Assembly (NCBI RefSeq): GCF_000021945.1
Contig: NC_011831.1
Span: 3,733,353 to 3,797,352, forward strand
Direction: 5' to 3'
Length of the DNA stretch: 64,000 bases
Origin: Chloroflexus aggregans DSM 9485
GTDB lineage: Bacteria; Chloroflexota; Chloroflexia; Chloroflexales; Chloroflexaceae
Under the pieces are notes generated by a model, which worked only from the letters and a program-made list of their open reading frames with translations, made no database searches and was not told where the DNA came from. Shown here in pieces: positions 1 to 64,000 of this stretch; positions within the stretch are counted from its first letter, which is position 1; each line of letters begins with the position of its first letter. The position numbers were made by a program, and so were the translations under genes.

Positions 1-612
1 CACGGTGTGGCATTGATGGTGGGCGACTATCTGTTTGCACTGGCGTCTGGAGAGATGGCGCTTAGTCCCGATCCACGCATCATTGGTCTCTATTCACACG
101 CGGTAATGCAGATCTGCGAAGGGCAGCTTACGACGGTAACCAATCTGATACCACATGAAACGGCGTTAGCAACCTATTGGCAACGCGCTGAGGCATTGGC
201 CGGTGCGCTTCCCGCTGCCGCAGCACAGGCCGGTATTCTGTGTAGCAACCTCCCTGATACATTCCTGGCGCCGGCCGCCCGACTGGGCAAGCATCTTGGT
301 TTAGCCCGGCAACTGGCCGCCGAAATTCGCGATCTCGAATCTCAGGGCAGCTTCATCCAAAGTGGTCAAGCGCCATTGGCGCTCATTCTGGCAGCCGGTG
401 CAGCACCACCAGACGAAATTCAAGCGGTGTTTGCCCATCCTACGCCTGAAGCGGTCGCTGCAGCCTTACCTATTATTCGCACACATGGTTTACCATTGGC
501 TCGTGAGTCATTGGCAGCGCAACAACGTGCCGCCCACCAAGCCCTGAGCGAATTGCCGGTCGGTAGCACGACTCCGTGGTTGGCTACTCTCATCGAGCAG
601 AGCGGTGAATAA
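1..612 (+). CDS. Polyprenyl synthetase family protein, C-terminal part (5' truncated)
   Basis: The reading frame is open to the window edge, so the N-terminus with the first Asp-rich motif is missing. The visible part starts with HGVALMVGDYLFALASGEM, which matches the helix after the first DDxxD motif of trans-isoprenyl diphosphate synthases. Such enzymes elongate allylic diphosphates to make quinone side chains or carotenoid precursors. The second Asp-rich motif, normally like GLAFQIRDDLLD, aligns with GLARQLAAEIRD, so two of its three acidic positions are altered. The usual Lys-Thr of the helix before it is also not seen. It may be a catalytically impaired or regulatory homologue. The family call is firm; the activity is doubtful. 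Confidence 0.75.
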   Translation, partial: HGVALMVGDYLFALASGEMALSPDPRIIGLYSHAVMQICEGQLTTVTNLIPHETALATYWQRAEALAGALPAAAAQAGILCSNLPDTFLAPAARLGKHLGLARQLAAEIRDLESQGSFIQSGQAPLALILAAGAAPPDEIQAVFAHPTPEAVAAALPIIRTHGLPLARESLAAQQRAAHQALSELPVGSTTPWLATLIEQSGE

Positions 613-629
613 GCTCGTTCCTATGCGTA

Positions 630-638
630 TGTTATAAT
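630..638 (+). promoter_or_regulatory. Extended -10 promoter of aspS
   Basis: TGT followed by a perfect TATAAT (633-638) lies 47 bp before the aspS start. No good -35 element is seen at 16-18 bp, which fits an extended -10 promoter. Confidence 0.5.
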
Positions 639-685
639 GCGACGGCTATACGAACATTACCGCCTTCGATCCGGCAGGAGAGATT

Positions 686-2452
686 ATGTACCGTTCACAT
701 ACTTGTGGTGAGTTGCGCCCCGCTCACGCCGGCCAAGAGGTGACGCTGGCCGGCTGGGTACATCGCCGGCGCGATCATGGCGATCTGATATTCATCGATT
801 TGCGCGACCGCTATGGGATTACACAAGTGGTCTTTAATAGCGCCAATGCTGCTGCCCACGCAGTCGCCGAAACAGTGCGGTCGGAGTACGTATTGCAGGT
901 GCGGGGAAAGGTGCGAATTCGCCCTGCTGAAGCGGTTAATCCCGATATTGCTACCGGCGAGATTGAAGTAGACGCATTCGAGGCGCAGGTGTTGAATCCA
1001 GCACGGACACCACCCATTTATATTGCGAAAGAGGCCGGTGAAGATGAATCGGTGCGCTTGAAGTATCGCTATCTCGACCTCCGCCGTGAACGGATGCAGC
1101 GTAACTTGATCTTACGCCATCGCGTGGTCAAGTTTATTCGCGACTTTCTCGATGCCGAGGGTTTTATCGAGATCGAAACACCGATTTTGATCAAATCAAC
1201 CCCTGAAGGTGCGCGTGACTATTTAGTGCCGTCGCGGTTGCATCCGGGTAAGTTCTACGCCTTGCCGCAAAGTCCACAGCAACTCAAGCAGTTGCTGATG
1301 GTTGCCGGCTACGATAAATACTTTCAGATTGCCCGCTGTTTTCGTGATGAAGATCAACGAGCTGACCGCCAGCCCGAATTTACCCAACTTGATATGGAGA
1401 TGAGCTTTGTCGATCAAGAGGATGTAATCAATCTGATCGAACGGCTCTTCACCGAATTGTGCCGGACTGTGACACCGCATAAGCGCTTGCTTACGCCGTT
1501 CCGTCGTCTGACATATGCGGAAGCGATGGAACGCTACGGTTCGGATAAACCCGATTTACGGTACGATCTCGAACTTGTCAACCTGAGTGATGTGTTAGCT
1601 GAGACACCATTTCAAGTCTTCCGCAGTGTCTTGGCTGTGGGTGGTCAGGTGAAAGGAATTCGGGTGCCGGGGTGTGGTCACTTCTCGCGTAAGCAGATCG
1701 ATGAATTGACCGAGGTGGCGCGGTCTGGTGGAGCGAAAGGGTTGGCATGGGCGGTGGTGCCTACCGATGGTGGCGACGTGCGGTCGAGTTTTGCGAAGAA
1801 TCTTGCACCCGGCGAGTTTGACGCACTGGCACAACGGATGGGGGCACAACCGGGTGATTTACTCTTGATCGTTGCCGATCGGCCGGTTGTGGTGGCGGCA
1901 TCGCTTGATAAACTACGCCGAAAACTGGCCGACTTGCTCCAATTGGCCGATCCCGATACCCTCTGCTTTGCATGGGTCGTTGATTTTCCGCTGGTTGAGT
2001 GGAACGAAGAGGAGCAGCGTTGGGATGCCGTTCATCATCCCTTCACATCCCCCAAAGACGAAGACCTTCACCTGCTGGCGACCGATCCCGGTAAGGTACG
2101 GGCCAAAGCTTACGATCTTATTCTCAATGGGTATGAAGCCGGTGGTGGTAGTATTCGTATCCATCGGCGTGATGTGCAGCAACAGGTCTTCTCTTTGCTC
2201 GGAATCGGTGAGGAAAAGGCCCAAGCTCAATTTGGTCATATGCTCGAAGCCTTTGAGTATGGCGCACCGCCCCACGGTGGAATTGCGCCCGGCATCGATC
2301 GGTTGGTGATGATCTTGGCCGATGAACCAACGATTCGCGAAGTGATGGCCTTCCCCAAGACGCAACAAGCAGTCGATCTCATGACAAATGCACCATCACC
2401 GGTTGATGAACGGCAATTGAAAGAACTTCATATTCGGATCGTTGAGGATTAA
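686..2452 (+). CDS. aspS: Aspartyl-tRNA synthetase
   Basis: This 588-residue class II aminoacyl-tRNA synthetase charges tRNA-Asp in the cytoplasm. The N-terminal OB-fold starts with [20 protein letters not shown]. Class II motif 2 is seen as [18 protein letters not shown] and motif 3 as [12 protein letters not shown], followed by AFPKTQ. A bacterial-type GAD insertion domain lies between motifs 2 and 3. Length is normal for the bacterial family. The ATG at 686 has a good ribosome binding site (ggcaggag) 5 to 12 bases upstream. Whether it also charges tRNA-Asn cannot be settled from this window. Confidence 0.97.
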
Positions 2453-2492
2453 CGGCAACCATAATTGACCTAAAATTGGTACTACCGACCCG

Positions 2493-2521
2493 GCGACAAT
2501 CACGAGCAAAACCGGTATACT
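2493..2521 (+). promoter_or_regulatory. Sigma-70-type promoter before the receiver-Roadblock gene
   Basis: GCGACA, a 17-bp spacer and TATACT (2516-2521), about 70 bp before the likely start at 2591. Confidence 0.45.
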
Positions 2522-2590
2522 ATACCATGCACGACGTCCATGCCGCCGCCGCGCCCACACCGGCGCGGCGTGGTGTTCGCCGGAGCATTT

Positions 2591-3505
2591 ATGCCCAAGC
2601 GCATTTTGATCGTTGATGATGATCCACAAATTCGTCGATTGGTGACATTGGCTCTTACCGATGAAACATCGTATGAGGTAAGTGATGTTTCGTCGGCAGA
2701 AGCTGCCTTGTTGCACATCTCGCGTCAACCGGTCGATCTGTTGGTAACCGATCTGCTGATGCCCGGTATGAGCGGGATCGAGCTTATTCAGCGCGTGCGC
2801 CAACTCGATCCGAACACAGCGATTGTCGTGTTTACCATTAGCCCAGAAGGGTTATCGCCACAACTCCAAGCCGAATTGCAAATTGACTACGTGCTCTCCA
2901 AACCGGCTACTGCCGAACAGTTACGGCTCGCGGCAACGACATTGCTCGATCCGATCAAGCCGGTCACCAGCCGGACCGAACCGCCATCAGCAGAGGCAGC
3001 GACCGGCAGCCGATTTAGTCAACGGTTGGCTGCGTTGCGCTCACGTCAGTCTGTCCGGCCGCCGGTTACATCGGCGGTGGCGATGCGTCTCACGCCGAAC
3101 CAGAGCGGGCGTGGTGGGCGGAGCTATTCGGAAGCCCAACTAGAACGGATGCGGCAGTCGCTGAAGGATCTAGCGCTTGCCCCAGAGGTGCAGTGTGCTA
3201 TTCTGGCCGACATGAGCGGTCTCGTGCTCAGCCACTGGAGCCGACGGCGCGATATCAATGTGACGGTGGTAGCGGCTTTGGCTGCCGGTAATACCTTAGC
3301 ATTGGCCGAAATTGGTCGCCATCTTGGTCAACAACAACCCGGCCATCTCGTTATTCACGAAGGCCAAGACCAGAATATTATTATGGCTTCGGTCGATGAT
3401 TTGATCCTGCTGTTGGCGATTGGGGCAAACGCCTCACTGGGATGGGCCAGGATCGCAACGCTACGCGCCTGTGAAGAGATGGCGCGGATTGCGCGGAGCG
3501 AATAG
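2591..3505 (+). CDS. Response regulator receiver - Roadblock/LC7 fusion protein
   Basis: The first ~120 residues form a CheY-like receiver: KRILIVDDD carries the acidic pocket, LLVTDLLMPG the phospho-acceptor Asp, and LSKPAT the conserved Lys. A ~70-residue basic, Pro/Ser-rich linker follows. The last ~110 residues (AILADMSGLVLSHW and onward) resemble a Roadblock/LC7 domain, a fold that in bacteria often partners small Ras-like GTPases. There is no DNA-binding output domain, so the protein probably signals through protein contacts. I chose the ATG at 2591 because the receiver starts directly after it; an upstream in-frame start at 2540 would add a Pro/Arg-rich tail. No cognate kinase or GTPase is adjacent. 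Confidence 0.8.
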   Translation: MPKRILIVDDDPQIRRLVTLALTDETSYEVSDVSSAEAALLHISRQPVDLLVTDLLMPGMSGIELIQRVRQLDPNTAIVVFTISPEGLSPQLQAELQIDYVLSKPATAEQLRLAATTLLDPIKPVTSRTEPPSAEAATGSRFSQRLAALRSRQSVRPPVTSAVAMRLTPNQSGRGGRSYSEAQLERMRQSLKDLALAPEVQCAILADMSGLVLSHWSRRRDINVTVVAALAAGNTLALAEIGRHLGQQQPGHLVIHEGQDQNIIMASVDDLILLLAIGANASLGWARIATLRACEEMARIARSE

Positions 3506-3510
3506 CCGGT

Positions 3511-3539
3511 TTGACACTGTACCGAGCCTTTGCTATACT
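3511..3539 (+). promoter_or_regulatory. Consensus promoter of the rplU-rpmA-rpmE operon
   Basis: TTGACA (3511-3516), a 17-bp spacer and TATACT (3534-3539). It starts just after the stop of the preceding gene and would give a ~75-nt leader before rplU. Confidence 0.85.
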
Positions 3540-3622
3540 ACGCAAGGCGAAGGGCGGTGTAACCGCTCTGTTTTCATGTTGTCTCGACGCTGTATGTGCG
3601 TCATCCCAAGGAGAAGAAGACC

Positions 3623-3934
3623 GTGTATGCGATTATTCGTGACCGAGGCATGCAATACCGTGTTGAGCCGGGCCAGGTGTTGACCATTGACCTGCTCAAA
3701 GCCGAACCCGGTAGCCAAATTGAGCTAGGTGAAGTGCTGTTGGTCGGCAATGGGGAACAGGTCAAGATCGGCTCGCCGCTGGTTGAAGGTGCAGTTGTGC
3801 GGGCAGAGGTGCTTGGTGAAAAAAAGGGTGAGAAGATCGTTGTCTTCCGCTACCGCAATAAGACGCGCTACCGCCGCCGCACCGGCCATCGCCAGCGCTA
3901 TACGCAGATTCGTATTAGCGAGATCGTCGCTTAG
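3623..3934 (+). CDS. rplU: 50S ribosomal protein L21
   Basis: A 103-residue large-subunit ribosomal protein that binds 23S rRNA. The start [17 protein letters not shown] and the C-terminal Arg/Lys-rich rRNA-binding stretch ([19 protein letters not shown]) are typical of L21. I chose the GTG at 3623 because AAGGAG (3609-3614) sits at the right distance and because it gives the usual family length; an upstream in-frame start would add nine residues. It is first in a three-gene ribosomal operon. Confidence 0.95.
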
Positions 3935-3947
3935 AGGAGCTTGAACC

Positions 3948-4223
3948 ATGGCACACAAAAAAGGAGTAGGTAGCTCGCGCAACGGGCGTGATAGCAATCC
4001 GAAAATGCGCGGAGTCAAGCGCTTCGGCGGCGAGCTTGTGCGCGCCGGTAATATCATCGTCCGCCAGTGTGGCACCAAAATTAAGCCGGGTGCGAATGTC
4101 GGTGTTGGTCGCGATTGGACGCTGTACGCTCTCGTTGATGGCGTTGTGCAGTTCAGTCACTATTCGCGCACCCAAAAGAAGGTGAGCGTGATCCCAGTTG
4201 CCGCCGAAACAACGGCTAATTAG
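3948..4223 (+). CDS. rpmA: 50S ribosomal protein L27
   Basis: A 91-residue basic ribosomal protein located near the peptidyl-transferase centre. [19 protein letters not shown] is the classical L27 N-terminus, without the cleavable extension seen in Firmicutes. [19 protein letters not shown] is also characteristic. It lies 13 bp after rplU with a GAGGAG ribosome binding site, the normal rplU-rpmA pairing. Confidence 0.97.
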
Positions 4224-4235
4224 AGAGGATGCGTC

Positions 4236-4535
4236 GTGAAACCGGGTATTCATCCTAAGTACTATACCGATGGTATCGTCTGCGCGACGTGCGGCACGGT
4301 GTGGAAGATCGGTTCAACCCGTCCTAATCTACGGGTCGAAATTTGCGCCAATTGTCACCCGTTCTACACCGGTGAGCAGCGTATCGTTGATACCGCCGGG
4401 CAAGTTGATCGCTTCATGCGCCGGCTGAATGTCGCCCAAGAGCGACAGAGTGAGTTGGAGGCGCGGCGCTCTAGCCGCACACAGCCGACAAAGAAGAGCT
4501 TGCTTAAAGAGATCTACGGCGAAGAGGCTGAGTAA
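4236..4535 (+). CDS. rpmE: 50S ribosomal protein L31 (zinc-binding form)
   Basis: The N-terminal ~70 residues are L31. KPGIHPKYYTDGIVCATC and the later CANC give two CxxC pairs, the zinc-binding C+ form. About 30 extra basic residues follow (ending LLKEIYGEEAE), making it longer than E. coli L31. It starts with GTG at 4236, 12 bp after rpmA, and is the third gene of the operon. Placement of L31 next to L21-L27 differs from most bacteria. Confidence 0.94.
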   Translation: MKPGIHPKYYTDGIVCATCGTVWKIGSTRPNLRVEICANCHPFYTGEQRIVDTAGQVDRFMRRLNVAQERQSELEARRSSRTQPTKKSLLKEIYGEEAE

Positions 4536-4560
4536 GGGAATAGTGCTCGTAGTCATTGGT

Positions 4561-4586
4561 CCGAGGTCGGCTAGCGCCGGCCTCGG
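4561..4586. terminator. Hairpin between convergent rpmE and WYL regulator
   Basis: Stem CCGAGGTCGGC / GCCGGCCTCGG (one wobble) with a TAGC loop, followed on the plus strand by TTCGTGTTTG. It lies between two converging genes and could serve both strands. Confidence 0.7.
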
Positions 4587-4627
4587 TTCGTGTTTGTTGC
4601 GCACCGTTGCAACGCAGTTTGTTGCCG

Positions 4628-5608
4628 CTACCAATCCTGCTGGTACCGTGCTAAGAGACGGCGGGCGTAGTCGATCACGGTGTCTCGCAACTCGGGTGGA
4701 GCCAACACTTGCACATCAGGCCCCCAGCTTAACACCCAGCCCAGGATTTCGCGGATGCCGGCAACGGTGAGGTGCAAGTCACAGCTACCATCGGCATTGT
4801 CAATCAGGCGCTGACTATGATGCCAGCGTGTCTCACGGATACGCGGGGCAACAGCCGGGCTAAAGCGTAAGTGGATGGCAACTGCCGTCTCGTGCATGAC
4901 TTCCCACGCCTGTGCCAATCGCTCATACGGGTCGAATGCTGCCGGAATGTCGAACCGTTCGTCAAGGAGTTGGGCGTGCTCGATCCGTTCAAGTTTGAAG
5001 GTGCGCAGATCGTTGCGTAGCCGATCATACGCGATCACGTAAACTCCCGGCGTTGTCCGTACTACTTCGAGAAAATAGGGGGCAATGTCGCGTTCGGTGA
5101 GCGGTCGGTTGGGGGCACGGTAACGGATACGCACCATCTGCCGGTCGGCCCATGCGCGGGTGAGCAGTTCGAGGGTGTGAACGTAGTGTGGATTGGGTGG
5201 TCGCTCCCGAACAATGCTTGCCAGCCGCGCCATATGACCGGCAATGGTTTGATCGGGTAGACCGGCAGCGAGTTGATCCAGCGCCGTAACAATATGTGGG
5301 TTGTGTTCGTCGCTGTGGTGACTAAGCAGTCGTGCCGCAAAAAAGAGCGCGACTGCTTCGTGAAGGTTGAGCCGAACGGTGGCGAGATAGGTGTTGCGGT
5401 CAATGCCGTACTTACCGTTGTGCTCCCAGATCGGTACTCCCGCTGCGCTGAGCGCCTCAAGGTCGCGGTAGATGGTGCGGCGATTGACACCGCATTGTTT
5501 GGCTAGCTCGATCACGCTCCAGCCTTGCGGTGGCGCGTTGTAGAGTTTGTGTTCAAGGTTCCGCAACCGTGCGGCTTTGCTGCGCAAACGGTAGCTAATA
5601 TCGACCAT
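4628..5608 (-). CDS. WYL-domain transcriptional regulator (DeoR-like HTH)
   Basis: A 326-residue YafY/PafC-type regulator. The N-terminus has a winged helix-turn-helix (WSVIELAKQCGVNRRTIYRD, residues ~29-48) followed by the sensor-like WYL region (VRIRYRAPN... VYVIAYD..LRTFKLERI) and a C-terminal WCX segment ending IDYARRLLARYQQDW. Members often respond to nucleic-acid ligands or DNA damage; the target here is unknown. The ATG at 5608 lies 3 bp after the stop of the small upstream membrane-protein gene, so the two are probably cotranscribed. Confidence 0.85.
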   Translation of the reverse strand: MVDISYRLRSKAARLRNLEHKLYNAPPQGWSVIELAKQCGVNRRTIYRDLEALSAAGVPIWEHNGKYGIDRNTYLATVRLNLHEAVALFFAARLLSHHSDEHNPHIVTALDQLAAGLPDQTIAGHMARLASIVRERPPNPHYVHTLELLTRAWADRQMVRIRYRAPNRPLTERDIAPYFLEVVRTTPGVYVIAYDRLRNDLRTFKLERIEHAQLLDERFDIPAAFDPYERLAQAWEVMHETAVAIHLRFSPAVAPRIRETRWHHSQRLIDNADGSCDLHLTVAGIREILGWVLSWGPDVQVLAPPELRDTVIDYARRLLARYQQDW

Positions 5609-5611
5609 GAC

Positions 5612-5806
5612 CTAGATCACAAATGACGCAACGATCATTGCAACCGTTAAGAGACCACCCCAGACGGCAATCCAAAACAGATCTTGTCGGACATCAGCAT
5701 ATTCGCGACGGTAATCTGGTGGCTCAAGTGAACGAGCTGCCGGACGGCGAGCAGGGTTGGGCCGTTGGGTTGGTCGGCGACGATTAGCACGTGATGAAGT
5801 AGCCAT
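5612..5806 (-). CDS. Small single-pass membrane protein, unknown function
   Basis: 64 residues. The first ~30 are basic and Pro/Arg-rich, then an acidic segment (PDYRREYADVRQDL) and one C-terminal membrane helix (FWIAVWGGLLTVAMIVASFVI). A good ribosome binding site (AAGGAG region at about 5815-5820 on the minus strand) precedes the ATG. It lies directly upstream of, and in line with, the WYL regulator gene. I do not recognise a family. Confidence 0.65.
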   Translation of the reverse strand: MATSSRANRRRPTQRPNPARRPAARSLEPPDYRREYADVRQDLFWIAVWGGLLTVAMIVASFVI

Positions 5807-5845
5807 ATTGAAACGCTCCTTGCGTTAGTTGGTTATATCTGCTGT

Positions 5846-5851
5846 ATTATA
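5846..5851 (-). promoter_or_regulatory. Candidate -10 of the small membrane protein / WYL pair
   Basis: A perfect minus-strand TATAAT ~40 bp before the start at 5806. The matching -35 is poor. It lies back to back with the purK promoter. Confidence 0.35.
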
Positions 5852-5858
5852 GCGCAGC

Positions 5859-5887
5859 TTGCACATCCCTTGTTCTAACGGTACTAT
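5859..5887 (+). promoter_or_regulatory. Promoter of purK-purE
   Basis: TTGCAC (5859-5864), a 17-bp spacer and TACTAT (5882-5887), about 35 bp upstream of the purK ATG at 5923. Confidence 0.55.
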
Positions 5888-5922
5888 ACCTGGCGTGGCA
5901 GTTGGTCGTACATTGGTGCAGT

Positions 5923-7056
5923 ATGCGGGTAGGAATCTTTGGCGGTGGACAATTAGCCCAGATGCTTGTGCAAGCAGCGATAAGTCTGGGGGTTGAGATT
6001 GTTATCTGTGAGCGGGTGCCGGACAGCCCGGCGGCACGGTATACGCAGCATACGGTGGTCGGGCCCTGGGAAGACGAAGCGGTGCTGGCTGCCTTTGCTC
6101 GTCGGTGTGATGTCGTCACGCTCGAGAATGAGTTTATCGATGCCCACTTGCTCAGGCGGGTTGAGGAGTTGGGCACACCGGTGTGGCCGTCGCCGGCAAC
6201 CGTCGCTGTAGTCCAGGATAAGTTGTGGCAGAAGGAGCGCCTGGTAGTGGCAGGGCTTGCGGTGCCCCCGTTTCGGGCAGTAGACGGACCTGATGATGTT
6301 CTTGCGGCTGCGCAGGCGTTTGGCTGGCCGTTGGTCCTCAAGACGCGCCGCAACGGTTACGATGGCTACGGCAATGCCACGTTGCGCGGTCCGGCCGATG
6401 TCGTTCCGGCGTGGGAACGGTTGACTCGCGGCGGTAGTCCATTGCTGGTTGAGGCGTGGGTGCCGTTTACCCGTGAATTGGCGGTTATGGTGGCCCGTCG
6501 CCGTGATGGTACAACGGCCGTCTACCCGGTAGTTGAGACGGTGCAGCAAAACCATATTTGCCACGTTGTCTATGCCCCGGCAGCTATCGCGCCGGATACC
6601 GCAATTACTGCGACTGAGTTGGCAGTCGCTGCCATACAGGCAGTTGACGGTGTGGGCATTTTTGGGGTCGAATTATTTGCCCTCGCCGACGGCCATGTGC
6701 TGATTAATGAGTTGGCCCCGCGGCCTCACAATTCCGGCCACTATACGATTGAAGCCTGCGCCACCTCGCAATTTGAACAGCATTTGCGCGCTGTGCTTGG
6801 CTGGCCGCTGGGTGCGACAACCATGCGCGCGCCGGCAGCAGTGATGGTTAACCTACTTGGGCAGCGGAATGCTCCGATCAATACCGATGCTATCGTTGCA
6901 GCACTGGATGTACCCGGTGCGCATATGCACTTTTACGGCAAGCGCGACGAACGAGTTGGTCGCAAAATGGGCCATGTTACCGCCCTAGGCGCGACATTAC
7001 GTGACGCAGAGGCGATTGCCCGCCGTGCTGCCGGATTGGTGGCAATGCCGGTGTGA
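5923..7056 (+). CDS. purK: N5-carboxyaminoimidazole ribonucleotide synthase
   Basis: ATP-grasp enzyme (377 residues) that carboxylates aminoimidazole ribonucleotide with bicarbonate and ATP to N5-CAIR in purine synthesis. MRVGIFGGGQLAQMLVQAA is the typical PurK start, and KTRRNGYDGYGN and NELAPRPHNSGHYT are diagnostic ATP-grasp/PurK motifs. An upstream in-frame start at 5902 would add seven residues not seen in the family, so I take the ATG at 5923. It is followed after 22 bp by purE, which uses its product. Confidence 0.95.
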   Translation: MRVGIFGGGQLAQMLVQAAISLGVEIVICERVPDSPAARYTQHTVVGPWEDEAVLAAFARRCDVVTLENEFIDAHLLRRVEELGTPVWPSPATVAVVQDKLWQKERLVVAGLAVPPFRAVDGPDDVLAAAQAFGWPLVLKTRRNGYDGYGNATLRGPADVVPAWERLTRGGSPLLVEAWVPFTRELAVMVARRRDGTTAVYPVVETVQQNHICHVVYAPAAIAPDTAITATELAVAAIQAVDGVGIFGVELFALADGHVLINELAPRPHNSGHYTIEACATSQFEQHLRAVLGWPLGATTMRAPAAVMVNLLGQRNAPINTDAIVAALDVPGAHMHFYGKRDERVGRKMGHVTALGATLRDAEAIARRAAGLVAMPV

Positions 7057-7078
7057 GTATTTGAGATGAGGAACGTCT

Positions 7079-7591
7079 ATGTCCGAGCATCCTCTCGTCG
7101 GTATTATTATGGGAAGCGACAGCGATCTGCCGACTATGCAAGGTGCGATTGATGTCTGTCGCGAATTTGCGATCCCCTACGAAGCGCGCATTGTCTCGGC
7201 CCACCGCACGCCGTTGGATATGGCCGAGTACGGTATGACCGCTCATCAGCGCGGTATTCGTGTGATTATCGCCGGGGCCGGCGGTGCAGCGCATTTACCC
7301 GGTATGATCGCTGCCCATTCACCGTTGCCGGTGATCGGTGTGCCGGTACCGAGTAAAGCGCTGAACGGTCTCGACTCGCTGCTCTCGATTGTACAGATGC
7401 CGGCCGGTGTGCCGGTCGCAACCGTCGCAATCGGGAATGGACGTAACGCCGGTTTGTTGGCCGTCCAAATTCTCGCCAGCGCCGATCCGACACTGTTGGC
7501 CCGTGTGCAAGCCTACAAAGAGTACTTGGCGGCCGAGTCGCGGGCAAAGAATCGGATCTTCACCGATGAGTCTACTCAGGCAGGAGCGTGA
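7079..7591 (+). CDS. purE: N5-carboxyaminoimidazole ribonucleotide mutase
   Basis: 170-residue class I PurE that moves the carboxylate of N5-CAIR to give [25 protein letters not shown] and [12 protein letters not shown] are the family's active-site segments. The class I assignment agrees with the neighbouring purK. Ribosome binding site GATGAGGAAC precedes the ATG. Gene order is K before E. Confidence 0.97.
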
Positions 7592-7735
7592 GATGTCAGG
7601 ATTCGATTATCTCGAATCACCTGCTTTCCCCATGCGAGCATATTCGTATGTTAGGATACAGGGTTAGATCGTTGCTTGCCCATTTGTATCTTGAATGCCA
7701 ACCTGTGCGTTTTCGTGAAAGGATTCGACCAACCT

Positions 7736-8764
7736 ATGCGAAATCTTCTCGTGACCGGTGGAGCCGGCTTTATTGGTAGCAACTTCGTGCATTATATGCT
7801 CGGCAAATACGACGATTATCGCATCGTCGTGTACGATAAGCTGACGTATGCCGGTAATCTTGCTAATCTGGCACCGGTTGCCAACGATCCGCGGTTTGTT
7901 TTTGTGCGTGGCGACATCTGTGATATCGATGCAGTGCGGGAAACGGTGCGCACGTATGATATCGATACCATCATCAATTTTGCTGCCGAGACGCACGTCG
8001 ATCGCTCAATCATGGCGCCCGATGCCGTAGTGCGCACCAATGTAAACGGTACGTGGGCATTACTGGAAGTGGCACGTGAACTGAAACTCGAACGTTTTCA
8101 CCAGATTAGTACCGACGAAGTGTACGGCGCTATTCCGGCCCCGCGCCGTTCGCGTGAGGGTGATCCGCTCGAACCACGCAGTCCCTATTCGGCCAGCAAA
8201 GCCGGAGCCGAACATCTCGTCTACGCTTACTACATCACCTACGGTGTACCGATCACGATTACTCGCGGCTCGAATAACATCGGTCCCTATCATTATCCCG
8301 AAAAGGCGGTACCCCTCTTCACCACCAACGCCATCGATAATCTACCCTTGCCGATCTACGGTGATGGTCTCCAGGTACGCGATTATCAGTACGTGCTCGA
8401 TCATTGTGAAGCCATCGATGTCGTGCTGCACAAAGGCCAGATCGGTGAGGTCTACAACGTAGGGACCGAGGTCGAGACGCCGAATATCGAGATGGCGCGC
8501 AAGATTCTCGATATTCTCGGCAGGCCGCATAGTCTCATTCAGCACGTTGCCGACCGTGCCGGTCATGATCGCCGCTATGCCCTCGATTGCTCGAAACTGC
8601 GCGCGCTTGGGTGGCGTTCACGCCATACCTTCGATGAAGCGCTGGAAAAGACGGTACGCTGGTTTGTTGAAAATGAAGCGTGGTGGCGCCCGATCAAGTC
8701 AGGTGAGTATATGGAATACTACCGTCGCCAGTATCTTGAACGCAGTGGGTATCCGGTGGTGTAG
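7736..8764 (+). CDS. rfbB: dTDP-glucose 4,6-dehydratase
   Basis: An extended short-chain dehydrogenase (342 residues) that makes dTDP-4-keto-6-deoxyglucose for surface polysaccharides. LLVTGGAGFIGSNFVHY is the NAD-binding glycine motif, STDEVYG and YSASKAGAEH carry the catalytic Asp-Glu and Tyr-Lys, and DRPGHDRRYA appears as DRAGHDRRYA. The ATG at 7736 follows GAAAGGA; the longer in-frame start at 7676 would add 20 unrelated residues. No other rml genes are in the window. Its last codons and stop lie inside a 36-bp sequence repeated 74 bp downstream. Confidence 0.92.
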   Translation: MRNLLVTGGAGFIGSNFVHYMLGKYDDYRIVVYDKLTYAGNLANLAPVANDPRFVFVRGDICDIDAVRETVRTYDIDTIINFAAETHVDRSIMAPDAVVRTNVNGTWALLEVARELKLERFHQISTDEVYGAIPAPRRSREGDPLEPRSPYSASKAGAEHLVYAYYITYGVPITITRGSNNIGPYHYPEKAVPLFTTNAIDNLPLPIYGDGLQVRDYQYVLDHCEAIDVVLHKGQIGEVYNVGTEVETPNIEMARKILDILGRPHSLIQHVADRAGHDRRYALDCSKLRALGWRSRHTFDEALEKTVRWFVENEAWWRPIKSGEYMEYYRRQYLERSGYPVV

Positions 8765-8854
8765 AACAGGTGTTGGTGAGCTCAATACCGTGGCTCCGAA
8801 ATCGGTTGCCATCGTTGCGTGGGTATCCGGTGGTGTAGAACAGGTGTTGGTGAG
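8745..8854. repeat. 36-bp direct repeat spanning the rfbB 3' end
   Basis: The segment 8745-8780, which includes the last rfbB codons and its stop, is repeated exactly at 8819-8854. The 38 bp between the copies is unrelated. It looks like a small local duplication. Confidence 0.85.
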
Positions 8855-8888
8855 TGGGCCGTCGGTGATGAGGTGCATCAATTGTTCG

Positions 8889-8925
8889 GTAGGGGTTGGG
8901 TTTCCTACCCACCCCTACCACTTGG
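8889..8925. other. Stem-loop downstream of rfbB
   Basis: GGTAGGGGT pairs with ACCCCTACC around an inner TGGG/CCCA stem. No U-tract follows. A second small hairpin (GTGTGC/GCACAC) lies near 8941-8956. The interval 8765-9016 holds no gene that I can support. Confidence 0.4.
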
Positions 8926-9016
8926 ATGACCAACTGAAAAGGTGTGCAATGGCACACGTTACGAGTTGGATGTGCTCTCGCCCCCCTACTATTTGGCTTT
9001 ATGCACTGCCTGTGGT

Positions 9017-9220
9017 TCATTGTGCCGGGCGAATCTCAACGAGATACCCGTCGTTCGTGCGGCGAAATCGCACATAGCGCGGGGCCGGTGGCAGTTGGCG
9101 GGCGCGTAACTCTTGCTCAACACAAGCGATAATTGTCGGCCAGCGACCGGCCTCGCCCTGGTAATAGCTGCGGAGCAAGGCACATAGCTCCGGATCGGCT
9201 TGCCATGTCAGCGTGTCCAC
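9017..9220 (-). CDS. Small hypothetical protein
   Basis: About 67 residues starting [20 protein letters not shown] from a GTG at 9220, which has GGAAAGG upstream. The start overlaps the end of the LOG-family gene by 13 bp, which suggests translational coupling. No membrane segment or known motif is visible; the sequence is mixed helical and basic near the C-terminus. Function unknown. Confidence 0.55.
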   Translation of the reverse strand: MDTLTWQADPELCALLRSYYQGEAGRWPTIIACVEQELRARQLPPAPRYVRFRRTNDGYLVEIRPAQ

Positions 9221-9939
9221 GGATCGCCACCTTTCCGTGCGACATGTTGTCGGTACGATTCGACAATCAACGTACAAATCTGTTGTGGGTCATCACAGAC
9301 TTGTAGGCGGTTAACATCGGCTTGATCGATGGTGCCATTTGCCAACAACGTAGTACGTGCCCAATCGATCATCCCTTTCCAGAATTCAGAACCGTACAAC
9401 ACAATGGGAAAATCGTGAATCTTACCGGTTTGAATAAGAGTTAATGCCTCAAATAGCTCATCTAACGTACCGAAGCCGCCTGGAAAAATCACAAATGCGT
9501 GCGCATATTTGACAAACATAATCTTGCGCACAAAGAAATAGCGAAAACGGACTTCAAGATCGACAAACGGATTTGCACCGGTTTCAAACGGTAATTCAAT
9601 CGTACAGCCTACCGATCGGCCACCACCGGCGCGCGCACCTTTATTGGCCGCCTCCATCAGGCCGGGGCCACCACCGGTAATGATCGTGAAGCCGGCCTCT
9701 GCCAGTAGTCGTGCGGTTTCGGTAGCTGCGGCGTAGATCGGTGAGTCGGGCGGAATCCGAGCCGAGCCGAAGATCGAGACGGCTGGCCCCAGGCCGGCCA
9801 TATTCTCGAACCCTTCAACAAACTCGCCCATAATCCGTAGCACGCGCCACGTGTCAGTATGAATAAAATCGTGTGGTTGGCGGTACGGATCGGTACGCAG
9901 CAGACGTTCATCTTCGGTTTGGCGTGATGTGTACGGCAT
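9208..9939 (-). CDS. LOG-family (TIGR00730-like) Rossmann-fold protein
   Basis: 243 residues. It carries the two signature motifs of the LOG family: [15 protein letters not shown] and [12 protein letters not shown] (PGGxGTxxE). Members are often annotated as lysine decarboxylase, but characterised ones are cytokinin-riboside 5'-monophosphate phosphoribohydrolases or related nucleotide hydrolases. I chose the internal ATG at 9939 ([19 protein letters not shown]); the longer frame to 10092 would overlap the divergent tdk gene and has a low-complexity start. Confidence 0.82.
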
Positions 9940-10006
9940 ATATGGTATACTCCGCAAGTTAATGTGCGATGTCGTCACTAGCATACTACAAGTTGAGGAA
10001 AAAACG

Positions 10007-10588
10007 ATGACTCGTCCAAGTGAAGGCGGCCGCATTGAGGTGATTTGCGGCTGTATGTACAGTGGCAAGACCGAAGAGTTGATCCGACGCATGCGACAGG
10101 TACGAATTGCACGTCAATCGTACCGGATCTTTACGCCGCGAATGGATACACGGTATGCTGAAGGACACGTAGCGAGCCATAGCGGTAGTCGGCTTGAGGC
10201 GATCACGGTCGCGACGATGTGCGAGATTCTGGCCTATGCCCGAGATGTGCAGGTTGTAGCGATTGACGAGCTGCACCTGTTCGATGACGATCCGGCCGAG
10301 ATGGTGCGTGGTTGTCAGGTATTGGCCGACCGTGGCGCACGGGTGATTGTAGCCGGTCTTGACCTCAACTATCGCGCCGAACCGTTTCCGGCGATGATGC
10401 ACCTCTTGGCTCTTGCCGAACAGGTCGATAAACTGTACGCCATCTGCGTCAAGTGTGGTGCATACGCTACCCGTTCACAGCGACTGATCGACGGCAAGCC
10501 GGCCCCGGCCAACGCACCGACCATTGTCGTCGGCGGTCTCGACATGTACGAAGCTCGTTGCCGGGCTTGCTACGAACCGGCGCTGTAA
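10007..10588 (+). CDS. tdk: Thymidine kinase
   Basis: A type II thymidine kinase (193 residues) that salvages thymidine to dTMP. The P-loop is [11 protein letters not shown], the Mg-binding segment [10 protein letters not shown], and four cysteines (CVKC and CRAC) form the zinc site in the lasso domain. The ATG at 10007 follows GAGGAAAAAACG; an upstream in-frame start at 9929 would overlap the divergent gene's start. It is followed by a strong hairpin. Confidence 0.95.
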
Positions 10589-10603
10589 TGGTACGATAAC
10601 AAC

Positions 10604-10628
10604 ACGGGCAGGTCGCTGACCTGCCCGT
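10604..10628. terminator. Bidirectional hairpin between tdk and pspA
   Basis: Perfect 11-bp stem ACGGGCAGGTC / GACCTGCCCGT with a 3-nt loop, between converging tdk and pspA. Confidence 0.75.
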
Positions 10629-10658
10629 ATTCACGCACGTAACGGCCGTTTACTTGGA

Positions 10659-11321
10659 TCAAGCCATCCCCAGCTTGCGCTTTAGCTCGGCCAGTTCGGC
10701 ATCCACTTCGGTCTCTTTCTCCAAATTGCGGAAACGGGCCTCAAGCGAATCGCCTTCGAGTTTGGCCATTGCCTCAGCACGGGCCAAGCGGTCGTCAACC
10801 TTCTCTTCAAGCTGATCGAGCTTATCGAGGGCGCTGACCCGACCAATCGAAGCGGCTGTACGCTGCAATGCTTCTTGGGTCTGGGCGCGGTTCTTCTTGG
10901 CAATGATCAGCTCTTTGCGGGCCTTGACCTCGGCAATACGGGTTTCGAGATCGATCAATGCTTGTTGTAAGGCTTCCACTTGCTCTTCCTGGGCCTTTTC
11001 TTGTGCGCGATACTGCTCGGCCAACTTTTGGGCTTGTACTTTACGGGCAAGAGCTGCTTTAGCCAGGTTCTCATCGCCGGCCCGCAGCGCGCGTTCGGCT
11101 TTGACCTGCCACTGCTCGGCTTCGGCTTCGGCTGCGATCCGACGTTGCTCAAGCCGGGTTTCATCGGCCATCGCCTGGGCAACTCCGGTACGAGCTTCGT
11201 AAAGCTCGTTGGTCAGTTGGCGTAGATATTCATTTGCCATCTTCTCTGGATCCTCTGCCTTATCAAGCATGGCATTGATATTGGCACTGATCAGATCTTT
11301 GATGCGACCGAGAATGGACAT
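10659..11321 (-). CDS. pspA: PspA/IM30 (Vipp1) family membrane-stress protein
   Basis: 220 residues, almost entirely Ala/Glu/Lys/Arg-rich coiled coil. SILGRIKDLISANINAMLDK and the following EDPEKM segment are the classical PspA start, including the amphipathic N-terminal helix. Members coat the inner face of stressed membranes and oligomerise like ESCRT-III. In phototrophs the paralogue Vipp1 supports photosynthetic membranes; whether this is the PspA or Vipp1 form cannot be said. No pspF/B/C genes are adjacent. Confidence 0.9.
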   Translation of the reverse strand: MSILGRIKDLISANINAMLDKAEDPEKMANEYLRQLTNELYEARTGVAQAMADETRLEQRRIAAEAEAEQWQVKAERALRAGDENLAKAALARKVQAQKLAEQYRAQEKAQEEQVEALQQALIDLETRIAEVKARKELIIAKKNRAQTQEALQRTAASIGRVSALDKLDQLEEKVDDRLARAEAMAKLEGDSLEARFRNLEKETEVDAELAELKRKLGMA

Positions 11322-11391
11322 AATGTTCCTCCTTTAGATGCCTTGGCCGATACTTCTGGTTGCGGAGTGGCGGCGATGAAATACTGGCTGC

Positions 11392-11420
11392 ATTGTAGCA
11401 CGCCGTTGATTCATTCACAA
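11392..11420 (-). promoter_or_regulatory. Promoter of pspA
   Basis: On the minus strand: TTGTGA (11415-11420), a 17-bp spacer and TACAAT (11392-11397). TGC precedes the -10, giving an extended element. It lies ~70 bp before the pspA start. Confidence 0.6.
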
Positions 11421-11491
11421 CCGTTGATCTGTACGAAACATCGGCGGAAGAAGTTTCAGAAGGTTGCGAAGAGTTTTCAGGTACGTGCGTG

Positions 11492-12208
11492 CTACAGTGG
11501 CCGACGAGCTGGGATGCCGATTGCACGTGGGAAGCGTGATGGCGTGGGGGCAATTTTGGTGATGATAACGAGACTACGTGGCTCCTCGCCGGGGATATGT
11601 ACCGGCTCACATGCACTCACTTCACCGCCAAGTACGTGCAGGGCGCGCTGTGCTGCTGCAATTTCGTCGGTCGGATCACGGCCTTTTGGGGCAAGTAAGC
11701 GCCCACCTATTCGTAATAATGGAAGCGCATATTCGACTAATACGCGCAATTCGGCTACTGCGCGGGCAGTCACTACCTCATACTGCTCACGTTCGGCCAA
11801 ATTACGCCCGACCGTTTCGATCCGCTCATGCAGCACACGCACATCGGTCAGCTCAAGGCATTCAATGACGTGACGCAGAAATTCGGCCTTCTTACCGGTA
11901 GCTTCAACTAAGGTAACCGGCAGAGTTGGATAGGCAATTTTAAGGGGTAAGGCCGGAAATCCGGCGCCACTGCCTATGTCGATCAAATTGGCCGGCGCTG
12001 TTTGCCAATCGCGGGCTAAATAGAGTGAGTCGAGCAAGTGCCGTCGGATCATCGCCGAACGGTCGCGTATTGCCGTTAGGTTGAAACGGTCATTCCAGAT
12101 GATCAGCTCATCGAGGTAGCGCTGAAACTGAGCATATTGATGTTCGGAGAGCGGAATACCCCACGCGGTGGTCGTTTCAATCAGCAACCGTTCGGTGTTG
12201 CCGGTCAT
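11492..12208 (-). CDS. rsmG: 16S rRNA (guanine527-N7)-methyltransferase
   Basis: A 238-residue Rossmann-fold methyltransferase that methylates G527 in the 530 loop of 16S r[25 protein letters not shown] and [17 protein letters not shown] (SAM-binding loop) are diagnostic, as is TARAVAEL. The C-terminus has a short basic tail. Its ATG overlaps the nadD stop as ATGA, so the two are translationally coupled. Confidence 0.95.
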
Positions 12209-12828
12209 GTATGTCTGTCCTCGGTTTGATACAAGTGATGGTGTTGAATGTACGTATAGACGGCATCGGGCAATTGGTAGCGGACCGGTCGCCCGGTTGC
12301 TAGTCGTCGGCGTAAATCGGTACTCGAAATGGCGAGTTGTGGCCCGTCGATCACGGTGATACGGTTGTGTAACGGAGGCACGGCGGCCAATAATCCCGGT
12401 AGTTCCAGAGTATAGCCGGGTCGCTTCACCACCACGAGCTGAGCGAGCCGGGCAATCTGGTCAGGTTCACGCCAGGCAGGTAATTCTGCCGCAGCATCGG
12501 TGCCGATAATCAGATAGAGTTCGGTATCTGTGCCGTACTGTTCTCGGCAAATGCGCAATGTATCAATCGTATACGACGGTGGTGGACGGTCGAGTTCGAT
12601 AGTCGAAGGCGACAGCGCGGGATTATCGGCGCAGGCCAACTGCACCATCGCTAACCGGTGATGAGCAGGAGCGAGATGGCCGGCTTTGAGCGGTTGGACT
12701 GCGGTAGGAACGATCAAAACCCGATCGAGGTTGCAATACCAACGTGCCTCCTCGACGATTGCCAAATGCCCAAAGTGAATCGGATCGAACGTCCCTCCAT
12801 AGATGCCCAGACGACGAATGGTAGTCAT
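12205..12828 (-). CDS. nadD: Nicotinate-nucleotide adenylyltransferase
   Basis: 207 residues. Adenylates nicotinate mononucleotide in NAD synthesis. [15 protein letters not shown] holds the HxGH nucleotidyl-transfer motif and [13 protein letters not shown] the ISSTxxR motif. It lies in a tight minus-strand run: 80-aa protein, nadD, rsmG. The 11-bp gap to the upstream gene and the 4-bp overlap with rsmG point to one operon. Confidence 0.95.
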
Positions 12829-12839
12829 ACGTGAGGCGA

Positions 12840-13082
12840 CTATTCCTCTTGCAGCTCATACGCTTCTTGGAAGAGATGCCAAACGAGCCAAACCACATCA
12901 TTCTGGTCATCGGGATGAAGGTCGTCGATATACGGCCAGATCAACTCTGCCACATCGCTCCGCGGTAAAAGGAACACTCGTTCACCCAATGCATAATGCA
13001 ACTGGATGGCCAATTCATCGGCTAACTCTTGGAGATCGGATGCGGGCAGCCGGTCATCGGTGGTAAAACGATAGCCGCGCAT
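12840..13082 (-). CDS. Conserved-looking small acidic protein
   Basis: 80 residues (MRGYRFTTDDRLPASDLQEL...), soluble, acidic and Trp-containing in its second half (DVVWLVWHLFQEAYELQEE). It starts 12 bp after the membrane-protein gene and ends 11 bp before nadD. The spacing argues that it is a real gene of this operon. No family recognised. Confidence 0.65.
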   Translation of the reverse strand: MRGYRFTTDDRLPASDLQELADELAIQLHYALGERVFLLPRSDVAELIWPYIDDLHPDDQNDVVWLVWHLFQEAYELQEE

Positions 13083-13094
13083 CAGTCCACCTCT

Positions 13095-13997
13095 CTATCG
13101 TTGACGGAGCGCACGGGTGCGTCGATCCTCCTCGTAGTATTCCTCTGTTTCGGATTGGGTGAGGTGGCGGGTAGCAGCTTCGTGCTGGCCGTTCGCCGAT
13201 GAGCGGCGGGGAATGAGCGAATTCTCAGTTAATGTTTCAGCGACAAAATCAAGATATTGGCGAATATCTTCATTATCTTCGAGACTCTGAAACGGAATCG
13301 TAGCTCCACTTACTGTCTTCACACTTTCACCGATGTCGCGAAGGGTCGCATCGATCCCCTTCACCAAGCCGCGCATCACGGCTGCCAACTCTTCTCGCTC
13401 TTGCACCGTGAGATTTGCAAAACCGATCAATGCTTTCTCTTGGGCGCGCAACAAGGTTGCACGAAGGATGGCAATATCAGCCTGGGTTTGTAACTCGTAC
13501 CGGCGGACGAGATGGGCTTGACGGATTTGTTCGACGAGTTCTTCAGACGTTACCGGTGTCCAGAGTAACGCCGGAATAATGATAAAACCGATGATCCCGA
13601 TGAGTACTTGTTGGATCACTAACCCGGTGCTTTGCACAACCGGTTGCGATGCCCACCATGTCCACTGGATTTCAAAGGAGTAGTAGACGAGGTAGAGGGC
13701 AGCGATCATGACCGCAACGTATCCCCACGTGCGGGCATTGATCCTTTGTAAGAGCATGCCACCCGGTGACCACGGGATGAGGAATGACATTAAACTTGGG
13801 GGAGCTAAGACGAGAATAGCGGTATACGCTGCCGCAATAATCCAATTACCGGTCAGTTGACTCTGTACGCCCCACCAGTAAACCGCCGAGCCGATCATGG
13901 CAATGAACGCAAGAATGGCGAGAAGAGATTTTGAAGTAAATTGCCATCCACCTCGGCGGCGTTGTCCACGTACCATTTCTAGATAGCGACTGCTCAC
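13095..13997 (-). CDS. Membrane protein with C-terminal coiled coil
   Basis: 300 residues from a GTG at 13997 that follows AGGAAAGGA. A basic N-terminus is followed by four predicted membrane helices (LLAILAFIAMIGSAVYWW, WIIAAAYTAILVLAPPSLM, YVAVMIAALYLVYYSF, LIGIIGFIIIPALLW). A cytoplasmic Gln/Glu/Arg-rich helical region and a charged tail ending YYEEDRRTRALRQR come next. The longer frame from 14060 lacks a good ribosome binding site. Function unknown. Confidence 0.7.
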   Translation of the reverse strand: MSSRYLEMVRGQRRRGGWQFTSKSLLAILAFIAMIGSAVYWWGVQSQLTGNWIIAAAYTAILVLAPPSLMSFLIPWSPGGMLLQRINARTWGYVAVMIAALYLVYYSFEIQWTWWASQPVVQSTGLVIQQVLIGIIGFIIIPALLWTPVTSEELVEQIRQAHLVRRYELQTQADIAILRATLLRAQEKALIGFANLTVQEREELAAVMRGLVKGIDATLRDIGESVKTVSGATIPFQSLEDNEDIRQYLDFVAETLTENSLIPRRSSANGQHEAATRHLTQSETEEYYEEDRRTRALRQR

Positions 13998-14092
13998 GGC
14001 GGTTCCTTTCCTAGACAAGCATGTAGCCAACACATTGACAGACAAAAAAGCCGGAAGCAATTATACAACCAACCTGCAACCGTACTGAAGCT

Positions 14093-14731
14093 TTACGGTT
14101 GCGGTTGGATATCCGGTGTAATATAAACAAATGTCTCAATCCAATCGGAGTATCCGGCGGCGTGTATACGTTCGACCAGTGCGGGTGAGAGAGCCGAAAG
14201 GCCATACGATTGGTTAAGGTGATACGGTACCTCCAGTGCTAATCTATTGTCTTTTCGGAAGGTGAAGCGTGCCTGCGCCATAAACTCACCATTTATTACA
14301 CCAATAAGAACCTCTTGCTCATTGACCGGATCGTACCAGTACAATTCACTGCGTTTTGTCGTATATAAACGGAGTTCAGGAAAGACTTGACGATCAAGCT
14401 GTTGGAGTCGCCATCGTTCTTCATTTGAGAGCAATGGTAGTGTTGGTAACGTGAGGGTTGGTATCGGTAAAAGCGTTGGTGTTGGTGGCTCAGGCGCGGG
14501 AGTAGCAACAATAATTGCAGCACTGGTTGGGCTACTTGTCGAAGGCGTAGGAATACGGTGTGCTGACGGAAAGTCTGTCGGCACAATGGTGGCGCGCAGA
14601 GTTTGCGCAAGTGGTGGGAGTGTAGCCGGCAATGGCCCGTTCACATCTACAGTTGTAGGTAGTGTTGACAGACAACCACTGAGTGCGACGACCACACCTG
14701 CCAGAAGGATCCAGCGATATTGGTGGCGCAT
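14093..14731 (-). CDS. Putative lipoprotein with Pro/Thr-rich linker
   Basis: 212 residues. A signal peptide ends in the lipobox LSGC, so Cys20 is the likely acylation site. Residues ~35-95 are Pro/Thr/Ser-rich, a surface spacer. The C-terminal ~110 residues (NEERWRLQQLDRQVFPELRLYTT...) form a globular domain that I do not recognise. It stands just upstream of the membrane protein on the same strand. Confidence 0.75.
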   Translation of the reverse strand: MRHQYRWILLAGVVVALSGCLSTLPTTVDVNGPLPATLPPLAQTLRATIVPTDFPSAHRIPTPSTSSPTSAAIIVATPAPEPPTPTLLPIPTLTLPTLPLLSNEERWRLQQLDRQVFPELRLYTTKRSELYWYDPVNEQEVLIGVINGEFMAQARFTFRKDNRLALEVPYHLNQSYGLSALSPALVERIHAAGYSDWIETFVYITPDIQPQP

Positions 14732-14883
14732 CGCTGTTAACCAATTCTCTACATGTCTAAAAATTGAGATACTACGTTTAGCGACTCAACTTTTATTCTA
14801 CCGCTCTGAAGCAGAAGAGTCAAGATAATAATTTTTCTCACCGAACCCTGCACGGCATCGGCCGGACGGTCTGGTGGTTGGCG

Positions 14884-15567
14884 CTATTCGACGACTTCGG
14901 TATTGATTGGCGAGGACGACGCATTTATGGAGCGTCGGTGCAGATATGCTAATACGTCGTTGACGCTTACGACATCGCCGTATTTTCCGTCAATATCAAA
15001 GAGGTTGGCGAGGTGTGGTTCAGGCGCTCGATCACCGACACATTCACGAGGGACAATCACCCGAAAGCCGTGTTGCATCCCATCGACCGCACTGGCACGG
15101 ATACAGCCGCTCGTCGAGCAGCCCACCATGATCACCGTGTCGATCCGTAGGGCGGTCAGCGTAGCAGCAAGGTGGGTACCGAAGAAGGCACTGGCGTATT
15201 TCTTTTCGATCACCAGTTCACCGGCTTGTGGACGAAGCTCATCAACAATCGCAACCAGCGGCGAGTCGTGGGTGAGTTGGCGCAGCGCCGGCACTTTTTG
15301 TACGAATATACCACCGTCGCGACCATCGGCTGCATAGGCGACGGTGGTGTAGATGACAGGAATGCCGGCGGCGCGGGCAGCGGCTAACACCGGTTGGCTG
15401 GCGCGCACTGCGTCCGGCACGCCGGGTGCGGCGTACAATGGTGAGCCGGGTGTGGTGTAGGCCTTGATGAAGTCAATTACCAGCAGTGCCGGCTGTTCGC
15501 CGAAGCCAACTCGGCCGGCTAAGCCGTGCTGGCGATAGTCGTCGGTAAGTTGCTCAAAGCGGGTCAT
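14884..15567 (-). CDS. Isochorismatase-family C-N hydrolase (N-carbamoylsarcosine amidase / maleamate amidase-like)
   Basis: 227-residue cysteine hydrolase. The catalytic triad is visible: Asp in LLVIDFIKAY, Lys in VIEKKYASAF and Cys in MVGCSTSGCIRASA. The motif around the Cys and the segment FDIDGKYGDVVS are those of the N-carbamoylsarcosine amidase / maleamate amidase branch rather than of true isochorismatases. It is the last gene of the gntR-sct-ccl-hyuA-hyuB operon. It probably hydrolyses the open-chain carbamoyl or amide product left by HyuAB. The exact substrate is unknown. Confidence 0.8.
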   Translation of the reverse strand: MTRFEQLTDDYRQHGLAGRVGFGEQPALLVIDFIKAYTTPGSPLYAAPGVPDAVRASQPVLAAARAAGIPVIYTTVAYAADGRDGGIFVQKVPALRQLTHDSPLVAIVDELRPQAGELVIEKKYASAFFGTHLAATLTALRIDTVIMVGCSTSGCIRASAVDGMQHGFRVIVPRECVGDRAPEPHLANLFDIDGKYGDVVSVNDVLAYLHRRSINASSSPINTEVVE

Positions 15568-15642
15568 AGTTCCTCAGGCGGTTACCCACCGGTGTTGGTA
15601 CACCGGTGGGAAGTAGGTAGTCAAGCGCAGAGAGCTTCACTT

Positions 15643-17580
15643 CTAGTCGGCTGTGACTTCGTGTTGCTTGACAGGTTGCGCCATACGCTCACGACGGGCA
15701 GCGCGGGCCATCGCCCATCGCACCGGTTGCGGTTTACGCGGTGCCGGCAAGCCGGTTTCGGCTTCGGCATTGGTCAGCAACTCTTCCAGCGGCGGTCCGA
15801 AGTCGAAGCCTTTGATTTCGCCACGGGCAGCAGCCAGCTCGGCGCGTTTGGCTTCGGTAGCAGCCAGGTCGATGTCTAACGTGTCGGTCAGGACGACGCC
15901 ATAGTCATTCAGGGCCTTCTCGCGGCTGACCAACCCGTAGCGCACATCACGCTGCACGGCCTCCGGTGGGCGGGTAAGCGGGTCTTTCCAACCGCCGCCA
16001 CCGGCAGTGCGGTAGATCAATTGATCACCTGGCTCGACCGCAATTTGGTCGCACTTGCTGGGCAGTACCTTGCGTGTGCCATCGGTACGCACGAGAATCT
16101 TCGTTGACCGACTACCCGGCTTACCGCCGACGTTGCCCCACGGCGGCGTCAGCCAGCGGTCATCGTGGATCGAGATTTCTCCCGGTTCGAGGAAGGTATA
16201 GATCTTCTCGATGCCGTTGCCGCCGCGGTGGAAGCCGGCGCCACCTGAGTCCATAATACTGGTGTAGCGTTCGATCCGGATCGGATAGTAGCTCTCAAGG
16301 TATTCGGTGGGAATGTTGGTAAAGAGCGGCCACCACGAGTGTCCGTCCATTCCGTCGCCAATCGGACGACCGGGAATACCACCGTAGTTGATCTCCATCA
16401 GATAGAAGAATTCACCGTCCTTATCGTAACCGGAATAGAGCAGGTAGGGCGAGGTGCCATAGCCGGCAGCAGTCGTGAACTCGGGCGCACGTTTGGCCAG
16501 CGCACCGCCGAGCACGTCGAAGAGGCGGGTGAGAGCATGGGTGCGGCATCCCAGTGCAGCCGGAAACTCCGGCTGGATAAGGCTGCCTTTGGGCATAGTG
16601 ACATGCAGCAGCGGGTAGAAGCCGTCGTTGAACAGGATTTGCGGGTCAAAAACCATAATCAGGTAGACGCCGATGAACATTTTGAACATCGATTCGTTGA
16701 GGTAGAAGTTGATCGGCCCCATCGCCTGCGGGTCGGTGCCCGTCCAGTCAAAGTAGGCTTCATGACCCTCGCGCCAGATCGTCAGCTTCATCTTGAACGG
16801 CCCGTTGCCCAACCCGTCGTCATCAACATAATCTTCAAACGACTGTGGCTCTTCGGGCAGGTTGCGCAGGATCAGCTCCTTCATCGCCCGATAGGTGCGG
16901 TCGAGCAGGGCTTGGGTAGCCGCCAGGTAGACATCTTTGCCGAAGCGGTCGCACAGCTCGATGACCCGCTTTTCGGCGGTGCGGCAACTGGCGATGATCG
17001 CCATCAGGTCGGCGCGGTTCATTTCGGGCTGGCGGACGTTGTTAAGCATGATGTCGAGCACGGCTCGGTTGAGTTTGCCGCGTTCGTAAATCTTAACCGG
17101 TGGCAGCCGCAACCCTTCGCCGAAGATGGTGGTGGCGTTGGTTGGCAGCGATCCGGGCAGTGGACCACCCACATCTTGGGCATGGCCGAACATACTGGCC
17201 CAGCCGATCAGTTCGCGATCTTCACCCTCGCCGTAAAAGATCGGCAACATTACCAGTAGGTCGTTGATGTGGCTGATCGCGCCGCCACAGAGGTACGGAT
17301 CGGAGAGCAAAATCACGTCACCGGGTTCGATGGTCTGATCCCAATGGTCAAGGAGACCGGCGATATACGAACCGAACTGGCCGACGATCATCCGCCCGTG
17401 CGGGTCGGTAATCATCGGAAACTGATCGTGCTGTTCGCGGATCACCGGACTCATCGCCGTGCGGTAGAGGACGGCGTCCATTTCGTAGCGGGTATTCTTG
17501 AGCGCATTCTCGATAATATCGAGCGTCACCGGATCGATCTCGATCTGGGGAATCGACGCAATCTTGAGGTTGGTTGCCAT
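15643..17580 (-). CDS. hyuB: Hydantoinase B / oxoprolinase-family subunit
   Basis: 645 residues of the HyuB family, the partner of HyuA in ATP-dependent cyclic-amide hydrolases and in acetone- and acetophenone-type carboxylases. DPVTLDIIENALKNTRYEMD is the usual start, and SDPYLCGGAISHINDL and GHAQDVGGPLPGS are family motifs. It has a C-terminal extension ending in a basic, Arg-rich tail. It lies 44 bp downstream of hyuA. It could be N-methylhydantoinase-like, oxoprolinase-like or a carboxylase subunit; context favours ring-amide opening. Confidence 0.85.
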   Translation of the reverse strand: MATNLKIASIPQIEIDPVTLDIIENALKNTRYEMDAVLYRTAMSPVIREQHDQFPMITDPHGRMIVGQFGSYIAGLLDHWDQTIEPGDVILLSDPYLCGGAISHINDLLVMLPIFYGEGEDRELIGWASMFGHAQDVGGPLPGSLPTNATTIFGEGLRLPPVKIYERGKLNRAVLDIMLNNVRQPEMNRADLMAIIASCRTAEKRVIELCDRFGKDVYLAATQALLDRTYRAMKELILRNLPEEPQSFEDYVDDDGLGNGPFKMKLTIWREGHEAYFDWTGTDPQAMGPINFYLNESMFKMFIGVYLIMVFDPQILFNDGFYPLLHVTMPKGSLIQPEFPAALGCRTHALTRLFDVLGGALAKRAPEFTTAAGYGTSPYLLYSGYDKDGEFFYLMEINYGGIPGRPIGDGMDGHSWWPLFTNIPTEYLESYYPIRIERYTSIMDSGGAGFHRGGNGIEKIYTFLEPGEISIHDDRWLTPPWGNVGGKPGSRSTKILVRTDGTRKVLPSKCDQIAVEPGDQLIYRTAGGGGWKDPLTRPPEAVQRDVRYGLVSREKALNDYGVVLTDTLDIDLAATEAKRAELAAARGEIKGFDFGPPLEELLTNAEAETGLPAPRKPQPVRWAMARAARRERMAQPVKQHEVTAD

Positions 17581-17624
17581 CGTTGTTCCTCGCTATTCGG
17601 CTTGGTGCAAGACCGCATTGGCGG

Positions 17625-19670
17625 TTAGCTGCGATTGATCAACAGGTTGAAGTAGCGATCGACGGTTGCGGTGTGGTAGGGCAGCACCACTGTCGTGCTA
17701 TCAACTTCGGTGATAATAGCCGGCCCTTTGATCTGCATACCGGGGCGCAGTTTACCGCGGTCGTAGAGTTTGGCCGTGATCCATTCACCGTGGCGGTAGA
17801 TTTGGTGGTCGCCGGTGTAGGCCACACTAGCATCGGGATCGCCCGGTTCAGCTTCCGGCAACTCCACTTTCGTCACCCGGCCAATGCCCACTGCGCGCAG
17901 ATTGACGATCTCGACGTTGCTGTCGAGCATAAAACCATAGGTGCGGTCGTGCAGCTCATTGAAGCGCTGTACTAGCAGCGGGATCAGGTCTTGCTCGAAT
18001 TCGGCCTCGCTGATCGCAATCGGCATCTCGTAGCCTTGGCGGTAGTAGCGCATATCGACGAAATACCGAATCTCTTGGCGGGCCGGTGGGATGGCTTCGC
18101 CGGTCAGCATCGCCTGTGCTTCTGCACCTAGTTCGCGCAACATCTCAACCATCTCTGCCTGTTCGACCTGATCAACGGTGCGGATGTAGGTGCGGGCAAA
18201 CTCGTCGCGATAATCGGCGCTAAGATCACCGAGCGCGCAGAGTAGACCGGGAGCGGGCGGCACGATCACCGGATAGCAACCGAGCAATTCGGCTAGCGCG
18301 TTGCCGTGAAGTGGGCCGGCTCCGCCGAAGGCCATCAACGCAAACTGACGCGGGTCGAAGCCGCGTTGCACGCTGACCAACCGGAGTGCGCCGAACATAT
18401 TCTCGTTAACAATGCGTAAAATGCCTTCAGCAGCCTCCATCAGACCAAGACCGGTAGCATCGGCGATCTTCTGTATCGCCGCTTTAGCGGCAGCCACATC
18501 GAGCTGCATCGCTCCGCCGAGTATTCGTGGCGGTAGGTAGCCGCAGACCAGATTAGCATCGGTAACGGTCGGTTCGGTGCCGCCTTTGCCGTAGCAGGCC
18601 GGGCCGGGCACGGCGCCAGCGCTCTGCGGGCCAACGCGGAGGGCACGGGTAAGGGCAGGGACGTGAGCGATCGAACCACCACCTGCACCCACCGAGCGTA
18701 CATCAACCGAGGGTACTTTGACCGGAAAGTAGCCTAGGACCGTCTCGCGGGCGATGTTCGGTTCACCCATACAGAGCGAGACGTCAGTCGAAGTGCCGCC
18801 CATATCGAAGGTCAAGATATTGGGATACCCGGCACGGATGGCGATGTGCAACGCGCCGGCCACGCCACCCGACGGGCCGGAGAGCAGCGTGTAGACCGGG
18901 TTCTCCTCGGTCGTCTCGGCGGTCATCAGGCCGGCGTCCGAGCGAAGAATGTTGAGCTTGGCTTGCACCCCTTGCTGACGCAAGTGCTGATCGAGGTTGT
19001 GAACGTAGGTTTTGACCTTTGGTTTGACATAAGCGTTCATGGTTGCGGTGAGCGTGCGCTCATACTCGCGAAACTCCGGCAGCACGTCATACGAGATGGT
19101 CACCGGCAGGTTGGGGGCAATGCGCTGGGCAATCGCTTTGAGGCGGCGCTCGTGGTCGGGATTGGCATACGAATTGATCAGCGAAATCGTCAGCGACTCG
19201 ATCCCCGAATCGACCAACTCACGGATAACGGCTTCGGCTTGCTCTTCATCGAGTGGGCGAACCACTTCACCACGGGCACTCATCCGCTCACGCACCTCAC
19301 GGGTATCGGCTAAGGTCGCCGGCGGTTCGGGCTTAATCATAATCATCCATCCGGCCAGTGGCCCCGGTGTCTGCGAGCGGGCAAGGTGCAGAATCTGCTT
19401 GAATCCCTCGGTGGTAACGAGACCGACGCGCGCCCCCTTGCCCTCAAGAATGACGTTCGTCGCGACGGTCGTACCGTGCATAATCTGGGCTACTTGCGAG
19501 GGGTCAATCTCGGCCTGTTGGCAGATCGCCGCGATACCGGCCAGTACTGCCTCTGACGGATCATGCGGTGTAGAAGGGGTCTTGTGGCGCCAGTAGCGCC
19601 CGCTCTCTTCGTCGAAGAGCATGAGGTCGGTGAAGGTACCGCCGACGTCGACTCCAATACGGTAACTCAT
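17625..19670 (-). CDS. hyuA: Hydantoinase A / oxoprolinase-family ATP-binding subunit
   Basis: 681 residues. RIGVDVGGTFTDLMLFD is the N-terminal ASKHA phosphate-binding loop and LTFDMGGTSTDVSLC the second one; MHGTTVATNVILEGKG and FGGAGPLHG are further HyuA signatures. The family uses ATP to activate a ring amide or carbonyl. No third, gamma-type carboxylase subunit is found next to it, which speaks against acetone carboxylase. It lies 45 bp downstream of ccl. Confidence 0.88.
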   Translation of the reverse strand: MSYRIGVDVGGTFTDLMLFDEESGRYWRHKTPSTPHDPSEAVLAGIAAICQQAEIDPSQVAQIMHGTTVATNVILEGKGARVGLVTTEGFKQILHLARSQTPGPLAGWMIMIKPEPPATLADTREVRERMSARGEVVRPLDEEQAEAVIRELVDSGIESLTISLINSYANPDHERRLKAIAQRIAPNLPVTISYDVLPEFREYERTLTATMNAYVKPKVKTYVHNLDQHLRQQGVQAKLNILRSDAGLMTAETTEENPVYTLLSGPSGGVAGALHIAIRAGYPNILTFDMGGTSTDVSLCMGEPNIARETVLGYFPVKVPSVDVRSVGAGGGSIAHVPALTRALRVGPQSAGAVPGPACYGKGGTEPTVTDANLVCGYLPPRILGGAMQLDVAAAKAAIQKIADATGLGLMEAAEGILRIVNENMFGALRLVSVQRGFDPRQFALMAFGGAGPLHGNALAELLGCYPVIVPPAPGLLCALGDLSADYRDEFARTYIRTVDQVEQAEMVEMLRELGAEAQAMLTGEAIPPARQEIRYFVDMRYYRQGYEMPIAISEAEFEQDLIPLLVQRFNELHDRTYGFMLDSNVEIVNLRAVGIGRVTKVELPEAEPGDPDASVAYTGDHQIYRHGEWITAKLYDRGKLRPGMQIKGPAIITEVDSTTVVLPYHTATVDRYFNLLINRS

Positions 19671-19715
19671 GTCTCCATTCCTCCCTATTAAGCCAATCGC
19701 TCCCCGAAGAATCCG

Positions 19716-20669
19716 CTAGGTCGTGTGATGTGTCGCCATAGTGACATAGGTATAGACCGGGCCGGCCTTACCGGTGAGGGCCGGTAGTGGTCGACCGAGG
19801 GTTGTACTCAGCCAATCAGAGGTATGCAAAAGAGTCGGCAGGTCGATCCCGGTGGGTACACCGATACCGTTGAACATGTGAACCAAATCCTCACTGGCAA
19901 TATTGCCGACGGCACGGGGGGCAAACGGGCAGCCACCGATCCCACCTACTGCCGCGTCGAATGAACGGATACCGGCCTGCCATGCGGCAAAGGCGTTGGC
20001 GTAGCCGGTATTGCGCGTATTGTGGAGATGGATTGTGAGGGTGACGTGCGGCAACCGATGTATTGCCAGCTTGCACAACATTGCTACCTGTGTCGGCACG
20101 GCCATACCGGTGGTGTCGGCGAAAATAATCTCGTTGGCACCGAGATCGGCGGCATGTTCGGCAATTGAAATGACCCGTTCAGGAGAGACGTAGCCATCAA
20201 ATGGACAGCCAAACGCCGCACCGATGGTGACGCCAAATGCAAGGCCGTCGCGGTAGATACGTAAGGCGAGTTGACTAAACTCGGCTAGCGATTCGGCAGT
20301 CGTGCGTTTGAAGTTGGCCTGATTCAACCCGTCACTGGCAGCCAGCACCAAACGAACGTGACGCAGACCGGCATCAGCCGCCAACTCGTAGCCGCGTTGA
20401 TTAGGGACAAGTGCGGTGAAGCGAAACGCATCGTTCGTGGTGCGCTCAGCCAGATGATGCCCTCGCTCGGTGAGCAGGCGCGCAATCTCCGCAGCGCCGG
20501 CCATTTGCGGCACCTGTCGTGGATTGACGAACGAACCGATCTCAACCCGTGGCACACCGGCAGCAAGCAGGCGCTCGATTAGCGCAACCCGCGTTGCCAC
20601 CTCTAGCACCTCAGGCTCATTCTGCAGGCCATCGCGAGGCGCGACATCAATGATCGTCACCGCTTCCAT
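19716..20669 (-). CDS. ccl: (R)-citramalyl-CoA lyase (HMG-CoA lyase family)
   Basis: 317 residues (~34 kDa), TIM-barrel HMG-CoA-lyase superfamily. VAPRDGLQNEP holds the catalytic Arg-Asp, IHLHNTRNTG the metal-binding His pair, and GGIGGCPFAPRAVGNIASED the catalytic Cys loop. The Chloroflexus aurantiacus (R)-citramalyl-CoA lyase is a 34-kDa member of this family, splitting citramalyl-CoA to acetyl-CoA and pyruvate. The adjacent CoA-transferase that would make its substrate supports this name over true HMG-CoA lyase. The ATG at 20669 shares its A with the sct stop (TGATG); an in-frame TTG at 20672 is the alternative. Confidence 0.8.
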   Translation of the reverse strand: MEAVTIIDVAPRDGLQNEPEVLEVATRVALIERLLAAGVPRVEIGSFVNPRQVPQMAGAAEIARLLTERGHHLAERTTNDAFRFTALVPNQRGYELAADAGLRHVRLVLAASDGLNQANFKRTTAESLAEFSQLALRIYRDGLAFGVTIGAAFGCPFDGYVSPERVISIAEHAADLGANEIIFADTTGMAVPTQVAMLCKLAIHRLPHVTLTIHLHNTRNTGYANAFAAWQAGIRSFDAAVGGIGGCPFAPRAVGNIASEDLVHMFNGIGVPTGIDLPTLLHTSDWLSTTLGRPLPALTGKAGPVYTYVTMATHHTT

Positions 20670-21877
20670 CAAATCACCCGCTTCGCTTGCAACGCTGCTA
20701 CCTCGTCTTCGCTCAACCTAAGTAGATCGACAAACACCTCGCGGTTATGTTCACCGAGTGCCGGCCCGGTCCAATCGATACCACCCGGTGTGGCCGCAAG
20801 GCGTGGAACGACATTCTGCATTTTGATCTCGCCCAATTCGGGATCGTGGACACCGATGATCGACTGACGCGCAATAAAATGGGGATCGCTCAGCATCTCT
20901 TTAGCGGTGTAGATACGGCCTGCCGGTACTCCATATTCGTCCAGCATCGCTTGCAACTGATCGGCGGTGTAATTGATCGTCCACGCAGCGATCAGATCGT
21001 CGAGTTCGGCCTGATGTTCACCACGAGCACTATGGGTGGCGAAGCGGGGATCGGTCGCCAATTCGGGTTGCCCCATGGCTTGGGCCAGCCGGGCAAAGAT
21101 CGTATCGGCATTGGCACCGATCACAAACCAACTTCCTTCAGCCGTGGGATAGATATTCGACGGGGCGACGTTCGGTAATACATTGCCGGTACGTTCACGA
21201 ATATGGCCGGTCAACTGGTATTCGGGGATCATGCTCTCCATAAGGGCGAGCACCCCCTCGTAAATCCCGATATCCACCACCTGCCCCTGCCCGTTGCGCT
21301 GGCGCTGGTGGAGGGCGATGAGCGCGCCGATCGTCGCAAACGTCGCCGCGAGCGAGTCGCCGATGCTAACACCAATGCGGGTGGGTGGGCGGTCGGGGAA
21401 GCCGGTAATTGCGCGAATACCACCCATCGCCTCGCCGATCGAACCAAAGCCAGCCTTATCGCGGTACGGGCCAGTCTGACCAAACCCGCTCACCCGGATC
21501 ATGATCAAACCGGGATTCAGTGCGCTCAACTCTTCCCAACCCAGTCCCCATGCTTCGAGCGTACCGGGACGGAAGTTTTCGAGGACCATATCAACGTGAG
21601 GAACGATCCGTTTGACCAGTGCCTGCCCTTCGGGAGTGCGCAGATCGATGGTGATCGACTTCTTATTACGGGCCAACACCGGCCACCACAACGTGCGCCC
21701 CTTGTAACGATGGCGGCCCCACTCCCGCATCGGGTCGCCCTTACCGGGTGGTTCGACCTTAATCACCTCAGCCCCGAAATCGGCCAGCAACTGACCACAG
21801 AACGGCCCGGCCAAGAACGCACCTAGTTCCAACACACGGATATCATCGAGTGGTCGTGGTGGACGTTGACGACTCAC
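20669..21877 (-). CDS. sct: Succinyl-CoA:D-citramalate CoA-transferase (family III, CaiB/BaiF)
   Basis: 402 residues (~44 kDa), a class III CoA-transferase. RVLELGAFLAGPFCGQLLADFGAEVIK is typical, shown here only in part as VLELGAFLAGPF, and GVSIGDSLAAT holds the catalytic Asp. Size and the coupled downstream lyase match the Chloroflexus sct-ccl pair, which converts D-citramalate to citramalyl-CoA with succinyl-CoA as donor. It starts with GTG at 21877, 5 bp after gntR. Other family III substrates cannot be excluded from sequence alone. Confidence 0.8.
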   Translation of the reverse strand: MSRQRPPRPLDDIRVLELGAFLAGPFCGQLLADFGAEVIKVEPPGKGDPMREWGRHRYKGRTLWWPVLARNKKSITIDLRTPEGQALVKRIVPHVDMVLENFRPGTLEAWGLGWEELSALNPGLIMIRVSGFGQTGPYRDKAGFGSIGEAMGGIRAITGFPDRPPTRIGVSIGDSLAATFATIGALIALHQRQRNGQGQVVDIGIYEGVLALMESMIPEYQLTGHIRERTGNVLPNVAPSNIYPTAEGSWFVIGANADTIFARLAQAMGQPELATDPRFATHSARGEHQAELDDLIAAWTINYTADQLQAMLDEYGVPAGRIYTAKEMLSDPHFIARQSIIGVHDPELGEIKMQNVVPRLAATPGGIDWTGPALGEHNREVFVDLLRLSEDEVAALQAKRVI

Positions 21878-21882
21878 AATCC

Positions 21883-22584
21883 CTACTCCTCGCCGGACGC
21901 CGCAGTTTCTGTGCGCCGGCTCTGTAACAACACATCACGGCCATAGAAAATGTGTTCACGCATCATCGCACGGGCACGATCACCGTCACCCAACTTCAGT
22001 GCGGTCAAGATACTGCGGTGAAAAAAATTGGAGATGTGGCGCTCTTCGGCGCGATACCAATAGAACGAGCGAAACTGCAAGGGGATAGCAACGATCTGGT
22101 TGAGCATCGCAATCAAGCGTTGATTACCGGCAGCTTCAGCGATGGTTTGATGAAAGATGGCGTTCTGCTCAACCAGGAAGTGAACTTCGTCTTCACGACG
22201 GTCGAAGTGCTGCTGTAACGAAGCCTCGAGTGCAGCAGCGGCGGCTTCCATCCGCTCCAACTGTGCCGCTGTGATGTGCTGAGCGGCAAGATAGGCTGCG
22301 TGCCCTTCGAGCAAAGCGCGTAAATCGTACATCTCGAGCAGATCGTTGGTTGTGAAGTTCCGGGCTACCGCGCCGCGATTGGGAAAGATCTGTACCAACC
22401 CTTCGGCGGCTGCGCGCACGAGCGCCTGTCGCACCGGTGTTCGACTAACGCCAAGGTCTTGGGCTAGGCGCTCCTCGATGAGACGGGTACCGGGTGGGTA
22501 GTAGCCCTCGATCAGCAATCGGCGCAGGCGTTGGTATACCTGATCGGCGGAGGATGATTCATCTGATGTATACAATTTAGTCAT
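21883..22584 (-). CDS. GntR/FadR-family transcriptional regulator
   Basis: 233 residues. The winged helix-turn-helix (QVYQRLRRLLIEGYYPPGTR, then LAQDLGVSRTPVRQAL) is followed by an all-helical FCD effector domain with metal-binding-type His residues (FHQTIAEAAGN, MMREHIFYGRD). It is the first gene of the operon and 5 bp from sct. I take the ATG at 22584. Two TGTATACA-core palindromes, one over its first codons and one ~130 bp upstream, suggest that it represses its own operon. The ligand is probably an intermediate of the pathway. Confidence 0.88.
   Translation of the reverse strand: MTKLYTSDESSSADQVYQRLRRLLIEGYYPPGTRLIEERLAQDLGVSRTPVRQALVRAAAEGLVQIFPNRGAVARNFTTNDLLEMYDLRALLEGHAAYLAAQHITAAQLERMEAAAAALEASLQQHFDRREDEVHFLVEQNAIFHQTIAEAAGNQRLIAMLNQIVAIPLQFRSFYWYRAEERHISNFFHRSILTALKLGDGDRARAMMREHIFYGRDVLLQSRRTETAASGEE
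22566..22577. promoter_or_regulatory. Candidate GntR operator over the regulator's first codons
   Basis: ATGTATACAAT with an 8-bp palindromic core TGTATACA, repeated upstream at 22709-22720. Confidence 0.5.
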
Positions 22585-22670
22585 TACAATTCGCTGTAGT
22601 AGCCAACAGAGCACATGTGGGTACCCTAAAGCGGCATGCGACTAGCGTTATAAAGAAGGATCAAGACGCA

Positions 22671-22676
22671 ATTATA
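22671..22676 (-). promoter_or_regulatory. Candidate -10 of the gntR-sct-ccl-hyuAB operon
   Basis: A perfect minus-strand TATAAT ~87 bp upstream of gntR, lying between the two palindromes. The -35 is poor, as often in regulated promoters. Confidence 0.4.
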
Positions 22677-22708
22677 TCGAATCGTTATATAAGTTATGCT
22701 CTGGAAAG

Positions 22709-22720
22709 ATTGTATACAAT
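22709..22720. promoter_or_regulatory. Candidate GntR operator (perfect palindrome)
   Basis: ATTGTATACAAT is a perfect 12-bp palindrome of the GTATAC type used by several FadR-subfamily regulators. It lies just upstream of the candidate -10 at 22671-22676. Confidence 0.6.
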
Positions 22721-22812
22721 ATACCAGAGGATGGTAGAAGTGTCAAGATCTCTGTAGGGGTACACATCCGTGCGGATCCGTATATAGCTCGTTCCCTTCT
22801 CTTCGTTCCCAA

Positions 22813-22884
22813 CCTTCTGCGACCTCCGCGCCCTTCGCGTCTTTGCGTTACACATCTCTGCGCCTTAGCTCGCTGTGCGCCTTG
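22813..22884. repeat. Short degenerate pyrimidine-GCG repeats
   Basis: A run of near-identical 8-9-mers (CTTCTGCGA, CCTCCGCG, CCTTCGCG, TCTTTGCG, CTCTGCG) before the glycosyltransferase promoter. Strings of this type occur in intergenic DNA of many bacteria; function unknown. Confidence 0.5.
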
Positions 22885-22913
22885 GTCATCGGCCCTCCAT
22901 CCTCCCGACGTGT

Positions 22914-22921
22914 GCTACAAT
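22914..22921 (+). promoter_or_regulatory. Extended -10 promoter of the glycosyltransferase gene
   Basis: GTGCTACAAT: TGC directly before TACAAT (22916-22921), 36 bp upstream of the ATG at 22957. No clear -35. Confidence 0.4.
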
Positions 22922-22956
22922 CACTCGCGTGGTGTTGTCGTTATCGCACGCATCGT

Positions 22957-23970
22957 ATGGCTACTGCCCGCCCCCCCATCTCGGTGGTCATCCCCACCTA
23001 TCACGCCCTGCGCTACCTGCCGGCCTGCCTCAGCGCGGTGCAGGCACAGTTGCGCCCGTATGACGAAATTGTACTGGTCGACAACCACTCCCGTGATCGG
23101 GCCGGTGCGTGGGTGCGCGCACATCTGCCGGCGGTACGGGTGCTTGATCGACCGTACAACGCCGGTTTTGCCGGCGGGGTGAATGCCGGTATTGCTGTAG
23201 CGCGGGGCGATCTCATCCTGCTGATCAACGATGACGCACTGGCCGAGCCGGGGTGTGTGGAAGCGTTGTGGCAGGCCCTGGCGATGTCGCCGGCAGCAGG
23301 GTGGGCTGCCGGCGTGTTAACCTTTAGTCGTCAACCGAATATTATCGCCGGAGCCGGTATTCGTTTTCAGGCCGATGGCATTGCTACCGATCGTGACCTT
23401 GGCCTGCCGGTTAGCGCATTACCATCGCAACCGCAGCCGGTGTTTGGGGCGAGTGGTGGTTTAGCGTTATTACGCCGGTCAATGCTTGATGATATCGGTC
23501 TCTTCGCCGATTTTTTTAGCTATCTCGAAGACGCCGATCTGGCGTGGCGGGCGCGGTTACGTGGTTGGGAGTGTGTCTTGGCGCCGCATGCTCGTGCGCG
23601 CCATGTCTATTCGGCGACGGCCGGTGTCGCTAGCCCGCTAAAGCAACGCTTGCTCGGACGTAACCGACTTCGCATGATTATCAGATGCCTACCCACGCCG
23701 TTGCTGGTAGCCTGTTTGCCGTCGATCCTCGCCTACGATGGTATGGTTCTCGCCTACGCTGCTTTGCGCCGCCAACCGGCCCTCATCGCCGGGCGGCTGA
23801 TGGCTCTGGCCGAAGTGCCAACGCTCTTGCGCCAACGTCGCGTTATTCAGGATCGGCGCACGGCTACCATTCCTGCACTCGCACGCTGGATCGAGCCGCC
23901 GGCTGGCCCGCTAACTACGTGGCGCCTCCAACGCCGGCTTGCCAGACTAACGCAACCGGCTACAACTTAA
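22957..23970 (+). CDS. Family 2 glycosyltransferase
   Basis: 337 residues. PPISVVIPTYHALRYLPACL opens the GT-A fold, and VLVDNHSRD and LLINDDA carry the nucleotide- and metal-binding acidic residues. YLEDADLAWRARLRGW is the catalytic-loop segment seen in rhamnosyltransferase-like GT2 enzymes. The C-terminal ~100 residues are helical and basic with a possible membrane-associated stretch. I chose the ATG at 22957; the upstream extension is low-complexity translation of the pyrimidine-GCG repeats. It likely works on cell-surface glycans. Confidence 0.85.
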   Translation: MATARPPISVVIPTYHALRYLPACLSAVQAQLRPYDEIVLVDNHSRDRAGAWVRAHLPAVRVLDRPYNAGFAGGVNAGIAVARGDLILLINDDALAEPGCVEALWQALAMSPAAGWAAGVLTFSRQPNIIAGAGIRFQADGIATDRDLGLPVSALPSQPQPVFGASGGLALLRRSMLDDIGLFADFFSYLEDADLAWRARLRGWECVLAPHARARHVYSATAGVASPLKQRLLGRNRLRMIIRCLPTPLLVACLPSILAYDGMVLAYAALRRQPALIAGRLMALAEVPTLLRQRRVIQDRRTATIPALARWIEPPAGPLTTWRLQRRLARLTQPATT

Positions 23971-23983
23971 TGGGTTCTAGACA

Positions 23984-24010
23984 GAGCGGGTGGTCACCGA
24001 CCACCCGCTC
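23984..24010 (+). terminator. Hairpin after the glycosyltransferase
   Basis: Perfect 12-bp stem GAGCGGGTGGTC / GACCACCCGCTC with a 3-nt loop, 14 bp after the stop. It could also serve the small convergent ORF that ends at 24055. Confidence 0.7.
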
Positions 24011-24054
24011 CGGTACCACGTTGTATCTTACGGCGCTACGCCGTTGGGGCTGTT

Positions 24055-24222
24055 CTATTTGCGACCTATGGCATTGATGAGGCGTTGCCATAATCGGTAC
24101 CACCACGAGCGCTGATGGCGGAGGCGACGCGCTTCGCGCACCAGTCGTTCGTGTTCGGCGTCACGGATCAGATCACGCTGATGCACTACTGCAGCCGTCA
24201 ACTCAAGCCACGTGTCGTTCAT
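24055..24222 (-). CDS. Small basic ORF with strong ribosome binding site (55 aa)
   Basis: A 55-residue frame starting MNDTWLELTAAVVHQRDLIR and ending WYRLWQRLINAIGRK. It is preceded by GAGGAGG at good distance (minus strand, ~24229-24235). It is rich in Arg, Trp and His and mostly helical. It fills an otherwise empty interval between the glycosyltransferase and hflX. Function unknown. Confidence 0.5.
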   Translation of the reverse strand: MNDTWLELTAAVVHQRDLIRDAEHERLVREARRLRHQRSWWYRLWQRLINAIGRK

Positions 24223-24398
24223 GCCTAACCTCCTCTGTCGTAGAGTGACGCATCGACCTCATCGTCTAGCGTCGGAATGCAAGCCAGAGGATGATACCTC
24301 TTGCTTCATACCATTTACAGTGTATAATAGACACTACCGATTGTGCGAAAAATAACAATTACTAACGGTTGTCACTCTGTCACCATCCCGGCAAATAC

Positions 24399-24427
24399 TT
24401 GAAGTGACTGGGTGAGCGTGCTACAAT
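24399..24427 (+). promoter_or_regulatory. Promoter of hflX
   Basis: TTGAAG (24399-24404), a 17-bp spacer and TACAAT (24422-24427), with TGC before the -10. The expected start of transcription is at about 24433-24436, directly at the first in-frame ATGs. Confidence 0.65.
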
Positions 24428-24431
24428 ATAA

Positions 24432-25817
24432 ATGCGTATGGTCCGAATGCTTGAACGGTCAAAGGAGACAGCCATTAACGAGATCCGCACTCACGACGGA
24501 AAACGCCTCCATCCCACGACAATGCCGCGCCGGCGGGCTTTGCTGGTCGGTACCGAAATCGCCAGTTTTCGTAGCCCATGGCCGGTAGAGGATTCACTTG
24601 ACGAATTGGCCCTCCTCGCCAAGACGGCCGATCTGGAAGTAGTCGGTCGGATTTTTCAACGTTTACCCGAACCGCAACCCAAGTTTTTTATCGGTCCCGG
24701 TAAAGTGAAAGAGGTGGCGGCACTGCGCGAGCAGACGCAAGCCGATCTCATCGTGTTCGACGATGAACTTAGTCCGGCCCAGATCCGTAATCTTGAAGAG
24801 GAGTTACAAACGCAAGTTATTGACCGTACTGCGTTGATCCTCGATATTTTTGCCCGTCACGCTCGCACTCACGAGGGGCGCTTGCAGGTTGAATTGGCCC
24901 AGTATCAGTACCTTTTGCCGCGTCTGCGCCGACAGTGGACGCACCTTGAACGACAGACCGGTACCAGTGGTGGTACTTCAGCCGGTGGTATGGTCGGTCT
25001 GCGCGGCCCCGGTGAGACGCAGCTCGAAATTGACCGCCGCTTGATCGAACGCCGGATCGCGTGGCTGAAAGAGCAATTGGCCGATGTTCACCGTCATCGC
25101 GAGTTGTACCGTCAGCGTCGGCGTCAGACCGGTGTACCGATTATCGCACTGGTCGGCTATACCAACGCCGGCAAGAGTACCTTACTCAACGCGATGACCG
25201 GTGCCGATGTGTTGGCGGAAGATAAGCTGTTTGCTACCCTCGATCCGACTACGCGGCAGGTGTTGTTGCCCGGTAATACCGTTGCGCTGATGACCGATAC
25301 CGTCGGTTTTATCCAAAAATTACCACCCCAACTGATCGCTGCATTTCGGGCTACTCTTGAAGAAATTGAGGAAGCCGATCTGTTGTTGCACGTGGTTGAT
25401 GTGACCCATCGTAATGCTCAAGAGCATGCACAGACGGTTGAGCAGACTCTCCGCGAGCTAAAGGTCGATCACAAGCCGATCTTGACGGTTCTCAACAAGA
25501 TCGATTTGCTCGAGGGAGCAACTGCTGAGGGTATTGACCAGATCGCTGCTGAGATGGGTCTGCCCGGTGATATTGTGGCCGTGTCAGCCCGGCGAGGCTG
25601 GGGGTTGCAGACGCTTGGTGAGCGGATTGTGGCGACGTTGGCACAACGCATGGTACGGGTTGATGCCTTGATCCCCTACCAGCGTAACGACCTCGTTGCG
25701 CTCTGGCGGCAGCGGGGGGTGATTGAGTTCGAAGAATTCAGTAGCGATGGCGCGCATATCGTTGGCCGACTGCCGCCGGCATTGGCGCCGCAGTTTGCTC
25801 GCTTTGCCCGGGCGTAG
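24432..25817 (+). CDS. hflX: GTPase HflX (ribosome-rescue GTPase)
   Basis: Up to 461 residues. The N-terminal HflX domain (FFIGPGKVKEVAAL, VFDDELSPAQIRNLEE) and the Gly-rich hinge (GMVGLRGPGETQLEIDRR) precede the G domain. G1 is GYTNAGKST, G3 DTVGF and G4 NKID. HflX binds the 50S subunit and splits stalled ribosomes, notably under heat stress. The start is uncertain. Candidate ATGs at 24432, 24438 and 24447 lie at the inferred transcription start. AAAGGAG at 24461-24467 is followed six bases later by an in-frame ATT (24474) and not by an ATG. Confidence 0.92.
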   Translation: MRMVRMLERSKETAINEIRTHDGKRLHPTTMPRRRALLVGTEIASFRSPWPVEDSLDELALLAKTADLEVVGRIFQRLPEPQPKFFIGPGKVKEVAALREQTQADLIVFDDELSPAQIRNLEEELQTQVIDRTALILDIFARHARTHEGRLQVELAQYQYLLPRLRRQWTHLERQTGTSGGTSAGGMVGLRGPGETQLEIDRRLIERRIAWLKEQLADVHRHRELYRQRRRQTGVPIIALVGYTNAGKSTLLNAMTGADVLAEDKLFATLDPTTRQVLLPGNTVALMTDTVGFIQKLPPQLIAAFRATLEEIEEADLLLHVVDVTHRNAQEHAQTVEQTLRELKVDHKPILTVLNKIDLLEGATAEGIDQIAAEMGLPGDIVAVSARRGWGLQTLGERIVATLAQRMVRVDALIPYQRNDLVALWRQRGVIEFEEFSSDGAHIVGRLPPALAPQFARFARA

Positions 25818-25862
25818 TGTTGTGATAGGTGTCTCGGATCGTTAGCATACAGCAATGCGACG

Positions 25863-25888
25863 GTAGCCTCGCTTGGTTGCGGGGCTAC
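25863..25888 (+). terminator. Hairpin after hflX
   Basis: Stem GTAGCCTCGC / GCGGGGCTAC (one wobble) with a 6-nt loop, followed by TGTTGCATGT; 46 bp after the hflX stop. Confidence 0.55.
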
Positions 25889-26273
25889 TGTTGCATGTAA
25901 ACCCCCGCATTGGTGTACCTCTCGTGTCTTGGTTTTCCAACGTCGTTGAGTGATCGTGTGTCGCGGCCATCGTTCCTTACCCTCAAGAACGCGATGCGCA
26001 ATACCGCACTGCTATCGTCTCCCCTATTCCAGCACTGATGCGGTGATGTGGTGGGATGCTCGGTAAGTGTTTGTACGCCTTGTCAAGGGGTGTCATTCCA
26101 ATCCGAATCTTCCGCGGCGAGGGGAATCGATGTGGCACCGTCTGTTGTTGGTCAGAGAGGTATTGTCGGGGTTGGCAGTCGCGCATGCCACAACGGTGTG
26201 CGTTTTTCTCTTCTGGTACAATACCTGCAATGCGTCTTCATCATTGGTCACGTATCACGAGAATATACGTCTT
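25889..26273. other. Intergenic region before the ABC-2 permease
   Basis: No convincing gene. Open frames here lack ribosome binding sites and continue upstream of the permease only by chance. A TACAAT at 26217-26222 could be the permease -10 but has no good -35. Confidence 0.4.
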
Positions 26274-27062
26274 ATGCTCCGCTACCTTCGCCTGTTTGCC
26301 CTCTTTGCTCACAATAGCTTACAAATCGCCCTCGAGTATCGAGTCAATTTTGTCACCGCCCTGTTTCAGAGCACCTTGTGGCTCGCATGGGGTGTGCTCG
26401 GTACGCTCGTGTTCTTCCAGTTTAGCGGCACGCTCGGCGGCTGGACGTTGCCGCAAGCGTTGCCGGTTGTCGGTCTCTTTCGTATCTTCGAGGGCTTGAT
26501 CGATGGTATTATGCGCCCCAACATTACCCGCATCGTCGAACATATTCAGAAAGGGACACTCGATTTTGTGTTAGTCAAGCCGGTTGATAGCCAATTTATG
26601 GCGTCACTGCGCCAGATTAATCTGCTTGTGCTACCCGATCTGCTAGTGGGCTTTGGATTGATCGGTTACGGTCTCTGGATGGGGCGGATGTGGCCGACGC
26701 CGCTGCAACTGCTCGCCTTCGCCTTCCTGCTCGCCTGCGGGATCGTGATGGCATACGCGATTTGGATGTTGCTGGTGACAACTGCCTTCTGGCTGGTGCA
26801 AGTCGAGAATGTCACCGAACTGCTCACTGCCATCTATGAGACGGGGCGCTTTCCGGTAACGGTCTATAGCCCGACGATCCGATTGGTTTTGACGTTTATC
26901 ATCCCAATCGCCTTCCTCACCACCTTCCCGGCAGCGGCACTCATCGGTCTGCTGGATCCGCTCTACCTTGCGCTCGCGCCGGTAGTCGCCGGTGTGTTAC
27001 TCCTGGCGTCGCGCTTGTTTTGGCGTGTTGGACTACGCTCATACACGAGCGCCTCATCATAA
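26274..27062 (+). CDS. ABC-2 type transporter permease (DUF990-like)
   Basis: 262 residues from the ATG at 26274, with six predicted membrane helices. The pattern LRLFALFAHNSLQIALEYRVNF, then a PVGLFRIFEGLIDGI-like segment and FVLVKPVDSQFMASL, is that of the DUF990 / ABC2_membrane_6 permeases. These usually sit in operons with an ATPase and a second permease. Neither partner is adjacent here, so it is an orphan permease or works with subunits encoded elsewhere. The longer frame from 26067 carries a non-membrane leader that I reject. It converges with folC, leaving 5 bp between stops. Confidence 0.78.
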   Translation: MLRYLRLFALFAHNSLQIALEYRVNFVTALFQSTLWLAWGVLGTLVFFQFSGTLGGWTLPQALPVVGLFRIFEGLIDGIMRPNITRIVEHIQKGTLDFVLVKPVDSQFMASLRQINLLVLPDLLVGFGLIGYGLWMGRMWPTPLQLLAFAFLLACGIVMAYAIWMLLVTTAFWLVQVENVTELLTAIYETGRFPVTVYSPTIRLVLTFIIPIAFLTTFPAAALIGLLDPLYLALAPVVAGVLLLASRLFWRVGLRSYTSASS

Positions 27063-27067
27063 CCAAT

Positions 27068-28384
27068 CTAATCTGCCACCGCCAACCCCAACGCCTCGCG
27101 TGCTGCACCGGCTACAAACAGCGAACCGGTAACGCAGATCAGGTCAGCGGGTCCGGCTAAGGTGCGTGCTGTCGCAATCGCTTCGGCCACGACAGGCACG
27201 ATGGTCATGGGCGCACTCGCGAACGGTTCAACCTCAGCCGCGATGCGGTCGAGGTCCATCGCTTTGGGATGGCTCGAACGGGTAATGATGATGTGATCGG
27301 CGTGTGGAGCGAGTGCGGCAGCGATGGCAGCAATATCTTTATCGCGGGATGTACCGAGCACGAGAATAAACCGGCGATGTGGTAATTCTTGCTCGATAGC
27401 CTGCCACAACTTTACTGCCGAATCACCATTGTGGGCACCATCGATGAGGATACGCGGTCGACCATCGATCACCTCAAACCGGCCCGGCCACCACGCTTCG
27501 GCTAACCCGCGCCGGATCGCGGCATCGTCAATCGCAATCCCCTGCCCGCGCAACAGCAACGCTGCTCCCATCGCCAACCGCGCATTTTCTCGTTGGAACG
27601 TGCCGTGCAACTTGCCCGGCTGCGGCGGGGCGGGATAAGCCAGTCGTGTTGTCGTCCCAACCCATGGCTCAACTGCTGGTTCGGCCGCAAGCCAGAGTGG
27701 TGCGCCAACCATCTGCGCTTCAGCCGCAATCACTTCGGCGGCATCGGCCTGTTGGGGGACACTAATCGCCGGTTGCCCAGAACGGATAATTCCGGCTTTG
27801 TTAAAAGCTATCTTGTCTAACGTTGGTCCTAGTATTGCCATGTGGTCATAGCTGATCGAGGAAATCACTGCGACCAGCGGTGTGATCGTCGCCGCCGCGT
27901 CATACCTTCCCCCCAAACCAACCTCGACGACGGCCAAATCGACCTGTTCGGCGACAAAATGGCGCATCGCCATCACAAAACCAATATCGAACGTGCTAGG
28001 CCGGCCATAGGTCGCTCCGTCAAACCCCTCTACCACCGGCAGTACTGCATTGACTAACTCGACCAGCGTCTGCTGACTAATCGGCTCACGGTCAATCTGG
28101 ATCCGTTCGCGGTACGAGCTAAGGTGTGGTGATGTCCACAACCCCACCTTCAGCCCGGCGGCGCGGGCCATTGCTTCGATCATCGCGCAGGTGCTGCCTT
28201 TGCCTTTGGTACCGGCTACCACAACGGCACGTAATTGTTGGTGTGGATTGCCGGCATCGCGTAACAATGCGGTAATTCGATCTAGTCCGCGTTGGGCAAT
28301 CGCGGGATCGGGCGATCCTTGGCGGGTGGGATCGATGAAACTGTAGATGTAGTCTAGTGCCGCCTGGTAGGTCGTGATGGACAT
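27068..28384 (-). CDS. folC: Folylpolyglutamate synthase / dihydrofolate synthase
   Basis: 438 residues, Mur-ligase superfamily. Adds glutamates to folates and, in many bacteria, makes dihydrofolate from dihydropteroate. VVAGTKGKGSTCAMIE is the ATP loop, TSPHLSSYRERIQID the folate-binding segment and RILIDGAHNGDS the Mur-ligase motif. I take the ATG at 28384; the frame can also start two codons earlier at a TTG. Confidence 0.94.
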   Translation of the reverse strand: MSITTYQAALDYIYSFIDPTRQGSPDPAIAQRGLDRITALLRDAGNPHQQLRAVVVAGTKGKGSTCAMIEAMARAAGLKVGLWTSPHLSSYRERIQIDREPISQQTLVELVNAVLPVVEGFDGATYGRPSTFDIGFVMAMRHFVAEQVDLAVVEVGLGGRYDAAATITPLVAVISSISYDHMAILGPTLDKIAFNKAGIIRSGQPAISVPQQADAAEVIAAEAQMVGAPLWLAAEPAVEPWVGTTTRLAYPAPPQPGKLHGTFQRENARLAMGAALLLRGQGIAIDDAAIRRGLAEAWWPGRFEVIDGRPRILIDGAHNGDSAVKLWQAIEQELPHRRFILVLGTSRDKDIAAIAAALAPHADHIIITRSSHPKAMDLDRIAAEVEPFASAPMTIVPVVAEAIATARTLAGPADLICVTGSLFVAGAAREALGLAVAD

Positions 28385-28503
28385 AGCCAACCCTGAATCG
28401 TAACGTCGCGCATTGCCGGCGAGGGCTGATGGGCGACGGATGGATGTCGTTGGTGTATGATACCATTGCCAGGCGAAGGTGAGGATGGGCAGGCAAGGGT
28501 GAA

Positions 28504-28534
28504 CGTAGAGCCGTTGTCATACAACGGCTCTACG
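28504..28534 (-). terminator. Strong hairpin after the two-peptidase gene
   Basis: Perfect 14-bp stem CGTAGAGCCGTTGT / ACAACGGCTCTACG with a 3-nt loop, 26 bp past the stop at 28560 on the minus strand. No clear U-tract. Confidence 0.6.
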
Positions 28535-28559
28535 CGCAGGGGCTATTGTGTGTACGTGG

Positions 28560-31424
28560 CTAGCGTGCAGTCATCGGGATGAACGTGGTGTAGATGTTCA
28601 GTCGGCGCGCTTGCGGCAAACCGGTTGAGAATACCACCGAAGTGTTCCCAGCCGAGTCGCGGAACTGAACATAATACGTGCCGGCCAGTGGTGCTGTGAC
28701 ATATCGGCTGAACGGTTGCCAGATGTTACTCTGTTCGGCATTCGTCCAAACTCGCATCTCTGTCACGGTGCCGGCTGCACTTTGAGCGGCGAGTTCAAGC
28801 ACCATCTCTGTGCTGGTATTCCGATATGGGGCAATCGCACCAGTAATAGTGGTGCCATTGAGCAAAGGCGGACTGGCGAGCGGTTCGATTGGGTCAACCT
28901 CTGCGGCTTGGCTCGCAGAATCGGTCGCCTCTTCGGCAAGGCTGGCTGGCAGCGGCGCCGGCGTACCGGTGTAGATACGCATACTGCTTGGCCGATAGTT
29001 TCTCCAGTAGCTCAGTGCGTTGGCCAGCGTCGTGTATGCACCATTGCGTAATCCCGGATCGTGGACGGTGTAATTGGCCGGATTCGAGCCGCTACCGCCC
29101 AGAACCACGATGAAGTGCATATTACCGTCGCTTTTTTGCAATTCGAGAATCACCGGACCTTTTCTTAGTTCCGCCTCCAGATTGGGATAGCTGAATGCTG
29201 GCCATTTCACCCAGCGCAGCTTATTGTTGGTGCAAGTACGCACCTGCGGGCTTGACCAGTACAACGGACATGCATGCGCTCCCAAACAAGAGTTCATCGT
29301 TCCTGGGTTGTGGTCAACTCCATAGTAACGCGCGACCATAGTGAGCGATGTCAAGGCGCACCCGATTCGGCCGATAGTGTAATTACAGTCCGTAGCATAC
29401 GAGGGCCGGTTCATCATTTGCCCACTCCATCGCGGATCGTACTGCGAGTAATAGGGTACTCGCCAGACGTTCGGCGCTGGAGTTGGTGGTGGTGGTGGCG
29501 TTGGTATCGGAGCGACTACAGCGTAATATAACGTCCGCCGGCTGCTGCTGGCACTGTCAGCCGCGCCATCGTTGGTTTGTGCGTACCACGAATACACCCC
29601 TATTTTTGGCAATTGCACTGTCCAGCTTGGGCTATCAATCCAGCCGGAGTTAGCTTGCCATGAGTTGTCAGATGAGGTGATGATGAAGCGGAATTTACGG
29701 CTTGAGTTCGGCCAATTGTCCGGATCGCCACCGTCGGACGCTTGCAAGGTAACGGTAGCCGTATTGACGGTCGCGTTGTGATCTGGACTAATCAGATTAG
29801 GCGGGTTGGGTGGGCGGTTGGGGGTGTAGGTAAATGTGCGCAGGGGAGCAGGATCACTCATCGCAGCTCCGTCCCCGGCGTAGACTGTCCAAGTATAGCT
29901 GCCCTCCCCCGGTAGTTGGACGGTCCAACTGGTGCTTGTGATCCAGCCGGAGTCAGTTCGCCACGAGTTATCCGATTTAGCGATGTGGAAGCTGTAATTA
30001 CGCTGGGGAGCAGGCCAGTTGTCGGGGTCGCCGGCATCGGCCACTTGGAGGGTGACACTGGCCGTTCTGATGGTTGCACCGTTTTCTGGGCTAATGAGGT
30101 GTGGCGGGTTGGGTGGGCGGTTGGGGATGTAGGTAAATGTGCGCAGGGGAGCAGGATCACTCATCGCAGCTCCGTCCCCGGCGTGGACCGTCCAAGTATA
30201 GCTCCCCTCGCCCGGCAGTTCGACGGTCCAACTGGTGCTTGTGATCCAGCCTGATTCGACACGCCAGGAGTTGTCAGATTTAGTAATGATGAAGAAGTAA
30301 TCACGCCAAGAACGCGGTCCGTTATCGGGGTCGCCGGCATCTTCCATGTGTAAAGTAACGGTATTCGTTCTGATGATTGCGCCATCTTCCGGGCTAACGA
30401 GACGGGGCGGGTTGGGTTTAATATTACCACTTCCAGTGGCGCCTTCATTGGTGATCAGTCCGGGTCCTTCAATCACATTGAGGTTACTGTCATTGCGAAC
30501 ACATTGACGATTCCCGTCGCGAATTCGGGTCATACAACCGTTGAAATCGCCGGGAAGCGCACTGACAGTCCAGCCACCGATGTCAATGCCGTCAATTGGT
30601 ATCCGCGTCCCGCCACGCGAGATCCAAAAATGAACGTGCGCACCGGTCACATAACTACCGAGACATCTAGTACCGGTGCCAATCATACCGATATAGGTGT
30701 ACCGATCGACCGGAGTCCCGTTAGCGACAGCAATCCCCGAAAGGTGGTAATAATTGGTGCTAAAACCGCCGGGGTGGTCGATCCGCACGAGATCCGAACT
30801 TTGACCGCATGGAGTATAGGCTACTCCCTCTCGTGCGGCTCGTACACGACCACCAATGACAGCAAAATCGAGAGCTGCCCTTGAAATACCGTGTGGGCCA
30901 CTGGTTAACCACCACGTCTCGCCAACCGCCCATGGCAGGTTGAGGTCCATTGACCCATCACCGCTCAATTGCGCCGTCGTTGGCATTGTTGACCACTGTT
31001 CCGGCGTCAAGAGGTTTCTGGGGATTTGCGTGAGCGCTTGCTCAAAGGCAGCAGAGTGTTCGAGCGCTACTTGCCAGGTGCCGTTGCTTTGCTCGGCAAA
31101 GAAGAGCAGGATACGTGGAGCCGTCTCTTCATCTGGTGCGTTATCCGAGGCGGGTTGGGGAATAATTGCAACGGAACCGAAGACCCATGCTTTGACTTGT
31201 GAAATTGGTGAGACAATGATCTGCGCTGTTGCCGCATTCGGGTGTTGCGCACTGACTGCCGCGCTCACTGCCTGTTCTAACGCAGGATTAAGTGCAGGTG
31301 AAGCGCTGGCGGTCTCACTGCGGAGCGTGAAGAAGAACTGGACGAAGAGGATACTCGTCACTGCCAACACGACCGTTCCGAACAGTAACCGGTTCAGAAA
31401 AGGTTCTGGCTTGCTCGATTGCAT
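28560..31424 (-). CDS. Exported protein with M23 peptidase, three beta-repeats and C39-like peptidase
   Basis: 954 residues. An N-terminal membrane anchor or signal (FLNRLLFGTVVLAVTSILF) leads into an M23/LytM-like domain (~residues 150-290). Its zinc-type residues appear as SGPHG, ALDF and HVHFW. Three tandem ~95-residue Ig/Fn3-like repeats follow, each with PPNPP.LISP.. and SWTV.LPGEGSYTW. A Pro-rich linker precedes a C39_2-like papain fold (VPYYSQYDPRWSG, IGCALTSLTMVARYYG with the candidate Cys, HFIVVLGG, VHDPGL). A C-terminal beta-domain ends the protein. It probably cleaves peptidoglycan or proteins outside the cell. Confidence 0.8.
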   Translation of the reverse strand: MQSSKPEPFLNRLLFGTVVLAVTSILFVQFFFTLRSETASASPALNPALEQAVSAAVSAQHPNAATAQIIVSPISQVKAWVFGSVAIIPQPASDNAPDEETAPRILLFFAEQSNGTWQVALEHSAAFEQALTQIPRNLLTPEQWSTMPTTAQLSGDGSMDLNLPWAVGETWWLTSGPHGISRAALDFAVIGGRVRAAREGVAYTPCGQSSDLVRIDHPGGFSTNYYHLSGIAVANGTPVDRYTYIGMIGTGTRCLGSYVTGAHVHFWISRGGTRIPIDGIDIGGWTVSALPGDFNGCMTRIRDGNRQCVRNDSNLNVIEGPGLITNEGATGSGNIKPNPPRLVSPEDGAIIRTNTVTLHMEDAGDPDNGPRSWRDYFFIITKSDNSWRVESGWITSTSWTVELPGEGSYTWTVHAGDGAAMSDPAPLRTFTYIPNRPPNPPHLISPENGATIRTASVTLQVADAGDPDNWPAPQRNYSFHIAKSDNSWRTDSGWITSTSWTVQLPGEGSYTWTVYAGDGAAMSDPAPLRTFTYTPNRPPNPPNLISPDHNATVNTATVTLQASDGGDPDNWPNSSRKFRFIITSSDNSWQANSGWIDSPSWTVQLPKIGVYSWYAQTNDGAADSASSSRRTLYYAVVAPIPTPPPPPTPAPNVWRVPYYSQYDPRWSGQMMNRPSYATDCNYTIGRIGCALTSLTMVARYYGVDHNPGTMNSCLGAHACPLYWSSPQVRTCTNNKLRWVKWPAFSYPNLEAELRKGPVILELQKSDGNMHFIVVLGGSGSNPANYTVHDPGLRNGAYTTLANALSYWRNYRPSSMRIYTGTPAPLPASLAEEATDSASQAAEVDPIEPLASPPLLNGTTITGAIAPYRNTSTEMVLELAAQSAAGTVTEMRVWTNAEQSNIWQPFSRYVTAPLAGTYYVQFRDSAGNTSVVFSTGLPQARRLNIYTTFIPMTAR

Positions 31425-31746
31425 GGCGTCCCCCCTGTGGCTGGTTGATTAAACGAACCTTTCTTGCTGGTGGGTTGCGGCAGATCAGCTAAGCATGGGG
31501 GAAGGATGCAGAGTGGGAAGAGTGCCTATCGATTGCCTGCAATTGAATCGTAGCTAGCGCAGAGTAGCCAAGCAATATTCTAAAATTAGGATATTTGTGT
31601 AGTATCGCTAGGGCTAATGTTTAGTGGGTTGCCGGTTATCTTGCGAACGGTATGGTGCAAGCTAGAAGTGCGATCTTTCTCACAGTACGATCTCGGTATA
31701 TCGAACATTGCACCTTTACCATGACGTTCTCCTTTGCCCACGTACA
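31425..31746. other. Divergent intergenic region
   Basis: AT-richer spacer between the two-peptidase gene (minus, with a GGGGGGA ribosome binding site next to its ATG) and nurA (plus). I see no gene, and no repeat in it. Confidence 0.4.
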
Positions 31747-31775
31747 TTGACAGACCGTACCGAATCATCTATCCT
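31747..31775 (+). promoter_or_regulatory. Promoter of the nurA / HAS-barrel pair
   Basis: Consensus TTGACA (31747-31752), a 17-bp spacer and TATCCT (31770-31775), 33 bp before the nurA ATG. Confidence 0.75.
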
Positions 31776-31808
31776 AAACAATACGAACAGGTGAGCGAAG
31801 GAGTCGGC

Positions 31809-33020
31809 ATGAGTCTTAATCTCGCTGCACTCGGTGAACAGGTTCGTGTGATGGGCCAGACTGCTGCCCGTGAAGCGCCACAGCGTGATCGGCGTCTTGA
31901 TGACGTGCGCCAACGCTATCTGGCCGAGGTCGGTCAGGAAGATACATGGCATACCGCGGTTGAGTTAAGTTCACCGTCGTTCAATTGGCTATTGGCCGAT
32001 CCGGTTGAGGCGCTCGATACGGTGGGCGATTTGCCACCTATACCCAACGACTATGCAATCGTGGCGACCGATGGCTCGCATCTCGATGTCGACCGCCACG
32101 GTGAGGTTGATTGTTACTTAATCAACATTGGACAGGTCTATATCCGGTATGGGACCAACCCGGAAGCTCGGCTCGAATCGCTACCGCGCCTCTTCTTTAC
32201 CGAAGATGAGCTGTTTTTGACCGATGACACGCGCCGCATTCCCATCGAAGGTGCGGTACTGAGTATGCGGCGTGATGTTGAGGAAGGTTTGGCGCTGGCA
32301 CGATTAGCCACCCACTATCTGACCGATCTGAACCTCCCACGCTTAGCACTACAAGATGGCACCTTGATCCGATGGGCCTTGGCGAATGCCGACGCGAAGG
32401 TCCGCGATCACTTTTTGCGGCAGTATTTGTCGTATCTCAACGAGATGCAGGAGCGCGCCATCCCGGTCGCTTCGTACATCAGTCGCAGTCGCTCGCCAGA
32501 GGTGATGGGGTTGGTCCGGTTGATGCTGTGCCCTGATGTGAATGTCAAAGCGCAGCGCGGGGCAAATTGCGCCCAGTGCAGTGATGCCAGGCAGGGATTC
32601 ACCCCTTCGTGTATGGTATGCCAAGACTTGATCGACGCCGATCTGTTTGCGCCGCGTTTGCGTGAAGGTCAGCGCAGTCCTATTTTTCGCTCAATGAGCC
32701 GGATTAGTGTTGAGCGGTACGAACAGCACGCGATTCACTTCTTCTTTATGCGGATCGGTCGTGAATTGGTCCGGGTTGAGTTTCCGCGTTGGGTGATGGA
32801 TACGCCGCAGTTTATCGATCAGATCCATGCGTTGGTGTACGATCAAGCCACGCGCGGCCTGGGCTATCCGATTGCCTTGCAGCGTGCTCACGAACAAGCG
32901 GTGATTCGCAGTGCCGAGCGGCGGGTGTTTGAGCAGATGGTCGCCGGTGCGCTCCAGCGCGCCCAAGCGCCGGCTGGCGTTTCGGCCAAGCGTGAGAGTA
33001 AGCAGTTTGTGCAGGGATGA
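31809..33020 (+). CDS. nurA: NurA-domain DNA nuclease
   Basis: 403 residues. IVATDGSHLDVDRHG is the NurA metal-binding start (DGS), with further acidic residues in LQDGTLIRWAL and a C-terminal FPRWVMD segment. In archaea NurA is a 5'-3' nuclease acting with the HerA translocase in DNA end resection. A Cys quartet (CAQC, then CMVC) in the middle may bind zinc. The ATG at 31809 follows GAAGGAG. The next gene overlaps its stop by 4 bp, and no HerA ATPase is encoded within the window. Confidence 0.82.
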   Translation: MSLNLAALGEQVRVMGQTAAREAPQRDRRLDDVRQRYLAEVGQEDTWHTAVELSSPSFNWLLADPVEALDTVGDLPPIPNDYAIVATDGSHLDVDRHGEVDCYLINIGQVYIRYGTNPEARLESLPRLFFTEDELFLTDDTRRIPIEGAVLSMRRDVEEGLALARLATHYLTDLNLPRLALQDGTLIRWALANADAKVRDHFLRQYLSYLNEMQERAIPVASYISRSRSPEVMGLVRLMLCPDVNVKAQRGANCAQCSDARQGFTPSCMVCQDLIDADLFAPRLREGQRSPIFRSMSRISVERYEQHAIHFFFMRIGRELVRVEFPRWVMDTPQFIDQIHALVYDQATRGLGYPIALQRAHEQAVIRSAERRVFEQMVAGALQRAQAPAGVSAKRESKQFVQG

Positions 33021-33640
33021 TACTCATGACGATGCCGCAAAATGGCCGGATCGGTGAAATTATCGAGTCTTCGACGACTCAGTTTGTCGCTGCGACATAC
33101 GAATTGTTGGCTGCGCCGCCGTTTGGCGCGTTGGTGCGGGCCACGACTCGCGATCAGGCATTGGTGGTCTATGGGCTGGTGTTTGATATTCACACCGGCA
33201 GCCGCGAACCGGGTGGTCGGGCGATTGTGCGTGGCCGCACGTACAGTGGGCATTATCTCTATGATGATGAAATCTACCGCGCCCATCCCGATCTCGGCGA
33301 GGTGCTGCAAACCGAGTTCGCTGCACTAACGGTCGGTTACACCCTCGATGGGCGTTTGTTTCAACGCCTGCCGCCCCAGCCGCCACCGGTGCATTATTCG
33401 GTCTACCCCTGTGAGCCACCCGAATTGGCGCAGTTCGGCGAGCAACTCGATTTTTTGCGCACCATTTTGCTTGCTCCCGGTGTGCCGGGTGATGAGGTAT
33501 TGACGGCTGCGGTGCGGTCCATTGCTGCTGTACGTCGTGATGGACCTGCCTATCTGGTGCGGGTTGGCCGTGAATTGGCTCGTCTGCTCAAAGAAGATTA
33601 TGACCGGTTGACGGCGTTATTGCACCAGATCAAACCGTGA
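33017..33640 (+). CDS. HAS-barrel-like protein coupled to nurA
   Basis: 207 residues (or 204 from a second ATG at 33026). The start GRIGEIIESSTTQFVAATYE resembles the N-terminal HAS-barrel that HerA ATPases share with ATP synthase subunits. No Walker A or B motif follows, so it is not itself HerA. The rest is helical. Its ATG overlaps the nurA stop as ATGA, so the two are made together. It may be a HerA-like clamp or adaptor; the assignment is tentative. Confidence 0.6.
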   Translation: MILMTMPQNGRIGEIIESSTTQFVAATYELLAAPPFGALVRATTRDQALVVYGLVFDIHTGSREPGGRAIVRGRTYSGHYLYDDEIYRAHPDLGEVLQTEFAALTVGYTLDGRLFQRLPPQPPPVHYSVYPCEPPELAQFGEQLDFLRTILLAPGVPGDEVLTAAVRSIAAVRRDGPAYLVRVGRELARLLKEDYDRLTALLHQIKP

Positions 33641-33863
33641 AACCCAGGATCGGTTCCGTAGCATCACCAGGCTTGCCATATGCAGCGCGGTAGTAGCCGG
33701 AGCGCTGTTGCTGGTGCCCAACCGGCTCAATGGAGTTCGTCCGTTCCCCAGCCTGGCTCTGTGCCGTATCAATGTTGCGAACTAGCGTGCTGGGAGGCTT
33801 CAGTCGTGCGCGATGCAGTACGGCAATGATCATACCCGGTTCTGTGGACTGCATCCTATGGAT
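33641..33863. other. Spacer between the nurA operon and the 134-bp array
   Basis: GC-rich; no gene or clear promoter seen. It is not a recognisable extra copy of the 134-bp unit. Confidence 0.4.
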
Positions 33864-35200
33864 TCCGGCAGACCCGGTGCCGGACCCTTGTAGCCCGTGG
33901 CAGACCCGGTGCCGGACACCTGTTGCGTATCGCCGGCACTGACCGCGAGGAGTGGGTGTGTGAACGCTACCGGGTCGGGTGCGATCATCTCACCGCTTGG
34001 GTAATCGCCCGTTCCTGTGACGTGTGGCGTCCGGCAGACCCGGTGCCGGACACCTGTTGCGTATCGCCGGCGCCGACCGCGAGGAGTGGGTGTGTGAACG
34101 CTACCGGATCGGGTGCGATCATCTCACCGCTTGGGTAATCGCCCGTTCCTGTGACGTGTGGCGTCCGGCAGACCCGGTGCCGGACACCTGTTGCGTATCG
34201 CCGGCGCCGACCGCGAGGAGCGGGTGTGTGAACGCTACGGGATCGGGTGCGATCATCTCACCGCTTGGGTAATCGCCCGTTCCTGTGACGTGTGGCGTCC
34301 GGCAGACCCGGTGCCGGACACCTGTTGCGTATCGCCGGCGCCGACCGCGAGGAGCGGGTGTGTGAACGCTACCGGGTCGGGTGCGATCATCTCACCGCTT
34401 GGGTAATCGCCCGTTCCTGTGACGTGTGGCGTCCGGCAGACCCGGTGCCGGACACCTGTTGCGTATCGCCGGCGCCGACCGCGAGGAGCGGGTGTGTGAA
34501 CGCTACTGGATCGGGTGCGATCATCTCACCGCTTGGGTAATCGCCCGTTCCTGTGACGTGTGGCGTCCGGCAGACCCGGTGCCGGACACCTGTTGCGTAT
34601 CGCCGGCGCCGACCGCGAGGAGCGGGTGTGTGAACGCTACCGGGTCGGGTGCGATCATCTCACCGCTTGGGTAATCGCCCGTTCCTGTGACGTGTGGCGT
34701 CCGGCAGACCCGGTGCCGGACACCTGTTGCGTATCGCCGGCACTGACCGCGAGGAGCGGGTGTGTGAACGCTACTGGGTCGGGTGCGATCGTCTCACCGC
34801 TTGGGTAATCGCCCGTTCCTGTGACGTGTGGCGTCCGGCAGACCCGGTGCCGGACACCTGTTGCGTATCGCCGGCGCCGACCGAGAGGAGTGGGTGTGTG
34901 AACGCTACTGGGTCGGGTGCGATCGTCTCACCGCTTGGGTAATCGCCCGTTCCTGTGACGTGTGGCGTCCGGCAGACCCGGTGCCGGACACCTGTTGCGT
35001 ATCGCCGGCGCCGACCGAGAGGAGTGGGTGTGTGAACGCTACCGGGTCGGGTGCGATCATCTCACCGCTTGGGTAATCGCCCGTTCCTGTGACGTGTGGC
35101 GTCCGGCAGACCCGGTGCCGGACACCTGTTGCGTATCGCCGGCGCCGACCGCGAGGAGCGGGTGTGTGAACGCTACTGGATCGGGTGCGATCATCTCACC
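33864..35200. repeat. Tandem array of ~10 units of 134 bp
   Basis: Eight complete units of exactly 134 bp plus partial units at both ends. Unit boundaries (GACGTGTGGCGTCC) fall at 34019, 34153, 34287, 34421, 34555, 34689, 34823, 34957 and 35091; the first partial unit starts near 33899, and the last breaks off at ~35200. Each unit holds the hairpin TCCGGCA / TGCCGGA with a 7-nt loop; one extra hairpin copy stands at 33864-33884. 134 is not a multiple of 3, so no protein repeat is encoded. The 82-codon frames seen in each unit are a by-product. Function unknown. Confidence 0.95.
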
Positions 35201-35259
35201 TCTTGCCCTAACATCTGCTATCATACGCATCGAGAATCTGCTCTGTCACGGAGAAGGTC

Positions 35260-36288
35260 ATGCTCTTGCTTGATGCCGCTTTTCAAGTCGATGCCAACCC
35301 GCTGCCCACCGCTGCTACCGTTGCCCAAGCTGCCGAGGCGATTGGCTTTGCCGCGCTTTGGGCACCGGAGACGGCCCACAACCCCTTTCTCCCCCTCACA
35401 ATTGCTGCCGAACATACGCGGCGGCTCACTATCGGTACGGCGGTGGCAATCGCTTTTCCACGTAGCCCAATGGTGACGGCTCAGATCGCGTGGGATCTGG
35501 CCGGTTTTAGCGGCGGGCGGTTTGTGTTAGGGTTAGGCACACAGGTGAAGGCCCATATCGAACGACGTTTTAGCAGCGTCTGGGATTCGCCGGTGGGCCG
35601 GTTGCGCGACTACATCGGTGCGCTCCGTGCCATCTGGCAGTGTTGGCAGACTGGTAGCAAGCTCGATTATCGCGGACAATACTATCAACATACGTTGATG
35701 ACACCTTTTTTTAGTCCCGGTCCAATCGATCATCCGCAGATCCCAATTTATATCGCCGGTGTGAATACCGGTCTTGCTCATTTGGCCGGTGAGATATGCG
35801 ATGGCTTCCACGCCCATCCACTCTCAAGTGCCCGTTATTTGCGCGAAGTTTTGCGCCCGCAGATTACCGCCGGAGCTGTGGCTGCCGGTCGCGATCCGGC
35901 GGCGTGTATCATCGCCGGAAGTGCTTTAGTGATTACCGGACATAATGCCACCGAACGCGCCCGTATGCGCGCCTTCGTGCGTCAGCAAATTGCCTTTTAC
36001 GCCTCAACACCGACCTACCGCGCCGTGCTTGAATGCCATGGCTGGGGTGAGGTTGGCGAAGAGTTGTCGCGCTTGGCGGCGCAGCAGCGGTGGGCCGAGA
36101 TGACTGCCCTGATCGACGAAACAATGATGGCGACCTTTGCTGTGGAAGCCGATCCGGCCGATCTGCCGGCAGCGTTGCGGGAACGGTACGAAGGTCTGCT
36201 TGACCGGGTTGCGCTCTATCTGCCGTTTGTGCCCGGCGAACGTGATGCGTTTTGGCGTCATCTTACTGTTTCACTGAATGGTGCGTAG
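35260..36288 (+). CDS. Luciferase-like (LLM class) flavin/F420-dependent oxidoreductase
   Basis: 342-residue TIM-barrel enzyme of the bacterial luciferase superfamily. Typical stretches are EAIGFAALWAPETAHNPFLPL, TIGTAVAIAFPRSPM and FVLGLGTQVKAHIERRFSS, close to F420-dependent oxidoreductases of actinobacteria. The cofactor (FMN or F420) and substrate are not evident. The ATG at 35260 has GGAGAAGG. It begins right after the 134-bp array and runs into the aminotransferase gene with almost no gap. Confidence 0.82.
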   Translation: MLLLDAAFQVDANPLPTAATVAQAAEAIGFAALWAPETAHNPFLPLTIAAEHTRRLTIGTAVAIAFPRSPMVTAQIAWDLAGFSGGRFVLGLGTQVKAHIERRFSSVWDSPVGRLRDYIGALRAIWQCWQTGSKLDYRGQYYQHTLMTPFFSPGPIDHPQIPIYIAGVNTGLAHLAGEICDGFHAHPLSSARYLREVLRPQITAGAVAAGRDPAACIIAGSALVITGHNATERARMRAFVRQQIAFYASTPTYRAVLECHGWGEVGEELSRLAAQQRWAEMTALIDETMMATFAVEADPADLPAALRERYEGLLDRVALYLPFVPGERDAFWRHLTVSLNGA

Positions 36289-36289
36289 G

Positions 36290-37435
36290 ATGGCCGGCGT
36301 TTTTACCCAGCTTGATTTGTCACCCAATCGGTTGGAGGTAGCCCGGCAAGCGCGTGCAGCGCGCGGCGATCTGATCGATCTAACAAGCAGTAACCCGACA
36401 ACCCAAGGGTTGCTCTTTCCGCCGGAGGTGTTGGCAACTGCTGCCGCTAAATACTGGACAACTCGCTGTTACCGGCCTGATCCTCACGGTGATTTGGCAG
36501 CACGCGAGGCAATTGTCGCGTATTACGCACGGCGCACGCCACCGTTGGTTCTCACGCCCGACGATATTTTCCTGACGGCCAGCACCAGCGAAGCCTACAG
36601 CCTGCTCTTCGCCTTGCTGGCCGATCCCGGTGACAATCTGCTCGTACCGAATGTGACCTACCCACTGTTTGAATATCTGGCTGCGCTCCGTAATCTGGAG
36701 TTGCGCAGCTACCAACTCGATGAGGACCGCGATTGGCGGATCAACGCGCGCTCGTTGCGTCGCGCGGTTGATGATCGAACACGCGCGATTTTGATCATCT
36801 CACCGCATAACCCCACCGGCGCAATTGTCGAACATGCGCTGGCAACCCTTGATCTGCTCGGTGTACCTATTATCTGTGATGAGGTCTTCGCTCCGTTTAC
36901 GTATGCAGCACCGTCGACTCCGCCGTTGGCGGCTCTCCATCCCGATCTGCCGGTATTTACGCTGAACGGTATCTCAAAACTGTTCGCTTTACCCGACCTC
37001 AAATTGGGATGGATTGCACTTAACCGACCTGCGCGCGCCTTTGCTGCACGGCTAGAGCTGCTGAACGATACGTTGCTTGGGGCAAATGCGCTCAGCCAGT
37101 TCCTCTTGCCGACCCTCTTCGCTTCCGGTGAAGCGTTTGTTACGGCGATGGTTGAACGGGTGCGCACGAATCTCACCTTTGCGCTGCAACGGTTTGCCGA
37201 TCACCCTCGCATCCATGCCCGCTCTCCGTCCGGTGGTTATTATCTCTTCCCATCCATCAGCGGTTGGGATGATGAAGAAGCGCTCGCTCTCTATCTCCTC
37301 GAACAGGGCGTCTTTGTCCATCCCGGTTATTTCTACGGTGATGTGCCCGGCTGTCATATCATGTTGTCGGCGCTGACCGAACCACCCGTCTTTGTTGCCG
37401 GGGTAGAACGTCTCTGTGTGGCTCTGGCCGGATAG
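36290..37435 (+). CDS. PLP-dependent class I/II aminotransferase
   Basis: About 381 residues, fold type I. IDLTSSNPTTQGL, YRPDPHGDLAAREAI, ISPHNPTGAI and CDEVFAPF are conserved in the family. The PLP lysine lies in NGISKLFALPDLKLGW. Substrate unknown; the sequence is nearer to general aromatic/branched or MalY-like enzymes than to aspartate aminotransferase. An ATG at 36278 inside the previous gene is the alternative start. It probably shares a transcript with the oxidoreductase. Confidence 0.85.
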   Translation: MAGVFTQLDLSPNRLEVARQARAARGDLIDLTSSNPTTQGLLFPPEVLATAAAKYWTTRCYRPDPHGDLAAREAIVAYYARRTPPLVLTPDDIFLTASTSEAYSLLFALLADPGDNLLVPNVTYPLFEYLAALRNLELRSYQLDEDRDWRINARSLRRAVDDRTRAILIISPHNPTGAIVEHALATLDLLGVPIICDEVFAPFTYAAPSTPPLAALHPDLPVFTLNGISKLFALPDLKLGWIALNRPARAFAARLELLNDTLLGANALSQFLLPTLFASGEAFVTAMVERVRTNLTFALQRFADHPRIHARSPSGGYYLFPSISGWDDEEALALYLLEQGVFVHPGYFYGDVPGCHIMLSALTEPPVFVAGVERLCVALAG

Positions 37436-37478
37436 GGCTTGACCGCGTGTTTACGTGGTAGATAGCCATAGTTACCTA

Positions 37479-37507
37479 TTGCAGAGCATTCTAGCCTCGG
37501 CTATAAT
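37479..37507 (+). promoter_or_regulatory. Promoter of the sortase / surface-protein pair
   Basis: TTGCAG (37479-37484), a 17-bp spacer and TATAAT (37502-37507). It gives a ~150-nt leader before the sortase gene. Confidence 0.7.
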
Positions 37508-37664
37508 GCTTGCAATCGAATGGACGGAATGCATATTTATATGCTAATCATGCGGAATATCTCGTTTTTCAAACCGAAAAGGTTGTAATGCCGCTTGCTA
37601 TACAGCGAGATTCTCAACCGAGTGTACCATTCTGTTCACTAGCAGAGTCAGAAACAGTACGACG

Positions 37665-38561
37665 ATGACCACATCTTCGCAGCAACGCTCCTCTTCCCGC
37701 TGGTTGGCTGTATCGTCGGAACAGCCGATCAGTGATCGCGATCTGCTGCAACACCTCCTGTTCCAAGAAATCCCGGCTCGGCGCCATCCGCTGCGCCCGG
37801 CACAGTTACGTTCACGCACGGTGCAGCGTGAACAGGCATTACGCGGCTTTTTGCAGCGCACCTGGGTTGATCGAGTACTGCTCGTCACCGAAGTCATCCT
37901 CTTTATCGCGATGGTTGCAGTCTTTGCATACTGGCTGATCGATGGCTACGGACGCGATTGGTGGCGAGCATGGATAGCGCAAACCCGACCTGAGGTGCTT
38001 GCACCGACAGGACCGACCCCACCGGCTCCGGTCGCTCCGCCGGCGGCTGCACCTCATCTACCCGCCTTGCCCTTTACGAAACCTGAATTCGCCGTCGAAC
38101 CACCAGATTATCTTGCGCCACAAACGCATGTTCAACCCTTACCCAAAACCGATCCCCGACCGCAACGGTTGCGTATCCCTGCTATTGAATTGGATACCCC
38201 TGTCTACGAAGTCTTTGTGGTCGATGGTGCGTGGCAGGTGGCCGAGTATGCTGCCGGCTATCATCACGGCACAGCTTTGCCGGGAACGACAGGGAACACC
38301 GTGTTGTCGGGTCACGCCGGTTTGCGCGGAGCGGTGTTTCGCAATCTACCGGCACTTAAGCCCGGTGATGAGATTGTGCTCGAAACAGGTAGTTGGCAAT
38401 ATCGCTACCGTGTCCGTGAATTGCGCAACGTTTGGCCAACGCAAGTGGAGGTGATGGATCCGACCCCATCACCCGTTCTCACGTTGATTACCTGCACCAA
38501 CTGGGATACGCAACGCCTGATCGTCATTGCCGATCTGGTTGACTCGCGTCCGCTCAGTTGA
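37665..38561 (+). CDS. Sortase (class D/E-like)
   Basis: 298 residues. A membrane helix at ~68-93 and a Pro-rich stalk precede the sortase fold. The catalytic His is in LSGHAG (H217), Cys in LITCTNWD (C277) and Arg in QRLIVIADLV (R284). Sortases cut LPxTG-like tails and link proteins to the cell wall or to each other. The next gene, 14 bp downstream, encodes a protein with a matching C-terminal LPNTS tail, so enzyme and substrate are paired. Confidence 0.9.
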   Translation: MTTSSQQRSSSRWLAVSSEQPISDRDLLQHLLFQEIPARRHPLRPAQLRSRTVQREQALRGFLQRTWVDRVLLVTEVILFIAMVAVFAYWLIDGYGRDWWRAWIAQTRPEVLAPTGPTPPAPVAPPAAAPHLPALPFTKPEFAVEPPDYLAPQTHVQPLPKTDPRPQRLRIPAIELDTPVYEVFVVDGAWQVAEYAAGYHHGTALPGTTGNTVLSGHAGLRGAVFRNLPALKPGDEIVLETGSWQYRYRVRELRNVWPTQVEVMDPTPSPVLTLITCTNWDTQRLIVIADLVDSRPLS

Positions 38562-38575
38562 GGCAAGGAGGCTGT

Positions 38576-40486
38576 ATGCCACCAAAACCGTCGCACTCTG
38601 CCAAGTTACCCCCTAGTCGCGGTCGTGCTCCGGCACCGTGGACGATCTGGGAACTTATGGCGATTGCGGTGAGCGTCTTGATGATTGTGGTACCTCTCTC
38701 GCTAGAGGTGCTGAATTGGTTGCGCCCGCCGGTTGTGCCGGCGCAGGGGCTGATGGCAGTGACTGAAACGGCTGTTAGCCTTGAACAGCGCCCACCAACG
38801 TTTACGCCGGTAAATTCACCCACGCCGGGAACGCCAACCGCAGTGACGCCGACGGTTGAGACGCCAACCGCAGTGACGCCGACGGTTGAGACGCCGACCG
38901 CAGCGACGCCGACGGTTGAGACACCGACCGCAGCGACGCCGACGGTTGAGACGCCGACCGCAGCGACGCCGACGGTTGAGACACCGACCGCAGTGACACC
39001 GACGGTTGAGACGCCGACATCACTGCCAACCTTGACTCCTTCACCTACTCCCGGCACCACCCGTGTGACTAAGTTTGCTTCATTAAGTACAGCGGCGCCC
39101 GGTCAACCGTTTAGCTATAGTCTTGCTGTGACAACCCAAAGTGATAGTACGCTTATCCTGACGCTGCGTGATGTGCTAGCACCTGAGCTTGAAGTACTCG
39201 ACGTATCGGCGGTAGGAGGATCGTGCTTTTTGGGTCAGACGGTGCTCTGTACGCTAAACGTTAGTAGTCTTAATCCGGCATCAGTAACAATACAGGTACG
39301 GGTACTTTCATCGGTCAGTGAGGGAACGGTCATTCCTAATCAAGCGAGACTTGAACAGGGTAGTCTGCAGATCGGTGTTTCAAATGTTGTCAATGTCACG
39401 GTTGCCGGATCAGCACAGCCCACTCCAGAACCAACGACTGCAACGGCAACCCCAACCCCCACGGCAACCCCAACGGTGCCTACTACCCCAACATTGGTGA
39501 CGGCTATCCCGCCAACCGTAGTTGTAACCAACACTCCGCTACCGGCTACCCCACGGCCAACATCTCCGCCACGACCTCCGGCGCCTCCTGAGCCTACTCC
39601 AACAGCATCACCTGTACCACCGCCGCCCACTGCTTCTCCACCGGTGTTACCGACAGAGCCGCCCACATCGGCGCCGGTCGTCACGGTTGCGCCGCGTCCA
39701 ACAGCAACGCCGCGTCCTCGTCCGCCGGCGCCGCCAACTAATACGCCGACACCGGAGGTGTCGCCAACTCCAACCGAGCCACCTGCACCGGCTGTGTTCG
39801 GTGAGTCTGATCTGCTCTTGCGACTATCGAGTGATTGGGGAAGTGTTTATGCCGGTCAGGACGTGGTCTTTACGGTAATCTTGGGCAACACGCATCCATC
39901 ACAAACGATCAGTGCCGTCAGTGTTCGTAGTGTTATGCCGGCGAACTTGCAGGTGTTGAATGCCAATGCAAGTCGCGGGGCCGATCCGGTGATCAACGGG
40001 CGGATAGTAACCTATGTTGCACCTGATCTCGCCCCCGGTGAGCGGGTAGAGTTGACCATTGCAACCCGTGTTCAGCCTAACGTGGCAGTGGGTACGCTCC
40101 TTGTGGTTCAAGCGCAGGCGAATTATAGCGGGTTGAGTCGGCCGGTCTTTTCCAATATCAGTACCGTGTTGGTGGTCGGATCACAGCAGGTGGCGACGGC
40201 TATTCCGACGTTGTCACCGACGATCGGTCGAACGCCGGTAGTGACGAGTAGTCCGGCGGTGACGGCAACAGTGACGGTAACTGCGTCGGTGACGGTGACG
40301 CCGATGACGGGTGGCAAGGTGACCGCTACCGCCACACCCGTACCACCGGCGGCAGGTGGTCAAAGCGGTAGTCAAGCACCGCTACCGAATACGAGTGCCG
40401 GGATACCCTTCCTTGGTGTGTTATTGCTGGGTGCTACCTTGCTAACCCGCACAATACGACTCCATCGCGCTCGTGAACGGATTTGA
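38576..40486 (+). CDS. Sortase-anchored Thr/Pro-rich surface protein with LPNTS tail
   Basis: 636 residues. An N-terminal membrane segment (~30-50) is followed by a Thr/Pro-rich region with six TPTVETPTA-type decapeptide repeats and two DUF11-like beta-domains (KFASLSTAAPGQPFSYSL; DLLLRLSSDWGSVYAGQDV) joined by long Pro-rich linkers. The C-terminus has the sorting pattern LPNTSAG, a hydrophobic helix and the basic tail RLHRARERI. The ATG at 38576 follows AAGGAGG. It is the likely substrate of the upstream sortase; the stalk would hold it away from the wall. Confidence 0.85.
   Translation: MPPKPSHSAKLPPSRGRAPAPWTIWELMAIAVSVLMIVVPLSLEVLNWLRPPVVPAQGLMAVTETAVSLEQRPPTFTPVNSPTPGTPTAVTPTVETPTAVTPTVETPTAATPTVETPTAATPTVETPTAATPTVETPTAVTPTVETPTSLPTLTPSPTPGTTRVTKFASLSTAAPGQPFSYSLAVTTQSDSTLILTLRDVLAPELEVLDVSAVGGSCFLGQTVLCTLNVSSLNPASVTIQVRVLSSVSEGTVIPNQARLEQGSLQIGVSNVVNVTVAGSAQPTPEPTTATATPTPTATPTVPTTPTLVTAIPPTVVVTNTPLPATPRPTSPPRPPAPPEPTPTASPVPPPPTASPPVLPTEPPTSAPVVTVAPRPTATPRPRPPAPPTNTPTPEVSPTPTEPPAPAVFGESDLLLRLSSDWGSVYAGQDVVFTVILGNTHPSQTISAVSVRSVMPANLQVLNANASRGADPVINGRIVTYVAPDLAPGERVELTIATRVQPNVAVGTLLVVQAQANYSGLSRPVFSNISTVLVVGSQQVATAIPTLSPTIGRTPVVTSSPAVTATVTVTASVTVTPMTGGKVTATATPVPPAAGGQSGSQAPLPNTSAGIPFLGVLLLGATLLTRTIRLHRARERI
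38831..39016. repeat. 30-bp tandem coding repeats in the surface protein
   Basis: Six in-frame 30-bp units (ACGCCGACCGCAGYGACGCC core) from 38831, encoding TPTAVTPTVE-type decapeptides. Differences are mostly G/A and C/T. Confidence 0.9.
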
Positions 40487-40506
40487 GGCCATTATTCGTC
40501 GCGGAT

Positions 40507-40532
40507 AGGGGTACAGGCGCCGCTGTACCCCT
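40507..40532. terminator. Bidirectional hairpin after the surface protein
   Basis: Stem AGGGGTACAG / CTGTACCCCT with loop GCGCCG, between converging genes; TCTTACTCCCTT follows on the plus strand. Confidence 0.7.
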
Positions 40533-40534
40533 TC

Positions 40535-40972
40535 TTACTCCCTTGACCGACGCTCAACCACGATCCGAAATTGGACATCGCCGGCAAGGTATTGCAAGGT
40601 CGTGCTGACGAGCGAGATAACCACGCCACCAAAAAAGGCCGGCCAGAAGCCATTAACCACGAAGTTGATCCCAAGTTGGTCGGCCAGCGCTGAGGTTAAG
40701 CCCAACAGGAGCGCGTTGATCACTAGCCCAAACAGACCCAGCGTCAGAATGACCAGCGGGCAGGTCAGGAAGTAAAGCAGGGGCCGTAGCAGAGCGTTAA
40801 GCAGCCCAAACAGCAGAGCTACTACCCCAATCTGCCAGCCCGGCCCGCTAAACTCGATCCCCGGTACGATCCAGACCGCAGCAAAGATTGCCAGCGAGTA
40901 GATGAGCCATCGCAGAAAGAGTCGGCTCAATTCGCTTCGTTGTGGGGTTGATGGCTGAGAAGGTGGAAACAT
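40535..40972 (-). CDS. Phage-holin-family-IV-like (PF04020) membrane protein
   Basis: 145 residues with four predicted membrane helices (LRWLIYSLAIFAAVWIVPGI, IGVVALLFGLLNALLRPLL, LVILTLGLFGLVINALLL, FWPAFFGGVVISLVSTTL). The NALLRPLL-YFLTCPL-ILTLGLF-VINALLL pattern is that of the widespread PF04020 family. Despite the name it is an ordinary chromosomal protein of unknown role. The ATG at 40972 follows AGGAAGGAG. Confidence 0.8.
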   Translation of the reverse strand: MFPPSQPSTPQRSELSRLFLRWLIYSLAIFAAVWIVPGIEFSGPGWQIGVVALLFGLLNALLRPLLYFLTCPLVILTLGLFGLVINALLLGLTSALADQLGINFVVNGFWPAFFGGVVISLVSTTLQYLAGDVQFRIVVERRSRE

Positions 40973-41120
40973 TTCTCGGCTCCTTCCTATTAAACCGGCG
41001 CGATACCCGACTCGCCGATCTGTCACGAGTATGATACTATACGGCGCGGCATAATGAGGTAGATCGCCGTTACCGTGTAAGCGATGATATGCATCTTCTT
41101 GTTACATAGACGAACAAACT

Positions 41121-41909
41121 ATGACGAAAGTTGATGAATCAGCTCTTTTTGCGCGGGTGGCCCAGAGCGCGCGCGCCGATGGTAAAGAGGCCTACTTCCG
41201 CTTACATCGCCATCGCTTCGCCGCAATGTTGCGCGCAATGGGGCCGGCGCATGGCGCGCATGTACTTGAAGTCGGTGTCACTCCGGGCCAGTTTACCGAA
41301 TTATTGGTTGGTGCCGGTTTTCGGGTCAGTGGGGCCGATCTCGATCCTCTTACCCGCAAAGCGCTCTGGGATCGGTTAGGGGTCGAAGTACGGCGAGTTC
41401 ATCTTGAGCGCGAACCGCTACCCTATCCTGATGCCGGCTTTGATTGGGTGATCTTTTCAGAAGTGATCGAGCACATGGTCTATTCGCCCCTGCCGATCTT
41501 ACGTGAGTTTTATCGCGTCCTTCGACCCGGTGGTCGTGTGCTGATTACGACACCCAATGAGCTGTATCTCAAAAGCCGGGCGCGGGCGATTGTCCGCATG
41601 CTGTTGTGGCAGAGCTTGAGTACCCGTGAAGAGTTTCGCCATCAAATGTTGCTTGAGGGCGAGGCCCGCTATACCACCCATAGTCGCACGTACACCATGG
41701 ACGAGCTGACGTGGCTTGTCGAGCAAGCCGGTTTTCGCATTGCGCTCAAGCGGTTTGAATCGCCGTGGGAGCGAGTCGGTCTCGAAGCCGGCCGGCTGTT
41801 CCGTGCTCCTCATCGTGTGCTCGCCAAGGCGCTCTTCTTCGTCCTTACGACGGCCATCCCACCAACACGCTCAATGTTGTTGGTAGTTGGGCAAAAACCG
41901 ATGAGTTGA
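41121..41909 (+). CDS. Class I SAM-dependent methyltransferase
   Basis: 262 residues. VLEVGVTPGQFTELL is the SAM-binding loop and FSEVIEHMVYSPLPILREFYRVLRPGG (here in part: FSEVIEHMVY, VLRPGGRVLITTPN) the UbiG/methyltransf_11 pattern. The C-terminal region is basic and hydrophobic. The substrate is unknown; such proteins often act in surface-glycan or lipid tailoring. Its stop overlaps the promoter of the downstream tRNA gene. Confidence 0.78.
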   Translation: MTKVDESALFARVAQSARADGKEAYFRLHRHRFAAMLRAMGPAHGAHVLEVGVTPGQFTELLVGAGFRVSGADLDPLTRKALWDRLGVEVRRVHLEREPLPYPDAGFDWVIFSEVIEHMVYSPLPILREFYRVLRPGGRVLITTPNELYLKSRARAIVRMLLWQSLSTREEFRHQMLLEGEARYTTHSRTYTMDELTWLVEQAGFRIALKRFESPWERVGLEAGRLFRAPHRVLAKALFFVLTTAIPPTRSMLLVVGQKPMS

Positions 41910-41935
41910 CGACAATCCTTGCTCTTCGCTATAAT
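41906..41935 (+). promoter_or_regulatory. Promoter of the CAU tRNA gene
   Basis: TTGACG (41906-41911), an 18-bp spacer and TATAAT (41930-41935), 8 bp before the tRNA. Confidence 0.75.
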
Positions 41936-41943
41936 AAGGCAGC

Positions 41944-42018
41944 GGGCCGCTAGCTCAACGGCAGAGCAATCGGCTCATAACCGACAGGTTCTCGGTTCGA
42001 ATCCGAGGCGGCCCACCA
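41944..42018 (+). tRNA. tRNA-Met (CAU anticodon), with encoded CCA
   Basis: A complete cloverleaf: acceptor GGGCCGC/GCGGCCC, D arm GCTC/GAGC, anticodon loop CTCATAA, T arm CTCGG/CCGAG with TTCGAAT, and encoded CCA at 42016-42018. The first acceptor pair is G-C, so it is not the initiator. CAU could also be the lysidine-modified tRNA-Ile2; elongator Met is the simpler reading. Confidence 0.88.
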
Positions 42019-42021
42019 CGC

Positions 42022-42043
42022 ACGACCGGCACTGGCCGGTCGT
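42022..42043 (+). terminator. Hairpin after the tRNA
   Basis: Stem ACGACCGGC / GCCGGTCGT with a 4-nt loop, 3 bp after the CCA end. Confidence 0.6.
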
Positions 42044-42056
42044 TAGTGTCTGGTGC

Positions 42057-42085
42057 TTGACAAGCGCTTAACTTCCTTCTATTAT
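42057..42085 (+). promoter_or_regulatory. Promoter of the thiamine-precursor operon
   Basis: TTGACA (42057-42062), a 17-bp spacer and TATTAT (42080-42085), ~20 bp before the riboswitch. Confidence 0.8.
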
Positions 42086-42105
42086 TACCAATACAACTTC
42101 ATATG

Positions 42106-42202
42106 TAGCGAGGGGTGCCGGGAGAGCCTGGCTGAGAGTGCGGCCCAACTGATGCCGCTAACCCTTTGAACCTGATCTGGGTTATGCCAGCGGAGGGATT
42201 GC
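42106..42202 (+). promoter_or_regulatory. TPP riboswitch (THI element)
   Basis: The conserved core is complete: AGGGGTGCC, GGCTGAGAGT, ACCCTTTGAACCTGATCTGG, then TTATGCCAGCGGAGGGAT. It binds thiamine pyrophosphate and here precedes a thiamine-related ABC transporter operon. Confidence 0.96.
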
Positions 42203-42218
42203 TAAGTGATGTGACGTA

Positions 42219-42253
42219 CCGTCGCTTCCATTCGCTGGGGCGTCGGTTTTTTG
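42219..42253 (+). terminator. Riboswitch-controlled intrinsic terminator
   Basis: Stem CCGTCGC / GCGTCGG (one T-T mismatch) followed by six T. It lies between the TPP riboswitch and the first gene, so TPP binding probably stops transcription here. Confidence 0.75.
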
Positions 42254-42285
42254 TTGTTAGATGATCGTATGCTAAGGAGGAACGT

Positions 42286-42579
42286 ATGCCCGCGGTTACC
42301 GTCAGTTTCGAGGTTCTGCCCGCCGGTCTGCCCGACAAAGCTACTACCTATGCCGCTGTTGATGCCGCGATTGCGGTAGTGGCCGAAAGTGGCTTGACGT
42401 ACCGTGTCTGTCCAATGGAAACGACCATTGAAGGTGATTACGACACGATTATGGCCGTGATTAAACGGGCGCAAGATGCTGTACTGGCCGCCGGTGCTAG
42501 CCGGGTCTTTACCCTGATCAAGGTGGATTACGATCCCAACGGCTCGTCGATTGCCGAAAAGTTGGCGAAGTATGAGTGA
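42286..42579 (+). CDS. MTH1187/YkoF-like thiamine-binding protein
   Basis: 97 residues. PAVTVSFEVLPAG, CPMETTIEGDYDTIM and the C-terminal segment DYDPNGSSIAEKL fit the MTH1187-type (DUF77) ferredoxin-like fold, which binds thiamine or its pyrimidine part. It is first after the TPP riboswitch, with AAGGAGG before the ATG. Its 3' end overlaps the permease start by 8 bp (ATGAGTGA), so translation is coupled. It probably buffers or hands over the imported precursor. Confidence 0.88.
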   Translation: MPAVTVSFEVLPAGLPDKATTYAAVDAAIAVVAESGLTYRVCPMETTIEGDYDTIMAVIKRAQDAVLAAGASRVFTLIKVDYDPNGSSIAEKLAKYE

Positions 42580-43390
42580 AGAGGCCTCTGCTCCTATTAC
42601 TCCTCCAACCCGGCCGTTGTCGGTACAGGTGACGTGGCGGATTCGATTGGCTGAATACGGACCGCCGGCTCTCCTCGTGATCGGCTTGTTGCTCCTTTGG
42701 GAGGGACTGGTCTGGTTTTGGACCGTACCGGTCTGGTTACTGCCACCGCCGTCACGGATTGTGACTACGCTCTTGGGTAGCTTGCCGGTGTTGGTCGAAC
42801 ATATCTTGGCTACCCTTACCGTGACTATCCCCGGCTTCGCACTGGCATTGGTGACCGGTTTTGGGCTGGGTGTGGCCCTCGATGCCTCGCCGTTGCTCCG
42901 TCGCGCCCTTTATCCGCTGCTGGTAACATCTCAGACGGTGCCGATTGTTGCGATTGCACCGTTATTGGTGGTGGGTTTTGGGTTCGGTCTTTTACCCAAG
43001 GTGTTGGTTGTCGCTCTGATTACCTTCTTCCCGATTGTGGTCAATACAATTGATGGGTTGCAGAGCGCCGATCGCGATCAGCGCCGTCTCCTTGAAGCAA
43101 TGGGGGCCACCTACTGGCAACTGCTTCGCTTGCTCCGTTTGCGTGCAGCGCTGCCAATGATCTTTACCGGGATCAAAGTCGCGATTACCTACAGTGTTAT
43201 CGGTGCAGTCTTGGCCGAATGGATTGGTGCTAGCGCCGGGTTGGGCGTGTACATCGCCCGTTCGTTACGCGCTTTTCGCACCGATCAGGTTTTTGTCGCG
43301 GCATTAGTAACCTCGTTACTCACGATTGCCCTCTTTTCGTTGGTGAGTTTGCTTGAACGCTGGATCGTGTTTTGGAAGGGAGAACACTAA
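42572..43390 (+). CDS. thiX: Thiamine-precursor ABC transporter permease
   Basis: 272 residues, six membrane helices, binding-protein-dependent transport superfamily of the SsuC/ThiX type. The EAA-type loop that contacts the ATPase is seen as RRLLEAMGATYWQLLRLLRL. The ATG at 42572 lies in the preceding gene's end. Riboswitch control and the adjacent ThiY-like protein indicate import of a thiamine pyrimidine precursor rather than sulfonate or nitrate. Confidence 0.85.
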   Translation: MSEEASAPITPPTRPLSVQVTWRIRLAEYGPPALLVIGLLLLWEGLVWFWTVPVWLLPPPSRIVTTLLGSLPVLVEHILATLTVTIPGFALALVTGFGLGVALDASPLLRRALYPLLVTSQTVPIVAIAPLLVVGFGFGLLPKVLVVALITFFPIVVNTIDGLQSADRDQRRLLEAMGATYWQLLRLLRLRAALPMIFTGIKVAITYSVIGAVLAEWIGASAGLGVYIARSLRAFRTDQVFVAALVTSLLTIALFSLVSLLERWIVFWKGEH

Positions 43391-44385
43391 TGCGCAGATG
43401 GTTTTTGCTGACCCTCGTCATCCTGCTGACCGCCTGTGGCGGTGGTGCCGCTACGCCGACAACGCCGACCCAAGCTCCTCTCACCAAAGTGCGGGTGGGG
43501 CTGGATTGGACGCCGAATACCAACCATACCGGCTTGTACGTCGCTCAGGCGAAAGGCTACTATGCCCAGCAAGGCCTAGAGGTTGAGATCCTCGGCGCAC
43601 AAGAGGGGGGGACTGTCGAGCAGTTGGTGGCAACGGGCCGCCTCGATTTTGGTATTTCGCATCAGGAAGGTGTAACTCAGGCTCGGGTCGAGGGCGTACC
43701 GATTGTCTCGATTGCTGCGATTATTCAGCACAATACGAGTGGTTTTGCCAGCCGTGCTGAAGAGGGCATCACCAGCCCACGCGATTTTATCGGTAAAAAA
43801 TACGGTGCATTCGGATCGCCTGTCGAACAAGCAGTTATTAAGGGTTTGCTCGAATGCGCTGGAGTTGGCGATCAATTTGATCAGGTGCAGTTTGTTGATA
43901 TTGGTAGTTCCGATTTCTTCGTCGCCACCGAGCGTGATGAAGTAGATTTTGTCTGGATCTTCAAGGGTTGGACGGGAATCGAGGCTGAGGTGCGGGGCGT
44001 GCCACTTAACATTGTGATGATGAATGATCTCCAGTGCATTCCCGATTACTACACGCCCGTGCTCATCACCGGTGAGAAGCTAATTGCCGAACAGCCCGAT
44101 CTCGTGCGACGCTTCCTCGCTGCCACGAGTGCCGGGTATCGCTTTGCCATTGAGCAACCGGGCGAAGCAGCCGATATTTTGCTCAAAGCTGCGCCCGAAC
44201 TCGATGCCGAACTTGTCCGGCGTAGTCAGCAATATCTGGCCGGTCAGTATCAGGCTGAGGCGGCACGCTGGGGCGAGCAGAAGCTTGAAGTCTGGCGTGC
44301 CTACGCACAGTGGATGGCCGATCGTAACCTGATCGCTCGCATGATCGAGCCGGAAAAGGCGTTTACCAACGATTTCTTGCCGTAG
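43390..44385 (+). CDS. thiY: Thiamine-precursor-binding lipoprotein (ThiY/NMT1-like)
   Basis: 331 residues. A short signal peptide ends in the lipobox LTAC, so Cys16 is lipidated, followed by a Thr/Pro spacer. VRVGLDWTPNTNHTGLYVAQ is the classical start of the NMT1/THI5-like fold, which binds formylaminopyrimidine or hydroxymethylpyrimidine. The ATG at 43390 shares its A with the permease stop (TAATG). The binding protein delivers substrate to the ThiX permease. Confidence 0.88.
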   Translation: MRRWFLLTLVILLTACGGGAATPTTPTQAPLTKVRVGLDWTPNTNHTGLYVAQAKGYYAQQGLEVEILGAQEGGTVEQLVATGRLDFGISHQEGVTQARVEGVPIVSIAAIIQHNTSGFASRAEEGITSPRDFIGKKYGAFGSPVEQAVIKGLLECAGVGDQFDQVQFVDIGSSDFFVATERDEVDFVWIFKGWTGIEAEVRGVPLNIVMMNDLQCIPDYYTPVLITGEKLIAEQPDLVRRFLAATSAGYRFAIEQPGEAADILLKAAPELDAELVRRSQQYLAGQYQAEAARWGEQKLEVWRAYAQWMADRNLIARMIEPEKAFTNDFLP

Positions 44386-44388
44386 GAG

Positions 44389-44440
44389 TGGCAAGACGCG
44401 AAAACGATCGCCTAATCTGGTGCGTGTTCGCGTCTTGCCA
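44389..44440 (+). other. Intercistronic inverted repeat between thiY and thiZ
   Basis: A perfect 14-bp inverted repeat, TGGCAAGACGCGAA (44389-44402) and TTCGCGTCTTGCCA (44427-44440), with a 24-nt loop. It starts 3 bp after the thiY stop and ends 13 bp before thiZ, with no U-tract. Confidence 0.85.
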
Positions 44441-44453
44441 TCATAATACATAT

Positions 44454-45218
44454 ATGTCAATACTCGAACTTCGTGCGATCAGTAAGACCTTCGCATCGCC
44501 AACCGGTCCGGTTCAGGTGCTCGACCGGCTGAGTATGCAGGTCGCGGCGGGCGAGTTTGTCGCCGTTATTGGTCCGAGCGGGAGTGGAAAAACGACCCTC
44601 TTCAACATCATTGCCGGCCTTGAATTGCCTGATGCCGGTGCAGTGCTGATCGATGGGATTGAGGTGACCGGTCGGCGCGGGCAGGTGGCGTATATGCCGC
44701 AACGCGACGCACTGTTGCCGTGGCTGTCGGTGATCGAGAATGCGGTGTTGGCGACGGTTGTGCAGGGTGGCGATGTTGCCGCGGCCCGCCGCGAGGCGCG
44801 TGCGTTGCTGGCCGATTTCGGCTTGCAAGGCTGGGGTGATGCCCGCCCTGCTCTTTTGTCAGGTGGGATGCGTCAGCGCGCCGCTTTTTTACGCACCGTC
44901 CTCTGGCATCGCCCGATTATGCTGCTCGACGAACCTTTCGGTGCGCTCGATGCACTTACCCGGGCTCAGTTGCAGCAATGGCTGCTGACGCTCTGGGATC
45001 GGTTGGATCGCACCGTCGTGCTCGTTACTCACGACATCGATGAGGCGATCATTCTCGCCGACCGTATCTATGTCCTCACGCCGCGCCCGGCGCGGATCGC
45101 GTTGGAAGTGCGGGTCGATCTACCACGACCGCGCTCGTATGCACTCGTCACCGACCCAGCGTTTGTGCGGCTCAAACGGCAGTTGCAGCAAGTTTTGATG
45201 GACGGTGAGCGACGATGA
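44454..45218 (+). CDS. thiZ: Thiamine-precursor ABC transporter ATP-binding protein
   Basis: 254 residues. Walker A GPSGSGKTT, Q-loop YMPQRDALLPW, ABC signature LSGGMRQRAAF, Walker B IMLLDEPFGALD and the switch His in LVTHDIDEA are all present. It is of the SsuB/ThiZ class and completes the thiXYZ transporter. The start at 44454 (SILELRAISKTF) is chosen over a longer frame at 44388 that would run through the inverted repeat. Confidence 0.9.
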   Translation: MSILELRAISKTFASPTGPVQVLDRLSMQVAAGEFVAVIGPSGSGKTTLFNIIAGLELPDAGAVLIDGIEVTGRRGQVAYMPQRDALLPWLSVIENAVLATVVQGGDVAAARREARALLADFGLQGWGDARPALLSGGMRQRAAFLRTVLWHRPIMLLDEPFGALDALTRAQLQQWLLTLWDRLDRTVVLVTHDIDEAIILADRIYVLTPRPARIALEVRVDLPRPRSYALVTDPAFVRLKRQLQQVLMDGERR

Positions 45219-45319
45219 AATGAACATAAGCCGAGGCTGCGATGATGCCGTCATCGGCTAGATGATCACTCCTAAATCTTGCGCAGGCCACAGAGACAGC
45301 ATCGTGGTAGTACCGTAAT

Positions 45320-45371
45320 CGCCCCGCCTCCGCCCTTGTGACTGCAAGGACGTGAGCGGGGCGGTTCTTTT
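45320..45371 (+). terminator. Terminator of the thiamine operon
   Basis: Outer stem CGCCCCGC (45320-45327) / GCGGGGCG (45356-45363), inner stem CCTTG/CAAGG, then GTTCTTTT. It lies ~100 bp after thiZ. Confidence 0.75.
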
Positions 45372-45436
45372 GCCCTCCGAACCGGTTGATCCACTCAGCA
45401 GAATCCCCACATGAGGCCTTCGTCATTCCCGCTCAC

Positions 45437-45682
45437 CTACTCCTCCGGCGGGAGCGAGGTCGTAATGTCATACACTAATACCTGCACATCGAGACCCTCA
45501 TTGGTCAGTAGGGAGATGGTAAACTCGTTCGTCGCATTCTTGATCGCCTGTTCGTCAGCAGCAGGGGCATACGCACGAATGCTCGCCTCCTCGGCTGACA
45601 CGCGCGTCACTCGTGTAACCGCAGTAGGGCTAGCGGCAGCAATTCGGCGCTGGATCTCGGCGATGGCTTCATCAAGCGTCAT
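45437..45682 (-). CDS. Small acidic protein downstream of the FAD oxidase
   Basis: 81 residues (MTLDEAIAEIQRRIAAASPT...), alpha/beta composition, acidic, no membrane segment. It starts 14 bp after the oxidase stop on the same strand and is probably cotranscribed with it. I do not recognise it; it could be an accessory subunit. Confidence 0.6.
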   Translation of the reverse strand: MTLDEAIAEIQRRIAAASPTAVTRVTRVSAEEASIRAYAPAADEQAIKNATNEFTISLLTNEGLDVQVLVYDITTSLPPEE

Positions 45683-45696
45683 GGTTCATCACCTCA

Positions 45697-46854
45697 TCAG
45701 ATAACGTTGAATTCGGATGCGAGTTGACCGCGGCGGAACCGGTCGATCCGCAGCTCGTCGATATTGATAGTGTGTGCCCGTCCATCGATCACCTCTTCGG
45801 CGATCAGCAGACCGGTAGCCGGGGCATGCATAATGCCATGGCCACTAAAGCCGCTGGCATCAATATAACCTTCAAGGTCGGGGTGTCGGCCAAGGATTGG
45901 GTTATGATCCGGGGTGATTTCGTATAGCCCGGCCCAACACTGTTGCTCGGCCAACCCTGCCGACTCAAGGATCGGGAAGCGATAGATGCCGGCTTCTATC
46001 ACCGCTTCTAGCCATTCCCAGTCGACGTTCGTGTTGGTACTACTCGGCTCGTTCGGGTTCGAGCGGCCCATCAAAATACTCTGACCTTCGCGTCGCATAT
46101 AGAAACCGGTGCCAACGTCAATGGTGAGCGGAATAGGTGCATTGATGGCCGGGAAGGGGGTGGTCATATAGACGTTGCGACGGTATGGGCGCACCGGTAA
46201 ATCGAGACCGGCCAACGCCGCTACTTCACCGGCCCATGGCCCGGCACAGTTGATCACGATCTCACAGCCAATTGTACCGGCCGGCGTTTCAACTGCCGTG
46301 ACTCGCCCACTATCAATATGGAATCCGATAGCCGGTGTCCCACGGTACAGACGCACACCGTGACGTTGTGCGGCGCGCAGATAACCGAGCGCGATACCGT
46401 AGGGATCGCAGTAACCGTCATCAGGGCCAAATGTTGCTCCAATGAGGTCGTCGATCCGCATCCTCGGAATAAAGCGAGCTGCTTCGTCAGGAGTAAGTAC
46501 CTCAACCCGCACTCCCAGCTCGCGTTGCATTGTGACATTACGCATATATTGCGCCCACGTCGCTTCGTCGTTAATCAGAAATAAATAACCGACTTGGCGT
46601 AGTTCGGCGTGACCGCCGACCTCTTCCTCGAAGTGGCGTAACCGTTCGATACTATAGCGCGACAGTAATACGTTGGTACGTGATGAAAATTGGTGACGCA
46701 CGCCGGCTGCCGAACGAGCAGTGCTTCCGCTGATTTCGGCTTCTTCGCGTTCAAGGATGATCACATCGCGCAGACCACGCTCGGCCAGATGAAAGGCAAT
46801 ACTGGCGCCGATCACGCCTGCACCGATAATGACAACGTGTGCTCGGTCAATCAT
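45697..46854 (-). CDS. FAD-dependent amino-acid oxidase (DAO / sarcosine oxidase beta-like)
   Basis: 385 residues. VVIIGAGVIGASIAFHLAERG is the FAD-binding motif and GYIDASGFSGHGIMHAP the C-terminal flavin contact of the DAO superfamily. Overall it resembles sarcosine oxidase beta subunits and glycine/proline oxidases. The substrate is uncertain. A link to sarcosine from the hyuAB operon ~30 kb away is only a possibility. Alpha, gamma and delta sarcosine oxidase subunits are absent. Confidence 0.82.
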   Translation of the reverse strand: MIDRAHVVIIGAGVIGASIAFHLAERGLRDVIILEREEAEISGSTARSAAGVRHQFSSRTNVLLSRYSIERLRHFEEEVGGHAELRQVGYLFLINDEATWAQYMRNVTMQRELGVRVEVLTPDEAARFIPRMRIDDLIGATFGPDDGYCDPYGIALGYLRAAQRHGVRLYRGTPAIGFHIDSGRVTAVETPAGTIGCEIVINCAGPWAGEVAALAGLDLPVRPYRRNVYMTTPFPAINAPIPLTIDVGTGFYMRREGQSILMGRSNPNEPSSTNTNVDWEWLEAVIEAGIYRFPILESAGLAEQQCWAGLYEITPDHNPILGRHPDLEGYIDASGFSGHGIMHAPATGLLIAEEVIDGRAHTINIDELRIDRFRRGQLASEFNVI

Positions 46855-46956
46855 ACCTTTGTTCCTTGTCAGGAGACAGTAACACTATCTCCATCTTGCA
46901 ACGCACTCCATTGTGCTTACCGTGCGGCACAATCACGCTGTGCCGCTGCGAAAACT

Positions 46957-48414
46957 CTAGGATGTAGTTCGTTTGCCACGTCGCCGTGGCGGTACTTCCG
47001 CCGGCGGCTCCTGGGGTTCTTCGCCGGGTGCTAACTCCTCGGGCGGTGCCGGTGCTGGTGGTTCCGGTTGCGATCGCCGTTCCTCGCGCCACGCCAATCG
47101 TTCACGGGCTACCGCTTCAAAACCACGGTTAGTCGGCTCGTAGTAGATCCGCCCAACCAGATTCGGTGGCAGATGCTCTTGATCCGACCGACCTTCCGGT
47201 AAATCATGCGCATATTCGTAGCCCCGTCCGTAGCCTAACCGTTTCATCAACTCCGTTGGCGCATTCCGTAAATGGAGCGGTACCGGTTCGTTGCGGGTTT
47301 CGGCCACGTCACGTTGCACCGCATTGTACGCGCGGTAGAGGGCATTACTCTTCGGCGCGAGGCAAAGGTAGACCACCGCTTGCACCAGCGCTAACTCACC
47401 TTCCGGTTGACCCAGAAAATGTACCGCTTGCTGCGCTGCAATCGTCTGCGGTAACGCTTGTGGATCGGCCAATCCCACATCTTCTACCGCGATCCGTACT
47501 AGCCGGCGGGCAATGTAGAGCGGATCCTCACCGCCATCGAGCATACGTCCCAACCAATACAGCGCACCGTCGGGATCGCTGTCACGCACGCTTTTGTGCA
47601 ACGCCGAGATAGCGTCGTAATGCAACTCACCACGTTTATCGTAGCGCACAGCTCGGCTTTGCAATGCGTCGCGAATATCATCAACCGTGATCAGCCGAGT
47701 CTCGCCGATGGCCGGTGGCTTCGAGCGGGCTGCTGCCTCGAGCGCGTTTAATGCGGTTCGTGCATCACCGTTTGACATATTGATAAGGTACTTACGCGCA
47801 TCGCTCGCCAGCATGATCTTCATACCGCCTAGCCCACGCTCACGGTCGCTCAATGCCCGGTCGATCAGTATGCCGATCTCTTCATCGGTCAACGCTTCAA
47901 GCGTGAAGACGCGCGCTCGCGATAGCAAGGCTGCATTAACTTCAAACGAAGGGTTCTCGGTTGTCGCGCCGATGAGGATGATCGTGCCATCCTCTACATA
48001 GGGGAGAATTGCGTCTTGCTGGCTCTTGTTAAAGCGATGGATTTCGTCGATAAAGACGACCGTGCGTTGTTGGAACATACCTAGCCGATCTTTGGCCTCT
48101 TGCACGACCCGCCGCAGATCGTTGACCCCGGCGCTCACTGCGCTCAGCGGCTCGAAGTGGGCATTGGTACTATTTGCGATAATCTGAGCCAGTGTAGTCT
48201 TGCCACTCCCCGGCGGCCCCCACAAGATCAGCGAAAAGAGCTGATCGTTGGCAATTGCCCGCCGCAGCAGTTTACCCTCACCGATGATATGCGTCTGCCC
48301 GACGAATTCGTCGAGTGTGCGTGGGCGCATCCGCGCCGCGAGTGGCGCTTGTTGCTGCAACGTTTGTTGACGTTGCGCGTCGAATAGGGTTGGGCCTCGT
48401 GATTTAGACGGCAT
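46957..48414 (-). CDS. rarA: Replication-associated recombination protein A (AAA+ ATPase)
   Basis: 485 residues. [19 protein letters not shown], Walker [14 protein letters not shown], Walker [18 protein letters not shown] and sensor [19 protein letters not shown] are diagnostic of RarA/MgsA/WRNIP1. It acts at stalled replication forks. The C-terminal ~60 residues are an added Pro/Glu-rich, then basic tail. The ATG at 48414 is preferred to an in-frame TTG two codons earlier. Confidence 0.95.
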
Positions 48415-48453
48415 ATGCAACGGTTTGTTGAGCCGGTTAGTTTACTATTCTTG

Positions 48454-48462
48454 ATTGTAGCA
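48454..48462 (-). promoter_or_regulatory. Extended -10 promoter of rarA
   Basis: Minus-strand TGCTACAAT, ~40 bp upstream of the rarA start; no good -35. Confidence 0.45.
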
Positions 48463-48589
48463 CATCTTGGTTGCCGATCTGTTGTCTGATGGTTGGGCGT
48501 GCAGACGCTATGACAACCGGCTATCTCGCAAAAGTTAATACTACTATATGCTACCCATGTGGGTCATGGCAGAGGGGAATAAAGAACTA

Positions 48590-48618
48590 TTGCTGCTTGT
48601 AACTCGTCGTCGTATGCT
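48590..48618 (+). promoter_or_regulatory. Promoter of the candidate small RNA
   Basis: TTGCTG (48590-48595), a 17-bp spacer and TATGCT (48613-48618). No coding frame of note follows. Confidence 0.5.
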
Positions 48619-48624
48619 ATAGGT

Positions 48625-48796
48625 GTGTGAAGACGGCATTGCCCGCCGGTAGAGAGGCAACTGTAGCGAACCTCAGTAATACTTGTACATCACCTCTTCA
48701 GTGCCCCGTTGCTCCTCTTCCGCTCTCCTCCTTCCCTCTACCGGCCGGGATGCCGGGGACACGAACACCGGCAACTATCATCGTTGCCGGTGTTGT
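48625..48796 (+). ncRNA. Candidate structured small RNA (~170 nt) upstream of rarA
   Basis: A long imperfect stem pairs 48635-48654 with 48736-48754: GGCAT/ATGCC, CCCG/CGGG and CCGGTAGAG/CTCTACCGG, with only single- or two-base bulges. Inside it, GGC-ACTG pairs with CAGT-GCC. A 30-nt pyrimidine-rich single strand at 48706-48735 contains CTCCTC and CCTCCTT, which resemble anti-Shine-Dalgarno sequence. A promoter lies upstream and a perfect hairpin at the 3' end. 6S RNA is a second possibility, since 6S lies near rarA in some bacteria. No rRNA-type or known riboswitch motif is seen. Confidence 0.45.
48764..48794. terminator. Hairpin at the small RNA 3' end / bchD 3' end
   Basis: Perfect 12-bp stem AACACCGGCAAC / GTTGCCGGTGTT with a 7-nt loop, then GTTATGTG on the plus strand. 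It can end the plus-strand RNA and, from the other side, the bch operon. Confidence 0.65.
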
Positions 48797-48831
48797 TATG
48801 TGTCACAGGTCACTCGTTTGCTGCTACCGGA

Positions 48832-50742
48832 CTACATCTCTTCGCTGGCCGCAATGACGGCATTTGCAATCTGATCCCCTCGTCCATTTGGCAGATATAC
48901 GTAGCGCCCACCGAGCCATACCGCCAATTGCTGGGCTTCACCCCGTGAAACGAAACTGCGCTGGGTATCAATGACCACAGCACCGACACCGGCAGCGCGC
49001 AGCCGACCGGCTAGTTGCTGTACCTCTTGACGAGCTTGCTCAAGCCGGCGATTTTTGTCCATCGTGGGATCGGCCTTAAGCGGTACATTCGGTCGCCCAT
49101 CGGTGATCAGCACGATGGTAGTGCGGAAAATACCACGTGCCCGTGCTTGCTCACTGATCTGGTACGCCGCCAATAGCGCCGCTGCGAGCGGGGTTCCTCC
49201 ACCGGTTGGCAACACGTCGAGGGCGCGTTTGGCCAGTTCGACACTTTGTGATGGAGGAAGGAGCAGATCGGCCCGCTCACCACGGAAAGCCAGCAACGCC
49301 ACCTGATCGCGGTGAACGTAGGCTTGCTGCAAGAGGGAATTGACGGCGCCTTTCGCCTGTCGCATGCGGTGCAGAGCCATTGAACCGCTGGCATCAACCA
49401 GAAAACAGAAGAGTGTCCCCGCCTTAGAACGGTATTTCTTGATGTGTAAGTCTTCGGCACGCAAGTGAATGCGTCCACGCCGATGCTGATGTGGCGGATG
49501 GTCACTTGCTCGTAGCCGTTGCCACGGTGCGGCGGCACGGAGTGTGGCAATCACATCGAGCCGCCCTTGAGCCGGATTCCCCGGTACCGAGCGAATATGG
49601 CGACCGCGTTGTCCGGAAATGGTGCCACGTGAACCACTCCGCCCGCGTCGGCGCACGGTAAACGGCGTTTCGAGGATGTCCGGCGGTACTTCCGTCTCCA
49701 TTGCGGCCAGGATGAGATCCTCGACCGTCAACTCTTCGTCTGGTGGCGTCGGTGGTTGATCGTCATCGTTGTTCTGCTCGTCGTCTTCTTGTTGCTGACT
49801 CGGTGGTGGTGGGGCCGGTTCTGGGGTTGGTGGTGGTGGTTGAGATTCTGCCGGTGTCATTTCTGGTAGCCGTGTAGCACGCGGCAGCATCACCAACCGC
49901 ACGGCCAGCTCAAGGTCTTCGTTACTCACCTCATCACGTCCGGCCAGGGCGGCTGCTGCCCGTGCTGCCCGCACCGCGAACATATCGGCCCGATGCCCTT
50001 CGATTCCTAGGGCTAGGGCTGTCAGACTCAATTGCCGAATCTGATCATCGGTGATGGTGACGTTGGGTAACAGTTCACGTGCCGCCAGAATGCCGGCTAA
50101 CACCAGCGCCTCATCATCTTCGTAATCGAGGTGGGGTTGGAGGTTGCGACGCACAACCTCGGCCCGCGTCGTCACCGGGGCTTTACCGATCGGCGCTACG
50201 ATCAACCCTAGGCGGTCGAGCAAATGGCGACGAGGAGGCCCCTCCGCCGGGTCATATGTGACGAGCAGCACAAAACGGGCCGGTTCCACAACGGATATTC
50301 CTTCTCGCTCGACCCGCACCACGCCGCTATCCAACGCACCGAGAATGTGGTTGATCGTGCTATCGTCGAGCAAGTTGACGCTATCAACGTACAACAAGCC
50401 GCCGTTGGCGCGCGCGAGGAGGCCACTCCGATGGACCCGTTCGCCCAACGCGAGAGTTGCTTCGATGTCAATTCCACCCAAGAGTCGGTCTTCGCTTACG
50501 CCGACCGGCATCTCGACCAAATTGCAGGGTAAGGTGGGGTCAAACTCACGCCCACCGGCCAGCATACGGGCAAAGGCGCGCACCAACGCACTTTTACCGG
50601 TACCTGCTCCTGCACCAATCGCGACACCGGTCAGCAGCGGATCGACTGCCAACAGGAGCAGGGCCTGTCGGGCTGCTTCGAGGCCGACGATTGCCGTGAA
50701 GGGAAGTGGCCCTGTCGGTAGTTCTTTCACTCTTTGTACCAT
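48832..50742 (-). CDS. bchD: Magnesium chelatase subunit D
   Basis: 636 residues. The N-terminal AAA+ module has GAGAGTGKSA (~43-51). A Pro-rich, acidic linker at ~301-338 and a VWA domain with the MIDAS motif DASGS (450-454) follow. BchD forms the two-ring motor with BchI that drives Mg insertion into protoporphyrin IX by BchH. Unlike many BchD proteins, a P-loop-like sequence is retained. It is the last gene of the photosynthesis operon; bchH is not in the window. Confidence 0.95.
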   Translation of the reverse strand: MVQRVKELPTGPLPFTAIVGLEAARQALLLLAVDPLLTGVAIGAGAGTGKSALVRAFARMLAGGREFDPTLPCNLVEMPVGVSEDRLLGGIDIEATLALGERVHRSGLLARANGGLLYVDSVNLLDDSTINHILGALDSGVVRVEREGISVVEPARFVLLVTYDPAEGPPRRHLLDRLGLIVAPIGKAPVTTRAEVVRRNLQPHLDYEDDEALVLAGILAARELLPNVTITDDQIRQLSLTALALGIEGHRADMFAVRAARAAAALAGRDEVSNEDLELAVRLVMLPRATRLPEMTPAESQPPPPTPEPAPPPPSQQQEDDEQNNDDDQPPTPPDEELTVEDLILAAMETEVPPDILETPFTVRRRGRSGSRGTISGQRGRHIRSVPGNPAQGRLDVIATLRAAAPWQRLRASDHPPHQHRRGRIHLRAEDLHIKKYRSKAGTLFCFLVDASGSMALHRMRQAKGAVNSLLQQAYVHRDQVALLAFRGERADLLLPPSQSVELAKRALDVLPTGGGTPLAAALLAAYQISEQARARGIFRTTIVLITDGRPNVPLKADPTMDKNRRLEQARQEVQQLAGRLRAAGVGAVVIDTQRSFVSRGEAQQLAVWLGGRYVYLPNGRGDQIANAVIAASEEM

Positions 50743-50840
50743 AATGTACTCCTGTCAGCGTGATCGTTGTTGTCCGTCACACTGCCAGATGCGATCCCTA
50801 CGGTGTAACGTGCCTGGCTACGTGGATTGCAGCAGGATGC

Positions 50841-50877
50841 CTGCCGCAGTCCTTACAGGATGAAAGGATTGCGGCAG
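50841..50877 (-). other. Intercistronic stem-loop between bchI and bchD
   Basis: A 14-bp stem, CTGCCGCAGTCCTT / AAGGATTGCGGCAG (one wobble), with a 9-nt loop in the 155-bp gap between the two Mg-chelatase genes. No U-tract. Confidence 0.75.
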
Positions 50878-50897
50878 AATGCGTATCGCCATCACAC

Positions 50898-52010
50898 TTA
50901 CGGCACTAACACCTCTTCTACGGCTCGCTCGATTCGGACAGTATCATCTTGGGTCTCCAACGGATCTTTGCGGAGACGGTGACGCAACGCGAGCACTGCG
51001 ATGCGGCGAACATCCTGTATCGTCACCTCGTTACGCCCTTCTAATGCAGCCAAAGCAGTAGCGGCACGGGCCAATGTTAGCTCACCACGGTGACCATCAA
51101 TTTCAAGCTTGACGCACAATTCGGCGATTTTGTAGAGTACCGGATCGGGTAACACGACATCGGGCAAACGACGTTGCGCCTGCTTAATCTTGCGCTGCAA
51201 TTTCTGGGTCTCTTTCGACCACTTCTCAGCAAAGGCAAACGGATCGGCGTCGTATTCGCGGCGCCGTTTGACAATCTCGACCCGCTCATTCACATCGGTG
51301 ATCGTCGTGATGCGGGCATGGAGGCCAAAGCGGTCGAGTAATTGTGGTCGCAGATCACCCTCTTCGGGGTTGCCCGATCCTACCAGCACGAAGCGTGCCG
51401 GGTGGCGGATACTCACTCCTTCACGTTCCACGACATTCACCCCCGAAGCGGCTACATCAAGTAACACATCAACCAAATGGTCTTCGAGCAAATTCACTTC
51501 ATCAATGTAAAGAAACCCACGATTGGCGCGCGCCAGCAGGCCCGGAGCAAACGCCTGTACTCCTTGCGTCAGCGCACGCTCAATATCGAGCGTACCACAC
51601 ACTCGATCTTCTGTTGCACCGAGTGGTAAATCAACGACAGGCACCGGAATATTGATCACACTCAGCTTCTTGGATTTACCCTTCTGAGCAGGAATTGCCC
51701 GGCACTGATCGCACAGACCGGCCGGCCGATCTGGTGCACACGAATACGGGCAGCCGGCCACTGCCTTGATCGGCGGCAGCATTGCTGCCAGTGCTCGCAC
51801 CGATGTCGATTTGGCAGTGCCACGGTGGCCCATAACCATCACGCCGCCGATTGTCGGATTGACCACACAAAGCAACAGCGCTAACTTCAATTCAGCTTGA
51901 CCAACAATGGCAACAAACGGGTAGGGTGGTATCGGAGCATTCGTCGCGGGCGCTTGCCCATTGCTTGATACTTCTTCTGTGGTGACGACCTGGTCATGTT
52001 CATTGTTCAT
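50898..52010 (-). CDS. bchI: Magnesium chelatase ATPase subunit I
   Basis: 370 residues. Walker A is GHRGTAKST (61-69); FLYIDEVNLLEDHLVD is Walker B with its insert, and GSGNPEEGDLRPQLLDRFGL sensor 1 and the Arg finger. A four-Cys insertion (CPYSC and CDQC, ~87-103), as in Chloroflexus- and Chlorobi-type BchI, may bind metal. The protein forms hexameric rings with BchD. The leader AAAGGTGTTGCGCA before its ATG is nearly identical to that of pucC. Confidence 0.96.
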   Translation of the reverse strand: MNNEHDQVVTTEEVSSNGQAPATNAPIPPYPFVAIVGQAELKLALLLCVVNPTIGGVMVMGHRGTAKSTSVRALAAMLPPIKAVAGCPYSCAPDRPAGLCDQCRAIPAQKGKSKKLSVINIPVPVVDLPLGATEDRVCGTLDIERALTQGVQAFAPGLLARANRGFLYIDEVNLLEDHLVDVLLDVAASGVNVVEREGVSIRHPARFVLVGSGNPEEGDLRPQLLDRFGLHARITTITDVNERVEIVKRRREYDADPFAFAEKWSKETQKLQRKIKQAQRRLPDVVLPDPVLYKIAELCVKLEIDGHRGELTLARAATALAALEGRNEVTIQDVRRIAVLALRHRLRKDPLETQDDTVRIERAVEEVLVP

Positions 52011-52142
52011 TGCGCAACACCTTTACAAAATGTATGGGCGAGCACATGCCCGCCCAACCCATCAACCCTGACGCAGGCGGGACAGACAAACGAACCCTCT
52101 GCCGTATGCGACGGGTACGCCCTGATCCCGCTGTGGGCCAGC

Positions 52143-52337
52143 TTAACGCTGTGACTTGACCACCGACCCTGCTGTCGGTTTCCGCCCGTTACGAGTGCGA
52201 CGAGCGTAGGCCGTGACATTCGTCCAGATGAACGTGAGGCCGAGGCCAAGCACGGTCAGAATCAAACAGGCCCAACATAGGATTACCGGTGTCAACGGAC
52301 CAATCATTTGGGTGGCTTCTCCGAGTCCGCTAGGCAT
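52143..52337 (-). CDS. Small single-pass membrane protein in the bch operon
   Basis: 64 residues starting MPSGLGEATQM, with one membrane helix (LTPVILCWACLILTVLGLGLTFIW shown in part: VILCWACLILTVLG) and a basic cytoplasmic tail. The ATG at 52337 follows AGGAGTG and overlaps the end of the DUF169 gene by 8 bp. The position between DUF169 and bchI suggests a role in pigment synthesis or assembly. No family recognised. Confidence 0.65.
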   Translation of the reverse strand: MPSGLGEATQMIGPLTPVILCWACLILTVLGLGLTFIWTNVTAYARRTRNGRKPTAGSVVKSQR

Positions 52338-53094
52338 AGTGTTCACTCCTCTCGCGGCTGTGTAGTTTTGCGGCATACGACGGCATAATCACTTCACGCA
52401 TTTTCTGAGGATCAATGCGGAAGTTCTCTATTAATTCTACCACGTAGCGCAAATGTGATCGCGGGATGGAAACGAACATCTCACTCGGATCGAGCCGGTT
52501 ATGCATCCGTCCGCCGCCGTCGCCAATGGCAAAAACTGAATTTTTCGTGTGCCATGGGGCTGCAAAAATCGAGGCGCAGGCACTAGCACCCAACTCACCG
52601 ACCGGAAACGTTCCAATCCGCACACTCGCAGCGCCGGCGATTTGCATTGCCCGTTGGGGATCCACCACGCATACCATCAGATCGACCGGCACACCGTCAG
52701 GTACATCATCGAGCGGTGCCGCCGCCAAGGCTTGAATCATTCCGGCCGGTAACGAATAGCTTTGTCGTTTGTTGCAAGCCGCTGCCTCCGGAGTGTAAAA
52801 GCCCTGCGCATCGGTAAGATAGATGCCCTCGGTAATGTACGGCCCCGGATTGGGGTTGAAGCCAAGGTGGTACTGACCGACCCAGCAATCGTGGTGCTCG
52901 GCATCGATGTATACTCGTCGCCCCTGTTCGGCCTCACGCACAATAGCACAAGCGACCACGTTGGTCGGCTCGTATCCCGGTGGTGGTCCATCATAACAGT
53001 AAGTAATCGCAACCGGGCGGCGTTTTACCCGCATCCGCTCGATCAGGAGACGGCTAAGCTCTTTCAGATCAGGGATCGTATCGGTTTCGTTCAT
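52330..53094 (-). CDS. DUF169-family protein
   Basis: 254 residues from the ATG at 53094. The pattern RPVAITYCYDGPPPGYE, AEHHDCWVGQYHLG, then PRAM-like QRAMQIAGA and FVSIPRSHLRYVVELIENF is that of the uncharacterised DUF169 family, with several conserved Cys residues. The start is supported by TGATG coupling to the upstream 53-aa ORF. Its place inside the bchX-bchI operon makes a role in tetrapyrrole metabolism likely but unproven. Confidence 0.8.
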   Translation of the reverse strand: MNETDTIPDLKELSRLLIERMRVKRRPVAITYCYDGPPPGYEPTNVVACAIVREAEQGRRVYIDAEHHDCWVGQYHLGFNPNPGPYITEGIYLTDAQGFYTPEAAACNKRQSYSLPAGMIQALAAAPLDDVPDGVPVDLMVCVVDPQRAMQIAGAASVRIGTFPVGELGASACASIFAAPWHTKNSVFAIGDGGGRMHNRLDPSEMFVSIPRSHLRYVVELIENFRIDPQKMREVIMPSYAAKLHSRERSEHYA

Positions 53095-53255
53095 CATCGT
53101 CTCCATAGCGGATGTTGCAAATCAGGGCTTTCGGCGGACAAGGTTGCTGCCGTTTCGCCCCAGCGCCAAATCCATCCCTCGATCCACCAGCGTACACGCA
53201 GAATGAGCGGCGCCACTCGATATTCGGTTGGTTTGGTCGCAAGGTGCAGCCGCAT
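53094..53255 (-). CDS. Trp/Arg-rich 53-aa ORF between bchX and DUF169
   Basis: 53 residues starting MRLHLATKPTEYRVAPLILR and continuing with a Trp/Arg-rich block (VRWWIEGWIWRWGE). The ATG at 53255 is preceded by a perfect GGAGGT at 6-nt spacing. Its stop shares a base with the next ATG (TGATG). Both features argue that it is translated. The block could form an amphipathic membrane- or pigment-binding helix. Unknown family. Confidence 0.6.
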   Translation of the reverse strand: MRLHLATKPTEYRVAPLILRVRWWIEGWIWRWGETAATLSAESPDLQHPLWRR

Positions 53256-53301
53256 TGCTTACCTCCATCATCCACCCAACGGTTACAACCAAATCGTTCG
53301 G

Positions 53302-54537
53302 TTACCGATAAAATGGGCTTGCCGGTCGCCGTAAATCGACATAACGGAATTGCTCACCCGAACGCTTTAACGCAGCCAGAATGGCAATCTTACTATCGAG
53401 ATCGTCAGCGCTCCCTATGCAAATGGTGGTGTAGCCGTCAACGGTGAGCGTCATTCCTTTCTTGGGATCGTGGTTGGCTTCCGTAACGTACATACCGAGT
53501 TCGTTGAGTAAGCGCTTGACCACCATTCGGGTTGGTGCATCCATGTCGGGTTTGTCGCCCACTGCACGCTCCATCAGACCCAGTGTAATCACCGGTGCCG
53601 GTTTCCGCTGTGGTTGCCCACCAAACAATTCTTCGGCACTCGCCCCATCGGGTACAATGTCCGGCTCCTCTGCACCAAAGACACTCAAAAACTCTTTGTA
53701 GGCGAGTGGCTGTACTTCTTCCATCTTCACTTCCGGTAGTGTGCGGTCAATGATCTGGCGGGCCAGGCGGTCGAAAATCACGTCAAAGCGAGGTTCTTGC
53801 AAGGCGAGTTTACAGGCGTCGGCCAGTTCACGCACGGTGCGGTCGAGTGGAATGCTTGCCAACACCGGTAAGTTAATCTTCTCGGCAAAGCGAGCGGCTA
53901 CGCCACTGCCATCGTCACGATTGACGACCAATCCGAGGAGTTTCGTCCGCCCACCCATGCTGGCAAAGTACTTGGCCGCACTGGCAATATTGTTCGCTGC
54001 GTAAAGGCTTTGGCGGTCGTTGCCACAGAGAATAATGACCTCTTCGGCCAGCGAACGTGAGAGGGGGGTCGCAAAACCACCGCACACGACATCGCCCAGA
54101 AAGTCCATGACGACAAAGTCGAGCGCCCATTGGCTCAGACCGAATTTTTCGAGCATATCAAAGCCGAACGTGATGCCGCGTCCACCACAACCACGTCCAA
54201 CTTCAGGGCCACCGATCTCACAACCGTAGACGGTTGCTGCTCCGTCCATAATGGTTGTCTTAAAGATGACGTGATGCGGAGCCAATTCATCTTCTCGCCC
54301 GGCTTCCTTAAACTCACGCCAGACATCGCCAAGCGTGGGTAAGCTTACTCCACCGAAGAGAGCATTACAGCTATCGTGTTTCGGATCGCAACCGAGCTGG
54401 AGAACCCTATTTCCCAAGAGTGCCAATTTGCTGACCAGATTGGTAGTAAAGAACGACTTTCCCATACCGCCTTTGCCGTAAACGGCCAGCATCCGGGCGG
54501 TCGTACTGGTCTGTTTCTGCTTGGGATGCGCAGGCAT
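53302..54537 (-). CDS. bchX: Chlorophyllide a reductase iron protein BchX, with C-terminal extension
   Basis: 411 residues, NifH-like. P-loop YGKGGMGKS (20-28); CEIGGPEVGRGCGGRGITFG and DFLGDVVCGGF hold the two Cys ligands (C117, C152) of the bridging 4Fe-4S cluster. GGPEVGRGCGGRG separates BchX from BchL. It donates electrons to BchYZ to reduce ring B of chlorophyllide. Typical BchX is ~330 residues; here residues ~335-411 are extra and resemble the C-terminal beta-region of FtsQ/DivIB (ending RYVDLRRPASPFYR). bchY and bchZ are not in the window. Confidence 0.93.
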   Translation of the reverse strand: MPAHPKQKQTSTTARMLAVYGKGGMGKSFFTTNLVSKLALLGNRVLQLGCDPKHDSCNALFGGVSLPTLGDVWREFKEAGREDELAPHHVIFKTTIMDGAATVYGCEIGGPEVGRGCGGRGITFGFDMLEKFGLSQWALDFVVMDFLGDVVCGGFATPLSRSLAEEVIILCGNDRQSLYAANNIASAAKYFASMGGRTKLLGLVVNRDDGSGVAARFAEKINLPVLASIPLDRTVRELADACKLALQEPRFDVIFDRLARQIIDRTLPEVKMEEVQPLAYKEFLSVFGAEEPDIVPDGASAEELFGGQPQRKPAPVITLGLMERAVGDKPDMDAPTRMVVKRLLNELGMYVTEANHDPKKGMTLTVDGYTTICIGSADDLDSKIAILAALKRSGEQFRYVDLRRPASPFYR

Positions 54538-54610
54538 GTGCTGTTTCTCTTTCTAGGCGTCGTCGCTCCGCTCAGGCAATTGTTCGTTACTTCTCCATGC
54601 GGTCATCATC

Positions 54611-55597
54611 TTACTCAGCCGCCCCGTTTTGCGGCCACGTGACCACCACTTTGAGGCAGGCCGGATCTTCCAGCGCCAGGCGGTACGCAGCTTGGATCCG
54701 GTCAAGCGGGACATAATGGGTAAGCAGACCATCCACCTTCAATTCACCATTAGCCAGCAGGTCACGTACCCGCGGGAGGTCACCATCGGGGCCAAACTCC
54801 CACTCACGCGCGACCAGAATCTGTGCTTCGCGCATAAAAACCGGTGCGTAGGGAATATTGATATGATCGTAGTAACCGAGTAACACCACCCGACCATGGT
54901 TTGCGAGCAACGGCAATGCTCCCGACAAGGCTCCCATCGAACCGGTCGCCTCGATCAGCACATCCACTTTCGATTCACCAATGGCCTCATCAAGCGACTC
55001 GCGGGTCACGTCGATCACCTGATCGGCTTGACTGGCCTGCAATCGCACCGCCACCCGATCGGCGACGGCAACGTGTTGCGCGCCGGCGTATTTGGCCAAC
55101 CGGGCCGCCAGTTGGCCGACAATCCCCTGCCCCAACACGAGCACACGGTCGGTGCGTCGAATCTGGCCGATGCGCACACCGTGCAAGGCAGTAGCCGCCA
55201 GCGCCAGGAGGACACCGGTAGCCGGTTCTATCGTTCCCAGTGGTACCACCCGCTCGTGCTCGGCAGTGATGTATTCACTCTGCCCACCCCACGCCGCGTT
55301 CACTCCCCGGAAGCACCGCGCACCGCCGATATACACCCACTGGCCAAGCAACTCTTTCGGTGCTTTGCTGCCTACCTGCACAACCTGCCCTACGGTCTCG
55401 TAGCCGGGAACGACCGGGAAGAGCAATTGGGGTTGAGGGAGGCGACCATCGAGCAGCATGCGTTCGGTACCGGCACTAATCGAGGTAAATGCCGTCTTGA
55501 TCAACACATCGCCCGATTTTGGCTCATTGACCTGCACCGTTCGAATTTCGATGGTGTTCCGCTTGGGAATAACTACTGCACGCGATTTGATCGGCAT
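54611..55597 (-). CDS. bchC: Bacteriochlorophyllide a dehydrogenase (3-hydroxyethyl oxidation)
   Basis: 328 residues, zinc-type alcohol dehydrogenase fold without the full zinc-ligand set. FTSISAGTERMLLDGRLP, VVPGYETVGQVVQVG and VLVLGQGIVGQLAARLAK (NAD-binding) fit BchC. It oxidises the 3-hydroxyethyl group to acetyl in bacteriochlorophyll a synthesis, right after the BchF hydration step. It lies between bchF and bchX in the same operon. Confidence 0.92.
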   Translation of the reverse strand: MPIKSRAVVIPKRNTIEIRTVQVNEPKSGDVLIKTAFTSISAGTERMLLDGRLPQPQLLFPVVPGYETVGQVVQVGSKAPKELLGQWVYIGGARCFRGVNAAWGGQSEYITAEHERVVPLGTIEPATGVLLALAATALHGVRIGQIRRTDRVLVLGQGIVGQLAARLAKYAGAQHVAVADRVAVRLQASQADQVIDVTRESLDEAIGESKVDVLIEATGSMGALSGALPLLANHGRVVLLGYYDHINIPYAPVFMREAQILVAREWEFGPDGDLPRVRDLLANGELKVDGLLTHYVPLDRIQAAYRLALEDPACLKVVVTWPQNGAAE

Positions 55598-55680
55598 ACA
55601 ATCTATTCCGCTTTCTAGTACGCCGGAGCGTAATCTCGCAGAGCGACACGGACATTAGGTGTGCCGCAACTTCATCGTTG

Positions 55681-56169
55681 TTACTGCGCTTTTGCTGTCC
55701 CTGATGCCTGAGTGCGCAATTGTGCCTCAAGCAGACGTCGCTCTTTGGCCGAGCGGATGCCGCGCCAGAGGAATTGACCGGCATTGAAGAGGTAGGTGAC
55801 ATAGGCAAAGACCATCACCCACATGACGGTTCGGCTATCGAGGTGGAGCCACACTGCCACGAAATAGGCGTTGTGGGTAATGATGGCGATCAGATTACCC
55901 AAATCCTCCCAGAAGAATTCGGGCGCCATAAAATATTTGCCGTAGATATCGTGTTCCCACAACATACCGGTGATGGTCAGCGCCCAAATGAGGGCAATTT
56001 TGATCCAGACACTGATAGTTGCGATCCAGTACCCCTCACCGGTAGCGAGATACCGGATGACCAGGGCAAAGCTGATGATAAAGACGATAAACTGAATAGG
56101 GGCCAAGATAAATTGAGCTTTCGTCCATGGTGAGCGATTTCGTCGTTCGAGTTGTTCGGGAGTGTACAT
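55681..56169 (-). CDS. bchF: 3-vinyl bacteriochlorophyllide hydratase
   Basis: 162 residues, integral membrane protein with four helices. YTPEQLERRNRSPWTKAQ, the ILAPIQFIVFIISF helix, ITGMLWEHDIYGKYFMAPEF and FWEDLGNLIAI are characteristic of BchF. It adds water to the C3 vinyl group on the route to bacteriochlorophyll a. The ATG at 56169 follows GGAGGAAG; the frame upstream of it adds nine unrelated residues. Confidence 0.92.
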   Translation of the reverse strand: MYTPEQLERRNRSPWTKAQFILAPIQFIVFIISFALVIRYLATGEGYWIATISVWIKIALIWALTITGMLWEHDIYGKYFMAPEFFWEDLGNLIAIITHNAYFVAVWLHLDSRTVMWVMVFAYVTYLFNAGQFLWRGIRSAKERRLLEAQLRTQASGTAKAQ

Positions 56170-56198
56170 TATCTTCCTCCACCTTGACCACGACACTC

Positions 56199-56984
56199 CT
56201 ATGACACACGCCCTACCGTCAGGAGAAACCGATGTTCAACGACCTGCGGCTCGTTGAGGTCGGCCCATTGGTGTTCTGCCCATGCCTGTACTCGTTCGAT
56301 GGCGGCTTGCAATACCTCATCGCTCAGTGCCCACGTTTCGGCGTCGATGCGGGCGGCCATACCGGCCAGCACTTCCGTCGGGCTGATGGAGCGTTGCCAA
56401 CGGGCGGCTTCAATTGGTTCACCAACAGATACGCCTAGTTTTGCCAGATGCTGATGAACCGCCGCTCCGGCTCCGGGTGGTCGCGAACCGGGTAAGAGAT
56501 CCATCACTGCCTGTCGTAGTTGGCTGCGTAACAAGCCAACACATGATTTCGGGTCACGCCAGTCAACCCCTTGGATGATGAATCCACCCGGTTTGACCAC
56601 GCGGACCATCTCAGCGAGCGCCGTCCGCCAATCGGACAACAAGTGCAAGACATGCACGGCGAGGACTGCATCGAAAGCCGCTGTCGCAAACGGTAATGCT
56701 TGTGCGTCGGCTCGGATCAACCATAACGGCACGTCGGCCTGTTGGGCACGTTCGCGCGCCGTTGTTAGCATCCCGGTTGAAACATCTATCCCGATCACGC
56801 GCGCCCCGGCTGCCGCTACCGGTAGAGCAATGCGCCCACTGCCAATCCCGATTTCTAACACCTTTGCCCCGATTCCGGTTTGGGCAACAATCGCTTGACC
56901 AATTGCGGTGGCTGCTGCCGGTGGGTGCGCACGCTGGGCGTCGTAGACATCGGCGATCTTGTCAAATGAAATCTCTAATGCCAT
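56199..56984 (-). CDS. SAM-dependent methyltransferase in the photosynthesis operon
   Basis: 261 residues. VLEIGIGSGRIALPVAAAGA is the SAM loop, followed by IGIDVS and LAVHVLHLLSDW (methyltransf_11 pattern). It lacks the C-terminal features of BchM that I would look for, and it is not a radical-SAM BchQ/BchR type. It ends 29 bp before bchF. A tetrapyrrole, quinone or carotenoid substrate is possible from context alone. Confidence 0.78.
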   Translation of the reverse strand: MALEISFDKIADVYDAQRAHPPAAATAIGQAIVAQTGIGAKVLEIGIGSGRIALPVAAAGARVIGIDVSTGMLTTARERAQQADVPLWLIRADAQALPFATAAFDAVLAVHVLHLLSDWRTALAEMVRVVKPGGFIIQGVDWRDPKSCVGLLRSQLRQAVMDLLPGSRPPGAGAAVHQHLAKLGVSVGEPIEAARWQRSISPTEVLAGMAARIDAETWALSDEVLQAAIERVQAWAEHQWADLNEPQVVEHRFLLTVGRVS

Positions 56985-57002
56985 GCGCAGTCAATTTTCC
57001 AG

Positions 57003-57027
57003 TGGCGCGGAGCATATCTCCGCGCCA
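57003..57027 (-). other. Intercistronic stem-loop between pucC and the methyltransferase
   Basis: Perfect 10-bp stem TGGCGCGGAG / CTCCGCGCCA with a 5-nt loop; no U-tract in the minus-strand direction. Confidence 0.7.
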
Positions 57028-57047
57028 AGCAATACGATTGCAGCTTC

Positions 57048-58406
57048 TTAAGAGGCCGTATCCATTGCCAATGCCGTCGTAATATCTTGTCGGGTAAGAC
57101 CCTTGAACTCCTGCACCGAGATGCCACGCAAGATGCCGATGGCTGTCACCATCAGTAAGGCTTCGAGGCCAAAGACAAGCCCGTAACCAATCGCCGGCGA
57201 TACGATGCCGCCCTCGATCATCACCGTATGGCCCAAGCCGCTAATTACGTTCGCGAAGCCGTTGCCAAGACCCTGCGCCATGCCCCACATCCCCATATAC
57301 AGGCCGGTCTGACCTTCAACCGTCATTTCCATCATCATAGCGAGTGCGCCGACGTCGAACAGGCCGATGCCAAGCCCCATAATCATCAGTGCCGGCATAA
57401 TCACGCCCTGCTGGTGGGTCAGGGCCGAGATGGACAACATCGCCAACCCGCCGGCGACACCCAAGCCGCCAACCGTCGCGATCGTCTTCTTGGAAATGGG
57501 GAAGATGCTCGACAAAATGCCAATCACGAGCATGCCGAGCAACGCGCCGGCGCCCCACATCTGTTGGAAGGCAGCGGTGTCTTTTTGTGGCATATTGAAG
57601 ACTTCCGCACCAAATGGCTCAAGAATGGCATCCTGAAGGAAGATACCGAAAATCGCAAGCAGTACAAAGAGGAAAAATCCGCGCACTTGTGGGTTGCGCC
57701 CCATCAGACTCGTCGCTACCCGCCACGTCTCGATTGGGCCGGCCTCACCCTTTTCTGGAGCTGCTATGAGCAATTTGCGGTGTTCCTCTTTCGAGATCGG
57801 CTTCTCGAGGCCAAGTACACCCAGTAGGACGGTCACCGTGACGATAATCGGGGTAAGGTTGTAGAGGAATTGCATGGATTCAGGTGAGTATTGGGGCATA
57901 ATCGCCCGTGACACACCGGCCGACACAATCCCACTGATAATGACCGTCGCCCAGATAAATGCGACGACTGCTCCGCGCTCCTTAGGGGTCGTCACTTCGG
58001 CGATAAGAGCGTTCGACGAGCTGCCGTTCATTGCCATCAGCACACCAAACAGGAAGATCAAGGCAAATGCCTCAATTGTTGCGAGTAGTGAACGCTCACC
58101 AAGACCGATGGCAATACTGGGAAGCGCCATGAAGATCAACGCTGCGCCGATATTTGACAAGATGACGTATGGGGTGCGCCGGAGACCGAAGATAGGATAG
58201 CGGTCGGTGAAGCGGCCCCAATACACTTGGAAGAACGAGATGAAGTGGTGTAGTCCGATCAATGTGGTGACGATTACCGCCATTGCGCCGAGGTCAGCAA
58301 TGGTCACGCGATTGAAGTTGAAAGTAAGAAGGGCGAACATCCATCCGGCGCCTACCCGCATAAGCGAGAGGCGAAAGGTCTTGACGGCGAAACGGAGCAG
58401 ACCCAT
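57048..58406 (-). CDS. pucC: PucC/BCD-family membrane transporter
   Basis: 452 residues, twelve predicted membrane helices, MFS fold. GLLRFAVKTFRLSLMRVGAGW, FFQVYWGRFTDRYPIFGLRRTPY and GLYMGMWGMAQGLGNG are typical of the PucC/LhaA/BchP2 group. These proteins help assemble light-harvesting complexes or move bacteriochlorophyll. The ATG at 58406 follows AAAGGTGTGCGCA; the longer frame to 58541 is not supported. It is the first gene of the photosynthesis operon. Confidence 0.92.
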   Translation of the reverse strand: MGLLRFAVKTFRLSLMRVGAGWMFALLTFNFNRVTIADLGAMAVIVTTLIGLHHFISFFQVYWGRFTDRYPIFGLRRTPYVILSNIGAALIFMALPSIAIGLGERSLLATIEAFALIFLFGVLMAMNGSSSNALIAEVTTPKERGAVVAFIWATVIISGIVSAGVSRAIMPQYSPESMQFLYNLTPIIVTVTVLLGVLGLEKPISKEEHRKLLIAAPEKGEAGPIETWRVATSLMGRNPQVRGFFLFVLLAIFGIFLQDAILEPFGAEVFNMPQKDTAAFQQMWGAGALLGMLVIGILSSIFPISKKTIATVGGLGVAGGLAMLSISALTHQQGVIMPALMIMGLGIGLFDVGALAMMMEMTVEGQTGLYMGMWGMAQGLGNGFANVISGLGHTVMIEGGIVSPAIGYGLVFGLEALLMVTAIGILRGISVQEFKGLTRQDITTALAMDTAS

Positions 58407-58563
58407 TGCGCACACCTTTCTAGCTGATTGGGCGAGGCGATTGAACCTGTAGCGCAGAATCTGAACTACTTTTTTTCGGACAGGACCTGTTCCTACTTGA
58501 TTGCAAAAGCAGCCAGCGCTTCCTGTAGCTCTATGAGGCATTTGGGATATTCTTTACGCCGTG

Positions 58564-58592
58564 AGTATAGCATATATTACAGTGGTGTGCAA
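58564..58592 (-). promoter_or_regulatory. Promoter of the pucC-bch operon
   Basis: Minus strand: TTGCAC (58587-58592), a 17-bp spacer and TATACT (58564-58569), ~160 bp before pucC. Confidence 0.75.
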
Positions 58593-58600
58593 TATTTGCA
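58588..58600. promoter_or_regulatory. Inverted repeat over the -35 of the pucC promoter
   Basis: TGCAATATTTGCA, a perfect 5-bp inverted repeat with a 3-bp centre, covering most of the -35 element; a candidate repressor site. Confidence 0.45.
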
Positions 58601-59132
58601 AAAATTGTGCATTAGCTTGTTAAGTCTGGCTTGTTGTCTATATGTCATAATTTTGGCGACGTTATCATTGCTTTGCAGTGTATTTCTCTCTAAATAAAGT
58701 AATTATATTACCGAAGTTTCAATAAATGAGCATGATTATCAATTGTGTTGTATTTGAAACTATTTGCCTCGACAGCTCATCTGTGATACGGTTGCGAACT
58801 CTTTACGCACCGGAAAAAAAGTTGTTGCTTTGCCGGAGGTAACCGCTGCATACGGTACTGAGGGTCTGATGCGGATTGAATGTCCTGTGTAGGAATGCTG
58901 GTGAGCAACCGTGTTGTGTCCTCGCTCCGGGTGCTCTATCGGTCGCCTCGCTATTCGGTATGCACCGGGGGTTGTCCCTACTCTTTGTTCCAACGATTTG
59001 GTTGAACCATATCTATGTGTTCCGTCTGGTAATGCTGTGGTTCGCCGGAAGTATATATTTTAAGTGAGACCTTCGGTCTCGCTTCGGCTATGCCCGAAAT
59101 GTGATGTTCTTCTTATCCAAGGGTACAGATTT
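58601..59132. other. Long divergent intergenic region
   Basis: AT-rich near pucC and mixed further right. It holds an 8-bp inverted repeat AGTTTCAA / TTGAAACT (58715-58722, 58754-58761) and a hairpin GTGAGACC-TTC-GGTCTCGC (59064-59082) in the leader of the giant gene. No gene seen; open frames lack ribosome binding sites. Confidence 0.5.
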
Positions 59133-62100
59133 ATGTTGACCAACATCGCCGCACTTCGTCGCTCGTTCGTAAGCTTGTTGCTGGTCATCGCTGTTGCCTC
59201 CAGCGGTTTACAGCCGACGATAGCCTTTGCAAATGCTACCGTTAGTGTGATGCTCAGCACTGATTTTCCCATTGTTGATAGTGGTCAATGGGCGGTGATT
59301 AAGGTTGACTATAGTTGTTCGAGTGTGCTCAATACGCCGTGCGAGAATGCAACGGTGACCGCTGTTATTCCGCCTGAGTTGGCCGGCGCCGTCGGTGATG
59401 TCCAAGCCCTCGGTGCTGGGACCTCACCCTCATACAATCCGGCAACGCGTACCGTGACGTGGGCATTTAATGCGCCACTGGGCGCTGGTGATTCCGGCCG
59501 CCTTGAGTTGCGGGTTCGCTTTCCTGCCGGTTCGACTCCTGATGGTACGACGGCTACCTTGCGTGCCGAGATGCGCTCGACAACGGCACCACCTCGCCTC
59601 TCCAATCCGTTGACCATTACGGCACGCGCCGAACCACGGGCGGTGGCGACTAAGACGTTTGTGTCCGGTGGTGCGCCTGATGTGCCGACAACCTATCAGG
59701 TGCAGGTCTGTATTCCGAATAGTGGTCTGGGGGCGTTGAATCTCACGAATGTTCAAATTGTTGATACGTTGCCCGCCGGTGTGACGTTCGTGAGCGCTTC
59801 AGATGGTGGTACCTACAACAGTAGTACGAATACGGTGACATGGCCGTCTACGAGCCTGACCGTGCCGAGCAGTCTCTGCGCTACCCGCACGGTGACGGTG
59901 ATTTTCCCCTCAACAACGTTTTCCGTTGGTACCGAGGTGCGCAATGTCGTCGATGTGACAGCGCAGGCCGGTTCGGTTACCTTGACCTTGACCGATGATG
60001 ATGTTCGGCGGATTCAACCGCCTACGCCTGGCTTAGGTTCGAGCAAGAATGGCCCAACAACGGCGCTGATCGGTGATACGGTGACCTACACCCTCAGCGC
60101 AGTTAATACCGGTACGACCGCCCTGACCGATGTGGTTATTACCGATCCGGTGCCGCCTGAATTGCAGGTGACGCGCATTAACGTTGATGGCGGGAATGTT
60201 TCCGGTATCAGGGTTGCGCTCGAATATACGACGAATCTTAATTCGACCTTTACCGCCGTGCCCGGTAGCCCCTTTACCACAACGAACTGTATCAATATCG
60301 CGCCGGCGACCGGTGGTGGGTGTAGTACGTTGACGCTTGGCGTCGGCGAGCAGATTACGGCCATTCGCTGGCGCTATCTTGATCCGCTGCCGTTTGGCTT
60401 TAGCGCCACCGGTCACGGTTTCAGCGCCGTTGTGACCGCCAGCCCCGTCAATGCGGTGATCGTTAATCAGGCGACAAGCGAGTATACGTTTAACGGCTAT
60501 ACGTCAACTCGTATTAATGAGACCCGCACCCGTATTATCGAACCCGGTGCGCGTGCGGTGGTTGGGAAATCGGTTAATCCAACCATTGCCTATGCCGGCG
60601 ATACGGTAGAGTACACGCTTACCTTACAAAATAATCAAATCGGTACCCCAGCAGCGGCCCTCGTGAATCCGGTGTTGGCCGATCTGTTGATCGAGAGTTT
60701 GCAGTACGTGCCCGGCAGTTGGTCGGTGGTATCACGCCCGTCCGGCGCACCCGATCCGGTGTTTGAGGCAATAGATAATTACAACGGTACCGGTCGTATG
60801 CTCTTGCGTTGGCGGTGGGATAGCTATAGCTTGCCACCCGGTCAGTCGTTTACGATTCGCTTTCAAGCGCGAATCAATCCGGCTACGCTTGCCGGGACGA
60901 TTACGAATACAGCGTCATTGGCCAGTTTTGCCAATCCGCCCGGCCAAATCTTTATCGATCAGTGTAGTCAACAAAACCCTGATAACTATGATTTTGACGG
61001 TGATGGCAATATCTCCGAATTAATCTGCTCTTCATCGATTACCAGCTTGAGTTTGGCGGCAGCAGCCACCGCTAGCTCGGCCAAGTGGGTGTTGGGGCAG
61101 CTTGATACTGAATGGACACGCGATCCTAATGTTGGTCAGACTACGCCGGGCGGTATGGCCGACTATACGTTGATCATCACCAATACCAATTCGGTGGCGT
61201 TGACCAATCTGGTCTTGATCGATATTTTGCCGTGGGTTGGTGATGTCGGTGTAGTGCGTTTCAACGATCCGCGCGGCAGTGCGTGGCAGCCCTATTTGGC
61301 CGGCCCGATTAGCGTGCCCGACGGCGCGACGGTCTATTACAGCACCACTAACAATCCTTGTCGCAATCCTGATTTGGGTCTGACCGATGTTGATGGTAAT
61401 CCAATAGATGCCCCCGGTTGTGTTGATCCGCAGTGGTCGACCGTACCGCCCGCTGATATTACAACCGTTCGTTCGGTGCGGATCGATTTCGGGAGTCGCG
61501 TTCTCTATCCGGGTGATTCGGTCGTTGTGACGTGGCCGATGCGAGCGCCGGTCGGTGGTACTCCCGACGAGGTGGCGTGGAATACCTTTGGTTACCGTGC
61601 TTTTACTGTCAATGGTGATCCGCTCCTTGCTGCTGAACCACCGCGCGTTGGGATTCAGCGTGGTGCGGTGTTGCCTCCGTCGTATGGCAATTATGTGTGG
61701 CTCGATGCCAATCTAAACGGAGTGCAAGACACCGGTGAAGTGGGCGTGAACGGTGCTCGGATCGATTTCTACCAAGATAACGACGGTATAACCGGGCCGA
61801 GTACCGGTGATCGTTGGGTGGGCTATACCATTTCCGGCCCCGATAATGACGGTAACCCCGGTTTCTATCTCTTCTCCGACCCACTCGATATTCCGCTCGG
61901 CGATTACTACATCCGCGTGACACCGCCGGCCGGCTATGGCTTTACCACGCCGAATGTGGGAGCGAATGATGCCATCGATTCGGATATTGAGCCGGCAACC
62001 CGCTATAGCGCTGTGACCGGGTTGACTTCTGGTGAGAATGACGATACGTGGGATGTCGGTCTGGTGACGGTGACGGCAGTTGGTAATTATGTCTGGATTG

Positions 62101-64000
62101 ACCGCAACGGTAATGGGATTCAGGATGAACCTCCCGGTGATGGCGTCAATGGCGTGACCGTGCGGCTCTACCGTTCAGACAATACACCGGTAGCGACGAC
62201 CGTTACCGCTGATGATTTTCTCGGTAATCCCGGTTACTATCTCTTCAGTGATCTAGCTCCCGGTAGCTATTACATCGAGTTTGTATTGCCCACCGGCTTT
62301 TCCTTTACGACAGCAGATAGCGGTAGTAGCGATGAAGCCGATTCAGATGCAAATCCGACCACCGGTCGCACGACGGTCTTCACGCTGGCAGCCAATCAAC
62401 TCGACCGCAGCCGCGACGCCGGTCTGATTGCGCCGTCCGGTACGCTCCGTTTAGGCAATCGGGTCTGGTATGACCGCGATAACGATGACCGCTACGAGCC
62501 GGTCAATGGCGAGACCGGCATTAATGGCGTGTCGTTGAGCCTGTTCCGCGATTTCAACAACAATGGCCAGCCTGATCCCGGCGAGCATGTCGGCAATTCG
62601 GTGACGATGACGGTTGGCGGTGAAGCCGGCTATTACCAGTTCACCAATTTGGCCGCCGGCGACTACATTGTGGTGGTTGATGACAGCAACTTTGCTCCCG
62701 GCGGCGCGTTGTTCGGCATGCGCACCAGCAGCGGCAATGATCCGGCGCCTGATCCTGATAACAATGTTGACCACGACGACAACGGCGATCTGCTCGGCGT
62801 CATTGTGCGCTCGTTGCCGATTACCCTTTCGGTTGGTAGTGAGCCGGTTGATGATGGTGATGATGCTAACGGCAACCAGACCCTCGATTTCGGCTTTATC
62901 CGTGGCGCTGCGCTTGGCGATCGGGTTTGGTTTGATACCAACAATAACGGCATCCAAGATGCCGCCGAACCCGGCGTACCCGGCGTGACGGTTGAGCTGC
63001 TCGATGGCAGTGGCAATCCGATTGATAGCGATCCGAGTACAACCGGTATTCAGCCAACTATCACGGTGACCGACGGTGATGGTCGTTATGGCTTCACCGA
63101 TCTAAACGCCGGTACCTACCGGGTGCGCTTTAGTGGTCTGCCGAGTGGCTATAGCTTCACCACGCCCGATCAGGGGTCGAACGATGCCCTCGATAGCGAT
63201 GCTGACGCAACCGGTCTCACGACGGTGATTACGCTGGCCGCCAATCAGACCGACCTGCGCTGGGATGCCGGTTTGGTGGCTACTCCAGCTAGCCTTGGCA
63301 ACCGTGTTTGGAATGATCTGAACTATAACGGTATCCAAGACACCGGTGAGCCGGGTGTAAGTGGTGTCAGCGTGTCGCTCTTCCGCCCCGGTTACGATGG
63401 TGTCGCCGGTACTGCCGATGATGAGTTAGTGGCCACAGATACGACTGATAGCAGTGGGAACTACAGCTTCACCAACTTGCCCCCCGGTCGCTACTTTGTC
63501 CAGTTTGGCCCGCCGCCGACTGGGTACGCGATCACAGCGACCGATCAGGGGACGGACGATGCTGCCGATAGCGATGCTGATCTCACCACCCGCCGCACTG
63601 TGTTGATCGATCTTGCCCCAGGCGAGAACGATCCCGACTGGGATATGGGTCTGTTTGTCTTCGCCACCATTGGTGATCGGGTCTGGAGTGATACGAACAA
63701 CAACGGGATTCAAGATACCGGCGAGCCGGGCGTGAGTGGTGTACAAGTGCGCCTCTACCGACCCGGCAGCAGTGTTCCGGTGGCGATGACCACCACCAAT
63801 AGCAGTGGTATCTATACCTTCACCAATCTCATTCCCGATAATTACTACGTTGAGTTTAGCTTACCCGGCGGCTACCGTGCCAGTCCGCGCGATCAAGGGG
63901 GGGATGATACGCTCGACAGCGATGCCGATCCGGTCACGCGCCAGACGGCTGCGACCACGCTCGCTCCGGGTGAGAATGATCCAACATGGGACTTCGGTAT
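59133..64000 (+). CDS. Giant exported protein with DUF11-like and SdrD-B-like repeats (3' truncated)
   Basis: Open from the ATG at 59133 to the window end, at least 1,622 residues. A signal peptide ([23 protein letters not shown]) is followed by several ~130-residue DUF11-like beta-domains ([52 protein letters not shown]). Six SdrD-B-like Ca-binding repeats then start at residues ~852, 984, 1108, 1262, 1389 and 1514, each with GNYVWxDxNxNGxQD-type openings and NLPPG.YYV ends. AAGGG precedes the start. It is probably a long surface filament or adhesin; a sorting signal, if any, lies beyond the window. Confidence 0.88.

Follow-up and report, generated by a model that had tools for sequence, protein, structure and literature searches.

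Bacterial minisatellites of the VNTR and MIRU type consist of intergenic units, repeated in tandem and from tens of bases to more than a hundred long; they serve in strain typing, and MIRUs are found at many loci. REPs, which like BIMEs are short, GC-rich palindromes in non-coding DNA, are dispersed over the genome. Long-unit prokaryotic satellites have also been described, in which a non-coding unit of over 30 nt is repeated in tandem, has a unique sequence and has no family elsewhere (Subirana and Messeguer, 2019, PMC6749651). Chloroflexus aurantiacus stands first in the bacterial table of that study at 14.4 satellites per Mb (76 in all, of which 42.1% are long-unit), and dispersed families of long-unit non-coding satellites are described there as rare in bacteria.

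We analyzed a window of 64,000 nucleotides from Chloroflexus aggregans DSM 9485 that contains a non-coding tandem array with a 134-bp unit. This array has the same traits as the long-unit satellites; it comes from a different genome (C. aggregans as opposed to C. aurantiacus) and its anatomy has no feature that distinguishes it from them. It thus adds one more case to a known type, and the genus is one for which an abundance of satellites is on record. With a probability of roughly 0.85, we regard it as a species-private intergenic minisatellite (a long-unit bacterial satellite) that arose by tandem duplication, was homogenized by exchange and probably has no dedicated function. In the window, TRF placed the array at positions 33899-35205, with a period of 134, 9.8 copies, 97% matches, no indels and a score of 2460; the copy number is that given by the assembled contig NC_011831.1, a single one of 4,684,931 bases. 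The features of the locus, in window coordinates, are these:

31734-33020, + strand: nurA (PF09376, E 5e-38)
33017-33640, + strand: gene after nurA for a stand-alone HAS-barrel protein (PF09378), the upstream flank of the array
33868-33899, + strand: left stub, a hairpin core followed by sequence unlike the 134-bp unit
33900-35105, + strand: nine full tandem units, each exactly 134 bp (TRF and cutting at GCAGACC)
35106 to about 35205, + strand: right partial unit, ending just 5' of the promoter-like monooxygenase leader
35210-35259, + strand: monooxygenase leader (AACATCTGCTATCATA ... GGAGA), outside the array and common to five Chloroflexus species
35260-36288, + strand: luciferase-like monooxygenase gene (PF00296), the downstream flank

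The number of full units depends on the phase in which they are cut. Cutting at GCAGACC gives nine and the hairpin phase, which starts at TCCGGCA, gives the eight nearly identical units with partial ends that the initial annotation had described. That annotation had also placed the array between a nurA operon and an oxidoreductase gene, of which Pfam bears out NurA and assigns the downstream gene to the luciferase-like monooxygenases, and had held that it is neither a protein repeat nor a CRISPR array. Both of these points stand. The copies lie head to tail at high identity, no frame is open throughout 33900-35105, every frame being closed somewhere across the array, and 134 is not a multiple of 3. 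As in a CRISPR array, regular repeats carry an inverted repeat, but here the units abut without spacers. We also considered a decayed coding sequence and rejected it; a 103-aa partial open reading frame has no Pfam match, and its sole clear match outside its own genome is the corresponding intergenic spot of the congener G007, which overlaps the shared leader. Further degenerate units to the left of the array were rejected too, since most of the left-flank score (30, where shuffles reached at most 21) comes from the hairpin core of the stub. The window has two tandem arrays besides this one, at 38831-39018 (30 bp x 6.3) and at 29782-30417 (303 bp x 2.1); both fall within open reading frames and represent protein repeats.

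The TCCGGCA/TGCCGGA hairpin ascribed to each unit was recovered as ten intact cores. In a genome search, the 19-base core (CCGGCAGACCCGGTGCCGG) gave ten exact copies and one with two mismatches, all inside the array, and only six matches elsewhere, each with three mismatches, compared with five for a reversed control pattern. The palindrome, GTCCGGCA-GACCCGG-TGCCGGAC, forms a perfect stem of 8 bp, or 10 of 11 pairs. Because a stem of equal length arose in 4% of unit shuffles (P = 0.04), the hairpin is only marginally unusual. The 134-bp unit as a whole folded no better than its shuffles on either strand (z -0.22 and -0.17), Rfam gave no match within the array, and a search of 33600-35300 for intrinsic terminators (a GC-rich hairpin followed by a T run) found 0 sites, by which we rejected an array of terminators. 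Elsewhere in the window, a tRNA gene (41944-42015) is followed about 85 bases further on by a TPP riboswitch (RF00059, 42101-42216).

The initial annotation had called for a Chloroflexus-wide search for the unit, and at the level of species this showed it to be absent from relatives. In its own genome the unit occurs at one locus only. In the seven congeners (G001 to G007), all matches were short and no better than chance would give (best E 0.01). No exact 21- or 25-base piece of the unit was found in 84,980 species genomes, no exact 21-base piece in IMG/VR and no match in plasmid and phage records, collections that may exclude the window's own record. Neither the unit nor its palindrome is therefore a dispersed repeat; MIRUs occupy many loci and REPs are genome-wide, whereas the unit is found at one locus and its palindrome is GC-rich and non-coding like a REP but confined to the array.

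The HAS-barrel domain, which HerA usually carries at its start, is encoded here by a gene of its own following that for NurA (31734-33640). The HAS-barrel and monooxygenase genes adjoin in five congeners, which are all those where both were recovered, and each lacks the array. The gap between them is 49 (G006), 66 (G001), 173 (G003), 467 (G007) and 502 bp (G004), compared with 1619 bp in C. aggregans. For G002 and G005 the recovered loci stop short of the HAS-barrel gene, with unrelated DNA upstream of the leader. In several other genera both flanking genes also adjoin without the array, some about 12-17 bp and others 70-550 bp apart, and in a few genomes they lie on different contigs. Because the same gene pair adjoins in relatives that lack the array, the array belongs to neither gene. 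By the same conservation of gene order we rejected a functional link to NurA, and the neighborhood looks like chance, as had been suspected.

Each species has its own gap contents, apart from the final 50 bp or so upstream of the monooxygenase gene (AACATCTGCTATCATA and the ribosome-site-like GGAGA; five species), a leader that is probably the gene's own promoter and ribosome site. The left flank of the array resembles that of the nearest sister, G007 (P 0.003), and the unit does not (P 0.54). The resemblance of the flank suggests that the common ancestor with G007 probably had a long gap already; the array either formed inside this gap in the C. aggregans lineage or has since disappeared from the sister. 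We looked for a single-copy ancestor of the unit in the sisters and obtained no support for one; with the leader excluded, the last unit did not align with the gap of G007 better than shuffled sequences do (P 0.37), and the source sequence of the unit was not found.

Eight columns of the unit vary, all within unit positions 39-96. The variants combine as a mosaic: the four-gamete test fails for seven pairs of variable columns, and two units, those at 34302 and 34570, do not differ at all. These data support exchange among copies, and recurrent mutation could also have produced the pattern. The invariant 77 bp of the unit contain the hairpin, and the variable columns are somewhat clustered (P 0.017, post hoc). 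This combination could hint at constraint, which would count against a minisatellite without function, as do the hairpin stem that slightly exceeds the expected length (P 0.04) and the failure to find a source for the unit.

To estimate the density of such arrays, we took sixteen 20-kb samples of the C. aggregans genome (320 kb) and counted TRF arrays with a period of at least 60, at least 2.5 copies, at least 80% matches and all frames closed. The samples contained four other non-coding arrays (152 x 3.0, 137 x 4.7, 111 x 5.5 and 477 x 2.5), which amounts to 12.5 per Mb, a figure with a large counting error. The consensus of the 134-bp unit had no match to those of the other sampled arrays, among the matches listed. 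By the same count, 200 kb of G001 gave three arrays (239 x 13.0, 141 x 3.6 and 145 x 4.6), G003 gave four, of which three are parts of one CRISPR array, and no array turned up in 400 kb from three further genera of the family. E. coli K-12 had one in 220 kb, and these samples are too small to prove an enrichment in Chloroflexus over E. coli. The E. coli array (100 bp x 5.8, L171:25806-26385) is non-coding, lies between yjdN and yjdM and parallels the 134-bp array. Two of the three arrays compared across congeners, the 137-bp array of C. aggregans and the 239-bp array of G001, are private to one species. For the third, the 152-bp array (L112:109-558), three sister species have just 59 bp of the unit, in single copy, and the array is perhaps a visible case of tandem amplification.

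The non-coding 239-bp unit of G001 forms a 13-copy array at L131:12392-15498 and has 71 matches over the chromosome, with dozens of other sites, including some arrays spaced about 374 or 384 bp (3832232-3836432 and 3001753-3003521); none of the other congeners has it. This family is more unusual than the 134-bp array, since dispersed families are called rare in bacteria (PMC6749651). In G003, a long CRISPR array (L143:3101-9613, repeat CTTCAAAAAACCAAAATCCCCGAGAGGGGATTGAAAC) has stretches with a 76-81 bp period and 100% matches, suggesting duplicated spacers.

The initial annotation had offered three readings of the array: a repeated RNA, a protein-binding array or a minisatellite. A role in trans, through repeated RNAs or as a sink for a regulator or nucleoid protein, would make use of one sequence with an inverted repeat many times over. 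Against this, the fold scores near 0 and the lack of an Rfam match within the array led us to reject a structured or known repeated RNA, and a conserved protein-binding array finds no support, given the absence of the unit from every congener and the rest of the genome, which also lacks the single motif copies expected as a regulator's other targets. We therefore consider a trans role highly unlikely. We give the same very small chance to the array, or its copy number, being an assembly artefact. Repeats of about this length are often mis-assembled; here, however, the units hold distinct combinations of variants, both edges join unique sequence within a single closed contig, and other Chloroflexus assemblies have similar arrays.

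An element acting in cis is a somewhat better candidate, though still improbable. Its hairpins would stop or slow transcripts of the nurA operon, or the array would tune the monooxygenase promoter with copy number as the dial. The array lies directly upstream of the conserved leader, has ten intact hairpin cores and shares its strand with both neighboring genes, but there is no terminator-like site, whole-unit folding is not unusual, and relatives retain the gene order with quite different, mostly short gaps. Some effect on transcription, by roadblock hairpins or as a promoter spacer, is possible, with position as the sole positive evidence. That the array has been selected in C. aggregans as such a copy-number-tunable roadblock or spacer, through the invariant hairpin half of the unit, seems to us slightly less probable again. 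By contrast, the exact period, high identity, mosaic variants, single locus and unrelated arrays in the genus together favor a minisatellite, the one reading of the three that the results support.

As a minisatellite, the array would have begun as a 134-bp non-coding stretch between the HAS-barrel and monooxygenase genes, of which replication slippage or misaligned recombination made a tandem duplicate. Further copies may then have been gained, and the units kept uniform, through unequal exchange or conversion within the array. Its site would be one where additional DNA is tolerated, immediately upstream of the short conserved promoter-like leader; the downstream gene would then be affected only incidentally, if at all, and we infer that the array is likely without function. 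Taken alone, the 134-bp array is of little importance, apart from possible use as a strain-typing marker. What it illustrates is that long-unit non-coding satellites grow in Chloroflexus genomes at sites where relatives have short gaps, and this makes the genus a natural system for the gain and loss of bacterial satellites.
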